Source: Kappaphycus alvarezii
Lineage: Eukaryota > Rhodophyta > Florideophyceae > Gigartinales > Solieriaceae
Direction: 5' to 3'
Length of the DNA stretch: 64,000 nt
Assembly: GCA_002205965.3 (NCBI GenBank)
Contig: NADL03000483.1
Coordinates: forward strand, 930,001 to 994,000
The notes beneath the pieces were generated by a model. That model ran no database searches. It saw only the letters and a list, made by a program, of their open reading frames with translations, and was not told the DNA's origin. Positions 1 to 64,000 of this stretch are shown here, one piece after another (the first letter of the stretch is position 1; the number at the start of each line of letters is the position of its first letter). Position numbers and translations under genes: made by a program.

Positions 1-612
1 GAGCCCTCTTTGAGTCGTCCTGTGTGAGCCTTTCAACCGCAAATATCGTTCCATTTGAAGAAACGATATCAACAAACACGCAATGGGCGGCTTTATACCA
101 CACTATGCTCTCGCGGTACAGTGCCCGCATATCGTCTTCATCTCGCTCAGAGAGCTTTTTCGACGCATTATCGATGCAAAAGTTGTGAAGATTCATAATT
201 AATGCGATCACTCGTGTTGACTTGGCCAAATCAAAAGCCAAAGGATTGGAGAGGATACTCCATCTTGGGACCATTATTCAGAATGCTTGCTCTACATGCA
301 TGCGCAATGACGACAAAAAAAGTTAAAAGCATCTTCAAGTTCAGTAGCCTCGCTGGCCGGCACAGGTGTGATTAGAAAACTACTGCATACGTACGCCTCG
401 TCTCCGGCAATCCAAAACTCGTTGGAGAGTCTGCCCTGTCCGAGATAATGTGCAAGGCTTGAAACGCTATGTGCTAGGGCATCATGGGTGGAACCTAGGC
501 AACGCGCAGAGTAGCAGAGAAAGCGGTATTTTGAATCCATCACGGCCTGAACGGGTAGCGCATAAAAACATTTTCTGTTGTAAAAGCTGCTTACTTGGGC
601 TTGCTTCTGCAT
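1..612 (-). pseudogene. PIF/Harbinger-type DDE transposase, C-terminal fragment
   Basis: Cut-and-paste transposase remnant that runs off the left edge of the window. The segment 612-292 encodes a DDE_4-like stretch, with RFLCYSARCLGSTHDALAHS and then GDEAYVCSSFLITPVP, both typical of Harbinger nucleases. Below 292 the homology continues one frame over as VEQAF, then a TGA at 280-278 where glycine is expected, then RWSILSNPLAF and LHNFCID, which is the usual conserved end of the family. The frameshift plus the stop mark it as broken in this sequence. Upstream of 612 there is an in-frame stop, so the N-terminal half is missing. It is a different subfamily from the two Harbinger elements at 42.7 kb and 58.8 kb. 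Assignment to Harbinger is fairly secure from motif order. Confidence 0.75.
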
Positions 613-703
613 TTTTTTGACCTTTTACCCACCTCCAATAACACATTATAGCACATATGCACAAAGCAACCCGACGTACGCTCAGTCTGTCTGAAAATCC
701 TTC

Positions 704-1451
704 ATGCACCCCCCTAGCCGTCTTTCTTGTGTCAGTACAACATCTTCCACGGCCCCCTTCGCTGCTCTCGCAACTACCTTTAGGGAATACTATGCCGCCC
801 CAGCCATATTGTGTACTATGGTCGACATAAGCTTGGGAAACACGCTGTTCTCCGCCCCCAAACGCTGCCCGGTATTTGCACGAGGTGCCTACAGGCCCAT
901 ACCGAATCTAGACGCACAGGGACACTACGCCTCCGTATTTACCGGCGGATTGGGTGCTTTCAAGCTCCTCAATGGCCGCAGGGTCCTCCTTTACAATCTG
1001 CTCAGAGATCCTAGGCTCTCGGTGAACTTCTGCCGCGAAAAGACGTTCGCAGCCGATCTCCACAAGGAACCCTCCGAGCGCCGCGCTCTTTACCTGGTCA
1101 TCGACGACGCCGCCCTCGCCCTTAAGCCTCCAGGAATCGAAAGTCATCATTGTAAGCCCTCACTCCTCCACGTACCGCAACCGTGCCCAGACTGCGGCAC
1201 CCGTGCTCGACGCCGCCGAGAAGCGGAAGCACCGAACGTACGACGACCTATGCGCCGCCGAGGGTATCGATATGCACGCCACCGCCATCGATGTCTACGG
1301 TCAACTGGGACACGAAGCGCAAGCCGTCCTCCTACACGTTTCTACCTACGTCGCTCTAAGGCGCGGCGCTAGCTCTACACGCGAATACGAGAATCTTATG
1401 GCGACGGTCTCCGCATACGTCCGGAAGTACACAGCGATGATGATTAACTAA
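704..1451 (+). pseudogene. Non-LTR-type reverse transcriptase, C-terminal fragment
   Basis: 3' end of a retroelement RT protein. The C-terminal part, from about 1140 to the stop at 1451, reads SPHSSTYRNRAQTAAPVLDA, then AAEKRKHRTYDDLCAAEGI and GQLGHEAQAVLLHVS. This pattern closes a widespread family of stand-alone or LINE-like RTs, where it follows a Cys/His-rich GDHAL segment. The upstream stretch (704-1140) is in another frame and contains QGHYASVFTGGLGAFK and ALYLVIDDAALALKP, which fit the same family, so a frameshift near 1140-1200 separates the two. No RT catalytic core is present. The same family recurs at 20.76-22.5 kb and, as a short tail, at 42.2 kb. Confidence 0.6.
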
Positions 1452-2253
1452 CGTCGCTTTTCCCAACCCACCAATAGCACGTAGGTCTGCGGGCCCGAAA
1501 GGTCCCTCACTTCATTTATCCATTAAATTTCCCTATTTGTCTCTTATCGTCGTTAGGGTACACGTGTATCTCAGTTTAAAATCAGGGAGTGAAGCAGTGT
1601 TTAGGTTCGGTTCAGGTTCAGGTTCTTTAGAGCTTCAACACCTGTGACTTAAATTCACAATACGTGGCATAATACAGCAATCATAAATTTTTGATTCACT
1701 GTAGTTGCGTTATTTTAGGATTTTTAATAAATATGGTGGAATTTTGCAAAATCTATCTAGTTGCCCTCGCCCCTCAATCAGGATATTACCTCAAAAAATT
1801 AAGAGACCACTTGGATACTAGGTCAAGGCGATTACGCTGTTAAGCCCGAGCTCTGTAAGCTCGCATTTACTCCCCTCAATCCCTAATAGAACATCTGGCC
1901 TCACTTCAAGAAATGACAGTGCAATTCTTTCCAAATAATAAATTACCCAAAATTTTCCCCCTTGGATACAGGAATCAACAAAATTTATATTTATTCGTAG
2001 GCTCAAAAGACTGTGAAACCCCCCAAACGCAGTCTGTTAGGGGGGTCGCGCAGCGTTACGCACCGAAATATTTATGGCCGCTCCAAAATATTTTTAAAAC
2101 CTTTTGAAACTTTCAAAAGTTTCTAAACGTGCCTATTATGGCCGACGAATAGCCGACGGGTCGATGTCGCCGCACCAACACAAGCTATTCAGTGTTTCGA
2201 CACCCCGGCACAAGGTTAAGAAGTTCATTTCTCGTTTCTTAAGGCGATGAGTT
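1452..2253. other. Non-coding, AT-rich spacer
   Basis: No credible gene. It holds a short GGTTCAGGTTCAGGTTC run near 1607, one copy of a dispersed repeat (1834-1950), and a small hairpin with arms ACCCCCC (2018-2024) and GGGGGGT (2040-2046). Confidence 0.6.
1834..1950 (+). repeat. Dispersed diverged repeat, copy 1
   Basis: This segment, with CTCTGTAAGCTC near its start and CCAAATAATAAATTACCCA at its end, is recognisable again at 35505-35612 in the same orientation with scattered substitutions and small indels. No coding capacity. Seen directly by comparing the two places. The family is unknown. Confidence 0.7.
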
Positions 2254-2360
2254 GTGACTGATGTAGCATATCTACAACTGACCACACCACCTGCCCAAAT
2301 CGACCACCTACCACCACCCTCCCCACCCTACCGTCTGCCTAACCGACCACCTACACCTAC

Positions 2361-3355
2361 GTGTGTCTGTCAACTTCAACTGTGTTCAAAATTCGACACA
2401 CCATATTGTGTCACATCGCCGACACAAATAATCATGCCGTCCAACAAAATGGTGATTCTGCCAACCCTCCATGCCACGCCCATCAATCTCCACAGAGTCA
2501 TGGGAATGATGGAGAAGCCCTGAATCTGCTACTTTCATCTGCAAGTGGCAGTATTTCAGCTCCAGCGAAGAATTTCGAGAGAACATTCTGGCTCACGACA
2601 GTTCTCTACTCCCAGATGTTATTCTTTGTTATCGATTGTGACAGAGAGCGTATCGCAAAAAAAGTAAAAAGGAGTACGAAGTAGCCCTGTTGCGGAGTTT
2701 CAGCAACGTGGAAGTGGCGTCCGATGAAGAAAAACTCGCATATATTAAGAAGGATGTCGTATACCACTATCATGATCTGAGAATTGCCGAGTATCATGTG
2801 ATGCTTTCGAGTTTATTGAAAGTGGGGGTAAAAGGGGAAATGCTGGGCTCTGCTCTGAGAGATGTTCGAGCGGCCCTCCAACAGCGCAGCAACTGGATCA
2901 GGAGTAGTCAAGGGAGGGGTGCTCCAAGACGAGAGCCACAGAAGCCAATTGGCAATGCACTGGAGAATCAAATAGCTAACCACGTGACTCGTGTGGGTCT
3001 CATTGCTAGGTCAGTGTTACGATTTGGTAGCCTCTCCAGCTGCTTTGAACTTCTTGTATTTCATGTAATTTGCAGCATGGTTTGTTTGATCTTTATGAGG
3101 AGGATTGTGCAATGGGCGGAATCTGTTCGTATTGACTTTACTGGGAGAGTTGTTAAGCAACTCTTGACAGATAGTCTCCGCATTTTGGCGAGAGACTTGC
3201 CGAATTGTGACCCGTTATTCATCTCCGACGGCGAAGTGACAATAGGATCTACCACTGCCCCGAGCACTCCGCTAGTGCGCGACTCCTCTTCTACCGTCAT
3301 AGAGGTAATGTGGTTCTGCGAAGCTTTGATGGAGTTAGTACTGCCGATAGAGTAG
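2361..3355 (+). CDS. Unrecognised coding-like stretch, broken between frames
   Basis: Two consecutive open frames that read like one protein. 2361-2684 ends with a segment rich in Ser and Ala. The second runs to 3355 and has clearly protein-like composition, for example EEKLAYIKKDVVYHYHDLRI and GEMLGSALRDVRAALQQRSN. Around 2640-2690 the second frame extends upstream through KKSKKEYEVALLRSF, so the join is probably one frameshift rather than two genes. No domain is recognised. Further short coding-like frames follow in + orientation up to about 4020 (for example RISDKQRAPHALVLISHRL near 3465), so the unit may be longer and more decayed. It lies next to the Crypton-like recombinase on the opposite strand and may be host or transposon cargo; neither can be decided here. 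Confidence 0.35.
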
Positions 3356-3910
3356 GCTTCGTCATCCGAAGATATGCAGAAATTCGCCATGTCCATCCAT
3401 GAGGAGGGGGGGTTGGTTCAGGGGGGAAAGACATGGAAAGAGTTCAGGGAGGAGCCCAGGTTCGTAGAATCTCCGACAAGCAAAGGGCTCCCCATGCGTT
3501 GGTACTCATCTCACACCGTCTCAACCCGCTTCTTTCAGAGAAATCATCATTGTACTTCTTGTTAAAAGAAGGGGGAATTAATTGTGCAGCAGCAAGAAGG
3601 GGAGGATGTATCTGTTTTGCACGGGAGACTGAAGGGGAATACTAAGAAGGTGTTCTGGAACACCACATATGCTGGATATGGAGAGGAGGGTAGGCTTTAT
3701 TGCCAGTGACAAGGCCATGCTGCATTTGTTAGGAAGTTCTGGTGCATGGAGCATTTAGCCAAGACGGTAACCGAAGTTTGCGGCGACGAAATTCCGAGTC
3801 CCGAAAAGGAGCTTGGTGTGGGAGAAGACGGGCCTGATTACCTCGACGTTTTGGTGGAAGATGAGGAAGCTAGGGCGAAGATTACTCCCACGTGCATTTT
3901 GAAGCGATAT
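3356..3910 (+). other. Possible decayed continuation of the unrecognised gene
   Basis: Short overlapping frames with plausible protein composition, including an acidic run (EDGPDYLDVLVEDEEARAKI) around 3825-3890, but no intact reading frame and no recognised motif. Confidence 0.25.
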
Positions 3911-5321
3911 CTACATCCGTCTCGATTGGTACAGGAGCCGGGGCGCGCGCCACATTACCAACCTGTCCCCCCCTCTACGTATCCTTCCATCCCCACACAG
4001 CTTCTTAATTCCGTCCTTCCATAGCCCGGATAAGTAATCTGTCTGGGCGGCAATTTGTACCGTGACGCGTTGCTCAAATTCGTTAAAATCCCTATGCAAA
4101 GCGAGCTTCAACTCACTTAGCTCGCGCTGCAGATCCTCCATACCCTCCACGCTAGATTTAAATTCGAAATCGTTACCCCTGTTGAAGAGGTAATGTGTGT
4201 AGCTTTCTTCGTACTTCCAGGTCTCCTCTAGAAGGTAACGGATGATGGTGTTCACATCATCGCCACTGCCTCACCCCCACCACCACTTCACAACAAGCAG
4301 TGTGCACTGTCTCGTCCCCGTTAGGAACCTATACTGCGCACCACCCCTCCTACAGCAATGCATCGTGAAATTACCAAGTGCTTCTCCCGTGGCGTTTCTC
4401 GGTATTATGTTACAACGCTCTACCCAATAACTCACGGTATTCATGAAATTATGTTGGTTCTTCTTCGTACAGTAACTGATTTGGGTAACTAATTCATCTG
4501 CATGGGGGAAAAAAGGATCCCCAGACTGCAGTGGTCGGGACAAAATGGACTGGTAAAAGTCCACCCAAGCCCGTAAATGAGTGAATGCACAAATATGTGA
4601 CTCGCCTTTTTGCTCGTATATCGAATAATGCTGGCCGCCAGAGTTGCCCTCATATTTGCGTCCTTTGAGACGAATCTCAACGTACGGTACCCTCTGGTCA
4701 TTTAGAGCGTCCAAACGGACGTCTTCCCATGACAGGTTGACGATTTCATCGATACGCAACCACAATTAAAGTAAACAGACGAAGCAGCCATTACGTACCG
4801 CGACTGGAGAGATTGTGCCCCGATCCGAGCTGCATATTGCTCCATTTTTTCCAAGTAACGGTATCTGAATGGATGGGCCCTCTTGTATCCGACCTGTTTC
4901 TTTATCCTCTTTTAATGACTCATTGATCCGTCCACTTCGAGTGCCGTAACAGGATTCCTTTCGGTTTTCTCGCCTGGGAACGTCCGCCATTTCCCGTTTC
5001 TTCTAAACCTCCTTTTATATACACTAGCCAGTGCTGTTCTTATATTTACAACCTCACCGGGGTCGCATCCATTTTCTACTATCTTGTAATAGAAGAATTC
5101 CAGTACCTTGCCCGCGATTCTAGACCTCGGTTCCCAGGGACCCTCTGGGTCAATACGTATTCCTCCATCCTGCAGTTCCTTATCAAGGCAAAACGTCCGA
5201 AACTGCTTCCATTTCCTCTCATAAACAGCATCGCTACTCTTCTCACAAATGAGCGACTTGCAATCTCCGCTTCCGCCCAGCGATACTCTGCAGTCACGAT
5301 CTTACGCTTCTCCGACGCCAT
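3911..5321 (-). pseudogene. Crypton-like tyrosine recombinase
   Basis: DNA recombinase of the tyrosine (phage-integrase) superfamily, as carried by Crypton transposons. Read from 5321 downward: a basic N-terminus (MASEKRKIVTAEYRWAEAE), an alpha-helical core-binding part, then the catalytic domain. The first catalytic Arg is in LRIDEIVNLSW (near 4750), the His-x-x-Arg motif is in FTMHCCRRGGAQYRFL (near 4340), and the likely nucleophile Tyr is in NTIIRYLLEE (near 4240). HxxRRGGA is characteristic of eukaryotic Crypton/DIRS-type enzymes. Integrity is lost: frame changes near 5100, 4755 and 4270, and one in-frame TAA near 4920. All catalytic residues are nevertheless still readable. A C-terminal coiled-coil-like segment (ELSELKLALHRDFNEFEQRV) ends it. 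The ATG at 5321 is chosen because stops lie just upstream in that frame. Confidence 0.7.
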
Positions 5322-5333
5322 GTGCTTCTTTCA

Positions 5334-6080
5334 TTACCGCGACATTATCACGGTTGCAAGCACAACGATGCTCACGTATGTTGGGAGAGCAGGTACTTGA
5401 GTGGATAGGGGTACTGGTGGGAGAGCTGGTGGGGGAGCTGGCGTAGGAACGGGTGCAGTAGGGGGTACAGGAGCTGGTGGAGCAGCGGTTCGGGCAGGTA
5501 GCCGGGCGACGGGTGGGGTAACTGATCCAGGAACAGATAAGGAAGCAGGTGCCGGCATGTGGGGTTGGGGAAGAGTATGACAGCGAGTGACCGGATTTAA
5601 AGCAGATGATGGCGGATTTCGAACGATGTTGGATGCTGTAGGGACGAGGGGGTGATGGCGGATAGATGCAGGAGCGGAGCGAAGATGATGGCGGATGAAG
5701 CGGTGAAGAGCTGACGATGGCGGCTCGCGGTAAGGGAGGAAGGTAGCGGATGATGGTGGACAGCAGTGGGCTAACGGGGCAGATTGCGCTGGGGGAACGG
5801 ATGAAAGCGGACAGATTTCGGTGGAGATCCCAAAAAAATGGCAGCCCAGCGAACAATGGTGGGGAGCGGGTGACAGCGGGGCGGATGGCAGTGAGGGAGA
5901 GGATAATGGCAGATTTCGGTGGGGAAGTATGCTGGTAGATGGCAGGGGGATGGGGTGCTGCGGGGAACCAGATGATGCTGCGGGAGAGCGGCGGTTCGTG
6001 TAAGGGGAGGGTGATGGGGGGAGCGGGTGATCCGGGGGCGGGGCGGATGACGGGGGTGGAGTGGTGAAATACCCCGCCAA
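5334..6080 (-). CDS. Proline/serine-rich open frame upstream of the recombinase
   Basis: A 248-codon open frame ending 13 bases before the Crypton-like start, almost entirely low-complexity Pro, Ser, Ala and Thr, with many PP pairs and a hydrophobic end. The DNA here is strongly purine-rich on +, so a long open frame could arise by chance. A second overlapping frame (5856-5302) is also open, which weakens the coding case. It could be a disordered N-terminal extension of the recombinase or a separate small protein. No function can be assigned. Confidence 0.25.
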   Translation of the reverse strand: MAGYFTTPPPSSAPPPDHPLPPSPSPYTNRRSPAASSGSPQHPIPLPSTSILPHRNLPLSSPSLPSAPLSPAPHHCSLGCHFFGISTEICPLSSVPPAQSAPLAHCCPPSSATFLPYREPPSSALHRFIRHHLRSAPASIRHHPLVPTASNIVRNPPSSALNPVTRCHTLPQPHMPAPASLSVPGSVTPPVARLPARTAAPPAPVPPTAPVPTPAPPPALPPVPLSTQVPALPTYVSIVVLATVIMSR

Positions 6081-6204
6081 GTTTTCGAATTTGTGTCGCT
6101 ATTGCGACATCAAATGTTTCGTATTAGCGACATGTATAATACTATTGTTGACTGACTGTATCTCACGGGACTTTTGTAAAGCTGTGGTTATGATTTTCTG
6201 TCAC

Positions 6205-6610
6205 TCCTTCAACACATGTGTCGAAGGTGTGACACAATGAGCGCATAATCGTCCGTCCCTGCCCTTATTGCGCCAATAACCGATACGCCCAGTGACTTCG
6301 CTACGACACATGTGTCATACGCTCGACACGACGGTCCACCAGCATAGTAAGCAACAGGGATCTGTGTTGCCAGGGCAAGACAAGTGTCGCAGGGGTGACA
6401 AAAATCTCCCCAACACTGTATACACCCCATTTCTGTATTGCCCCACAGACATGTGTGTCGCTCGACGCACCATAAGTGTCGAAGGGCCAACACAATTATT
6501 GTACTTAGGTGTGAATTGGTTCCTGACCCATTTCGAGAGTGCGTCTAACATTCAAGTCAACTTTTGTTACTTGTGTCGTGCCAGTAATACATGCCAGCAG
6601 CTTCGCCATT
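6205..6610. repeat. Cluster of degenerate TGTGTCG / GTGACAC motifs
   Basis: At least five imperfect inverted-repeat units spaced roughly 70-100 bases: ACATGTGTCGAAGGTGTGAC near 6213, ACACATGTGTCATACGC near 6305, AAGTGTCGCAGGGGTGAC near 6382, GACATGTGTGTCGC near 6449 with AAGTGTCGAAGG near 6474, and a final TTGTGTCGTG near 6571. A smaller group of the same motif is at 2395-2435. Short open frames across it are shadows. Function unknown; could be protein-binding sites or a decayed satellite. Confidence 0.5.
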
Positions 6611-8913
6611 AATTCAAATTGCTTATTTTTAATCATGTTTTACAGTTCCAACACAAAACACTAATAAGTTAGAGCTGTCAAGAATTACGTTCATCCTGAG
6701 ATGCCTTGCAGCTACAATAACTACAACAATCTAGGTGCAGTACTGCTTTTCAAAGCCGAATTCATCTAATTCCTTCACTTGTCTTCAGTGCATGTGTTTT
6801 ATTTAGCATTGCGTTCTAAATGAGAACACAATCATCAATTTTAACAGTCTAATATAACACTACACCCGCCTTTGGAACTCTACAACAACTTAATACGGCA
6901 CTACCGCTTCAAAATTTGCGGCTAATCCTGAACATAAGTGCGCTCTTACGAATGGTGGACGTGTTCCTTCTGACCTTATATTTTAGTCTTAAAATACCTC
7001 TGTAATTACGTAAAAGTATATCTCATTATTCAATGGCGTGAAGCATGAAATGCCTGCTCTAATCTCTGCGTGTCCATTTATTACTCATGTTTTAAACGCC
7101 CGATACAATTGTGCATTAAGAAAGACAGTTCATGCGCACTTCATACGTTTTAATGGAATCATTACTATGTGATGAACAAATGTATACCATATCCGACATA
7201 TAAACGCCATTAGATCCATTCCTTTAATGTGAATGTACCACTTACCTGGATTAGCTATTTGGTAGTAGGAATAGGGAATCGGATGGGACTGGAGATGATT
7301 AATAAACTATTTACTTTATTGGTTTCTGACCTTTTTTTCAATATTGGAGAATCGCCGCAAACGTGGTCTGTTTGAAAACCGAATATTCCGACGAAACCCC
7401 CCCTCTGACCGTTCCGAATATGCCGTTTCTATTTTCGCGGATACGAAATAGCCGCTAATCGACCTCAGCCGACCTTTTTTTGAAAGGCTTCAATAAAGAG
7501 CGCCTACCGGCGCTCGCACTTGGCGCGAGGGTGACACGGGGCTTGTAAATCTTTTTTTTTCTATAGAACCGGCCACCATAATCCATGTCACGGTAACAGC
7601 CGCAGGCGAGCAAAGCGAGCCTGTTTCTGTTACCGTGAATAAACGATTGCAGCAAGCGCAAGGAGTGATCGGTCAATACGTGTGCGTCTTAAAACGAGTT
7701 CCTGTCATTTTTATTTTTTTATTGCGAATTTATTGCATTTGTGGAAAATAAGAGATATGCATCGGTAGCTCTTTCGAATTAAGGTCATGTTGTGTCAAAA
7801 TCCGTGGACAGTATGGCAATACATTCTGCGCACAAACCTGAGCAACGAATTATTGCACGGCTACAGTACGAATGATGATACAGGAAAACTTTTGGCGATC
7901 TGCTAACTGTTGGGACTGTTTTTAGTCGAAAGACTTTGTTTTATTATTTTTTACAGGGATTTTGAATATTTGAGCTGTCTATATAAACCCATTTCTGAAG
8001 CTCCAGCGTGACCAGGGGCATCAACAACCATTAAATCCAACTATTCCCTGGTGTTAGTCTAAACCACCGCTTCTGATAGTCTCTAAAAAGTGTTTTCACT
8101 GCTGTGACTTCTCGCAATCCGACAAGCGGCCAAAATCTCTATTCGATTTGTCTTTCTGTCCGATTGCTAGCGGTAACAAGTTTTTATACTCTGATCCCTC
8201 GAAATAATGCCCAGTGCCGATAAAAACACACCCAGGGAACTTCCCTCGCCACCAGACAAGTACAACGAAAGGAGTTGTAGAGATTGGCCAGGGGCATCGA
8301 CCAGGAAAGGTGTGAGTGCGATGAGCCGGGAAGGCACAGAGGTTGAAAAGATAAGAACCTAAGACGCCATCGGAATCGAATTTCAAGACAAAATACACGT
8401 TCATATCTACATCAAGCAGCGACTCATCCCAACCACCTGCTTAAGTAATTCGTTGAAGTTGGAGTATGTACCTGAACAAGCTTCCACTCGACTCAGTCTC
8501 CTGTACTATCGTCCGTTGTAGAGTATGAAGACTCACTTTACCTTAATTGTTTGTTCAAGTTTGAGCGTCTTTGGAAGTGTGCACATTCTGATCTACTTAT
8601 GTTTTTCTATTTGACGTTGTATTTTGGTTACATAACTATCTCGAGATTTTCGTGCGCATGCGCGCTGTCCAATTGGACTAAATGCCTATTTCGATACTCT
8701 GGATGTTATCTTGGGATCATGCTTGGAAATTACTCTGTCGTTTGTGGTTCAAGCTGCGTTAGCCCCTTTATTGTTCGACTAGCGCTGTTTATTTCTACTC
8801 CTTCGGTTTCAGCGGGTTTACGAAGGACTTTGTTTGTAGTTCTAGTGTATAAAAGCTCTGAGGCCTGAGATTCATTTACGCTCAGCTCAGCTTAATAATC
8901 AGTGTTTGCGTCT
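6611..8913. other. Non-coding stretch; right part probably the 5' LTR/leader of copia element E
   Basis: 6611-7450 is AT-rich with no gene. Two hairpins lie at 7498-7515 and 7588-7638. The part from about 8400 to the primer-binding site at 8914 presumably contains the 5' LTR of element E, but the matching 3' LTR is missing so its edge cannot be placed. Short frames here look accidental. Confidence 0.45.
7588..7638. other. Long hairpin
   Basis: Perfect 12-base arms TCACGGTAACAG (7588-7599) and CTGTTACCGTGA (7627-7638). The inner part AGGCGAGC-AAA-GCGAGCCT can pair further with two mismatches. A second perfect 7-base stem (GAGCGCC/GGCGCTC, 7498-7515) lies just upstream. No gene or element edge explains them. 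Confidence 0.55.
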
Positions 8914-8927
8914 GGTTATTGGCCCGG
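8914..8927 (+). promoter_or_regulatory. Primer-binding site of copia element E (degenerate)
   Basis: GGTTATTGGCCCGG, two mismatches from the copia-class site GGTTATGGGCCCAG that pairs with the anticodon region of initiator Met tRNA. It precedes the gag frame by about 160 bases, as expected. The same site appears intact at 62545 and partly at 20564. Confidence 0.55.
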
Positions 8928-9088
8928 ACTGTGGATTAAGTATTCTCTCCATTACTATTTCGTTGCAGTTTGTGCCCTTATTTCAAGCTTTAGTCTGTTC
9001 CAATTCCCATCCTTTGCAGTTTGGGGACCGACTGAACTATGTTTCTGTCAATTTTTTGGTGTTGTCTGTGTGAATCTTGTCGTCAGTC

Positions 9089-10740
9089 ATGGAAGTGGCC
9101 AATAGAGTCTACAGGTTTTCAGCAAAGGCTGGAAAAGACTTCAATTTGTGGGCGACGCGCACTGATACGGCTTTTAGATCGAAGATAGTATTCAACGTGT
9201 TGTCTACCGTTTTCATTGGAAGTACTACTGATGCACTGAATGAATCCACTCAGAACAAGGTTGACGAAGAATGTGAGATAATCATCCGCAGTCTAGGTGA
9301 CAAGCCTTTGCGGGCTTGTATCAGTGAGAACCGCAATCCGTTCCGGATGTGGAAAAGGCTTCAGGACCGGTGTGCGGTGGCTAATGTTGCAACACAGGTT
9401 CAGTTAATCGCCATGTTGAATAAGTTAAGGTATCAAGTTCAGGCAATGGTAGATTACATCGATGCTTTCAAAGAAATCTAAAATCGATTGGAGTCAACGA
9501 AGTGTGAAATTGAGCCTAAAGTTCAGGTTGGTACCTTGTTTGCCTCATTTGGCGATAAGAATAAATCTTTCTATGGGCATCTTGTTACCTCGCTTCAAAC
9601 GAACAGTGACAAGACTGATTGGGAAACAGTTTTGGCAATGTTGCTTCAAGAATATGAGAACAAAACATTTTGTGAATCTTCAAATCCATATCCTCGCCGA
9701 TCACCTAGCAGGACTCTCGCGATCAACCAGCAAAGGTTACAGGGGAGACAGACAGAACTCAGGAAACCCTCTGGAAGAAGGCTTTTATTCCAATGCGGCA
9801 AGCCGTGTCACTTTGCGCGTAAGTGTCAAAACTGGAAGAATGCTCAAGATGCTTGTAGTGACTGGATAAATGACTTCGCTGCTGAAGCAAGCGCTTTAGT
9901 GGTACGTACTGGTCGTTCCTTGCTAGTAATCTCTGCGCTAAATGAACCAGAAGGAAGGTCTTCTGGTGTTTTCAAGGCTGTAGAAGGGAAGTTTAGATGC
10001 TAGAGCTCTATTATTCTGGATTCTGGAGCCCCTGACTATATATTTAAGGACACCACGTCACTACACAGTGTAAGCCAGATACTTGCTCGTCGCAACGTGC
10101 TTGCGGATGGACTTGAGGTCACTTCTAACACTGCTGGTGAGTTCTTACTCCTTGCTGTAATTCGCCATGGTGTAGATTTTTATGTCAAGGTACACTTGGA
10201 TGTATGGTGCATTGCATGTACCTCAACTGGAAATGGATCTTATCTCTGTCTCCGAGCTGTGCAAAGAAAGGTTTGAGGTTCACTTCAGCAGCCACCTGGA
10301 GAATTTTATGCTACTAGGAATGGTTCGATTCGGATGCAAGGATACTTGAAGAATTCTCTCTACTACACTGATGGTTTTTTTGTTCGCCCGGACGATCAGA
10401 ACTTGATTGTATTCCCTGAGAAGAGCTTGCCAATCCGTGCTGCGCGCGCTAGCCCCGCCATGACAGCTAGCGAAATTCTCAGGCACAATCGGTTAGGTCA
10501 TGCCGACGTCAACACGATTAGGAGGATGAGTAGGGAAGGAACTCTCTCTGGACTCCATATCAATAGTGGCGTAGATCTCAGCATGTTTGTGAGTCATGTA
10601 TGAAGGGTAAGCAATCCAGATTGCCAAGTCACCCTAACTTGCATCGTGCTAAAGAGGATGGGATGGTCATTCACTCAGACGTCTGTGGCCCAATGTTTAC
10701 GAAGTCCCTCGTTGGGGCACGCTATTACGTTTCCTTTATT
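9089..10740 (+). pseudogene. Ty1/copia element E: gag, protease and start of integrase (truncated)
   Basis: Retrotransposon polyprotein on +. Gag starts at the ATG 9089 (MEVANRVYRFSAKAGKDFN) and runs through an in-frame TAA at 9479 into the same frame. A zinc knuckle remains as LFQCGKPCHFARKCQ near 9785, its first Cys lost. Protease is visible as ILDSGAPDYIFKD near 10015. The integrase zinc region reads SEILRHNRLGHADVNTIRRM near 10470 then KGKQSRLPSH, and the core begins with IHSDVCGPMF near 10670. The element stops abruptly around 10740 after RYYVSFI, where the first catalytic Asp block should continue; the opposite-strand copia D starts there. Several stops and shifts make it non-functional. 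No 3' half was found elsewhere in the window. Confidence 0.75.
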
Positions 10741-11790
10741 GCGGTTGGTGCTACTTGCAAAGTCGGCGTCCGTATATGTTGTGATTGGGTGGCCGATTGG
10801 CTGTAGTTTTGTGTGCTTGCGATACAGTATGCCGTGGTTTTGTGTGGCCTTTAGGTACTGCAGGAACCAGCGGAAGTAGTGCTGTGTTGTGGGTTTGTGC
10901 ATGTGTTCCGCGAGCTTGTAGACCCGAATTGTATGTCGGGCCTGGTGCTCTCTGTGAGGTACCTGAGATCTCCTAGTATTGATTGGTACTGCTTGGTTTG
11001 CAGCGGGGTGAGGGGAGTGCCTGTGTTTGCTTCGATCCAGTTGCAGTTCTCTGATACGGATGTTTCTCTTGGTTTGCTGTTTGTCATGCGCGTTTTGTGG
11101 AGAAGCACCTTGATTACATGCGGTTGGGAGACATGGATGTGTCCGTGCTGCTTTCTGTTGATTTTCCACTTTAGGTAGGTGGAGGGATAGCCCAGATTCG
11201 ATATTTTGTATTTCTTGCGAGGATAGTCAGCAGTTCTTGGATATTTTCAGGTAGGGTGTATATGGGTAGGAAGTCGTCCATGCTTACTGCTACTAGGATT
11301 GGGGCTCCGTTGTGGTATTTTAAAACAGACAGGGGTCTGCTTGGCTCTGGTTGTATCCGTGCGCCTTGAGGTGAGATACTAGGCCGGTGTGATATGTGTG
11401 CGCTGCAGGTGGTGTTCCGTAGAGGTTCCGTAATAGTATTCCAGTGTGGTGCGGGTGTCTTATTTCGCCATTGAATCTTGGTTGCTCTTGGATATAAACC
11501 GGCTTGGAGTAGGTGTATGGTTCGTGGAGGTATGCTGCTGATATATCAAAGTGGCTAATTTTCCATCCATGGTGGGCGGCGATGGCGAGGAGGAGGCGTA
11601 CTGTTGTTTTTTCGGCCATGTACGTTTTTGCGTTGTTTGGGTCATAGTGGAGGTATGGTTGTATCTTGTCGCCGCGGACGGAGCAGCGAGCTTTTCGGTC
11701 TATGGTTAGGTCGGGAGAGTGCTTGTATCAGTACGTCATTTTTAGTGGGATGACTTTCGCTGAGCGGGGAACTTTGTTGTTCTGGACCCA
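10741..11790 (-). pseudogene. Element D reverse transcriptase and RNase H
   Basis: RT block read from about 11650: AEKTTVRLLLAIAAHHGWK, then HFDISAAYLHEPY (first catalytic Asp region) and RNLYGTPPAAHTYHTGL, corresponding to the usual copia LYGLKQA motif. RNase H follows with ATQNHGILYR and TYTDADFASSTN near 10765. Sequence similar to copia stops right after this motif at 10741. Frame changes separate the blocks, and the central YxDD block is not intact. Confidence 0.65.
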
Positions 11791-11886
11791 CTTAAATGTT
11801 TCTTCTCTGTCCAGTGTGTCCAGTTCCTTGTCGTGGGCTTCAGACCATAACTGTGCATCCTTGTATTTGCGAGCCTGCGCTGTTGT

Positions 11887-12901
11887 CTAAGGTGGTTCTG
11901 GTAGGCGTTTTGGGGTGGTCTGTAGAGCCATCAGTATGGTGCGCGTGGGGTCTTGTCTCGGGTCATAGGGTCGAAAGTCCCTGGCGCGAGCTTGTATGTA
12001 TTCTTCCGTTGCCAGGTTCCATACACGGATCAGGGAATCATCGATGGGGTGCATGTATCGCACCATGACTGCTCTGGGTTCCAGCTTAGACTTTGGCTTG
12101 TGGACCAGGATGTGTCCGTACTGTCCGAATGTGAAGAGGGCTGTGGTGATCGGTTTGCATCTGTGCCATAGCTGGTAAGGGGATTTGCCGGTGGCTGAGT
12201 GGCGTATGAGGTTTTGTTGTACACAACGTCTTGCAGTGCGTCTTCCCAAAATATCAGGGGCATGTTGGCTGCCGTGATGGCGGCCCGTACCTCGTTCAAG
12301 CGTGCGATTGATGCGTTCTGCTCTTGAGTTTTCCTGGGGCTGGTAGGGTGTTCTTGTTTTGAGTTGTGTGCCCTGGTGCTTGTATAGGTCTTGCAGTTGT
12401 TGTGAGATGAGTTCTTTTGGATTGTCAACGCGTACTGTATGGGGTGTTTGCCCATGGAATGTTTTGATCAGTGCCATGTGTATGGGTGTGAATTGTTTGA
12501 CTTGGTCTTTGGATCGGAGCATGTATATGTTGAGGTATCTGCTTTCTGCATCCAAGAACGTGAGGAAATGGTGGTTGCCGTGTTTTGATGGTGGTTTTAT
12601 GGAGCCGCATGTGTCCGAGCGAGCATATGCTCCGACTTTGTATTTTTTGGTGTTGGTTGGTGTGCTTCGGTGAGTTTCGCGTGTCGGCACGGTATGCAGG
12701 ATAGGGGGGTAGAGGTTGGCGGAGTTGCTTGGGTATGAGTGGCAGTGTGTTGTGTTTGGCCATTTCTTGTATGGTGCGGGGATTGGCGTGGCTGAGAATC
12801 ATGTGCCATTTGTGCAGTTCTTCGGTGAGACTTGCGAGTGGCTTAGGTGGGAGCCGTGGGTGGGGTGTGATTCGTATCGGTTTGGGTGGGTGGGCGCGCA
12901 C
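11887..12901 (-). pseudogene. Element D integrase
   Basis: Copia integrase in two overlapping frames. The zinc region ELHKWHMILSHANPRTIQEM lies near 12800. The core carries FLDAESRYLNIYM (12560), VRVDNPKELIS (second Asp, 12425) and TPYQPQENSRAERINRT (Glu, 12330), giving the D-D-E order. It continues to KSPYQLWHRCKP near 12180. A frameshift near 12690 separates the zinc part from the core. The enzyme would insert retrotransposon cDNA into chromosomes. Confidence 0.75.
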
Positions 12902-13296
12902 AGTGTGTCTCGTGGGTGGGTTGGGGGGTTGGGTTTTTTGTTTGGTGGGCGTTGGCCTTGGTGTGTGAGGTGGGTGGGGGTGTGGGTTGGATAGTTGTGG
13001 TGCGCGGTTTCGTTTTACGTCTCATGATTTCGGTTGTGCCTGCTAGCTTGGCTTGTGGGATGGAGGGTGTTGTGTACCTGTTGCTACTACGTAGGCCTGG
13101 AGCTGTTTGACCCATGGTGCCTTGGCTATTAGCTTGATGGTGTTGCCTTTCCGTGCTAGGAGGAGGGCGATTGTTTCTGTGAAGAGAACAGGACCGTGGT
13201 ACTTTGCTATGTCGTGGACAGACAGTAGGTTGTGGCGAAGGGATGGGTTGGCCAGTGCGGGGAGACGCAGGCGCTTATTCGTTGTCCGCTTGATTG

Positions 13297-13494
13297 TTAT
13301 GATACCAGCGTGGGTGCATATGGAGTTCGATTCCGTGGCGGTGGAGGTTGGATTGGTGAGTTCAGTTTGAAAATTTCGGGTGTGGGGGTTACGAGGTGGG
13401 TGGGTGTGGCTCTGGAGTCGAGTATGTACTTACAGTCTTGGTTGTCTGCGGCGGGGACTTGGTTTGCCGAGATCATGGCTCGCAGTTGGTGCAT
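13297..13494 (-). pseudogene. Element D aspartic protease region
   Basis: Short open frame with CKYILDSRATPTHLVTP: the copia protease active site ILDSGAT with the Gly changed to Arg, which should inactivate it. It lies between gag and integrase as expected for copia. Confidence 0.6.
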
Positions 13495-13518
13495 CAGGGT
13501 GGTGTAGTCGGTGTCAGC

Positions 13519-14232
13519 TTATTTGGCTGCTGGTTGGGCCTTGCGTTTTTTCGGGTGGTTGGGATCTCTGCATTGGTCGTCAGTGTGCCGTGGATTAGCG
13601 AATCCTAGGGCTCTGTGATGTTGGCATGGCTTAAAGCGGTTGCGTTTCGTCTGGTTGGAGCTACGAATGGCGTTGAGCTGCTTGAGGATTTCCGCGAGGA
13701 CCGCATTGGTGGTGTCTGCTGTGTGCGTGGCTCTGTGTGCATGGCCTGCTTGGCCTTGCGTGTTGAGTCGGATTAGGCCTGTGAGCCTTTGGGCAAATTC
13801 ATTTGGGTCTTTCGGTTTGTTGTCATACATGTTAAGTGCGATCATGGATGTGGCTGGGTTGGTTCGGAGGCCTTCCATCATGAATTCCACCGTTGTGAGT
13901 GGATTGGATATGTCCAGATAGTGTGCGGTGAGCATTTTGGCGCGGATGCGTTCATGTGCGGTGAAGTAATCTGCGACTGCCATGTCCTCCATGAACCGGG
14001 TTGCTTATGCCATTGTCTTTAGCGTGCGATGATCATTTTCTTGCCTTGCGTCGATGTATTTTGTGACTTCTGTAATGATTTGGTGTGGTATCGGGCGTTG
14101 GTTGCTGTGAACGACGACGTCTGTGATCTCATAGGGGATGGAGTCGATGAGGGTACCCACCAATACGGCTTTTTTTTGGGTGAATGTTTTGAGTGCTGGT
14201 GGATCGTTGGGTGGCTCAGGATCTTGTGTCAT
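13519..14232 (-). pseudogene. Element D gag
   Basis: Two adjoining frames with an in-frame stop near 14005: MTQDPEPPNDPPALKTF, then MEDMAVADYFTAHERIRAKM through GLRTNPATSMIALNMYD to a Cys/His knuckle-like RALGFANPRHTDDQC near 13600. This is the typical copia gag layout (UBN2-like helical region then zinc knuckle). A basic tail (PNHPKKRKAQPAAK) ends it at 13519. Confidence 0.6.
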
Positions 14233-14306
14233 TTGTTCCGTTGCGTCGACTGAGGCGGCAGCTCCATGGATTGAGAGGATCCATGGTGTTTAGTTTGCTT
14301 TGTTGA

Positions 14307-14311
14307 GTTGG
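14307..14311. repeat. Target-site duplication of gypsy C, left copy
   Basis: GTTGG directly before the LTR at 14312; identical GTTGG follows the other LTR at 20264-20268. Confidence 0.85.
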
Positions 14312-14814
14312 TGTGGGGTGTTGAGCGCACAAAAGGTAATCGATGGTTGAACTGTTGGTTGATGCTTCCGGTAACCAGGCCGGACATCAGACCAGGGTTT
14401 ATATAGAAAAAGTACTCAACACCAGCAGAGATAAATTGTAACTAAACGGTACTGAATTCAAAGGTATTCTAGAAAATGCGACCCAGAGGTATCAAACTAC
14501 AAGGTTCTGAAGGTCCATCAGTATAACTGACAGCAACAAACATCATGGCAAAGTATCATTGGTCCAATTGGCAAGGAGGCATAAAGTAGTTGCTGATTGG
14601 TGGGTGCGAAATGTTTCGAGAACCACGCGAGATAGCCATGATGGATCCATGTCATTGGCTAGGTACAAAGAGGTATGATATTATGCTTTTACACTGGTGC
14701 GTGAGTACAGTGCACAAGTTGCAATGATGTCTTCTTACAGTGTAAATCCTTGGTACAGGTTACCGGAGGGATACTGTCAGGGTATTTGGTGATTTATGGG
14801 CATAATCGCAACAT
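14312..14814 (-). repeat. 3' LTR of element C
   Basis: Begins TGTTGCGATTATGCCC in element orientation and ends CACCCCACA (TG...CA). The polypurine tract GGGGGGAGTGA immediately precedes it (14815-14825). Confidence 0.92.
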
Positions 14815-14823
14815 CACTCCCCC

Positions 14824-16236
14824 CTACGAAGAAGAATCGCCCCGATTCTTGTATTCGTATAGCAGATCTTGACAATTTTTCAGTTCATTTTCTGATAGCC
14901 ATGAGTTCTCGTGATCTGCATATCCTTTCCATTTAATGAGATATTTTGTTTTTCCGTATTGTTTCTTGTGACTGAGAATTGATTCGACTTCGTATTCTTT
15001 ATGTCCATCTTGAACCTGTATAGGTGGTGGCGGCGGAATTTGGCGATAGAATTCATCTTCAAAGTACGGCTTAAGGAGACTAGCATGGAAAGCATTGTGA
15101 ATTCCCCTGTCGATCATTGGCTGGGAAAGATTTAAACGGTACGTAACTCCGTTTATATCCTCAGATATTTGAAATGGACCACAAAACTTTGGGTTCAGTT
15201 TTCGAGATCCTGCACCATCTTCAAAAGCTAGGTTTTTTGTGGACAACCAGACTTTGTCACCAACTTTATAAGAAGAAGGTCTTCTACTTCTGTTGACATA
15301 CAAGGCAGTGGATTCATTTGATTTTTGATTTGTTCTTGGGCTTTTTTCAGTGATTCTTGCATTTTTTTTAGGAACTGTGCCGCAGCGGTTGTCTGCGGAG
15401 AGTATGTCCAAAGGGACAGTTCTAGGGTGGATTCCATAATTGAGGAAGAACGGAGAGAATGTTGTAGTGGCATTAATAGATGAGTTGTAAGCAACTTCGA
15501 AGTCTACCAAGTATTTGTCCCAATCTGACTTGTCGAAGCTAACAAAAGAACGAATCATTTCTTCGATCTTTCTGTTCATAATCTCAGATTGTCCATCTGT
15601 TTGTGGGTGATATGCTGAAGAAGGGGATATCTTGGTACCCAGAAGGTGGAACAGACTCTTCCAAAACTTGCTCATAAAAATAGCATCCCTATCACAAATG
15701 ATATTCGTTGGAATTCCGTGGTTTCTGTATACATGATCCTTGAACAACCTGGCAGTTGAAGGAGCATCTATTTTGGGCTTGGTTGGTATAATTCTGATCA
15801 TCTTTGATAATCTGTCAACGACAGTTAAGATGCCATTGTTTCCTTCCGTTGACCTTGGAAGGGGTGTAATAAAGTCCATCGTTATGTGAGTCCATTTGGT
15901 TTTCGGTGGTCAAGAGGTTTAAAAGACCTGCGGGTTTCTGATTTGATGGTTTGTCTCTTTGGCAGTGGCAAGAACGAACGTATCGAAGTACATCTGTACG
16001 AAGGTTTTTCCAGTAAAACTTCGGTGATATTCTATTGATTGTTTTTGAAATTCCCAAATGTCCAGTATTTGGAGTAGAATGGTAGTCATGTAATAGCTTG
16101 ACTTTAAATTTTCCTTCTGGTACGCAAATCTTTCCGTTCCTTAGTAAAAGCAACCCTTTCTTTTCGAAAGGTGCCTTTGGATCTTTGTATTGGGTTTTCA
16201 GGTTTTCATCTAGCCTGTAATCTTTGGCCAGATCTT
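14824..16236 (-). pseudogene. Element C integrase and chromodomain (frame-broken pol C-terminus)
   Basis: Continuation of pol after a frame break at about 16236. The zinc part reads [19 protein letters not shown] with the CHCQR Cys pair, near 16100-15960. A second break near 15905 leads into the core: [10 protein letters not shown] (first Asp), ICDRDAIFM (second Asp) and [13 protein letters not shown] (Glu), matching element B. Two compensating shifts lie between about 15400 and 15310. A C-terminal chromodomain ([27 protein letters not shown]) near 15000-14890 would target insertion to modified histones. It ends at 14824. Confidence 0.85.
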
Positions 16237-18369
16237 CTATTCAGAATCCGCAAAATAAGGTACGGATATATTGTTCGATTCTAGGTATGTCTTTGTTATC
16301 ACTTCCTTGAGTAGTTCTCTGTTTCGATGTTTAGGTGAGGGATAATTCTGAGGTTGTCTTGACAGGGCATCGGCAACGATGTTTGCTTTCCCGGAGATGG
16401 GTATAATTTTGAAATCAAAGTTCGCTAATCTTTCCAACCACCTAACCTGTCTTTGGGACAGATTGTCCTGGGTCTCGAGGTATCTTAAAGGGTAGTGATC
16501 AGAATGAACTGTGAAAAAGTTTCCGTGTAGGTATGCTCTCCACCATTTCAAGCACTCTACAATGGCCAAGAGCTCTCTCTCATGAGCGGCATAATTTTGC
16601 TCAGCATCATTCAAAGTCCTAGACGCAAAGGCAACTGGTCTTCTGGATTTTGGATCCCCCTGTTCCAACACAGCTCCAATTGCGTACTGAGAGGCATCTG
16701 TAGTGACATATATTGGAAGTTCAGAGTCAAAAGTTCGAAGGACTGGGGCACTGCATAACGATTTCTTCAAGGTCTGGAATGATTTGTCCTGAGTAGCTGT
16801 CCACAGAAATGAAACGTTCTTCGTCAGCTCTGTAAGAGGTTTAGCAACCAATGAGCATCCTCTTATGAATCTTCTGTAATAGTTGACGAGTCCTAAGAAT
16901 GACTGAAGTTGTTGCTTGTTCTTTGGTGAGGGCCATTCCATGACTGCCTTTATCTTGTTGGGATCCACAGCAATTCCCTCTTGACAGATTACATGTCCAA
17001 GATACTCGACTTCTTTAACACCGAAGACACATTTTGACAATTTTGCGAACAGATTCTCCTTCCTCAGAATCTCTAGTACTACATCAATGTGTTCTAAATG
17101 TTCTTTCCATGTCTTACTGAAGATGAGAATGTCATCTAAATAAACGATAACGAATACATCCAGGACATCTTTGAATATGTCGTTCATGAGATTCATAAAA
17201 GTTGCTGGTGCGTTGGTCAATCCAAAAGGTAGTACGAGAAATTCAAAATGTCCGTATCTGGTTCGAAACGCTGTGAGAGGGATTGAAGATTCCTCCAGTC
17301 TGATCTGATGGTAACCCATCCTCAGATCTATTTTCGAGAAGTACCTGGCTCCCTTAAGTCGATCAAAGATATCATCGATGCGCGGCAGGGGGTAGCTGTT
17401 TTTTACAGTAAGCCGATTAAGTGCTCTGTAATCCACACACATACGCAAACCGCTGTCCTTTTTCGTTACAAAGAGTATTGGCGCTCCCCAGGGGCTTTTG
17501 CTTGGTCTAATGAATTCACTCTCTAGTAGATCATCTAGTTGTTTACGAAGCTCCATCATTTCTTTTCCTGAAAGTCTGTAGAGACCCTTTTTCTGTGGCT
17601 TAGCATCTTTTTCCAATTCGATCTTGAAATCATACTTTCGCTTCGGAGGAAGGCCCTTCGGAAGTTTTTCCGGGAAAACGTCTGTATACTTTTTCAGTAC
17701 ACCTTGAATATCTTCTGGGTAAGAATCTGGAACATTTGGATTTGAGTCTAGTGGTCGAATTAGAACAGCATAAGTGCTACATTTTTTCTCCAAATCAGTA
17801 AGTACTGAGTTTGCAGAAACGAAAGGGTGCTTTGTCATTTCATTGGCAGTGACGGAGTACTTTTCACCCTTGTAGTTGAAAGAAACTTGATTGCTTGAAG
17901 AGTCGATAATTGCTCTATGGGCTCCACACCATTCCTTTCCTAGGATTGCATCATATCTCTTGAGGGGGCTCACGGCGAAGTACAGTGGTTCTGTGTAGTT
18001 CTTTATTTGGACGATTGCCGGACCGGCTGTTTCTTTCAACTTCTGGTTAGCACCGTTCGCCATTTCGGCAAGCTCTGCTGATTCTCTTGTTTTAATCTTA
18101 TGGTAATCGCAGAACAATTCACTGAGGAAATTGATCTCACCACCTGGGTCGATGAGAATTTTTGCTGGTCCATTGGAAATGACTCCTTTAACAATAAGAA
18201 GTCCTCTATGATTTCGTTGGAAAGTTGGGGTTGGTGTTCCCCTAAATGCTTCCTGGGATCTTATTGTTGAAACAATAAGATTTCTGTCATCCAGAACTGA
18301 TTGAGGACCTTCAGTCAGTTCCTTCGGGCTTTTGGGCAGTTTTTTGCAATGTGCCCTCTCTGTCTGCAT
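16237..18369 (-). CDS. Element C pol: protease, reverse transcriptase, RNase H
   Basis: A 710-codon open frame joined to gag by a -1 frame change at the CCCAAAA heptamer just upstream. Protease is seen as [15 protein letters not shown], with DPG where most retroviral-type proteases have DTG or DSG. The RT has [16 protein letters not shown] palm motifs ([17 protein letters not shown]) and the catalytic [11 protein letters not shown]. RNase H has [16 protein letters not shown] and [19 protein letters not shown] start of the integrase zinc region follows, then the frame ends at 16237 in a premature stop, while element B continues at the same place. Otherwise intact, consistent with recent activity. 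Confidence 0.9.
18325..18331 (-). promoter_or_regulatory. Predicted -1 ribosomal frameshift site of element C
   Basis: CCCAAAA in the gag phase C CCA AAA, inside the sequence AACTGCCCAAAAGCCCG after the gag zinc knuckle, with the gag TGA 15 bases beyond. Slipping back one base enters the pol frame. The identical site is at 54036-54042 in element B. Confidence 0.6.
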
Positions 18370-18601
18370 CTCAAGCAGAGGCCTTCACGTATGCATCTCT
18401 CACGTTCTGCTTGATCCAATTTCGGTAGTTAACATTTGAGGACTGTATACCTGGTTTCATTTCCACGGTGGTACCTTGTGAGCAGCGTTATTGAGCTGGT
18501 TCTGTTGTGCGGAGATCTGATTATGAGCCTCTGACAGCTGGCGTTGAAGTTCGCTTACAGCTTGTGCCAGCGACTCTACAGTAATGCCCGAAGTTTCCAT
18601 T
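18370..18601 (-). pseudogene. Element C gag remnant with internal deletion
   Basis: Starts at ATG 18601 (METSGITVESLAQAVSELQR), homologous to the coiled-coil N-terminus of element B gag. After about 40 residues, near 18475, the sequence jumps to the C-terminal end [19 protein letters not shown] with the first Cys pair of the zinc knuckle. Compared with element B some 700 bases are missing, including the whole capsid-like region. The product would not assemble particles. Confidence 0.75.
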
Positions 18602-18687
18602 GTCTTCTCCTATTGGTCGAAAGAGTCACACGTGTAGTTTTGGGTTTTTTTTCTTTAAATAGAATTTTTTCAAATTGGCCAGTAAGA

Positions 18688-18764
18688 ATCGGTATGCACT
18701 GTGGCCGAGTTGGCTAGACCAGCGAAAGACCAGTGAGAGGTCTCGAGTTCGAATCCCAGCCGAT
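18688..18764 (+). ncRNA. tRNA-like module inside element C, antisense to the element
   Basis: A 77-base segment closed by ATCGGT/GCCGAT. It has a perfect A-box-like TGGCCGAGTTGG (18702-18713) and a B-box-like AGTTCGAATCC (18746-18756), so it carries an internal RNA polymerase III promoter pattern. D, anticodon and T stems do not pair well, so a working tRNA is unlikely; a SINE-type head or antisense pol III transcript is more plausible. It is followed at 18788-18920 by a body that is conserved antisense in element B (52763-52625). Confidence 0.5.
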
Positions 18765-18787
18765 AACTTGGGAAAGTTGATTTTCTC

Positions 18788-18920
18788 TGACGTAAGGGTT
18801 TGACGTCAGTCACGTCGTGTGTGCTATAGTAGCCCTCCTTCCGATGCTTTACAGAACGGTTGTTTTCCTGTCTAGAACCTGGCGGCGATACGGGCTTACA
18901 AGACCTACTGCAAGGAACTG
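18788..18920 (+). repeat. Conserved body downstream of the tRNA-like head (copy in C)
   Basis: Contains TGACGTAAGGGTTTGACGTC, CTATAGTAGCCCTCCTTCC and GGCGATACGGGCTTAC. The reverse strand of 52625-52763 in element B matches it closely. An antisense open frame of 107 codons (18993-18670) runs across it, without recognised similarity. Confidence 0.65.
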
Positions 18921-19039
18921 GGGAAAGCGAGTTCGTAAGGTAGCCACAGCGGGAGGTTGAACACAGCACAAACGAAGTCGGTTGAGAAAGCAACTTTTGG
19001 AGTTTTTCTTGCTTCCTCTTCCCTAAATTTATTCAAATT

Positions 19040-19612
19040 TTAACTACTGACGGGCAGTCTCTCGATGATGGCGGCCAAGACGGTGGCGCTCAAGGTCTGC
19101 CTTACTTGGGACTTCGATTTTGCAAATTTGGCAGATATGCCTCGTCTTATCGGCGCGGTGCTGGTGCTTGCGGGATCGGAGGTGCTCGTGGTACTGCACT
19201 CGGCCTGTGCAGGTGACTTGACAGTGACGGCAGTGGAAGGGCGAAGATCGCGGTTCTTGGTCAGGCGAGGCCTTCTGGTCTTCTTACGAATGCGGTGGTT
19301 AGCGGTTCTCTGAATGACGATGGAAGCCGCGTCAGGGAGAATCGGTAGGGTCTTCTTAGGCTTCTGCGGCTTGGAGCGAGGGACTGCGGGCCTTCTCGGT
19401 ATCGGCGGTAGAGCGGGTAGCGATACAGCCTCGGGAAGGCAGAAAGTGGAGGGTCTTGGTGTCCTCGGTTCCTCCACCACGATTCTGGTGGGTGTTCTTG
19501 GCACCAAAGTTGTCAGCTCCTGACAATTTTCGGCGAAGAACGATTGTAAGTCTTCTGCGTTGTACTCGTCCGGCGACGAGGGGCGGTCCCTGGAAGTCTT
19601 GTTTTTCGGCAC
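19040..19612 (-). pseudogene. Element C accessory ORF with paired U1-type zinc fingers (frameshifted)
   Basis: Extra gene between LTR and gag. The N-terminus is disordered and Pro/Thr-rich (RPSSPDEYNAEDLQSFF, VVEEPRTPRPSTFCLPEA), then SIVIQRTANHRIRKKTRRPR. The listed frame then loses the fingers, but one frame over from about 19270 they are intact: FHCRHCQVTCTGRVQYHEHL and ICQICKIEVPSKADLERH, each C-X2-C-X12-H-X5-H. One missing base explains the shift. There is no ATG: the frame opens at GTG 19612, nine bases after an in-frame TAA, exactly as in element B. U1/matrin-type fingers bind RNA or DNA, so a nucleocapsid-like or regulatory role is possible. Confidence 0.7.
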
Positions 19613-19747
19613 TGAGCGTTATTCAAAAAGAATCAGAGTAAAAAACAAAATGTTAGTCTCTGCTTGCAATCGGGCAGAACGTCAAATCTAATAGAGATTT
19701 TAACTTACTGTCGGATTGGAAGAACTCGCAGTACTGACAAACGAATA

Positions 19748-19760
19748 TGCGATGCTACCA
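19748..19760 (-). promoter_or_regulatory. Primer-binding site of element C
   Basis: TGGTAGCATCGCA in element orientation, two bases inside the 5' LTR. Its complement ends in TACCA, as a tRNA 3' end should. The same 13 bases lie at 51612-51624 in element B. The tRNA is not identified. Confidence 0.6.
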
Positions 19761-19762
19761 AA

Positions 19763-20263
19763 TGTGGGGTGTTGAGCGCACAAAAGGTAATCGATGGTTG
19801 AACTGTTGGTTGATGCTTCCGGTAACCAGGCCGGACATCAGACCAGGGTTTATATAGAAAAAGTACTCAACACCAGCAGAGATAAATTGTAACTAAACGG
19901 TACTGAATTCAAAGGTATTCTAGAAAATGCGACCCAGAGGTATCAAACTACAAGGTTCTGAAGGTCCATCAGTATAACTGACAGCAACAAACATCATGGC
20001 AAAGTATCATTGGTCCAATTGGCAAGGAGGCATAAAGTAGTTGCTGATTGGTGGGTGCGAAATGTTTCGAGAACCACGCGAGATAGCCATGATGGATCCA
20101 TTCATTGGCTAGGTACAAAGAGGTATGATATTATGCTTTTACACTGGTGCGTGAGTACAGTGCACAAGTTGCAATGATGTCTTCTTACAGTGTAAATCCT
20201 TGGTACAGGTTACTGGAGGGATACTGTCAGGGTATTTGGTGATTTATGGGCATAATCGCAACA
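19763..20263 (-). repeat. 5' LTR of element C
   Basis: 501 bases, near-identical to 14312-14814. In element orientation it is followed after two bases by the primer-binding site TGGTAGCATCGCA, which element B also has. Confidence 0.92.
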
Positions 20264-20268
20264 GTTGG
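20264..20268. repeat. Target-site duplication of gypsy C, right copy
   Basis: GTTGG, matching 14307-14311. Confidence 0.85.
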
Positions 20269-20563
20269 GCTATCTTGGGAGTGGGTGCTGTGTTCATTGT
20301 GGGTGTGGTGCTTGGCTCGTGTGGATGGTATGGCGGTTGAGTGTCGGATGCGTGGAGTCTCGTGAGTCTGAGAAGCTCTTGGTGAGCTCGGTGAAGGGGG
20401 CGTTTTGAGCCCTGCGTGTTGCCCTGGTGGCTCTAGCGGACAGAGCGGGTGTGGGTCTTGGTTGTTGCTTGTGGAGAGACGGCGGATCCAGTTCGGATGT
20501 GCAAGCCGTTGGCGGTCTTGTGATCGTGGAGTTGGTGTTCGGCAGTGGGTTATGTGAAGCGTT

Positions 20564-20574
20564 TGCCCATAACC
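20564..20574 (-). promoter_or_regulatory. Primer-binding site of copia element D
   Basis: GGTTATGGGCA on -, immediately after the LTR end CCAACA; matches the first ten bases of the copia-type initiator tRNA site. Confidence 0.55.
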
Positions 20575-20748
20575 TGTTGGTTCGTAGATCGATACCCTCT
20601 TTACTTCTCACTATTGTTTGATTACGACGGCGTCCCTTTATACTATTTTGGTTGCGGGACAGTCTGTCTTGGTTCCTTTGACATATACAGTAGCTGAAAA
20701 TCAAAAAATCAGATGCACCATGCATCATTTTTTTAAAATTTTTCAACA
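20575..20748 (-). repeat. Probable 5' LTR of copia element D
   Basis: 174 bases beginning TGTTGAAAAATTTTAAAA and ending CCAACA in element orientation, directly followed by the primer-binding site. No second LTR copy exists in the window, so the outer edge rests on TG...CA only. Confidence 0.5.
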
Positions 20749-20754
20749 GTTAGG

Positions 20755-22500
20755 TCGTTTGTTTCTAGTTCCCTCGAGCATCAGGTGGGCATTGTTTTCG
20801 TCTGTCCCAGGTGGTCACAGTTGGAAGTATTAACTTCAGGAGGATCTGAGCAAGTTGTCCACGCTTTACGGTGACTTTACGAGGAGCATGGTGAATCGGC
20901 GGAGTATGCACTGATATCCGATGACCTTCAAAACGCTTAACTTGGTCAGCCGCAGTGCATTTTTGACGGAGGTCGAACAGAGATTCCCGGAGCTCTTCCC
21001 CTGGGTCCATTACACGTACGCGGTAAACCTTGGTCATCTATGGTGTGGGGATGATATGCTGCGGAGCGTGGTTGGCGTGCAGCACGGGGATCCGTTGGGT
21101 CCACTTAATTCTCCCTTGTGCGGCAAGAAGTGACGCTGCAAGAAGTGATGCGGGAACTCAAAATCTCCCTGGAAAATGTGGGCGACACCACGGGCGGGCC
21201 TTCCCTACTCCTACATCTGTGGTACTTGACGATGGGTATACATATACAGTACTGTAGTTGGCACCCATGAAGCCATTCGAACGGCACTATAGTTCCTCTC
21301 CTCCCGGAGGTGTGCAATTTGGGTTTAGACCTCCGCATCGACAAGTGTGCCGGCTGGTGGCCAACCATCCCGACCCTACCTGGTCAGCAGTCCATCCAAT
21401 ATGAGCTTCGGCAGAACTATGACGATGGGACAAAAGTGCTCCGCGCTCCCATCGGGTCGGACCAAATCATGGAGCGCGAGTTCACAACGCACGTCACTTC
21501 GTTACGGCCTCTCCTCAAATCCCTCTTAACCCTGCAGGATGCTCATGTAGCTCTCCACCTACTGCGGACCTGCCTTGGTGCATGTCGGATCAACTACCTC
21601 TTCCGTGTAGTTCTCCCTAATCCTACTCTCAAGGGAGCTGCGGAATTCGACACCGCTGTTGAAGACACGCCGCAGCGGATGGTGGGCGGGGTTCTTGACG
21701 CCGACACTTTTCGGGAATTACAACTTCCTATTGCGCCCTTTGGGCCTTGCAAGCCAACATTTGGCATCGGGCTCCGCTCCCCTGAGCTGACTGCAGCGGC
21801 TGCCTTCCTTTCCTCCGTGTCCCTCACATGTGCCCTGTGCTCTACCCTTTCTCCCTGTGCTCTACGCTTTCTCCCTGTGCTACCGAACACTGCTCTCCAA
21901 TCTTACACATCCGCAGTTCGGGCAGATGGTGAGTGGGAGACACAATTGGCACCCGAGAAGGTTGTCCAGTTCACGGCTATCGACTCAAGGCAGCGGTTTG
22001 GCAAGGGCAACTCGCTCGTCCAGTTGAGTAAAAGGCTTTTGACGCCATGCCAAAGGGGTATGAGAGGACCGTCGCATTCGGAGCCTCGTTGTCAGTGGAT
22101 GGTTGCAAGGACTGGCTTTCATGCCAACCGGCTCCAGGCCTGCGCACCTACATCTCGGACCGCAATTATAAGACGTGGTTGCAGTTCTATTTCAGGGCAC
22201 CACTGTTTCCTCCCGCTTCAAAATGCCACAAGGGGAGATGCACGGCACTCATGGATTAGTACGGTGACCACGCGCTGCGCTGTGCCTATGGCACGACTCG
22301 CAAACACGGTTGTTTGTCGCAGACCTCTCCAAACCCGCCCGGCTCCCTGTCCTCGAGCCCCTGACATCGGTGAGAGTGATTTCGTACAGCGCCAGATAGC
22401 AAGACTTCTATGAAAGACTTCTATGGAGCGTCGAAGCCATCCATAGCGTGACTGGCGTTGCGGACGATAGACAGGCTGATGCACAGAGATCCGTAAAAGT
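20755..22500 (+). pseudogene. Non-LTR-type reverse transcriptase relic
   Basis: Decayed RT of the family seen at 704-1451. In order: an N-terminal palm stretch read through stops near 20870-20940, then LVSRSAFLTEVEQRFPELFP and SVVGVQHGDPLGPL (RT block 4, normally GVQQGDPLGPLLF) at 20940-21100. Next come GLDLRIDKCAGWW near 21320 (the LN-KC-W motif), PIGSDQIMEREF, HLLRTCLGACRINYLFRVV and GIGLRSPELTAAAAFLSS near 21770. The Cys/His end (CHKGRCTALMD, then QYGDHALRCAYG in the next frame) is near 22230-22290. At least four frame changes. The FADD-type catalytic block is missing. No endonuclease, tail or target duplication was recognised. Confidence 0.75.
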
Positions 22501-22542
22501 AACTGCAGTATTACTTTTCTTGAGAAAACTGTGCAAATACCC

Positions 22543-22590
22543 ATGTCATCAATTAATTACAACAATGTAATTGTAATCAATTGATGACAT
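22543..22590. repeat. Near-perfect 20-base inverted repeat
   Basis: Arms at 22543-22562 (ATGTCATCAATTAATTACAA) and 22571-22590, one mismatch, loop of eight bases. It lies between the RT relic and the F-box gene and may mark an element end or a MITE-like remnant. Confidence 0.65.
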
Positions 22591-22770
22591 TGGCCTTGTC
22601 GAATAGACACTAGCCGGTCTTAAGTGGCAGCTTCAATCTCCCAACGGTCTTGAGGAATTCTCACGGATTCGGACATTGCGGTCAGTTGAGGATGCAAAGG
22701 AATGGACCACCTCACTGGCGCCATGGCACGGCCAGTGCGTCAAGTTCCCGTTCCAAGCAAGAATGATCCT

Positions 22771-24087
22771 AAGCTTGTTCAGGAAACCTGCCACCAGGGA
22801 ATCGCTGCAATATTCTTCGGCTGCCGGATGATGTATTACTTCGGATATTTTCGCGTCTGGAGCCTTCACCGACGCTTTGCAACCTCATGGAGGTATGCAC
22901 TAGGTTTGCGGAAGTGGCCGTGAATCCAGTGCTTTGGAGGCATGTAGCGGCTGTTGATGCCAGTACACGCAAAATGCGAAAGGAAGAGGAGGAGAGAAGA
23001 TACCTCTTTATAAACTATGACGAGGGAAGGGATGCGTTACCTCACCCAACGAAAAGAAAGAGACGCCGTCGAGTGGGAAAAGTAGGAGTTCCTCTAGCGA
23101 TTGACGTTATTACCAAACGTGCCGGTAAACACCTGCAAACGCTGGACTTGAGTGGTTGTTTTCCGAATTACCCGCACTACAACTATCAGGCGACAGATGA
23201 AGACCTGGTTATTATCACCAACCGATGCGCAGGATCACTGCGCGACTTCCGCACTAGCCGCTCGTTTTTCCTCGGTGCCGCTTCATTCGTCACGCTGGCA
23301 TCAAAATGTGCCCAGTTGCGCACCCTTCACATGACAGGATGCAAAAACCTGACTGACTCTCATTTGGGTGCCATTGTGCAAAAGTGCACTCTCCTTCAAG
23401 ACATATCCGTGAGCCAGTGCCCAATGTTCCGATCGGACGCACTGCATAGAAGGCTGGAGCCTATTCAGAACTCACTGAAGAGACTTGATATTTCCGTGAC
23501 GGCCATGCGAACTCTTTCTTTAGCGCTGCTTCTTGAGCGGTTCACGCTACTCGAGGAGCTTAAAGCTGACGGTTGCCATAACCTCGCGATAGTAGATCCG
23601 ATCGTCAGGCCATCAGTAGACTACACACCCGTGCTCACAACTCTGAACTTTGACAAAATCTCAAGTCTCTCTGGAAACTGGTTTGCATTCTTCTGTCGCC
23701 GTTGCCGTGAACTCAGGTCTTTTTCTGTCGGGATGCTAGTTTACTACGTCCATGCCCCAAACCTGGACTTCACGTTACCCCCTCTGCAGTATCTGAACTT
23801 AGCCGGCCATGCGGTCTCGGACAAGCAGTGGCAGATCATATTTGACAGGCTTGGACCAAGCCTCATACAGTGTGATGTGTCCAGGAACCGCATACTCACT
23901 GGGAGCTACGAGTAGTTGAAGGTCAGATCTTTGTCAGACTCGAGGATCTGAACATGGGCTCCACTGCTGCGGTCGATGGCACAGTTCAGACGCTTCTAGC
24001 AGTAGCCCCAAAACTCAAGTTCTTGGACTTGTCCGGTTGCATTAGGGTCAACAGAAAGCTGCGAAGAGATCCCCTCGCATTCAGATG
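22771..24087 (+). pseudogene. F-box/leucine-rich-repeat protein (FBXL type), frame-broken
   Basis: Probable substrate receptor of an SCF ubiquitin ligase. An F-box is readable from about 22818 as LPDDVLLRIFSRLEPSPTLC followed by VNPVLWRHV (22922). Cysteine-containing LRRs follow: HLQTLDLSGCFPNYP, AQLRTLHMTGCKNLTDSHLG (23305), QKCTLLQDISVSQCP (23380) and LEELKADGCHNLAIVDP (23550), then PPLQYLNLAGHAVSD. The long frame stops at 23915, but the LRR series resumes one frame over (APKLKFLDLSGCIRVNRKL near 24005) to a stop at 24087, so one base seems missing near 23900. No ATG lies upstream of the F-box in frame; the first is 22887, inside the domain, and a stop lies near 22770. It may need an upstream exon. 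The gene could be functional if the shift is an assembly error. Confidence 0.6.
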
Positions 24088-24424
24088 AAATGGTATATCG
24101 CGTTAAAAGGCCATGGCGAGCTTTCACCAACACAGAAATGCCATTCGGAGCGCAAATAAACCCGTTGAATTTTATGTAGGCGCTCATTTGTCCGTAGTTC
24201 TGAATTAGGGCCGGGCGGGGACATTACCGCCATCTATTTGGGTAAGAGAATTCGTTAGCTTGAAACACAGCCGTTATTTTGATGATGAGCCAGACCATTA
24301 GCGCTCTCGACAGTATCTCAACCCGTAAAGTACGAAGCTCGCACTAGAGATATGGAGTCTCTGGCGGTTTTCCAGTCGTTATTACGTGCATTAAGCAAGC
24401 GATCTCGAGGTAACAGAGATACCA

Positions 24425-25603
24425 TCAATTTTTCCTGCTCTCTCGGACAGCCATGGGACGCCCACCCACGTACACGCCATCCAGCTGAGCAATTGCCTTC
24501 TGAAGATCCTCAGCTGATCGCAAATCGGCAAACGCAAAGCCCTTAGACTTCATATTCGCATCTGTGACCAGAGACAAGCGGATAAAGTCAACAGCTCCTC
24601 GGACAACTTTTTCCAGCTCCTCCTTCTGAAGTGTGAACGGCAAGTTTCCAATGAAGATAGTGTGAGTAGATTGACCGGGACGGTCACTGCGACCCCTCCC
24701 ACCCTCTCTAAAATCTCTGCGGTCGGTGCGTTCCCTCCTCTCACCATCCCTCCTCCTGTTCCTCCTCTCGGATCGAAGTCGAGACTGTTCTTCCATCAAA
24801 GCATCCTTCTTCTCCACAGGATACGGTTTCATTTCTTCATTTTCAGTGTCCAATACAGACAGCTTGTCCAATCTCTGAAACCATTCATTTCCACATACAG
24901 AGCAAGCAACTTTCCTTCCCCGTTGACCTATATCGTCAGGATTTATCTCAAAGGAAGCCTTACAGGCACCGCAAGTGGTGTAATAAGTAGCGTTGGGATC
25001 CGGAACAAAGTCGTCTTGCGTTGGTCCCCGTTCACCACGGCCATACGGGCGAAACCTGTCCTGGCGCTCCAAGCCTTCCTGACGTGTAGATTGAGAATAT
25101 CTGTCACGAGGAGGCCTATATCCATCGGTTCCATTTTTGGAAGGTTGAGGGCGAGCGGGGCGGTTCGGACGGGATGGGGCATACGCGACGGGAGTGTCGG
25201 GAGCGTTGATAGGGTCGGGACGACGAGGCGGTTGAATAGGGGCGGGAGGTCCGTTGAGAGGGGGTGCCTCATCTGTGGTGGCGGAAAAGCGGACACGAGG
25301 GGGGAGCGGAGGAGTTGACGACGGGGACAAAGTTGGGCGGGGAAGAGACGACGAGTGCGGAAGGGAGGGATGGGACCTGTGATGAAGGCCTCCATAGTAG
25401 GACGTTGGGGTGAGGAAGGGGGAATGATGGGATGGAGTTTGGTCGTGAAGCGGTGTGTTTGCATTAGCGTAGGTAGGACTTGAGCAGTGAGAATGAGTGT
25501 TGGGGGCGAAGAGGTGTAACGCGAAATTGAGACACTCCCGTTGGGTGCGCAGCGGCGGCTTTTCATGTGGCCGTGAGGTTTTGAGTGATCTCGTCGCAGT
25601 CAT
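24425..25603 (-). CDS. Zinc-ribbon (MJ0042-like) and RRM RNA-binding protein
   Basis: Intact 392-codon frame. Residues 1-200 are disordered, rich in Ser, Thr, Pro and His with few acidic residues, resembling an organelle transit region followed by a linker. About residue 208 starts a zinc ribbon of the bacterial MJ0042 kind: TTCGACKASFEINPDDIGQR, then VACSVCGNEWFQ, two CxxC pairs. A charged Arg/Glu/Asp region follows. The C-terminal RRM (about 310-392) has RNP2 IFIGNL and RNP1 KGFAFADL. Likely role: plastid RNA binding, in processing or translation; this is inference from the transit-like N-terminus and the bacterial-type ribbon. Divergent from tadA, and its start abuts a GTAC-rich repeat cluster that may be its promoter. 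A shadow frame on + covers much of it. Confidence 0.8.
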   Translation of the reverse strand: MTATRSLKTSRPHEKPPLRTQRECLNFALHLFAPNTHSHCSSPTYANANTPLHDQTPSHHSPFLTPTSYYGGLHHRSHPSLPHSSSLPRPTLSPSSTPPLPPRVRFSATTDEAPPLNGPPAPIQPPRRPDPINAPDTPVAYAPSRPNRPARPQPSKNGTDGYRPPRDRYSQSTRQEGLERQDRFRPYGRGERGPTQDDFVPDPNATYYTTCGACKASFEINPDDIGQRGRKVACSVCGNEWFQRLDKLSVLDTENEEMKPYPVEKKDALMEEQSRLRSERRNRRRDGERRERTDRRDFREGGRGRSDRPGQSTHTIFIGNLPFTLQKEELEKVVRGAVDFIRLSLVTDANMKSKGFAFADLRSAEDLQKAIAQLDGVYVGGRPMAVRESRKN

Positions 25604-25604
25604 A

Positions 25605-25925
25605 TACAGTACAGTACTGTACAGTGCTGTACCTGCTCATATGATCTGGTGCGGTCTTTCTGCTGCCCTCAAGTACAGTATACTGTACTGCACCGTACTG
25701 CACTGTACAACAGTGTAGTACTGTTCTATTTTTCTCGTTCATTTCAGCAGCTACAATAAATTGGAATACATTTACTTCTTACACAACCGACCATATCTTT
25801 CAAGAATTAAATCACCCGACATTCGCCCCTTCTTAAATTACAGTACAGTATCAGAATGTCACTTACAGCAAGGTCAAATGTTGTACAGTTGTACACGAGG
25901 ACACTGCACTGCACTGATTTCATCA
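25605..25925. repeat. GTAC-rich palindromic repeat cluster
   Basis: Many overlapping units such as TACAGTACAGTACTGTACAG (25603-25622) and GTACAGTATACTGTACTGCA (25674), thinning out toward 25925. It fills the divergent promoter region between the RRM gene and tadA. The same units recur at 29.3, 40.0, 42.5, 44.6, 58.4 and 61.5 kb. Confidence 0.7.
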
Positions 25926-26319
25926 GCCCTGGGCATGACGAAGCATTTGATGGTTCAAAATCTGAACCATAAAAATTTAATTTTGAACTTCCTGTAGATG
26001 GCAAACCCGCAGATGGCACACGCTCTCGTCTTATTGACAACCATGTCTGGAACCGCTCTGCGACCCTCAAATAGTTACGGTAATGTAGGCAAAGTTCGGC
26101 AGCCGCCCAGTCCTCACGGGGTGGGTAATCATTCCGGCAAAAATGTCAGTGGCTGCAGATGAGAGTGTGCAAATCTTTTGGCATTTTTGTTCACGAAGCG
26201 CAACTTGACATCACAGAAATTCCTATGTTCAAACAGAAACTTTCAACTTCATAGGCAGCCTTCGATTGTGCAAAGTAGGCAAAGCTACCTCACCCACCCT
26301 TCTCCACCCCACTCCACCA

Positions 26320-26896
26320 TGCGACTCGCGTTCACATTTCCCTTCCGCTATCCCCACCCCGTCTCATCCCCAAACCCTCCCTCCGTTGTCCCTACACAAC
26401 CTGCAGCTCCTGCCCTCCGCCCAAAACCCCCGATGAATCCTTCATGCGTCTCGCCCTTTCCCAGGCCCGAAAAGCCTACGCCCTTAATGAAGTCCCAATC
26501 GGCGCCGTCCTAGTCTCTCCATCTGGACATCTCATATCCTCGGCCCACAATCTCGTCGAGTCCACCCACGATGTTACGGCCCATGCCGAGCTACTCTGTA
26601 TTCGACACGCAATGAAAACCCTTCAGAATTGGCGCCTGATCGGCACAACCCTGTATTCTACCCTCGAGCCATGTCCGATGTGTCTCAGCGCGCTTGCGTT
26701 GGCAAGAGTCCACCGCATAGTTTACGCCGCAAAGGACCTCAGGTTAGGTGCATGTGGTACATGGATTCATTTGCATGACATGGACCATCCATTTCACAAC
26801 ATTGAGCTTGTCACCGGTGGCGTTCTGGAGAACGAATCAGCCGCCCTCCTGCGCCAGTTTTTTCAAACAACGCCGGCAAGCTGCGAGAAATTCTAG
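26320..26896 (+). CDS. tadA: tRNA-specific adenosine deaminase, TadA type, probably plastid
   Basis: Converts adenosine 34 to inosine in the anticodon of tRNA-Arg(ACG), needed for reading CGN codons in bacteria and plastids. The catalytic domain from 26429 reads DESFMRLALSQARKAYALNE, VPIGAVLVS, the zinc and proton-transfer motif TAHAELLC (His, Glu) and PCPMCLSAL (zinc Cys pair). Length matches the family's single-domain core. The catalytic frame has no ATG before 26444, which cuts into the first helix. An ATG at 26320 opens a 36-codon Ser/Pro/Arg leader in another frame that looks like a transit peptide, and restoring one base in the CCCCC run near 26425 would join them. So either an assembly error, a tiny intron or a recent lesion. 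Convergent with the UBX gene, 140 bases apart. Confidence 0.85.
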
Positions 26897-27036
26897 GTCC
26901 GCCAACCCTAACTCATAATTCGCCCTGCTCCAATCGACCACCAACTTGCCTTTTTGCTACTGGTCAACTTTACATGTGTTTTACAATACTCGTAAACAAA
27001 CCAACCCCCAACATTCAACCAAAGCCGTTGTCCACT

Positions 27037-28614
27037 TCACTCCACGTGGACCACAAACATCGCTCGTTTCCCAACACCCAACGTCCCAAGCTCTACATCC
27101 CAACTGCCCGCATCCATCCTGCCACCAGGCACTCGAAGCACACTGCCCGGTGCCTTCTCAAAAATTCCAACACATCCTACAGATACAATTGCAAAGTCTC
27201 CCACCTTCTCCAGTTTATCCAAATTGTTAAACCTTCGCGAAACACGGACCCCACCCGGCAAGCGTAGCGCGATCGTCATGACGCCTTTCTCGTTTTCACT
27301 GGCTCCTCACCCAATCGTTTCTGTGCATCTTTTTGCTGTTGACGCTCTAACGCAATCCTCGATGCTTCTTCCCTCTCCTCTTGTGCGCGTCGTCTATCCT
27401 CCTCCAGAGAAGCAGCCAATTCTGCATCCTGCTCGCTGCGAAGACGGCGACTCTCGATCAGAGCAGGGTCTGTTGAGGAGCGAAAACATGATTCCATACG
27501 GTCGATATACGATAGCGATACAGATTCAATAGAGGAAGGCGTCGGATCTCTTCCACGTGAGGGTATCGCTATCGGTCGACTCGCTCCCTCCCGACCCTCT
27601 TCTTCATTCCTCGAAATATCCATTCCTTCTGCTTCTCCTTGACTTTCGTTGAGCTGCTCTGACCCAGCACGCACACTGATTTCATCATCCTGCGTACTAA
27701 CACCAGCAGATGAATCGTCATCTTGAGTCAAACTATCTGTGCTGTAAAGGTCGTCTTGCTCATCTGAACTTCCTTGAAAATTGTCCTCCACAGAAGCATC
27801 TTCTTCTCGGCCTTTTGGACTTCAGCCAGAGAGGCCGCGATGGCGGCTGCAACAGCCGCATCCTCATCATCCATGATGGACGTAGGCGGGAGGCTGGCAG
27901 GTGTCGGCGACTCTGAGACGCGGCGAGTGCGCACCGCCCATGTCTTGTCTCGGAAATGAGCTGGGCCGAGGGAGTCTTCGTCTAAACTATGAGCCTTTAA
28001 GAATTCATCAAGCTCATCAAGAACGTTAGACCAAAAATCATCATGGACCTTTGTTGGGGCGATCATATTTTGACCGTCTACGTTTCCCCAAACGCGAGAC
28101 GTTCTCCAGAACGAGGGTCTAGCAATGCAATATGAGGATGACCATCGGTGGGAAAGAAGGCCTGGTAGCGGTCGGCATCTGTAGAAGTGACGGTTCGCCT
28201 CCAAAGGGTAACATTGTTGGTGATGTGTTTCGGGGCGAAGAGTTTGCTAGGTTGGTGAAAGGCAGTCGGGCCCCAGGCTGGACGAGTGGGGAGCGAGGCG
28301 GGGGCTGGTGAGGGTGCGGAGGTAGGAGGGGATGGAGAGGATGGGACGGAGAATGAGACTGCACGAGGAAGTATAAGGACCAGAGCCCATTTCTTCTGAC
28401 GGGCGGAAGAACGGAGGAAAGATTCTAGAGTACCACTATAGCTGGGTAAAACATTGTTGTCGGAAGACTCGTCGGGGGCAAGTGGAGGGGGGGGCAAAAG
28501 AGCTAGAGGGGGAGGAGGGGGTGGGGCAGTGGGTATAGAGGGTTGGGGAGAGGAAGGTGGAGATTGGGAAGGTTCAGACCGCGAAGAAGCCATATTCACG
28601 TCTTGGTGGTCCAT
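27037..28614 (-). CDS. UAS-UIM-UBX protein (FAF1/UBXD7/UBXD8-like), three frame breaks
   Basis: Adaptor that links the AAA ATPase Cdc48/p97 to ubiquitinated clients. Start taken at MDHQDVNMASS (28614). A Pro/Ser-rich leader is followed by a thioredoxin-like UAS domain: SGTLESFLRSSARQKKWALV, FPTDGHPHIALLDPRSGERL, then one frame over GQNMIAPTKVHDDFWSNVLD. A ubiquitin-interacting-like helix (DDEDAAVAAAIAASLAEVQK) and an acidic linker follow. A coiled-coil (ELAASLEEDRRRAQEEREEA) leads to the UBX domain, TIALRLPGGVRVSRRF to GTLGVGKRAMFVVHVE, ending at 27037. Frame breaks near 28085, 27800 and 27300 are each cured by one added base, while domain order and spacing are perfect. This argues for sequence errors rather than a dead gene. 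Confidence 0.8.
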
Positions 28615-28659
28615 GTCGGATGGCGGATAGATGTGCGTCAAAACCAGTTGTAACAAAAC

Positions 28660-29980
28660 GGTGAAGGGGTGGGGGAGAAGGTGTCGACTGTTGAGCTATG
28701 AGAACTCCAGACAGACAGTGAGTCTCTTAAAGGTGCCCTGGTGCCGCTCTCCACAGAAGTCGAAAACAGAGAGCACTGTGTAGATGTCTTTTAGGTAGCA
28801 AAGGGTGGCTACGATGACAGTTACTCAGCGCGCGAGGACAAGTATCATATATGGGTGGGTAGGGCAGGAAGTACATATTCAACGAAATACAAATAGAATG
28901 GGCAAAGGCGCTCGCGCAAGTTGTGTGCTGCGCCCCCCAATCTCGTCGCACAGATGCATATCAAGGCACAGCCACCAACGCCTTCCTCGACGCCATTATC
29001 TGGCAGGCTGCAACTTGATTGGGTGCACACGAATGCACCATGGCCCGAAAAATAAGCCACATTTTTGGATCCAGTTATGATTTTTCTTTCCTGTCCGTAT
29101 AGAGCAAATAAGGAGCTTTGTTCAGTACAAAAATGTCGCCCAGAAGTGGACGGGAACTGCCTGTACGAATGAAGGCCCAGTAAAGGGTGGTTCCATTTAC
29201 TTGAATCCTTCGTTGCTCGAGATGCCTTCTGCTTGCCAACGCACTGAGAACACAACAGCGCAGCACTGCCCCTCGCTTCACTTTTTCATCATACATTGTT
29301 CTGCTGTACACGTATTTGCCATTGTACAATACCGCACAATACAGACTGTATTATACAGTGAGAAGCTTGACTCAATCAGTGCAATGTGTACAGTGCGCAG
29401 TACAGTACCAACACAGTGTACTGTACCTGGATACGCGTTACAGTAACCGTAGGATACTTATACCGACTAATACCGTATCCTACAGTACAGTCCTGTATGT
29501 ACAGTACCAACCAGTAGTACTGTACTGTACAGTGTGCGAAAAATAAACTTGTGTGCTTAATCCATATGACTTCCCTTTATAATACAGCAAAATTTATTTG
29601 AAAAACATAGGTCTCATCTAGACTACCAAAAGCAGTCAAAATCATTACGTAAAAAAGATTCAAAATATAGAGTTCCCCAGGCAAACCACTGTAACAAGAA
29701 ATCGCCACCCTTAAGTAACGAAATTTCAAACAACACAACACACAAAAATTCATTTTACTCTGAATGTTATGCAGTGTCACCTATCAGTGATGACTTATCT
29801 CGCCTAACGCATTCGCGCAGTGTATACTCGAAATGACAGAGGAGCGCGAACCAGGCCAATTCCCTCATCTGATTTCGGAAGCGCGTCTTCGCTGCATTCG
29901 CGGCGTGGAAATCACCGACCACATCCTCCGTGCATGAAAATAACCCAAAAATCTCCCCCCTTCACTGTACTCCGAACTCA
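28660..29980. other. Intergenic stretch without recognised genes
   Basis: Upstream of the UBX gene. Several short frames on both strands, none with recognisable motifs. It contains the GTAC-rich cluster at 29320-29535. Confidence 0.5.
29320..29535. repeat. GTAC-rich palindromic repeat cluster
   Basis: Repeated TACAGTAC/GTACTGTAC units, for example GTACAGTACCAACACAG near 29398 and GTACTGTACTGTACAGTG near 29517. Short + frames across it are translations of the repeat. Confidence 0.7.
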
Positions 29981-30880
29981 GTACTTTGTGGACTCATCCT
30001 TCTTGTCAATAACTGCTAACACACGCTCGCGGAGACTATGGTAAAACTTAGAGATATATTTGTTATCGATAGTTGCCCATGCGTTTTCAATCCCTAACTT
30101 CAATTCCGCAAAAGCCTCGCAGCGCTTTCCACGGGGATATACGCAACGAGACGGCAAGCCCCAGATTTTCTGAATGATATTCAGGTCGTTGGGGTTAGCT
30201 GGTTACGGTAGAATCCTAGGGCCTCGCTGAGATAAAGAATGCGCCTTTCTCGCGAGTGATGATTACTGGCACCATCCTGCTGAACCATGTCGTAGTTTCG
30301 CCAAAAGTCCCGACGGTCCACTGTAGTTAACCAGCATATGGAGTCTCACTGTACTTTTAAGATTCATTTTTTCCAGAGATAAAGACCATGGGCGACTCTT
30401 TATTAAAACTAATAGTTTCCCGGATCATAACAGAGCCACCTCCATTTTTTCGCATCTGAAAGCCACGTCACTCCCCTTTCAAATCATCTCAATACATTGC
30501 TAATCCATCAAGCCCGTCGAGGTTCAAGTTTTTCGTCCGAAAATCCGACATGGGTCCAGAAACCGCCTTCTTTCGAATTGAAACATCTATCACACCTGAG
30601 TCTCCTTTTCGTGATCTTCACTCATTGATGGTATTCTATTTACCCTCCTACAGCTGAAATACAGCGAATTTGAGTGTAGCTGCTGAAAACACCGAACTAT
30701 AATCGGTAAATTTGAGCAACCTCTATATTTTCGAAGGATTGGAAGTACCTCTCGAACCCATGCGAAATATTTTCGACGATCATATTTCGAAACTTTTTTC
30801 GGGTTCTTGTGGTTTTCTGTCTTATCCCGGTGGGATTTTTCATGACGAAGTTCTGGATAGTCCCCAGGTTGAATACATGT
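29981..30880 (-). pseudogene. Tc1/mariner-type transposase relic
   Basis: Nearly full-length DDE transposase, hidden because of stops. In order on -: a helix-turn-helix-like basic part (NPKKVSKYDRRKYF near 30810), then FWTHVGFSDEK with the first Asp near 30540. Next are NLNLDGLDG, KNGGGSVMIRETIS (30440), DRRDFWRNYDMVQQDGASNH with the second Asp (30290), and PANPNDLNIIQKIWGLPSR near 30190, ending KKDESTKY at 29981. The second Asp and the third site are 34 residues apart if the frame change is bridged, which is the DD34E class. The third catalytic Glu is replaced by Gln. One 2-base deletion in an A-run after FSDEK, another shift near 30205, and several stops confirm decay. A related copy is at 61.8 kb. 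Confidence 0.75.
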
Positions 30881-32129
30881 AGTACTTTTAAAAAGCAGTC
30901 TAATGATGAAAACAGATATTTGAGTTTGGTAAGACAGTTCAGTAGTAAAACGCGATGGGAAATTAACCACACGTATAATAGTAGTAGATCAAAGTGAACA
31001 AGTTTCAGCAGAATAACTGCGCAACTGTACGGTCCATTCGACAGCGTCGTCATTAAACTCCAAAACATGCATGTCAGAGTCGACGGGATAAGCATGGTGC
31101 GTGCTCGAGATACTTTACCCCATCTCAATGTAATAACATACAGAAATCCTGATATCGGCAACCAACTTTGTTTTTTCATGAAAAAATGGAGCACAGAGCA
31201 ACTTAAAGGTTATATGAGCAAAGCTAATCTTATGAATTCAAACCTTAACGTTTTTTCTGAAACTATATCACTTTACCAAAGCAAATTATATGTAAGATAT
31301 TGTTTATGCGTTCTTGGTCCACAAGTCCAAACTCTACTGTGAGAGGCTATTATAGAACTAATCCTATCTTATCGTTCGGTGTGCTCTGCAGAAGGCTAGC
31401 AACAGCATCTATTTGGTGAGATCTTGAGAAAGAGTTTCGAATGATGACAGCGGAGTTAAACGAGTAATTCTATGTGGCTTTGGGGGTTATGCTTAATAGT
31501 TTCAGCAAAGTAATGGTTTATTACAACGACTATTTGTAAGAATACAACGACTTTTCTGGGGAGCAGCAACAAAAATATATGCCAACCGCATCGTAAATGC
31601 TTGTGCTTCTCTTGTTATTTGTATTGCATCTATGGAGATAATAGTTCTCCATATGGCATGACAAAAGAGAAGACGACAGCACACAATATTCATTGGTCAC
31701 AAGTGAGCAAACTCTGTAAAGTTTAAGGAAATAAATCTTCCAGATGGAATTGTCTTCAAACGTTTGGTCTTTTGGAGGCAAGACATCTTTACATGACGCT
31801 TTTACGAGATTTATTTTTGTGAAAGATTTGCAAAGGACTTCGCTCATACATGGGTGACAGTGATGTATACGTATATGGACCCTGCTTATGTGTTACGTGC
31901 GTATGTACAGGTTGAATTTAAAGGTGCTGCATTAACGCCTGCACCAAACAATTACAACAAGGATATTTTTGCAGTTTTAATCGTAGTTGAATAGGCCTCT
32001 GAAGACATCAAGAAGTATTTGACTCCCCAAAGAAGCTTGTATTTGCGGTAAAACCGGGACTTTTTTGGTTCATTGTCCTAAAAAAAATTATACAAAACGT
32101 GAACCTGTCTATATAGTAGCGAAAGAAAG

Positions 32130-32230
32130 TATTCCTTCAAATGCCAACCACCGTCACTTGTGATGTATCTATTAAAAATTTATTCCTTCAAATGCCAACC
32201 ACCGTCACTTGTGATGTATCTATTAAAAAT
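32130..32230 (+). repeat. Perfect tandem duplication of about 50 bases
   Basis: TATTCCTTCAAATGCCAACC ... ATCTATTAAAAAT occurs at 32130-32180 and again at 32181-32230 with no substitutions. The identity suggests a very recent event in otherwise decayed DNA. Confidence 0.9.
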
Positions 32231-35200
32231 GGAAAAATCCAAATTCAGTAAAGGTTTCTCACCGCGGACTCGCCCCTAGACCATCTAATCTCCTCACCGA
32301 TTTGGGGCTTGTCGCTCCGCTCCTCTCAAGGCGCAGCATTCAGTGACTTGGCCCCGCTCTTCGTCAAGCAATAAGTTTCCAAATTGCTTTCCTTTCTAAG
32401 ATCCCGCATTAGTTCAAGCATCTACCTTTGCACCTCCATTCTGAAGATTCTTTCCGCTACTGCTTCCTCGCACGCTTCTTTCTTTTTATCAACATTCTTG
32501 CTCGAATTCGATTAGGTGAGTGTTGATGTTGTTCCTATGCTGCTCTGCTGCGACAGCTTTATTCTGAATAAGACTCTCTTATAATTAAATTCGCTTGTTC
32601 TAGAACTTCATCAGCTTCTGGGCTCAGTTTTTGAGGTCTCCTCAAGGTTTAACGCTAATTCTACGCCTTTTCATCAGCTTATATTGCCTTGGTCATATCC
32701 TAAGCAACATGATTATAGGGGGTATTCTGGGTTTTTTGGGGGTCTACTCCGTTGTTCCCTTTGCATCCTGATTAGTACTATCTCGCTTAGAATAACGATC
32801 CATCGCTATATCATTGACACTTTCCCCTGCCTGTACAAGAGAAACCTACTTCTATATTGCCCCTTGCGATCTTGTTCGAAAAATCCTGTTTAGTTGTTAT
32901 TTATTGACATAACTGCTCAAATTCTCCACAATCCTCCGCCTCACCAGAGGCAGCCGCTCTTATCTAGTCGTCTTCCTCAAACTTTGCTATGAAAAGCTTG
33001 AAACCGTCTTGTCAACGCTTCCCATCCGTCTTCCAAGTTTATAACCTTGCAGCGGTAATATTCTTTTGCAATTATTCAAAAAGCACCAATATTTGCCAAT
33101 TAAGCGTGCTTTGAGCAACAAAAGCTTGATTTCTCTTCTTCTATTAGTTCAATATCCAGCTCTGCTTCAAACTTGCGTAGCGCAGTGACACTGCTAGACG
33201 TTCGCAGGCGTTGGAGTGCTTGATTAATCAGTTGTAATGGACGATTCTTCTGGTACTACTACTGTCCTAGAAAGAGCCTGTCAGGTAGGGAGTGTTTACT
33301 TTGCAGTGCTTGGGGCACCGATGAGTGATTTTGATAGGTCTTAATGCTAAATTAATCATTTACCCCCAGTTTTGCGGGTTTTGCCAGCCTTAAAGTACAG
33401 AAAAACCAACTCGTTAGGGTGGGGTCCTTTCGGGAACTTCCTTTCCCGGTTTCGGGAGCACGGAGCTAACGCTAATTTCCTACTGAATCTCTTGCCGAAT
33501 AACTATTGAACGGTAGCTGCCAAAATCCCCTTCTAAAATTGATGATTTTTCTGAAGATATCAGCGTTTGACAGAAAGGAGGCTGGAAATGAATACGGCTA
33601 CAGTTTCACCAGAACAGCTGTTTGGTTAGAATCATCCAAAATATCGAACACCCTTACTCGGCCTATGAATTACTAAGAAAAATCCCAATAAATGTCCCCA
33701 ACTGGCTTGAAATTTTCTTTGGAAGCCCTTCCTCTACTGTTTTAGAGATTTTCAAATACGTGCGACCCAAGCCAGCTTTCGGAGCGTATTTAATATTTAA
33801 ATGGGACTTGGGAGACTCAGAGAAGTCTTTTAACGCTTAACTAGGGCTCCAAGTCATTTAATTGTTAAGAGAAGCTCAGAGAATGAATGAAATCTAACTG
33901 GGTCAGGAAAAGGCAACTAATAAACGCTGTATCAAGAAACAGCCTGATTCTGTTGGTTTATTTGAATCCCTGCGTTTTGCCTATAAACCGTGCCCATTGA
34001 CAACTTTGCCTTAACCTCAATTCAATGTGGGATACATTCGTATTACTATAAAACAAGAGGTGAAGAAAATGCATATAACAATTCGTCCACACAGTATATA
34101 ACTATGGTAAAAGTCACCGGGAAAAAATATCGATGGGTGATTTATGGTTCGGCCGGGAACAAAATAAAACTTTGACGGACTAGACGGCTGAAAATTTAAG
34201 CGAATAAATCTACCCAATGAGAATAGATGGCATTGAAAGTGGCAAAACGGAAACTGAAGTGTTATGGTTTGGGCTTTTCTTCGCTCGCAAAGAGCATTAG
34301 GGTTTTTCTCAGATTAAGCAGGGCATAACTGAATACTTCAAGACTTTCAATGAGCACCTTCTTCAATTTTCCGATTTTTCAATTCAGTGCAGAATTATAC
34401 AAGATAGTGTGCCGTGTCATATCCAGATGGTATCCAAGGACTGTTTAAGAAATAAGTTTTTATCTGCATTTCACTGTTATTCGTACTTGAGTGATTCAAT
34501 TAAATCTAAGAATAAAAAAACTTTGGTAAAAGGAGTTGAAACCCACAAATGCCAGTTCGGAGATTTAAATTCGCTCGTAGACTAAATTTTGGTGATATGA
34601 ACGAATTTTAGCAATAAAAAGTCATGAAGCTATCAAATTTGATGCTAAAGAACTTATTTCGTTTTATAAAAGCCCCAGACATTAAAAGTGACTGAAAAAG
34701 TTTCATTTTTACTCCTTTTCGATTGCAGAATCTTACTTCTCTAAAAATTCAGTTTCTTTACTGTGCGGTTTTGCCTCTAAATATATATATCTCTATAATA
34801 TAAAAAAATTTAAGTCCTTTTGTTGTAAACAATTCTCTTTAAAAATAGTATCAATATAAATAAATCATTGGCGAGACTAGATTATTTTAAGAAATTCTTT
34901 AATATAGGCCAATACTCGTTTACATACTTATATATTGCTATTAATGTACGGTATACTAGTTTAGTTCTCTTGTTTTTCAATAGTAAACGAATTCCTAGCA
35001 TTAGTTGGATTACAGGAACACTAAGAAAATAAATTCAAATAATTTGCAGTACCTCTGGTACATACTGAGCAAAACTGCATGTATTTTCGCTTCGTCAAGA
35101 TGAAAACATTAATAGAATACGTGAAACAAGAAGACAATGAAAAAATGATTGTGTTGATATTCTATACAAATTTTTATCATATTTCGTTAGATTAAATCAA

Positions 35201-35504
35201 TGAACTAAATTATCAATCAATCTTTTGAAAAAATTATTGAAAGAAGCAGGAACTCTCAAAATAGACTTTAAAAAGAATACATCCAACCTTTCGATAATAC
35301 TATTTTCAATATAGTACTAAGAAAATTCACGGGGAAAAGCTGCCGGGTCTTCTATACTCGGTCTAGATTCAACCGAGACCTCGAGATTTTTGCGTGTGCT
35401 GAGATCTCCTTTTTAGACTTTCAATCTTCCCTCTAAATAAATGTGATGTCCAATGCTTCCTTACGGATAGACGGACTCTGGTCTGTTTTCTTGGGTGACG
35501 CTTT

Positions 35505-35612
35505 CACTGCTAACCTCGCACTCTGTAAGCTCACACCCACTCACCTGAATACCTAATGGAACATTTGGCTTCACTTTAGCAAATGACAATGCTTTCCAAA
35601 TAATAAATTACC
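35505..35612 (+). repeat. Dispersed diverged repeat, copy 2
   Basis: Partner of 1834-1950: shares CTCTGTAAGCTC, then CCTAATGGAACAT against CCTAATAGAACAT, and CCAAATAATAAATTACCCA. Confidence 0.7.
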
Positions 35613-38600
35613 CACCATTCACCACTCTTTTAATAAAATTCCTGAGCGCATTAATGTCGTTAACGTTTCAAATTCAATTAAGGAAGCTTTGATTTTGAAA
35701 TTAAACCCATCTCTATAACAAGAACAGCATTTAAATTAAAAAAGGTTTATCAAAGCAAAGGTACTTTCTACTGTGTATGCATCTACCTGTAGAGATTTAC
35801 GTACAATAAAAACATAAATTTGAAGCTAATTACGTCAAAACCCGTAAGATAAATTTCCGTCTTGATATTTCGATGTTTATTAACATTCAAATGAATATAA
35901 TGATTGTGAAGAATTCAAAAACAAGTATTCAATACAATTAAGTTCATTTCAGTAATTTTTTCGTTCCTGATTTCCAATTTACCCGCCTACTAACCCCGAT
36001 GATATTGTACTTTAATGGTAATATCGTATTCTGAGGTCTCCGTCAAAAAAACGCTTAACTTACATACCTATATAAAACTCTTGAAAACTTTGAAACATTG
36101 TTGTAACATCTACTTGTTTTTAACATTAATACGTTTATCTGCACAAACTCTAAATATAAAGTTCGAAAAATAATCTTTGGAACTCTATTAATAATTTAAA
36201 TTTAAGAGTATTTTCACAGTTTGAAGAGTAAAATTGATTTTCATTACTAAAAATCATTTTTGTTCCGCATTTCTATTAAAACTTTCAACATTTATATTTT
36301 TTACATATGGTTATGGAAATAATTATCCTTTTTGACGGACAGAGATCTTTTACTCTGAATTTTAATATCTTGTTTAGTAATATTAAACAGTGAAGCTTTA
36401 CTACCCATATAAAATTATTAATTAATTCTGCAAAAACATACATGGATACAATCCTAAAATATATCTCTGTGTTAATACACTTCATTTACTTGCTGTAATA
36501 ACATGTTCAAAAACATATATATATATAGTATCTGTGGTATGAAAATCAGGAAAATTTGGAGTCTTTTATCAGTAATTACTATTAATGACAGTGGAAAAAT
36601 CTGACGAGATGTAACAACAACAAATAAAGTCCAGGGTCACTTGAAAGCATTTTGTTTATTTCCTCCAACCTGCTTTGTGAAAGCATGAGGACCTCAAAAT
36701 TTTCCGAAACCGTATTGGAGGAATAAATAATTATAAGTCAATTAGTATACATTCACCATTTCTGAGGAATTAGGCACTCATTTCGGTTCTATTTCAATTC
36801 ATCCCATTGATATCCTTATGGAAGGATTAGAAGCTTAATCACGTAATTAAGTAAATTACAGCTCAATTTTAAGTCTAGTTAAGATGGAAATGGATTTTAA
36901 TATTTAAGGTGACGCATACGATGAAATTATTCCTTTCAATTATTGAAAAATCCCTTGAAACATATTTATATCATTGAAATATTGTTTATACTGCAGCAGC
37001 ACGAAATGGACCCCCAAATCGAATCTTGGGTTTTAATGAACACTAAGATAGTCAAGAACATAGATTTAAATGATTTACAAGGGAAAGAAAGAAGAAATGG
37101 TCACGTATCGTTTATGAACGCTTTATTAAGAGGGGAAAAAAATTTTCTGAGAGCTATCCATAGCTTGAAGGCCTAAAATAGAATCAATTTTTGTCTTTAT
37201 TTCCCTTTCGTCAGTTCATTTTTAACTCCCTCTATTTATTAAGTTGTACTTATCCACTATTACTTGATCGATAACGTAGCTTGGTATACCGCCACTCGTT
37301 AATTGTACACCAAATTTCTGTCGAAACCTTCAATTTACACTATAATGAGCATTCTATAGTTTACGTGCCAAATACATATTCTCCAATACACCAACTACCA
37401 TCAAAAATTCCGCAGTTGTTATTTTCACCCTCTTATTCAATCAGAGGTGCTCCTTTATGTTATCTACTGTACACTTCGTATCTTAGTTTATTACCAACAT
37501 TATTGCATCCTTGAATAGCTAGTAGTTGCAAAACAAGTAAGTCCCCGGAAGACCCCGGGCGTATCCAAACTAAAAATTTAATTCAGCATTCCTAACGAAT
37601 ACTAACCAAAAAAAGAAATTAATGTTCTCAAGAGAAAGAGTAATATTCTAAGCAGCGAAAAATGTTCACTGCCGAAATTTGTAACCAATATGTTTAATGT
37701 ATAAGAAGTTACAACTTTCAAAACTTTTCTCGATATCTGAAAACTATAAAAAGCTCTGTATCTAAATATAAATCATTTAAATGTAATCAAGCAAAAGTCG
37801 TTTTTCACGTGTAGAAAATATTGTCCGAACCAAATTTATATATTTCTGTTGTCAGTTTTTCTCACCTAAAATTTTGTTCGAAAGCCATGTATCTTGACAT
37901 ATTAGGTTGACAAAAGGAGTAGTTATGACGGATTCTTCACTGAATACTTGGTAATGTATACCTATCTATATTTGGGAATGAAAATATTGTCAAGGCGACG
38001 AACATGCCGCTCATAGGAACAATAATCTCGTAATTTTCAGATATTTTATATCCAATGATTTCTTTTTACTCTTATTCTCGTCTCGTGTACATTGTTTGAG
38101 TATATTATTAACTCATTATTTATAGATATGGATAAAACTAGTTACAGTTGTCTCTGTTGGTATATCATATTTCCTTGTATTCTTTATTAAGAAATTAGAT
38201 TTGATTTTACCAATTAGATAAACGAAAAAAACCATAAACATGGGCCTTCAATAGATAAAGTTATTTCAGGGTCTCTTTGATTTATTTCTGTTTGAATGGA
38301 GAATAGCGTGTATAATTCTCAAAAAGTGTGATCGTGAAGAATTATAGTTTTCTGTACCTAAATGATATTTAAAGTATTTGGATCGGATAACTCTGATAAG
38401 CATGTAACAGGAAGTAAAAATAATGACAAAGAAATAAAATTTTGTTGGAATTCTTTTAATTTATTAGAAACTACTCGAAAACATAAATTTGAAGCCTGTT
38501 CTCCAAAAAAATCATATTAAAACCGTAAATTGAGGTATTTCAATTAGATTTGGTTTCCCAAGGGCTTCTTTTTGAGAACTTAGCTCTTTTATACCAATAG

Positions 38601-39884
38601 CAAGTCGCTACCTGTGTTAGTAAATACACTACAATTGCAAAGATTTTAATTTTTTATGTCTTCAATAACAAATTCTTGAATCACACTTCATGTGCTTCGA
38701 TTTAAAAGCTTAAAGAAATAATTTTTTCCATCCCTGAAGTATAATTTTTCAAATAAACTCGATATAGATTTTTGGGCTCATATATCAAGTCATAATGGAA
38801 GAAAGTCTCTGAGAAATTGATACGAGTAGGTCCTTTTCGTTGGCTCTGTGGATGGCCAATTTCTTTACCATCATGATTTTAGGTCCGCACTTATACTGCG
38901 CTGTTTCTCTTCCCGGGACTTGATAGTCTATTTGAGGCCAAACAAAGCAATCACAGCTTAAAACGCGACAAAAAAATCCAGTTACCACGATTCAATACAA
39001 GCACTAATCCAAAAGATAGACAGCAAGCCCATGAGGATTGCGTGTCCAAAATATAATCTTCCTCTTTGGGTTAATGCTACCATCCACGTAATCAAAATAA
39101 AACATCTCGAGATAAAACCAATATCGAGGCAAATACTTTCTCATAACTCGAAAAACAAGACCCCTGACAAAAAATAGGATGGTAGCAATATCAGAAATAC
39201 AGACGCGATAAGGACACATCCTCAACAGAAATGACGTTTAGCCGTTTCATGCATTTCAAGAAAAGTTTTAGAATCTTGCATTTTCCTTTTAATTTTATAA
39301 AAATCATTTTTAATTACTAAATTAGGTACTTGTAGCCTTCAAGAATTGAACTTATGCCTCCTATATTTGAAAAAATAATTTTCTCATTAAAGTCAAATTA
39401 CGCTACTTGTTCCTCTCATGTGGATAAGTAGTTCAGATCACCCATCCTCCTTTAAACATTTAATTTTAAAGAAGAAGATGCATCGCCATCATCTTGGTTT
39501 TCACCTCTGAAAATTACAAGCTATAATGCATGCTGGAATGCTTCCTTTTCCATTCCTATAACTTCCGCTTTTACTGGATCGTAGTTTTGGCCCTTCTGGA
39601 CTAGTATAGTCTTTTTACTATTTCTTGGTTTCGAATTTTTACAGTTGCATTTCAAATATCTTTTCTTTGTTCAGCAATTGAAACAGTTAACTGTTACTGA
39701 TGCTGCTTCATTCACTGTTTTTCGCATTTTACCCAAGAACAGAGAAATATTGTTTATTGTGTATGTATTTGCTGAAGTACTTAAAATAACAAACAACAGT
39801 TTTCATTCAAACAATTGGTGAGCTTCTAGTGCGCGTAGTAGATGAAAAGCAAGGATTTTTGTTGCTTATTAAGTTGGAGTTTTT

Positions 39885-40200
39885 TACATACCGTACAGTA
39901 CTTTAATCTTAACTACTTGGAAAATAACGTAAAATTCCTGCACGTTATTGAAGGATACTCGAAGGGTACTCGGAGGAGGTTTACAGTACTTTGCGACGTA
40001 CTGTACGGTAACACTAAACGTACAGAAGCATACTGTACGTAGATATGAAATGACAATGCTGTACAGAAGTAAATGTATATCATTGTACAGAAAGTTCAAG
40101 CGCTTCTCTTTTAAGTTACAGTGTAGTGCTTGGACTGTAACCTTGCCTACACTGTGCAGTACGGTGTACAGTAGTGCACTGTAAACAGTGTACAGTATGT
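39885..40200. repeat. GTAC-rich palindromic repeat cluster
   Basis: Units such as ACGTACTGTACGGTAAC (39996), ACAGTGTACAGTATGTAC (40185) and TGCAGTACGGTGTACAGTAG (40157). It marks the border between the AT-rich block and GC-richer sequence. Confidence 0.65.
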
Positions 40201-42222
40201 ACTTTCAATGTTAGCGTCTCACCTATCGCGATTGGACGGAATGTGTCGTCCTTTTTAGCCAGCCGTTTGTTACTTTACAGCCAGCCGTTTGTTATCCGCA
40301 GAGCCAGATCTGCAAGAGCCCTACCTGGGGCAAGGATGTTCTCCACCCTTGTGAGTGCAACTAAGAATCCAGACTGTCCGGATGAAGATGGGGCTCGCAA
40401 CAGGTCAACTAGATGAGATGGTCTAAGGCCAGAACCTCCGGCGGAGGATCCAGGTTTAAAACCTCTGACAGTTCTGAGGACGTCCTCTTACGTGAAGTTG
40501 CGGAACGGCATATTGAATTCTGCTGGAGAAGAATCCCTCGTCCCGTTTGGGGGCGGTGTCAGGGGATGCTTGTCGAACTGGGCTTAAATGGCGCAAGGGT
40601 TGGTGGGAGGACACTCAGCGAACCTAGGGCTTGGCAGCCTTACTAAATACCCCCTCCCTGGCCAGTCTGGTGGCCCGTCCAATGTTCAGCTGTTGCCGGT
40701 CGCTGGCAGTTGTGCCTGTCAGTGAATGATTAGCCGTTGGATGGCTGCTTCTCACCGTTCTTGGAACTGCCCTTGATTCCATAATGCTATCCTCTCTCTC
40801 ATTCTAACCGCAAGAGATTATAATCGGTTCTCGGGTGGGTCGGAGTCGGAGTGGGACAGTGTCGCGAACATGACAGCGGGGAACAGGAAATATCCTGGGT
40901 GCGTTCCTGTAAAAACATGTAATGGTTCCTATCCTAAGGGCATTGCAGCAAGAGGGTTATGGGTACGTGTTGTGGGCAAAAATGTAGCGAACTTTTGAAC
41001 TTATTGCCGTTTGCAGTGTCAAGTCACCATGCTCAGTTTCTGACTTTGCCTCAGTCTACACACATAGGCGGCACATTCAGTGCCAGTCTCCTGAATGCTG
41101 TTAATCGCGGCATGCCCTTTATGGTGCTGGGCCAAATCCAGCACCAACTACCATCGTGCTGCACAGAGACGACAATACTCCCCTGTAAGATGCCGCTGAG
41201 CAAAATTACTTTGTACGTGGCCCGGAAAAGTTACAATTCGGGCGATACTTGTGTAACCTACTGCTGTTTGTTGTAGATGAACCCTCGCTGTTATCTCTTT
41301 AGGGCCTCTCTTTTTTCGATGCGCTTGTGCAGGATGAAGGTTGAGGCATGCAGTAGCCAGAGTTACATTTCACTTGATCCGATTCGATATTGAACTGAAC
41401 GAGTGGCGTCCAGTCAAGGCAAACGGGGCATCCGTGCAATCAACGCAAACCTTTCCATTTTCAACGATACCATGATTCATTTCTAAATAAAGGATACAAA
41501 CCTAGGGACTTTTGGGAAAATCTGCGAAATGTACACGGCCATCTTTAAACGGTCTCCACTGCCATCCCGACCACAATCCTTTGTATTCAACATACTGGCT
41601 AGACTTGGACACATCCATTCCGAATTTCGGAAAAACAATGTTACCTTTACGTCCGACCACAACTTTAAGGGGAAATGTGGGGTGATTTAATATTTGAAAG
41701 ATATGGTCGGTTGTGGCCCGTAATATCCTACAGGGTGCCCAGTAATACCTCTGAAATTACCCTAAAAAGCCGGCTCAAGGCCCCCAGCAGCCAGCCTTTA
41801 AGTGGAACATTGTCGACATTGAAAGGCCCTTGTCACCGTTTGCGTGGGTATTAAATGGGGCATTGCAGCGATACCGGCCCACCAAAAGGGTGCCAATGTT
41901 TGTTCCGTCCAGAATAAGTGGTTTCAAGCAATTAGGGGACATCATGTACTTAACTCGTAGCAGGGCATAACAGCACAGCAATTGGCTTGTACTGTACACG
42001 CTTGGTGTGCAGCAGATGATCAATACCAGTTCAACTAAAATACTTGCTGTTCTTCCTCCGACCTTACCGCGTGTGAGTGGCTGTAACTTCGGACACAACG
42101 AAGTGCGACGCCCTTCAAGGCACGCGAACGCGAGACAGCTCAGCAACAGCAAAAATGGTTCTCACGACTACTGTATAAGGGGAAATTTTTGGCTTATTTT
42201 ATTGCATGGAAGATGTGGTCGG
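40201..42222. other. No recognised genes
   Basis: Moderately GC-rich. Holds a direct repeat GCCAGCCGTTTGTTA near 40260 and 40281. Frames of 105 (40959-41276, +) and 125 codons (41775-42152, -) show no known motif. Probably decayed repeats. Confidence 0.4.
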
Positions 42223-42234
42223 TTATATCCACGC

Positions 42235-42500
42235 GGCTAATGCGTTATGTGGAATAAGTCGTCGCTGATAGTGAACAGTGCATGACCTTCCTGACAGGGC
42301 CGGCTCAATGCCGGCGAGCAGGCATGCCGCGTTGGACATGACGGCCGCAGCAGCGTGCCTTTGGGTAAGCACCGCTCTAACCATCCCGTAGGTCTCCATC
42401 GCTCGAACGGCCACGTTCCGAACGACATCGGTTAGCACCGCGTACGCGTCTGGGTGCCAGCCTCCAAGGGTGGATATTGGGATAGGCACAAGTATACCAC
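42235..42500 (-). pseudogene. Tail of a LINE-like reverse transcriptase protein
   Basis: Reads VPIPISTLGGWHPDAYAVLT, then RAVLTQRHAAAAVMSNAACL and LLAGIEPAL. The pattern PL-STLGGWHPDA ... QRHA ... N-A-LL closes many RT proteins of the family at 20.8 kb. Only this tail is left; upstream sequence is GTAC repeat. Confidence 0.5.
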
Positions 42501-42524
42501 TGCATAATGAACGTAGTACATTTA

Positions 42525-42615
42525 CTGTACCGTGCAAAGCAGCACAGTGTTGTACTGTACTGTACTGTACTGTACTGTACATGAAGTACATGAAGTACAG
42601 TACTGTACAGTAGCA
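42525..42615. repeat. (GTACT)n microsatellite and GTAC cluster
   Basis: About six consecutive TGTAC units near 42553-42580, then ATGAAGTACATGAAGTACAG and GTACTGTACAGTAG. Confidence 0.85.
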
Positions 42616-42694
42616 GTAGTCGGACCAGTCAGTGTACCGAACAATTACAGTTCAAAATAAATGTAGAAAGAAGTTTAATGCATTCAGTATCTAC

Positions 42695-44520
42695 TAGGTC
42701 TCTCCACCAAAGACTACGTAAATACGCAATGACCAAATAAGTGCAAAACTATCAGGCTTGAACTGTACTCCCATATGTCTCTTACGAACACCAAAATTTA
42801 CTGCTTGTAGTGCTTAATATTTTAGAAATAAAACTTATCCTTAAATTGACACAGGCAAATATTAATGACAAAATCATTAAAATATACTTGAATAACTACT
42901 CAAATTCAATCTCACGGTCACTGATTTCGACAGCACGGAACTGTAAATCAATACGGCGAATGCGCTTCGTGCGGTACCGCTCCTGTATGCGCTGTCTTTT
43001 CTTATAAACCTCACCTATCGAATAAAGCCGTTTTTTGAAACGTCTATGGTTACTCGCATCCTTATTTCTGAGAGGATGCATCTACGGTATATGTGAACGT
43101 TGGTGAGAGCAACACAAATTTGAAAAACAGGATCATACCTCTCCTCTCTCCATCTCCACTTGCTCCCAATTACGTTCCAAAGCAAACACATGCGACCAAA
43201 AAAGTTCTCCCCTATTACGCGATCCGACGAAATCTTCTAGTTTCCCGTTTCCTCCTCCCTCGATAACACGCCATTCTTCGGCTTCTTCTTTGGAATAATA
43301 GCCCGCACAGTTTCCCAGCCCCTTGGTACCCCTTGTCCATCAACACTCCCCATTCATCAGGGAACTTGTCACAGGGCACTCCAATGTCGGGGATAGAGCC
43401 ATCGATGTTACTCTTCCTCAACGCTTCCGTATGAAAATCGAAATTACGATTTTGATTTGACCCAGGGTAGCGACGGGAGCAGTTTAGAGCTAGTCCGTTC
43501 GGTAAAACACTAAACTCAACCTTGAAAACATACAACTTGTCTTGCCGCTATAGTACGTCTTCTCCTCCTGCATGTTCCCGCTCGGCCTGTTCGCTTGCTG
43601 GAAAGTAACATCTGTGACATATCTTGCGACCGGATAATGACGGAACCGTATACCATCTTTTATGAGCGTTTTGTACGAAAAAATCGTGGCGTTTCGTACA
43701 ACTAGCGTTTCATGCAGCGGCTTGCTTAACATGTCCACAAACTTCGTCATCATCTTTTCAAAGGAAGGGCCTTTTAAATTGAACACCTTTGCCAACATGT
43801 CCCAGCTCCCTCCATGTTTCAGTACGGTTAACATCATGAGCAACGTGTCCTTGCCAGTGTGCTGAGAGTTTCGACCTGGACCTACATTGTACACCTCATT
43901 AATAACATCGGACAGGCTGTTCTAAACGGTCTGAAACTGAGCGGCATCGAAATTTGTTAAGTCATGGATCGCTTTGGACCACCCAGATTCGTAAAACACA
44001 TCAAAGATAGGGCAGGGAAAGTCTGATTCGTTGTCGGTACTGTCTGCGTCGTCATCGTCGAACTCGTTTAGTTCGTAGTTGCGGTCATAGGCCACATTAG
44101 CGAGGATCTGAAGGGCATTTGTGGCTTGGGTTGGCGAAGTAAGGGGGATCTAGTGGGAAGAGGTGTGATGCTGGGATGGGGTAGGGGCCATGGTACTCTG
44201 TGGGTTGGATATTGGGGCAAGGGACTTGATGCAGGCCACTCAAATCTGCATCAAGTCCCGAAGATTGGGTTTTTATGTAATGAATTGGTCATTACCAAAA
44301 CAAGCCGCTTTTTGATTTTACAGTCTAATCACTGACCTATTTCGCAGTTTTAAATCTGGCTCCCAAAATTACTGTATTCTTGTCGTCGTACAGACTTGTG
44401 GCTGTCTTTCGCATTATTATGGGTCATTACTTAAATATTTCTTTATTTCATGAAACTGACCTTGTTTCTACAATTTTATTGGCTCTTTCGAATGCCCCCC
44501 CTCTTTGATAGAGTGGTCTA
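42695..44520 (-). mobile_element. PIF/Harbinger-type DNA transposon, copy 1
   Basis: Ends resemble those of copy 2: left TAGGTCTCTCCACCAAAGAC (42695) against right end in reverse TAGACCACTCTATCAAAG (44520), imperfect inverted repeats. The 1.8 kb body holds one transposase gene on -. The segment ATTGGCTCTTTCGAAT close to the right end is shared with copy 2 (near 61101). The 3-base target duplication typical of the family could not be fixed. Confidence 0.65.
42896..44191 (-). pseudogene. Harbinger transposase of copy 1
   Basis: DDE_4-type transposase. Read from ATG 44191 (MAPTPSQHHTSSH): an acidic segment, then TLLMMLTVLKHGGSWDMLAK and GPSFEKMMTKFVDML (helical DNA-binding part). The catalytic core has YVTDVTFQQANRPSGNMQEE (first Asp), then one frame over VEFSVLPNGLALNCSRRYPG, a degraded second Asp region (GSNQNRNFD), and LMDKGYQGAG with the third acidic site. 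It ends in a basic tail, NHRRFKKRLYSIGEVYKKRQ, also found in copy 2. Stops near 44150, 43925 and a frameshift near 43530 make it inactive. Much shorter spacing before the tail than in copy 2 points to an internal loss. Confidence 0.7.
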
Positions 44521-44557
44521 CTGGGAACTGCGCATATCAATACTGTTGTACAGTACA

Positions 44558-44562
44558 GTATA
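44558..44562. repeat. Target-site duplication of element A, left
   Basis: GTATA immediately before the LTR; the same bases follow the other LTR at 58693-58697. Confidence 0.75.
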
Positions 44563-44817
44563 TGATCGGGACAATGTTGCATTCTGGATTGCTTTAATTA
44601 TTTTTATATTTTTTAAGTATAGTACAGTACAATACAGCACAATACTGTACTGTACGGGTTATATTTGTATTTTAGACTACAGTGCTGAAATTTATTTGTT
44701 TTCTAGGAACCGCCGACCGCCTTTTGACCACATCTATTTTTCGGCGCTTGCCTATAAATGTAGGCGAAGCGTCGGATGCGCGCGAGTAAACCGACAACAC
44801 AACGGCCGACACCAACA
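44563..44817 (+). repeat. 5' LTR of element A
   Basis: 255 bases, TGATCGGGACAATGTTGC ... CGACACCAACA. It contains a GTAC-rich patch and the motif GGCGAAGCGTCGGATGCGCG. Confidence 0.85.
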
Positions 44818-44917
44818 TTTTCTCTTGCGCAGGACTGAAAATCCAGGCGCCAGCGCGGCAGTGTTCGGCGGCACTAGCAATGTCCGCAAATTTTTCTTTT
44901 TCTATGAAAACGTCGTT

Positions 44918-45775
44918 ATGGCCTCTAGACCCAATCCGGAGAAAGCACTTACTCTCCTTAGACATCTAGACGGCCCGGCTTTCGATTTATACCACAGGAC
45001 ATTCGCCTCGAATGGCGAACTGGTAGATGAGGCAAAAGACTACTACACCGCCAAGCAAAAGTTCTTCGAGCATTTCGTCAAGGAAAAAGATCCCCAAAAC
45101 GTTATCCGACAAGCTCTAGAAGTTGGAATAGACATTGAAGACATTTCTGGCTCCCTGAAGGAGATGGATCGCCTTTACGAGAAAGCTGGATTCGACAACG
45201 TTACAAGATTTGGACTTTTACGCACCGCCGCCTGTCGCTACGAGGAGCTACAGCAATTTTTAACTTTCCGTGAGCCTCGAGATTACTCAAGCATCAAACA
45301 GGCTCTAAGGGACTTTCACTTAAATCGCCTCACGTTTATTGACCCTTCAAGCCGAGATTCAGAAGTCCCACTGACCAAGTTGTTAGTTAGTCCAGACTCC
45401 AGTTCCAGAAACACCGTGAACAAGGTGGACGCTATAGATGAGGATCTTTCCAGACTAACATTGTTTTTAAAAAATAAGAAGGGAGATAACGGTGCAGGAC
45501 CTTCGCTGGCACAACAGAGGGGCAACAAATTTCGTCCGTGCTCTGTTTGCAACGAGCTAGTTCACAACTACATGAACTGCGAGAAGAACCCCCACCGCAA
45601 TACGCGTTGCTCTTATTGCGGAAAGACCGGTCATTCGGTAGCCACTTGTTGGTCTGCCGCTAAGGATAGGTCTTCGGGGGCTCACAATAAAAAAGAGAAG
45701 GAGGAAGATGGAAAAACAGGCCAGTTTAATGTAGTATGTGAAAGCGATTCAGACACCTATTATGCTATCCAATAA
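44918..45775 (+). CDS. Element A gag
   Basis: Retrotransposon capsid/nucleocapsid protein of 285 residues from the ATG 44918 (MASRPNPEKALTLLRHLDGP). The open frame reaches further up into the leader, but without motif. A capsid-like helical region contains HLDGPAFDLYHRTFASNGEL and LYEKAGFDNVTRFGLL. The C-terminal zinc knuckle is CSYCGKTGHSVATC (near 45608), preceded by a second Cys/His group, CSVCNELVHNYMNC. It ends at 45775 with an acidic stretch. The frame is intact over its whole length, unlike the downstream pol. Confidence 0.75.
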   Translation: MASRPNPEKALTLLRHLDGPAFDLYHRTFASNGELVDEAKDYYTAKQKFFEHFVKEKDPQNVIRQALEVGIDIEDISGSLKEMDRLYEKAGFDNVTRFGLLRTAACRYEELQQFLTFREPRDYSSIKQALRDFHLNRLTFIDPSSRDSEVPLTKLLVSPDSSSRNTVNKVDAIDEDLSRLTLFLKNKKGDNGAGPSLAQQRGNKFRPCSVCNELVHNYMNCEKNPHRNTRCSYCGKTGHSVATCWSAAKDRSSGAHNKKEKEEDGKTGQFNVVCESDSDTYYAIQ

Positions 45776-45868
45776 GTCGTTAATGCAGCGACAAGAACAG
45801 CCGATGGCGAGGCTTTAACGAAATAGCCTCGCCAAGGAAACTACGAAGGGATTCCGATATCACGTCTC

Positions 45869-46898
45869 GTGAATGACCCGCGGCAAGCCCTAGTTATTCC
45901 CTCATTCCCTGCAGTGGAAGAATTCCGTACTTTAAACCGCAGGAGGAAGCCGGAGAAGAACAACTGCGCGAAAAAGAACTCGAACAAGATCCAAGAGTAC
46001 GTTGGCAAATACGACATCGTGTCGGAACTTGCAAATGCCAACTGTGGTCTGACGTTTGGCCAGCTCCTTTGTGGGGATGCAGATGGAGCTACCAAGATAA
46101 TGCAGATAATGCGCTGTTTGCTCGGGAAGCGGTCAGTACCCCGCGTCGCAGTCGTGACTAACCCGGAATCTCGCCTATTACGAGTCGTACAACGTAAGGT
46201 TTATGGCACTGACGTTTGGGCATTGCTAGATTCTGGGGCAGTACCCAACGTTATGTCTGCCGTCTTGTCTCAACGCTTATATCTATCGCCGAATTTTACG
46301 TCAAGGAAGATAACAGTGGCTAAGAAATGGAGAAAGTTCATCTTGCGTCGGCTCGTTGCTGAATTTTCCTACTACTTTCGGTGAACAAGGGGTCAAGCTG
46401 GACTACCTTGTTTTCGAGAAGTCTCCATTTGACATTATTATTGGACTTCCAGCACTCGAATCTATGCGCGCGAGCCTAGATTTGGGAGCACAGAGTGTGC
46501 GCCTGTACACAGGGTCCGAAGAAGTCGTGCTACCGCTCGAGCCCGACGCGAAAGCGACCGAAAAGAGGCTCGTCGAAGGCGAAGATATTGGTACTCCCAG
46601 CGAAGATTTCACATCCGATTCGAACGCTGGGCCGGAGTCATCGGATTCATCCGAAGAAGAACTTGTTTTTTTCATCCGCGGAGACGTTATGGAACAAGAA
46701 GATGAGAAGCATCCCGGAGGAGGAAGCACCACCGATGAAGAAGAAGAAGAAGTTCTTGACGCTCTGAGGGCTCGTCTAGCACACCTTCGAGAAGTAGACC
46801 AAGCGCGAATAAACGATTCCCTCCGAAGCAATGGTATAGTCTCCTGGAAGATTGAAGAGCTCCGTCCCGCCACAGTTCCAGTGGAACACACGTTTTAG
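45869..46898 (+). pseudogene. Element A protease and linker
   Basis: An aspartic protease is readable: DVWALLDSGAVPNVMSAVLS (catalytic Asp at 46229), then across a frame change near 46370 FDIIIGLPALESM, the conserved flap/ILG region. A long acidic linker (SDSSEEELVFFIRGDV, TTDEEEEEVLDALRARLAHL) follows. Starts and ends in different frames, so at least one shift is present. Confidence 0.7.
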
Positions 46899-46982
46899 CT
46901 AAAGGACTAAAATCCAGTTTAACACAGAGCTCGTCGCCTGGCTCCGCGTCACAACGATGCGGTCCGAAAAGAAGTTTATAGG

Positions 46983-49460
46983 ATGCTGGAAGCAGGAATT
47001 AATACCCTAGCATCTTCAGCATGGTCCTTTACTGTAGTGATCGCCTCCAAGAAGGACGTAAAGCCCAGATTCTGTGTGGACTACCGCAGTTTGAACCGTA
47101 AGATGAAGGCCGATCGTTGGCCTCTGCCCAAGATAGAAGAAATATTCGATGACCTAAATGGTAGTTCGGTATTCACTACCCTCGATTTGTTCGCAGGATA
47201 CTGGCAGGTTTGCATGAGCGAAGATTGTAAGGAGATGGCTATCTTTATTTGCAGTTACTGGGCTTTCAAGTTTGAGGTTATGCCCTTTGGTCTCATGAAT
47301 GCTCCGTAAACTTTTCAGCGCATGATGGACTATGTTTTACGGGACATCTCCTTTGCTCGCGCTTATTTGGACGATTTTGTCGTCTTTTCTAACTCCATCG
47401 AGGAGCACATTGATCTCTTAAATAGAATTTTCGACGCTATCGGAAAGGCGGGCCTGAAGCTCAAGATCGATAAGTGTGACTTTGCGAAACCAGCTTTTAA
47501 GTTACTGGGACACAAAGTTCCCAAAACGGAGTTCATGTCGACGAATAAAAGATTAAGGCCATCAAGGAATCACCGGTTCCGAAGGATACGACTGAGTTGC
47601 GCGATTTTCTTGGCCTTGCCGGTTATTGCTGCCGTTTTATTCGTGGCTTCGCAGAGAGTTCAGCCGCATTATATGCCTCTACGTCTGGCAATAAGAAATT
47701 CAACTGGATAGAGGAAATGATGGAGGTATTCGAAACCTTGAAAGAGAAGCTCACCACTCCACCGCTTCTGGCATTTCCAGACTTCGATTCCCCATTTATA
47801 GCGGAAACTGATGCTTCAAGCGTCCCAGTAGGGGCAGTCCTCGCCCAGAAAAAGGAAGACGGGAAGATGCACCCCGTGCAGTATGCTAGCCGCACTATGA
47901 ATTCGGTTGAGAAGAACTATTCCGCATCTGAGAAGGAAGATCTAGCAGAAATTTTCGCTTTGCGGAAGTTTCGGGTATACCTGTTTTCTACAAAGCCATT
48001 CAGGTTGGTTACCGATCATCAAGCCCTCCGCTACGCTTTTAAAAAGAACGACATCCATGGAAGGTTGGCGTGGTGGATGTATTTTCTTGCGGAGTACGAG
48101 TTCGAAGTAGAGTATAGGCCTGGCGCAAATAACGGCGCCGCGGACTACCTGTCGCGGGCCGTCCCTACTGGTTCCTCACCACCCACAGGGGTCGAGGAAG
48201 GAGATTTGGTCGCAACAGTTGGTTCAATCTCTGTCGCGGAGGGTCGTTCATTGGAATCCAAGCTTATCGAGGTCGCTAGTCATCTGCGGAAGTTTAAGAT
48301 CGAAGAAGAAGACGAAACCAAGAGGCGTGCAATCAAACGTATGGCGAAGCGTTTCATGGTTTGGGAGGGGAAACTACTACGACGTACGAATATGGGACTC
48401 AAGACTGTCCCTTTCCTTGAGGGTAGCACGTCGATGCTCCGCAGCTTCCACGACGATATTGAACACTGGGACACTGAAACAACGAAACAATTCATCTCTG
48501 ACCGCTACTGGTGGCCGCATATGCATAGGGACATCCAAAATTACGTTAAAAGTTGTGAGGGATGTCAGAAGACCAAACAGATCCCTTACCGTAAAAGCCT
48601 GAAATTACCGCTCTCAAACATATTCGAGACTTATTCGATCGATTTCGCCGGCCCGCTCCCGAAGTCGAAGGGCGGGAAGAACTTTTTGCTCATTGCGGTA
48701 GAACATTTAACTGGTTGGCCAACCGCATTGGCCACAGAAGATTCGTCGGCCAGGACTGCTACTCAGTTTATAGAGAAGGAAATTTTGTTCCACTTTGGTC
48801 CCCAAAGACCATTGTATCCGACAATGCTGGATGCTTCACCGCTGCTTCTCTCATTTACCTTTGGGGAAACACGGAATCTCTTGAAGCACTGGTCTGGCCT
48901 ACGCCCCATGTCGAATAGTAGGGCCCAGAGGATGGTACGCACCATCAAGACTACCCTCAAGAAAATGGTTCTAGGCCAGGGAATGGATTAGGGGAGAGCT
49001 TGCCGAACATTTGTATGGATACAGTCGTCGTCTTCTCGCCTCCGAAGCATCCCCGTTCGAGTTTATGTACGGAGTTGTGCCGCGCATACAATCATCAGGT
49101 GCGATAGCTCTAATTTCTAACACCGCGGAGAGCCATCTTCGATTGGAGTTGTTAGCAAACGTGGAAATCCGGCACGAAGAAGGGATGAAAAAGAGCGTGT
49201 ATTGAGAAACAAGGCATTCGCGGAACCTGTAGGGTTCGACGTGGGCGACTGAGTCCTTGTTGCGCATGGAGCGGCCTTGCCGAGAATAGTTAATTGGCCA
49301 GCTTTCACATCAGGATACTTCGGGCCGTGCCAGATATGGAAAGGGGATCACCCGAGGTATTGGCTGACCTTAAATGGTAGACCTCACTCCAGAAGTGCTA
49401 TCCACGCAAGGCGTATGGTTTCTTTTGTGGTCCGCCCGAGAAGCCTGCAAAATTAGTGGC
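46983..49460 (+). pseudogene. Element A reverse transcriptase, RNase H and integrase
   Basis: RT: WSFTVVIASKKDVKPRFCVD, LDLFAGYWQVCMSED, VMPFGLMNAP then an in-frame TAA at 47308, and ARAYLDDFVVFS with the catalytic Asp pair at 47364-47375. RNase H: FIAETDASSVPVGAVLAQ, NSVEKNYSASEKE and YRPGANNGAADYLSR (about 48120). Integrase: zinc region HDDIEHWDTETTKQFISDRY with CEGCQKTKQ, core IDFAGPLPKSKGGKNFLLIA, a weak second Asp block (TIVSDNAGCF in the next frame) and SEASPFEFMYGVVPR near 49040. A C-terminal part runs to about 49460 with no chromodomain seen. Frame changes near 47560 and 48810 plus stops inactivate it. Confidence 0.8.
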
Positions 49461-49694
49461 CTCCATTCTCGCCCATCGTAGTGGTAGGAAATGTGGCCTT
49501 TAGCAGAACTGTTCTCCTGTTCGTTTCAACAATATATCTTTTGATCGTTTGAGTAATACATTTGTTTCGTTGGGTTTAAACGCATCCCTACACAAAAAAA
49601 GAAAATTGAAAGAAAAGAAAAGAAAACTAGAAGAAACGAATTACCAAAGAAGAAAATTGAATGATGGAACCCGCTGAATCACCGTAGAACCCTA
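49461..49694. other. Spacer between integrase end and antisense gene
   Basis: AT-rich, with an A/G-rich run near 49590-49650. No gene seen. Confidence 0.4.
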
Positions 49695-50952
49695 CTGTTT
49701 GGAGCTACTAGTTTCCCCCTTCACCTTCGACTGCGCGCCGCGACTTTTACGGATTTCCGATTTGGTCCTGCCACGGCGGCGGGGACGCTTCGATGCCTGT
49801 CCACTTCTAAGTGAAAGCCTTCGAACTTCCAGTATCGTGATTAAGGTCGAACTCCCGCCCACGAGCTCAACGAAAGACTTCTCAGAGAGTTCAAGAATGA
49901 ACGTTTCACCAGGGTCGAGGAGGTGACCCGTCTAAATATTCATTGCAACGCAGTGCCTGACGCCGTTGGAATCTTCTATAGAGACTATATAGACGGCGGG
50001 GCCCAAGGCCAACGCAGATGTAACGGAAGGGTACATCGGCAGGCTTTTTTCGAGCACAATCTCCCTAGGAGGTAGGTGCTTTTGGGCGTCCCGTAGATAT
50101 CGAATACGGCCCCCTCTCAAGTGATTCGGGTGGCATCGAGCCAGATTTGACCGAAAGTAGTCAAACCAACGCTTCGCGTCGCCCTACTTCCCTAATTCTC
50201 GCAACTTTTTGCTATGGAGGCGCCAATACACCCTTCCGTCTGGTCAATGAAAGGGGTATTAGGGAGCGCGAAAGAGCGGTACTTGCTTTCATCAGAGCGG
50301 GGTTCTCGAGAGCGAGTAAAAGAAGGAAGAAGCTTCCGGCCAGGGTGTTCCTGGCACCATTTGTGTATTTCAAAGATCGAGTCCAAACGGTTTCCGAACC
50401 CAGCGTGAATAGGCCCCCTTCGTCGATATCATGCATGAAGAAGCTGCCTCCACCCTCAAAGGAAAGGGTGTAAAGAAGGATAGTATAAAATTCCCTGGTG
50501 GCCTCATCTTCTCCCTAGTATACCGCTTCCTTCTCGTCCCATACTATAGACTTGACGATACAGTCTTTTTCCGACACCTTCTTATACGTACGGGAGTCAT
50601 AAATGGATTATGGCAAGCCCAATTGGCAGGCGACCTCCTTTGTAAGCTCCATGATAGGCAAGGCGGAAACTGCGTCCATTGTATGATTTCCAAATAAGAA
50701 TGGAAAGTCGCAAGGGCGAACCTTTGTTATGCTCGGGGACCCGGAGGTGAAAAAAACGAGTTCAGGCTCGTTCGACGACATGTACTTGATAACAATACCC
50801 GACCTCTCAAGAAGGGCCCTTGTCTGCGGAGGTATCTTCGACTGGGCTTCAGCGTCCGCTTCCCTTGACATCCTCGCGGCCTTGGTAGCGATTTTCTTTC
50901 GAGGCGCTTTTCCTCCCGTACTCAACCTAGCCAACTGCTTCGTCCGCGCCAT
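49695..50952 (-). pseudogene. Histone H3 tail mimic fused to a possible protease-like protein, antisense in element A
   Basis: ATG at 50952 in a good start context (GTAATGG). Residues 2-20 are ARTKQLARLSTGGKAPRKK and the next are IATKAARMS: 23 of the first 28 positions after Met equal the histone H3 tail. Differences in H3 numbering are T6L, K9L, Q19K, L20I and K27M; K4, S10, K14, K18, K23 and S28 are kept. No histone fold follows. The frame runs to a TAA at 50608, and coding-like sequence continues on - with further stops (about 50518, 49932) and frame changes to a Lys/Arg-rich end (RPRRRGRTKSEIRKS) and stop at 49695. The late part has EGCIGASIAKSC, DSNGVRHCVAMN and LLDPGE, a Cys...His...Asp order like papain-fold proteases (low certainty). 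It lies between integrase and the element B insertion, opposite to element A transcription. Confidence 0.7.
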
Positions 50953-51102
50953 TACGATGTTTTTGCACAACTAAGGATCAGCTTCCACTAGTATACAGGC
51001 AGTCTGAAACTGCACCTCCGTACTTCTCAGCTCCCACGTCACCGTCATTGTGCCACCGAAATGTTGAGGAGAATAAGATGGCGAGGAGAGGAACAAGCTC
51101 AC
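50953..51102 (-). other. Upstream region of the H3-mimic gene, within element A
   Basis: No recognised gene; a short frame on - ends in a stop just before the mimic's start. A promoter, if any, would be here or beyond the inserted element B, which now separates the gene from its original upstream DNA. Confidence 0.35.
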
Positions 51103-51107
51103 AAGGC
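51103..51107. repeat. Target-site duplication of element B, left
   Basis: AAGGC, repeated at 58142-58146 just after the right LTR. Confidence 0.9.
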
Positions 51108-51608
51108 TGTTGTATTTCACTCCACAGACCTTACAACTGCATATACTGTACTGTAGATTCAAACCACTGGTAACCTTGCAGCCAGGGCTACTAGGCACTT
51201 TGCTGTCATTACACTTTCCTTACAGTTCTGAACACAGCGTTTGACCCCATTGGTACACTTGGAATAGTTACGGGCGAGTTGCACACTGGGATATTACATC
51301 ATTGCTTTACCAATCAAAAGTCGCCTTGCTATCCCATGCCACCTGGACCAATGTACTTCTTACATCTTGTCAGAGTATGTCACTCTTGCCGACTACAATC
51401 TGAAAGCGCTGCTTACGATACCGTCAGGGCTGTTTTACGGGAATACCTTTGAATTCGCTACTGTTAGACTGCATTTTCTTTTAGTTTGTAGCTATCTTCA
51501 GTTCTATATAAACCCTGGTTTGGAGCGGCCGGCTTTACCCAGCCAGCCTCAACAAAGTTTCAACCACAGTTCTACCTTGATCTGCTCGTGTGCGCTTAAC
51601 ACCCCACA
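51108..51608 (+). repeat. 5' LTR of element B
   Basis: TGTTGTATTTCACTCC ... AACACCCCACA. Differs from 57638-58141 by a few small indels (for example AAAAAG for AAAG). Confidence 0.95.
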
Positions 51609-51611
51609 TCG

Positions 51612-51624
51612 TGGTAGCATCGCA
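51612..51624 (+). promoter_or_regulatory. Primer-binding site of element B
   Basis: TGGTAGCATCGCA, three bases after the LTR; same 13 bases as element C. Confidence 0.6.
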
Positions 51625-51761
51625 AGTAAGTTGTGCCTTATTGTGCGTTTTTCCAATCCGCCAGTTGGGATAAAATCTCTACTAGATTTATCTCAGCTGC
51701 CCGATTGCAAACAGAGACTAACATTGTGTTTTTCACTCTGACCCTTACGCGGTAACCCACA

Positions 51762-52489
51762 GTGTCGTACAACAGGAAGTCAAAGGGCCGCCCTCCATCG
51801 CCGTCAGAGTACGACTCAGAAGACCTCGCCGACTTTCGTTCCCCGCCCACCTCGCCAATACTACCGATTGGCGAGGAAGAAGATCCCAAGACCCCGCTTC
51901 CTCCGTCGACTCCGAGAACCCCCATCGCCTTACTCAGCCCCGAGGAGCCCAAGACACCGACGCCGACTTGCCAAGATCTTGTCTTACCCCGAGCACTGTC
52001 AGTGGCATCTCCCTTTGGTACGGTCGAAGAGCCTCGCACCCCTTTTCGATCGTTTGCCCTACCCCCATCGACCGGCCTTCGATCCTTACCCCCGGTCCCG
52101 AGGAAGCCGTCGCGTCCGACCGTCTCGAACCCGTCAAGGCCACCGAAAGTTCAAGGGCTCCTCCGAGAAGGCTTCAAGTACTGCCGGACGCCGCCTCTGT
52201 GTCGATCCAAAGGGTGGTAAACCATCGAATCCGCAAGGCTAGGCCCTCGAAAAGGCCGCGGATGAACAAGAACCCGAAGTCCTCTCCGTTCCATTGTCGT
52301 CATTGTCAAGTGACCTGCTCCGGCCGCGTTCAGTACTTCGAGCACCTCCGTTCCCGTCGTCACATCCGCCGTACAAGCAAGAAGGAGTACAAGTGCAAGG
52401 ACTGCAATATTGAGTTGTTCAGTGAACAAGACCTTGTCCGCCATCAGAACGGGGCTCAGCATCGACTCACAGTCAGAGGTCACAATTAG
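51762..52489 (+). pseudogene. Element B accessory ORF with two U1-type zinc fingers (one frame break)
   Basis: Counterpart of 19612-19040. It opens at GTG 51762, nine bases after an in-frame TAA, with no ATG. The N-terminus is disordered and Pro-rich (RPPSPSEYDSEDLADF, PKTPLPPSTPRTPIALL, TVEEPRTPFRSFALPP). A single-base loss near 52160 moves the frame, after which VLPDAASVSIQRVVNHRIRK is conserved with element C. Two fingers follow with exact C-X2-C-X12-H-X5-H spacing: Cys at 52295 and 52304, His at 52343 and 52361; then Cys at 52394 and 52403, His at 52442 and 52460. Ends at 52489. This finger type occurs in splicing and RNA-binding proteins. An AG just before each GTG could be a splice acceptor, so the true start may be in an upstream exon. 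Confidence 0.75.
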
Positions 52490-52624
52490 TATCTTTGTTT
52501 TCCATTAAAATTGCTTGTTTTTGAGTAAGAAAAAGGAAAAAAAGCAATAAGTTCATTCTCAATCGACTTCGTGTGTGTGTTGTGTTCACCCTTCCGCTGT
52601 GATTGCAAGCTTTCCTCTGCTGCC

Positions 52625-52763
52625 CCCAGATCCTTGTAGTAGGACTTACAATTGTAAGTCCGTATCGCCATCAGGACCTAGACAGGACAACCACCGCAAA
52701 GCAAGAATCGGAAGAAGGGCTACTATAACGCACCCGACGTGACTGACGTCAACCCTTACGTCA
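52625..52763 (-). repeat. Conserved body downstream of the tRNA-like head (copy in B)
   Basis: On - it reads TTGACGTAAGGGTTGACGTC, TTATAGTAGCCCTTCTTCC, then GGCGATACGGACTTAC, matching 18788-18920 of element C. Confidence 0.65.
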
Positions 52764-52772
52764 AAGAAGGAA

Positions 52773-52861
52773 CTTTTTGTAAGTGCTCCTGGCGGATTTG
52801 AACCCGCGACCACCTCATCAGGAGCTACTTACACTTAACCACTAGGTCACCAAGACCGGAA
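52773..52861 (-). ncRNA. tRNA-like module inside element B, antisense to the element
   Basis: A-box-like TGACCTAGTGG (52849-52839) and B-box-like GGTTCAAATCC (52804-52794), each one base off consensus and spaced as in tRNAs. A 13-pair stem with one bulge, GTAAGTAGCTCCTG with CAGGAGCACTTAC (52832-52819 and 52791-52779), encloses the B box. A canonical cloverleaf does not form. It occupies the same place and strand as the module in element C, but the head sequence is different while the following body is the same. Confidence 0.5.
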
Positions 52862-53117
52862 TTTGAAGGTGCAAGAAGAACCAATCAGGTTATAAATCAC
52901 AATTTTTTCAAAAATCATTGCTGGCATTTTGAAAAACCAGCTTACTGGAGGCTTCGCATCGTGGGTAGTTTGCCCAGGAACCATCTAGGAGACTCTCTGT
53001 TACTCCAGGTGTTACAGAAATCGTGTACACGTATCACCACGTGTACACGTGTAAGGTCGGAAACTTCTCTCAGATACCAGGCCAAATACTGTTACTGGCT
53101 TTGTGAACCTAATCGCT

Positions 53118-54057
53118 ATGGATCAGCCGCAAGTCACCCTAGAGTCGCTTACGCAAATGGTGCTTCAGTTGCAGCAGAATCTTGAGCACGCCAATAACCA
53201 AATTGCGGCACACAGATCAGAGCTTTCTATTGCAGCGCAAAAGGTATCCTCCTTAGAATCTGAACTCGTAAACGCCCAAAACCAGGCCAGCTCGTCAAAT
53301 AATGCCCTAGTGGACAGTCAGGCTGGCCCAAAGAAAAACAAGCCAACTACATTCACTGGGAAAGGATCAATTGCTAGCTGGTGCGTTCAAATGGACAACT
53401 ACCTCGGGAAATGATGGAAATGGACCCCTACACATAGCACTCAGCTACTTGGCTGGAAATGCCCATGAATGGTGGATGGTCCACTTCAAGACAGAAGAAG
53501 GGAAAGGAATAAATTCCTGGCAGTCCCTGAAGGTTGCTTTGATCCAGCGTTTTGAAACGCTGAACAAAGAGAAGATCGCTCGAGACAAACTCGCCCGCTG
53601 GAAACAAGTCAAAGATGTTCCTACCTTCAACGAAGACTTCAACAAAATTATACTCGACATCCCCGATATTGGAGTTAAAGACCAGATAGATCGTTACTCT
53701 CGCGGTTTGAAGCCCTATATCTGGAAGGCGTTGTGCACCAAAGAATACGTCAATCTCTCCGATCTAATGAAGGATGCTGAGCGAGTAGAGTCGGCCTATC
53801 GGCGTTCTGGACCCGGTAACCTACCAAAGTCTTCTGGAGGAAGGAATGGAAATGGAAGCTCTTTTGCTGGAACCAGCAGTCCTGTACCAATGGAAATTGG
53901 GAACGTAGAAGTGATACCGGGGCTAAAAAGAAACACTCCCAATTTACAGAAGCTTGACAAAGAAGAACGTGAAAGATGTATGCGCGAAGGTCTCTGTCTC
54001 AGGTGCAGACAGAAAGGGCACATGGCCAAGAACTGCCCAAAAGCCCGGAGGAACTGA
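53118..54057 (+). pseudogene. Element B gag
   Basis: ATG 53118 (MDQPQVTLESLTQMVLQLQQ). N-terminal coiled coil, then TFTGKGSIASWCVQMDNYLG. A short loss with frame change near 53410, then the capsid region ALSYLAGNAHEWWMVHFKTE, DKLARWKQVKDVPTFNEDF and DRYSRGLKPYIWKAL. The zinc knuckle is CLRCRQKGHMAKNC, followed by the frameshift heptamer and the TGA at 54057. It would form the particle shell and package the RNA if the one lesion is ignored. Confidence 0.85.
54036..54042 (+). promoter_or_regulatory. Predicted -1 ribosomal frameshift site
   Basis: CCCAAAA read in gag as TGC CCA AAA, fitting X XXY YYZ. The -1 frame continues as PKSPEELIEGPQSVP into pol. The gag stop lies 15 bases later. Same heptamer, phase and distance as in element C. 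Confidence 0.65.
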
Positions 54058-54760
54058 TTGAAGGTCCCCAGTCAGTTCCAGTCATTGAAGAACCATTAGA
54101 CAACCTTGTGTTAGACAAAGAAACTCGGGAGTTATCATTGAATCAAACAAAAAGGTCCATTGTGTCCACCATCAGGTCGAATGCAACGTTCATTGAAACA
54201 TTCTCCCCTGCATTCGAGAGAAATCACAAGGGCCTTCTCATTGTCAAGGGTACAATTGCTGGTGGCCAGCAAAAATCCTCATAGACCCTGGTGGTGAGAT
54301 CAACTTCTTGAGTGAATCGTTTTGCAAGAAACATCAAATAAAGACCCGAGATTCCAGAGAGCTTGCTGAAATGGCCAACGGTGCGGACCAGATACTTCAA
54401 GAATTGGTAAATGCTGTCATTGTACATATAACTGCCTATACTGAACCTCTGTACTTTGCAGTAAGCCCATTGAAGCGTTATGATGCAATTCTTGGGAAAG
54501 AATGGTGCGCCTCGCATGGGGCAAAAATCAATTGTTTTAATAATGAGGTGAAAATCGAACATAAGGGAAATTCATTCATATTTATTGCTGATGATGCCGT
54601 AGTGAGTCCTTTTGTATCTTTCAATACCATAGTTAGTGATTTCGATGAGAAAAAAGAGTTATTTGCAGTTTTACTTAGACCGTTACATCCTAGTGAAACA
54701 AGAGCACCAGTATACCCTCGAGACATACAGAAGGTTTGGAAACATTTGCTGACGTGTTTC
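54043..54760 (+). pseudogene. Element B pol, protease part (two single-base losses)
   Basis: Protease from NHKGLLIVKGTIAGG through a one-base loss near 54265 to [17 protein letters not shown], then [19 protein letters not shown], the usual flap and ILG-like end. The active site is DPG rather than DTG or DSG, as in element C. A second one-base loss near 54735 joins YPRDIQKV to the RT frame. Confidence 0.8.
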
Positions 54761-57627
54761 CAGAGAAACTCCCAAGAGGTTTGCCACCGAGAAGGAAACA
54801 AGACTTTGAAATAGAATTAAAGGAAGGAGCAGAACCACAAAAGAAAGGTCTCTATAGACTTTCTGACAAAGAAATGTCAGAACTCCGAAAACAGTTGGAC
54901 GAACTACTAGAAGCTGAGTTTATAAGACCTAGTAAGAGCCCCTGGGGAGCTCCTATCCTATTCGTGAGCAAGAAGGATGATAGTCTACGGATGTGTGTCG
55001 ATTACAGAGCCTTAAACCGGCTTACTGTAAAAAACAGCTATCCCTTACCACGAATTGACGACATTTTCGACCAGCTTAAAGGAGCAAAGTTCTTCAGCAA
55101 AATTGATCTTAGATCTGGGTATCACCAGATTAGACTACACGAAGATTCGATTCCATTTACCGCCTTCAGAACACGATACGGGCACTTTGAATTTCTTGTT
55201 CTGCCGTTTGGACTCACTAATGCGCCAGCAACTTTCATGAACCTAATGAATGACATTTTCAAGGATCAGCTCGACTTATTTGTGATCGTCTATCTGGATG
55301 ATATCCTAATCTACAGTAAGACATGGAAGGATCACTTGGATCACATTCGAACTGTACTCGAAATCCTCAGAAAAGAAAAATTGTTTGGCAAATTATCTAA
55401 ATGTGTCTTCGGAGTTACAGAAGTCGAGTACCTAGGACACATCATTTCTCAAAGTGGTATTTCTGTTGATCCAAACAAGATAAGTGCAGTCATGGAATGG
55501 CCGATACCAAAGAATAAGCAACAAGTACAGTCTTTTCTTGGTTTTGTCAATTATTACCGGAGATTCATAAAAGGCTGTTCAATTCTTGCAAAACCCCTCA
55601 CAGAATTGACGAAAAACGTGAATTTCCAATGGAGCCACACTCAAGATGATTCCTTCAAAGTACTCAAGCAAACACTTTGTAGCGCACCGGTTCTCAGAAA
55701 TTTCGACGCCACACTGCCTATCTACGTAACCACAGATGCATCACAGTATGCAATTGGTGCAGTGCTGGAACAGGAAGAATTAGGTTCTAAAAGGCCGGTC
55801 GCGTTTGCATCCAGGACTCTTAATGATGCGGAACAAAACTATGCGGCCCATGAAAGGGAACTTTTGGCCATTGTAGATTCCCTCAAGTGGTGGAGATCAT
55901 ACCTTTATGGTAATTCATTCACCATTCACTCGGACCACTATCCCCTAAGATACCTAGAAACCCAAGAAAACTTGTCCCCGAGACAAGTGAGATGGCTGGA
56001 AAGATTAGTTAATTTCGACTTCAAGATAATACCCATCTCAGGAAAATCAAATGTAGTGGCGGACGCACTATCGAGGCAACCACAAGATGTGCCGTCACCT
56101 TATCAACGAAACAATTCATTACTTCAAGAAGTTATTACCAAGACATCCTCAGAATCCAATAACATTTCGACCATATCATTCACAAACACTGAGTTAGTGG
56201 GGTTGGTAGAAGATTATGGTAGGGATGAGAACCTCAGAACCCATTACCAAGATCCTAGAGCTCCCTTTGAGCGTCGAGGGATGCTTCTACTTAAAAACAA
56301 GAAGATCTGTGTACCAGAAGGAAATTTCAGAGTCAAGCTCCTGCATGACTATCATTGCACTCCCAACACGGGACACCTAGGAATAAGCAAAACTATCAAC
56401 AGAATATCACCAAAGTTTTATTGGAAAAATTTAAGATCGGATGTAATCCGATACATACGTTCCTGCCAATGCCAGAGAACCAAAGCAACCAATCAGAAAC
56501 CCGCAGGTCTTTTACAACCACTAGAACCACCGAAAACCAAATGGACCCACATAACCATGGATTTCATCACACCTCTCCCAAAGTCGAGAAATGGAAACAA
56601 CGGCGTGTTAACAGTCGTTGACAGACTTTCTAAGATGATCAGAATAATACCAACGAAACCAAACACAGATGCTCCTGAAACAGCACTGCTGTTCAAGAAT
56701 CACGTATACCGAAATCATGGATTACCAGAGAATATCATATGTGACCGAGATCCCATCTTCATGAGCAAGTTTTGGACAAAACTTTTTGCTCTACTAGGAA
56801 CAAAGATATCCCCCTCCTCTGCATACCACCCACAAACTGATGGACAATCGGAGATAATGAACAGGAAAATAGAGGAAATGATCCGTGCTTTCGTTAGCTT
56901 CGACAAATCAGATTGGGATAATTTCCTGGTAGACTTTGAAGTTGCTTACAACTCCTCTGTGAATGTCACCACAACTTTCTCACCATTTTTCCTCAATTAC
57001 GGAATTCAACCACGAACAGTACCTTTAGATGTTTTAGCGTCAGACAATCCAGCGGCAGCAGGTTTTCTAAAACATATGCAAGAAGCATTAAGGAAAGCCC
57101 AGAATCACATCCGAAAATCCAATGAGTCCACCGCAAAATATGTAAACAAGAAAAGAAGGCCGTCTACTTTCAAGATTGGTGATAAGGTTTGGCTATCAAC
57201 AAAGAACTTATCACTTGAAGATGCGGCTGGATCACGCAAACTGAACCCAAAGTATTGTGGTCCCTTTGAAATAACAGAGGACATTAACGGTGTAACTTAC
57301 CGTCTGCAGTTATCTCAACCGATGATCGACAGAGGAATACATAATGCGTTCCACGCTAGCCTCTTGAAACCGTTCTTTGAAGATGAATTCAACCGACAAA
57401 TTCCACCACCGCCACCACTCCAATTTCAAGATGGACATGAGGAATACGAAGTTGAGTCTATACTCGCTCATAAAAAAGAACGTGGAAAAAATAAATTCCT
57501 TGTCAAATGGAAAGGGTACGGAGATCATGAGAACTCGTGGCTTCCCGAATCATACCTCAAGAATTCACAAGAACTTTTGAATAAGTACAAGCAGAACCTC
57601 AAGAATCGGGGCGATTCTTCTCTGTAA
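54736..57627 (+). CDS. Element B pol: RT, RNase H, integrase, chromodomain
   Basis: A 963-codon intact frame. [32 protein letters not shown] and YLDD at residues 186-189. RNase [15 protein letters not shown] with Asp 334. Integrase: zinc region [13 protein letters not shown] (about 537) with CQCQ (about 577); catalytic Asp 609 (MDFITPLPK), Asp 670 (CDRDPIF) and Glu 706 ([13 protein letters not shown]), with 35 residues between the last two. A GPY/F-like part ([19 protein letters not shown]) follows. C-terminal chromodomain, residues 903-950: [12 protein letters not shown] and [15 protein letters not shown], with the aromatic residues that read methylated histone tails. It copies the RNA and directs insertion, probably to heterochromatin. 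All catalytic residues are present. Confidence 0.95.
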
Positions 57628-57637
57628 GGGGGAGTGA

Positions 57638-58141
57638 TGTTGTATTTCACTCCACAGACCTTACAACTGCATATACTGTACTGTAGATTCAAACCACTGG
57701 TAACCTTGCAGCCAGGGCTACTAGGCACTTTGCTGTCATTACACTTTCCTTACAGTTCTGAACACAGCGTTTGACCCCATTGGTACACTTGGAATAGTTA
57801 CGGGCGAGTTGCACACTGGGATATTACATCATTGCTTTACCAATCAAAAGTCGCCTTGCTATCCCATGCCACCTGGACCAATGTACTTCTTACATCTTGT
57901 CAGAGTATGTCACTCTTGCCGACTACAAATCTGAAAGCGCTGCTTACGATACCGTCAGGGCTGTTTTACGGGAATACCTTTGAATTCGCTACTGTTAGAC
58001 TGCATTTTCTTTTAGTTTGTAGCTATCTTCAGTTCTATATAAACCCTGGTTTGGAGCGGCCGGCTTTACCCAGCCAGCCTCAACAAAAAGTTTCAACCAC
58101 AGTTCTACCTTGATCTGCTCGTGTGCGCTTAACACCCCACA
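57638..58141 (+). repeat. 3' LTR of element B
   Basis: 504 bases, preceded by the polypurine tract AAGGGGGAGTGA (57626-57637). Confidence 0.95.
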
Positions 58142-58446
58142 AAGGCGCTCGAGAAAAGAAGGCGCACCAGCTGAACAGGCGTACAAGTCCAGAGGGTACA
58201 CGAAAAACGGGGAGCAAAAGCCTACAGAGCGAACTAGCAACAAGGCGCGCAAGCCGAGGAGGCGCACAAGGCGGGGAAGTGCACAAGCAGAGGAGGCGTA
58301 CATGCCGGGAACAAGGCCGGGGAAGCAGGAGGAGTGACGTCGAAGCTCGGGTTGGAACGGTTGGAAGGACTGGAAGGACTGGTAATTTGAAATACTGAAA
58401 CGTACAGTACAGTATGCGGCCCGTGGTCCGTTTTGGAGGCGGGTGG
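58142..58446 (+). other. Element A 3' internal tail, purine-rich, with AAGGC duplication
   Basis: Starts with the right AAGGC (58142-58146). It is rich in degenerate GGCGCACAAG/GAGGCGTAC units and ends in a polypurine tract before the LTR. The + and - open frames here are low-complexity and not convincing. Confidence 0.55.
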
Positions 58447-58692
58447 TGATAGGGACAAATGTTGCATTCTGAATTGTTTTAACTGTTTTTATATTTTTTT
58501 AAGTACAGTACAATACAATCCTGTACTGCACGAGTTATACTTGTATTTTAGACTACATTGTTGAAATTTATTTGTTTTCTAGGAACCGCCGACCGCCTTT
58601 TGGCCACATGCATTTTCGGCACTTGCCTATGTATGTAGGCGAAGCGTCGGATGCGCGCGAGTAAACCGACAACACAACGACCGACACCAACA
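58447..58692 (+). repeat. 3' LTR of element A
   Basis: 246 bases, TGATAGGGACAAATGTTGC ... ACACCAACA, followed by GTATA. Confidence 0.85.
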
Positions 58693-58758
58693 GTATATAA
58701 ATTACAGAACTTATTCTCGGTAAAGTAACCGTGGGCATTTAGTGGCGTTGCTTTTCAA

Positions 58759-61144
58759 TAGGTCTCCCGCCCAAAGACTGAATAATTATGCAATCACTCA
58801 GTAATTGGGCATTGATTAGAGGTTCATGTATCATATCAGGTGACATACATTTACCGTGCTAAATTAATGCAAAAACATTTTTTTTCTATTATACTGGGCA
58901 TACACCAAAATATTGAAATGACGAAAGCAAGAAATGCATCATCGAATATTTACTATTTCTTTTATTTGTGCGGTTATTCAGCACACCCAAAACACAAAAA
59001 ACCAATCGTGCACTACAGTAGTTGGACTGAGGGTTCTCCATGCTCACACAGCGGCATGCTGGAGGGATCACTTTATTGCGATCCCTCCGAGCTTACAAGG
59101 TGTGTGCGCGGGGAGGAGGGGATGATGAGCCAGGGCGTTGGACGCCCATAGACCATATTGATGAAATGGGCCATGGTCGGAGCGTGGGTGGGGAGAAGAC
59201 GGAACATGCTCTGTCGAGAGAACGTTTTGAATTCGGTAGTGACATCAACAGAAACAAAAATATAGTCCGAGCTTCAGCTGAGACGTGTCGAGAGCATGCG
59301 AACATTGTGAACTATTGCGTTCACGCCGGCCTGGACTGATTTTTCCTTTGCTCCAGGAAGAGGTAGCCTGCTGATTCCTCACAGGAGGGCGGGAGGAGAA
59401 CCTTCATGACCAGCCGGCGGAATGGTTGGCGGTTGGCGTTGGATGAGAGAGATAATATTTGTAAACCACAAACTAGTCTTTACTTGCTCTATGCAATTAC
59501 GTCGAATCTATCTCTCGGTCGTTGAATTCTACATTTCGAAATTGCAGTTCAATGCTTCTACGCCGCTTTTGGCGAAAGCTTTCTTGTACCCGACGCCGCT
59601 TGATAGCGGATTCATCACCAATCGCATACAGCCTTTTTTTGAATCGTCTGTGATGACTGCCATCCTCCGATCGCAATGGATGAAACTGAATGTGTACATT
59701 TGTCAACGGAGTGGAAAACCTAGATACAGAGTCATAACGATCTTCTTTCCAACGCCACTTACTCCCTATGACACTCCACAACATGCACAACCAACAAAAC
59801 AAATTCTCCCCAATTATGTGGTCGGAAGCCATATTTCTATTTGTTGCCTCCTCTCCCCTAGACAAACACCTATTCCTCGGCTTTTTATTCAGTGTAATAG
59901 CTCTCAAAAGCTCAGCTGCTCCTTGATGAAATTTGTCCATTACCACTGCCCACTGCTCTGGACACTCTTCAACTATCCCACTTACATCTCAAATGTCTCC
60001 ATCTGCTGAAGTTTTCTTCAAAGCAGCGCAATGGAATCCAACACCGCGCTGCAAAATTTCTAGATCAGAGACGGACCCAGGGTAATGCTTCGCGCAATTA
60101 ACGGCAAGTCCATTTGAAAGAACGCTGACTTCCACCTTATACCCATACAAGTTGTGCTTACCAATAAAATAAATTTTACCTTCTTTCATGTTGCGCATCG
60201 GTCAGTTTGCTTGTTGAAATGTTACATCAGTAACATAGGAAGCAGCAGGAAAGTGCTTAAACTGCTTTCCTTCTTGATGTAAGTCAGGAAATGCAAAGAC
60301 AGATAAAATACGCATCACCAAAGCGTGATAGAGAGATTGACTCAGCAAATCGATGAACCTTGTCATGGTTTGTTCAAAAGGCGGGCCTTTGAGGCCAAAA
60401 ACCTTGGCCATGATCTCCCATTGCCCTCCGTACTTCAAAGAAGTCAGCATCATAAACAGTATATCCTTCCCATTGTAAGTTGATTTTCGGCCAGAGCCGA
60501 CATTTTATCGTTCATTTAAAGTGTCCGCCAAGTTGTTCCATACGCCATGAAATTCAGACGCGTCAAAATTGGTCATCTCATGGATAGCTTCGGATCCGCC
60601 AGTCTCGTAAAATACATTGAAAACAGGGCATCGGGACGTTGATTCTTCATCCGTTTCATCTCCCTCTGTGGCGGAGTATTCGGCGAGTTGTGCATCTCGG
60701 TCGACGGCCACGTACGCCAGTATATGAAGGGCATTGTTTGCTTGGGTGTGCCTGGGGATAGCAGCAGTGGGCTGTGTGAGGTCAATTTGGGAATGGGATG
60801 GTGCCATGTTGTGTAGTTGAGTGAAACAGTTATATGGATGGTCAATTCGTCCTCGGAGAGTCTCTTAAACTTTTTTTCTTTGAAAGAGGGGCCTTTCCGA
60901 AAGGACTTTTTCAATTCGGAAATGGGCGGGTCTTTGACAATTAAATGGGATCATTGACCTTTTAGTTCAATTTAATTATCCCATGAAGTGAATGTTACGA
61001 AGAATTATCATATGTAAATTTATTTATCTTAAATTTTTCTGACTGCTGTTTACTGTATTACTTTGGTTGTTATAAGAGCGCAAATTGTTTCTTTTAAAGT
61101 ATTGGCTCTTTCGAATAGACCCGTGTCTTTGATAGAGGGGTCTA
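58759..61144 (-). mobile_element. PIF/Harbinger-type DNA transposon, copy 2
   Basis: Left end TAGGTCTCCCGCCCAAAGAC and right end in reverse TAGACCCCTCTATCAAAG, as in copy 1. It is longer than copy 1, mainly between the left end and the transposase. That part includes a perfect hairpin GGAGGGATC/GATCCCTCC (59061-59088) and no recognised gene. Confidence 0.65.
59497..60807 (-). pseudogene. Harbinger transposase of copy 2
   Basis: ATG 60807 (MAPSHSQIDLTQPTAAIPRH). Then an acidic segment, FDASEFHGVWNNLADTLNER, a stop near 60505, and MLTSLKYGGQWEIMAKVFGL. The core has SYVTDVTFQQAN (first Asp), KEGKIYFIGKHNLYGYKVEV, and HYPGSVSDLEILQRG with the second Asp intact (60050). The third acidic block is not clear. 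A long C-terminal part ends with HHRRFKKRLYAIGDESAIKR and EFNDREIDST, as in copy 1. Stops and shifts near 60505, 60200 and 59985 break it. Protein identity with copy 1 is clear but far from complete, so the two insertions are old and independent. Confidence 0.7.
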
Positions 61145-61790
61145 ATGGTATTCGTCAAGGTTGCCCATCCCAAAGAAACAGGTCCTTAGCCCTGTGGTAC
61201 CGAACACCCTGCGCCGTCACCTAGTGATAGGAAGCTCCAATCTTCCATTTTGGAGGCCGCCCAATTTCAAACAAAACCCGAAGGCGTCAAAGGGTAGAAA
61301 TAAAGGCGCGAGAGTGGGTTCATTACGGCCACGGAGAAGAACATTGGCCTGCATTTGATGGGACCATAGGCAACCGAGCAATTATGGGTGCCTGCTAGCT
61401 GCACGGACCGCTAGTATGTTCAACTCTTTCTACTTCGCACTAGACCTCTGTTATCAGGAAAATTGAGTAAACCATGGGCATTAACGAGCGAAAAGAAAAC
61501 GAATGTTTCCAAAGCGCATCTCACAGTACTGTACTGTACAGTGCGCGAATTTGGCATAGAAACAGTTTTATTTTTATTCATTTAGCCATTAAGAACTACT
61601 GAAAACACATAAGGCCGATGAGAACCTCGATCTAACAGGTTATTAAAAGCAAATATGGACACAATTTTACTTGCTTCAAAGTAAGGTGAAACTTATATTT
61701 GCAAGACAGAACGGGACAAAAAATAGGGGGTGAAATTGGTTAGAATACAAGTCAAAACAGCTACTTATATTCCTTAAGTGCAATAGATGA
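61145..61790. other. Intergenic stretch
   Basis: No recognised gene. A short GTAC cluster (CACAGTACTGTACTGTACAG) lies at 61525-61545. Confidence 0.45.
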
Positions 61791-62200
61791 TTACTTCGTT
61801 TCCCCTCCCTCTGCATCCATGACTGCCAAAAAACGACAGGCAATCCTATGATATAGAGAAAACAAGTACGTAGGCGGCAAAGAACACCACGCGTAATGAA
61901 CTGCATCCCGCAATTCAGCAATGTTCTCAAACTGACGCCGTAGACTGTATACCTTCCTAGCAGGTAGCCCCCACACATTCTCGATTATATTCAGATAAAG
62001 AGATTTCGGGGCAATGCTAGAGTACGAATTTTCTTTGAATCTAACCATTCAAGTGTGAAACGGGATGAGTGCATCGGTGCACTGTCCTTTTGAAATGCCC
62101 ACGTTTGATGTTCTCCAAACACCTCGGCAGCAAACAGCAGCAATCCGGCTTCTAATGTTTCACAGTAAGTGTTGAGGAATGGTCGCTTACTCCTCAAGCA
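61791..62200 (-). pseudogene. Tc1/mariner-type transposase, C-terminal fragment
   Basis: Read from about 62200: FGEHQTWAFQKDSAPMHSSR with the second catalytic Asp, FTLEWLDSKKIRTLA, then one frame over LYLNIIENVWGLPARKVYSL with the third catalytic Glu kept, and a C-terminal helix to 61791. Spacing between Asp and Glu is about 34 residues. The first Asp block is absent upstream. The protein resembles the relic at 30 kb (both have IIxxxWGLPxR) but retains the Glu that is Gln there. Confidence 0.75.
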
Positions 62201-62544
62201 AAGTAATTGATGCTACAAAAATGATAGAAAAACCTTTTTTTGCTGTGGTGAAGTTGAAATCGCATTATAGTGTAAGACGTGATCTGATATGTGATCTGTA
62301 ATTAGATCAAATCTAGAATTTCAAATATTTTGAATTTTGAGCTAGGTTTATCTCGCCGTTGCCGCCACTGCCGGCGTGTCCGGAGCGGCACTTCGGACAT
62401 TTTCCAGAAATGGTAGGTTGCAAAACGTATACAAGTAATAGTTCTGCTCCGACCGAACGACCGAAGTAAAAGTCAAGCGACATCTTCACCTCAACTTCTT
62501 CTTTTACTCTTCTCTCCTTTGCCCTACTTCGTCGACCTCTTACA
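62201..62544 (+). repeat. Probable end of the 5' LTR of copia element F
   Basis: The sequence up to ACA at 62544 is directly followed by a copia-type primer-binding site, so it should be the 3' end of an LTR. The start is not determinable without the second LTR, which would be beyond the window. Confidence 0.45.
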
Positions 62545-62558
62545 GGTTATGGGCCCAG
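62545..62558 (+). promoter_or_regulatory. Primer-binding site of copia element F
   Basis: GGTTATGGGCCCAG, identical to the site used by Drosophila copia, which pairs with the anticodon region of initiator Met tRNA rather than its 3' end. Confidence 0.75.
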
Positions 62559-63258
62559 GAGGTCAAGTGTAGCAGACTTCATCGCTTCACTGCTTCTTGC
62601 ACTTTCCTTCTTTGAACTTTTGTCTTTTGTCTGTGTCTGTTTGAACCTTCCACCTAGCGTTTGGGGTATAATCCTTGTGGTAATCGCTGTTTTATCTGTT
62701 GAACCTTCCACTTGTGGTTGCGGTATCTCCACTTTGTGGTGATCGCTGTAGGGTACCTGTGGGCTGGAGTGCCAGGTACTCTCCACATCTAATATTCCTG
62801 ATTCAGGGTCCCGTTGTGGTGGTACTGTGCGTGGCGACTATCGTTAAGTCAGGACTGTTGGAGGGACCAGAACCCGGGAAAAACGTTGTGTGTCCTGCAA
62901 TTTTCCCGCAAAAGACCAGATTGGCAACGCGGGTGAACACTGTAAGAGTCACTAGCCCCCCTGTGGACGTCTCGTACGGATCATTTGAGCCTGCTCTGGT
63001 GTGCGTAAGAGTGGGTCAGACAGCTGAAACCGCATTTCACCCGGAGAACGATAACCGGGGGTCAGGAGTCCGACTCCTAGGGACCGAGGAATAGTGTTTC
63101 TCACCTTCACATTTGTGTTGGTAAAGGACCCGGACTGGTGATCAGTCTTCAATCTCTAGGTCAAGACTAAGAAGAACAAGTCCAAGACCAAGATCAAGAT
63201 TTTATTTGTATCATCATCACAATCTACTTCTGTCATCAACTTTCATAAAAGAATCAAC
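62559..63258 (+). other. Leader of copia element F
   Basis: About 700 bases between primer-binding site and gag start. The open frame 62699-63094 on + has no recognised motif; a repeated GTTGAACCTTCCAC (near 62637 and 62698) is visible. Confidence 0.45.
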
Positions 63259-64000
63259 ATGTCGGACTCTGAATCCGAGACGAATACTTCAAGTGGCATC
63301 AAGATCCCGCGTTTCATTGGTCGTCGCGGTGAGAACTATGAGTTATGGTGCCTGCGTCTTCGGGCCGCCTGCAGAGTCAAACGAGTTTGGAACGTTGTCG
63401 ATCCATCCTCCGCATCGTCTGTCTCCACCGATACCTCGACTGGTGTGGGCACTGGTCCCTCTCGTCTCATCGCCAAACGTGAAAAGGCATCTGGCATGAT
63501 AATTTCTGCAATGTGGAATGCTCCCCTCCGTGTTGTACTAGAGGCTGACGACGACCCTCAACGAATGCTCAAGTTGTTGGACGCGCGGTATGCTTCAAAT
63601 CGAACCGTATCCAGGATTGCTGTTCAGACTCAGCTCTTCCGAATGACGTATACAGATCAAAAGATGTCAACATATGTTGACCAGTACACGTCGCTGTTCA
63701 ACTAACTCGAGCAAATGGGCAAAAATGCCGCCATTCCGGAGACTCACAAGGCACCCATGCTACTGGCCTCTATCGATCCTAAATGTCCGCTTGAGTCCAC
63801 TGCCGCCGCATTTCGAACAAAGGATGTTGCTGACCTCACCTGGGACTATGTTGCGACTATACTCATCGATGAGTACAATGCCAGGCACGCCTCCTCCGTA
63901 GCTTCTAGTATTGCAAACAAGAACCGCTTCAAACGCAAAAGGAAGAAAAAAAGCGGTTCGGGCTCGGGAACATGCAACGAGTTCCGTCAGGACAGTTCTG
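63259..64000 (+). pseudogene. Ty1/copia element F gag (runs off the right edge)
   Basis: ATG 63259 (MSDSESETNTSSGIKIPRFI). Typical copia gag: FIGRRGENYELWCLRLRAAC (the N-terminal binding-like motif around Trp), KREKASGMIISAMWNAPLRV, LLDARYASNRTVSRIAVQTQ and TYVDQYTSLFN. An in-frame TAA at 63703 interrupts it, and the same frame continues as LEQMGKNAAIPETHKAPMLL and a basic FKRKRKKKSGSGSG near the window end. A single stop in an otherwise clean frame suggests a fairly young copy. Confidence 0.8.

Follow-up and report, generated by a model that had tools for sequence, protein, structure and literature searches.

Why does a retrotransposon of the red alga Kappaphycus alvarezii carry, antisense to its own genes, a frame that opens with the N-terminal tail of histone H3? 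The frame lies in the window analyzed here (the whole stretch of 64,000 nucleotides, in whose coordinates all positions are given), and an earlier note on this DNA had read it as an element-borne gene for a decoy that would blunt H3K9/H3K27 methylation, or for a protein that docks on chromatin readers and writers. We asked what the frame is, whether it has relatives, and what its altered tail might do.

The frame and its host element

The 114-residue frame at 50952-50608 (- strand) begins MARTKQLARLSTGGKAPRKKIATKAARMSREADAEAQSK. Aligned with H3 residues 1-28 it is identical at 23 of 28 positions, as the earlier note had counted, with the differences T6L, K9L, Q19K, L20I and K27M. Residues 1-47 match H3 in PDB sequences at E 2.3e-8 (phmmer), which excludes a likeness by chance. 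Both K9 and K27 are lost, as had been noted; the added remark that each loss needs one base change is correct for M27 (ATG, one change) but not for L9 (TTG, two changes from AAG). The frame matched no Pfam family at E 10, hence no histone fold was detected after the tail, in agreement with the note.

The frame is, however, only the beginning of the gene. Its homology to longer proteins identifies it as the cut-short front of a larger gene, now decayed, with these parts:

50608..50952, - strand: open frame of 114 aa (ORF translation), the truncated front of the longer gene
50866..50952, - strand: H3-tail mimic, initiator Met plus residues 1-28, ARTKQLARLSTGGKAPRKKIATKAARMS (phmmer E 2.3e-8; 23/28)
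49692..50952, - strand: entire decayed gene in three colinear frames (stops, translations, tblastn of relatives, tail-removed profile)
50204..50422, - strand: middle part of the gene including the conserved Cys (..EGCIGASI..; tblastn with P0115 210-284)
49776..50072, - strand: C-terminal conserved part with the His and Asp motif (RHCVAMN..LLDPGE; tblastn with P0125 457-532, E 0.002, and P0147 285-360, E 0.12; profile E 0.0028)

The stop that ends the 114-residue frame (50610-50608) sits within homology to P0115, a Chondrus crispus protein, and beyond it the relatives can still be aligned with the - strand as far as about 49692, across stops and two frame changes. There are five internal stops, at 50610, 50517, 50194, 50119 and 49934, before the end stop at 49694-49692; with these and the two frame changes, the copy in the window is a dead one. 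Upstream of the ATG, homology to the relatives P0002 and P0005 reaches about 51015 and crosses an in-frame stop in the window. A decayed H3 gene was also considered, as the 114 residues resembled degraded H3 helices by eye, and was rejected: the body of the longer relatives differs, and it is to these that the window aligns.

The earlier note had placed the frame antisense inside a gypsy-like element, and LTRs and TSDs now bound that element (element A, 44563-58692), whose pol and 3' LTR have the H3-tail gene between them in antisense orientation. A second element (element B) lies in the same interval:

44563..44817, + strand: 5' LTR of element A (TG..CA), 88% match to 58447-58692
58447..58692, + strand: 3' LTR of element A, 88% match to 44563-44817; begins TG, ends CA
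44558..44562 and 58693..58697, no strand: TSD of element A, GTATA, at both LTR flanks
44818..49460, + strand: gag-pol of element A, Ty3/gypsy type, frames broken; right end (~49460) set by reading
51108..58141, + strand: element B, a younger Ty3/gypsy chromodomain element inside A (Pfam, LTRs, TSD)
51108-51608 and 57638-58141, + strand: LTRs of element B, 99.4% identical
51103-51107 and 58142-58146, no strand: TSD of element B, AAGGC, at the flanks of its LTRs

Pfam matches in element A comprised RT_RNaseH, Integrase_H2C2 and RVT_1, with Ty3_capsid below the cut-off (E 0.028), and no chromodomain was matched at the end of its pol. Element B separates the H3-tail gene from the 3' LTR of its host element and, judged by LTR identity (99.4% versus 88%), is a recent insertion within an older element.

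Elsewhere in the window, an element at 14824-18369 (-) looks similar to element B at 51108-58141 (+); both are of Ty3/gypsy type with C-terminal chromodomains, unlike element A. Two likely host genes were also seen, one for an RRM protein with a zinc ribbon (24425-25603, -) and one for a deaminase (26444-26896, +; PF14437, PF00383), presumably of the TadA type. A 17-bp tandem repeat of 3.8 copies (58243-58307) was found in the interval from the H3-tail gene to the 3' LTR of element A; according to the available part of a study of Retand elements, about half of those studied have tandem repeats in the same region (PMC11963269).

Relatives of the gene and their body

The first database search, made with the frame, covered candidates of about 63-200 aa only and gave 113 matches among 124 candidates; the core histone domain PF00125 was precomputed on 100 of the 113. 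Four close relatives, P0002-P0005, came from Logan assemblies in this search. In one of them, P0004, the tail is joined to a stretch that matches the window 1.1 kb further down the - strand, a junction that may reflect a deletion or splicing. Because of this downstream match, a 416-aa read-through of the - strand, with stops written as X, was used as the query of a second search (28 matches among 5315 candidates). It recovered P0115 from Chondrus crispus (487 aa, E 8.1e-14); P0124 (E 9.4e-5) and P0125 (E 6.7e-3), from metagenomes, also came up, both matched mainly through their tails. A profile search, in which scoring was confined to the 7993 candidates with the most shared words, gave 18 matches and added P0143 (487 aa) and P0144 (490 aa) from Chondrus, P0145 (490 aa) and P0146 (492 aa), and the partial sequences P0147-P0150.

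Full-length homologues of 487-492 aa are therefore at hand from Chondrus crispus (three) and from other assemblies (two), and in the longer relatives (~490-540 aa) the H3 tail leads into a body that is not a histone and whose C-terminal part is conserved. A short Chondrus sequence, P0086, corresponds to the front of P0115 at 97% identity. Cluster member counts of 4 for P0115, 1 for P0143 and 10 for P0144, in which duplicate records are possible, hint at several copies in Chondrus. No full-length member of the window clade was found in the read-through or profile searches, all five window-clade copies found being short, and scans of viral contigs and genome contigs returned no relatives.

That the homology extends beyond the tail was seen in several comparisons. 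Using tblastn without hand framing, P0115 1-200 aligned to 50952-50455 and 210-284 to 50422-50204 (joint E 3.8e-18), with weaker matches of P0125 457-532 to 49991-49776 (E 0.002) and of P0147 285-360 to 50072-49875 (E 0.12). A profile of eight Chondrus-like proteins from which the tail had been removed, tested on 205 sequences, matched three frames of the window in gene order (E 3.8e-7, 0.0071 and 0.0028) and also P0125 (E 0.0039), whereas none of 200 shuffled versions of P0124 and P0125 did better than E 0.89. P0124 did not match this profile (E 4.8) and is linked to the family through P0125, with which its C-terminal 72 residues, including the His and Asp, are 40% identical. A profile-profile comparison of P0125 and P0124 with the Chondrus-like set aligned 82 C-terminal columns at a probability of only 43%.

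In a Pfam scan of the window frame, the window composite, P0086, P0002, P0115, P0143-P0146, P0124 and P0125, PF00125 was absent, and the remaining family members have no precomputed Pfam domain. A tail joined to a normal histone fold, as the earlier note expected of an H3 pseudogene inserted by chance, was thus not found in the homologues scanned. Nothing in the body scored above the cut-off in the composite or in these proteins, P0125 having sub-cut-off matches to Myosin_N (E 0.078) and Nop14 (E 5.9). A Cys, a His and an Asp (C276, H392 and D407 of P0115) are invariant in a four-row alignment; in P0145 a Gln replaces the His, and which Cys of P0125 corresponds to C276 is uncertain. The motifs around them look like those of a papain-type peptidase, and we regard a cysteine protease as a lead for the body. 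Among the 60 of 136 PDB matches listed for the family profile there was no peptidase, all being H3 or H3 chimaeras matched by the tail. Both AlphaFold models were poor (mean pLDDT 33.4 and 39.5), and Foldseek with a low-pLDDT model gave 22 matches at E <= 10 and none at E <= 0.001. A chromodomain-like reading of Chondrus residues 70-125 was prompted only by a poor model and was dropped.

Tail residues and what the tail may do

Conservation of the tail was assessed over the 14 family rows that have one (tail-less P0147, P0149 and P0150 were left out). Residues T3, S10, G12, K14 and R26 are identical in all 14. As the tail of P0086 equals that of P0115 it was dropped, leaving 13 distinct tails, in which lysine is kept at position 4 in 12, at 14 in all 13, at 18 in six and at 23 in nine, compared with none at position 9 and one at 27. 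Homologues without lysine at 9 and 27, for which the earlier note had called, do exist, both being absent from 12 of the 13 tails; the part that did not hold is position 27 of P0146, the sole K27 keeper, in which the register was set by hand after a 3-residue insertion was removed. Fisher's test of positions 9 and 27 against the other four lysines gave p 4e-10 (13 tails, about five lineages), a value that overstates the contrast because the rows are related.

What replaces the lysines differs between groups. Residue 9 is L in the window clade and P0124, A in the Chondrus-like members, and R in P0146 and P0125, and it is constant per group (L in 5/5 window-clade rows and A in 5/5 Chondrus-like rows, P0086 left out). 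At residue 27 the family shows M, I, V, R or N and in one member K, and the window clade runs M, I, I, V, I; M occurs in the window, I in P0002, P0003, P0005 and P0124, and neither in the Chondrus rows. The Chondrus-like members combine A9 with R27 (V27 in P0148), P0125 has R9 with N27, and P0124 has L9 with I27.

As a control we used the other 143 proteins fetched, 140 of which have a tail by the script's rule. With H3-fold motifs, K9 was kept in 115/129 and K27 in 96/129; without them, K9 was kept in 9/11 and K27 in 5/11, figures that depend on a crude motif split, an ungapped register and a list biased towards query-like tails. Since K9 is kept in most controls, its loss is not general among H3-tailed proteins. 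Two of the tails without an H3-fold motif differ at these sites: P0154 has K9Q and K27R, and P0041 has K27M with K9 kept. P0156 (JGI metagenome, 430 aa), apparently outside the family, has the H3 tail MARTKQTARSATGGKVPRKQL with K9S, and its body has two DTG motifs and a weak match to Asp_protease_2 (E 0.0052, below the cut-off); a retroelement may here have adopted an H3 tail a second time, independently.

The reading we favor, tentatively and as somewhat short of probable, is that the family has maintained an H3 mimic, closed to methylation at position 9 and only rarely open to it at 27, that is fused to a body with protease-like motifs and docks on readers of the H3 tail while evading silencing marks. 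Removal of the initiator Met would expose an H3 N-terminus, A1-R2-T3-K4...S10-T11-G-G-K14. Host proteins that read or modify the H3 tail would bind it, and the body would be brought to chromatin or these factors would be competed for. The tag would escape K9 and K27 marking, because in the tails seen position 9 is never Lys and position 27 almost never; it could not be converted to the H3K9me form, and rarely to the H3K27me form, that recruits silencers. HP1-type silencers would then not be recruited, nor would Polycomb through K27 in all but one tail. At the docking site the body, which may be a cysteine protease, would do its work, and the element would thereby have a tag of its own, blind to silencing, that aids it in host chromatin. 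Common to the tails are nearly intact residues 1-8 and 10-14, and position 9 could also be unconstrained in a peptide that needs just these residues. Transposable elements of the red alga Cyanidioschyzon merolae are reported to carry H3K27me3, so that there may be something to escape, and a review describes PRC2 function in other red algae as mostly unknown (PMC8788455). Such a mimic would also offer a signature by which anti-silencing proteins could be sought elsewhere, namely non-histone proteins that begin with an H3 tail lacking K9 and K27.

The SET-inhibiting decoy of the earlier note did not stand as put forward, the family using L, A or R at position 9 and M, I, V, R, N or K at 27. As a substrate trap, L9 and M27 or I27 would occupy the SET pockets of the H3K9 and H3K27 methyltransferases and inhibit them, and silencing would drop; we consider this rather unlikely. 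K27I inhibits PRC2, and we know of no report of A or R as inhibitory residues. The L9 of all five window-clade rows, with M, I, I, V and I at 27, and the L9 and I27 of P0124 fit a trap, as does the finding of complexes between K9M and K27M peptides and their respective SET enzymes (PMC6562757, in the available text of which K27I is mentioned as a leukaemia mutation only). However, the A9/R27 tails of the Chondrus-like members (V27 in P0148) argue against inhibition as a general role; R9/N27 in P0125 and K27 in P0146 also speak against it, residue 9 is Leu and not Met, and a soluble decoy would have to be abundant. Inhibition of SET enzymes could fit only the members with L9 and M27 or I27.

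The gene could also be foreign to element A, a separate mobile unit or fragment that landed there, which would be compatible with any of the mechanisms. The linkage to a transposon is seen in the Kappaphycus window only. We regard a foreign origin as unlikely: the gene occupies the site typical of antisense ORFs in Ty3/gypsy elements, between the pol end (~49460) and the 3' LTR, and the match to P0002 and P0005 that reaches past the ATG, upstream to about 51015, is a further point against a separate unit.

Quite unlikely, in our estimate, is a neutral remnant, that is, a gene fused by chance to the 5' end of an H3 gene and picked up by the element, with a functionless tail that persists. The shortness of the five window-clade copies is in its favor, though the first search was limited to about 63-200 aa, and so is the similar conservation of tail and body among closer members. 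P0146 and the five Chondrus-like members are 46-57% identical in the tail and 43-50% in the body, and P0144 and P0145 are 75% and 80% identical, respectively; by these identities the tail is no better kept than the body among closer members. Against a remnant stand the full-length members in Chondrus and two other assemblies and the constancy of T3, S10, G12, K14 and R26. Pairs that include the window composite, P0124 or P0125 are 50-79% identical in the tail and 16-26% in the body, a difference partly built into the P0124 and P0125 pairs because both were found through the tail; the window and P0115, a pair with less ascertainment bias although the body of the window copy is decaying, agree at 22/28 tail residues and at 25% of the body.

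That the attached protease-like domain has the tail as its substrate or pseudosubstrate, and would cut H3-like tails or free the protein's own, appears very unlikely: the invariant Cys, His and Asp and the 40% identity of P0124 and P0125 over 72 C-terminal residues favor it, but there was no Pfam peptidase match and no peptidase among the 60 of 136 PDB matches listed, the models were poor and the fold search uninformative, and P0145 has Gln for His.

A composite version of these ideas strikes us as distinctly doubtful: an anti-silencing device of a probably red-algal retroelement family, with an H3 N-terminus that never has K9 and almost never K27, whose L9/M27-I27 versions would jam the H3K9 and H3K27 methyltransferases and whose attached protease would free the tail or clip host H3. 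If the docking mimic that we favor works, nature would have tried out in this family, repeatedly and in different versions, which H3 lysines elements must lose to stay active, and the family would offer a direct test of H3K9 and H3K27 control of transposons in red algae.

Comparison with known systems

We found no description of an H3-tail protein in a retroelement in the available text of the open literature searched. Among known H3-tail mimics, a short H3-like sequence engages chromatin factors in influenza NS1 and in SNAG domains. The present case differs from these in that 28 N-terminal residues are involved, in a gene of a retroelement and with the two silencing lysines replaced, and in being known from sequence alone.

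In its position, the gene resembles the ORFs, antisense to gag-pol, that characterize Retand elements between pol and the 3' LTR and also occur in Grande and RIRE2 (PMC11963269). The antisense ORFs of Retand encode TRP28, Smc and a few other domains, whereas the H3-tail gene has no Pfam domain; TRP28 (PF04195) was absent at E 10 from the composite, P0086 and P0002, and the available Retand text mentions neither a histone nor a protease. Rotifer LTR elements bear varied extra ORFs (PMC5408684, as far as its available text goes). Orchid Ty3/gypsy elements have taken up an AlkB-type m6A RNA demethylase, proposed to counter host surveillance (PMC9289625, available part). An extra ORF proposed to act against the host's surveillance is the likeness to our case; in the orchid elements, however, it is a whole enzyme domain with RNA activity shown, and no histone mimic.

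The oncohistones H3K9M, K27M and K27I have a non-lysine residue at the same two sites, and M27 and I27 recur in the window clade. The family described here differs from them in having no histone fold and in extending the replacements to L9, A9, R9, V27, R27 and N27.
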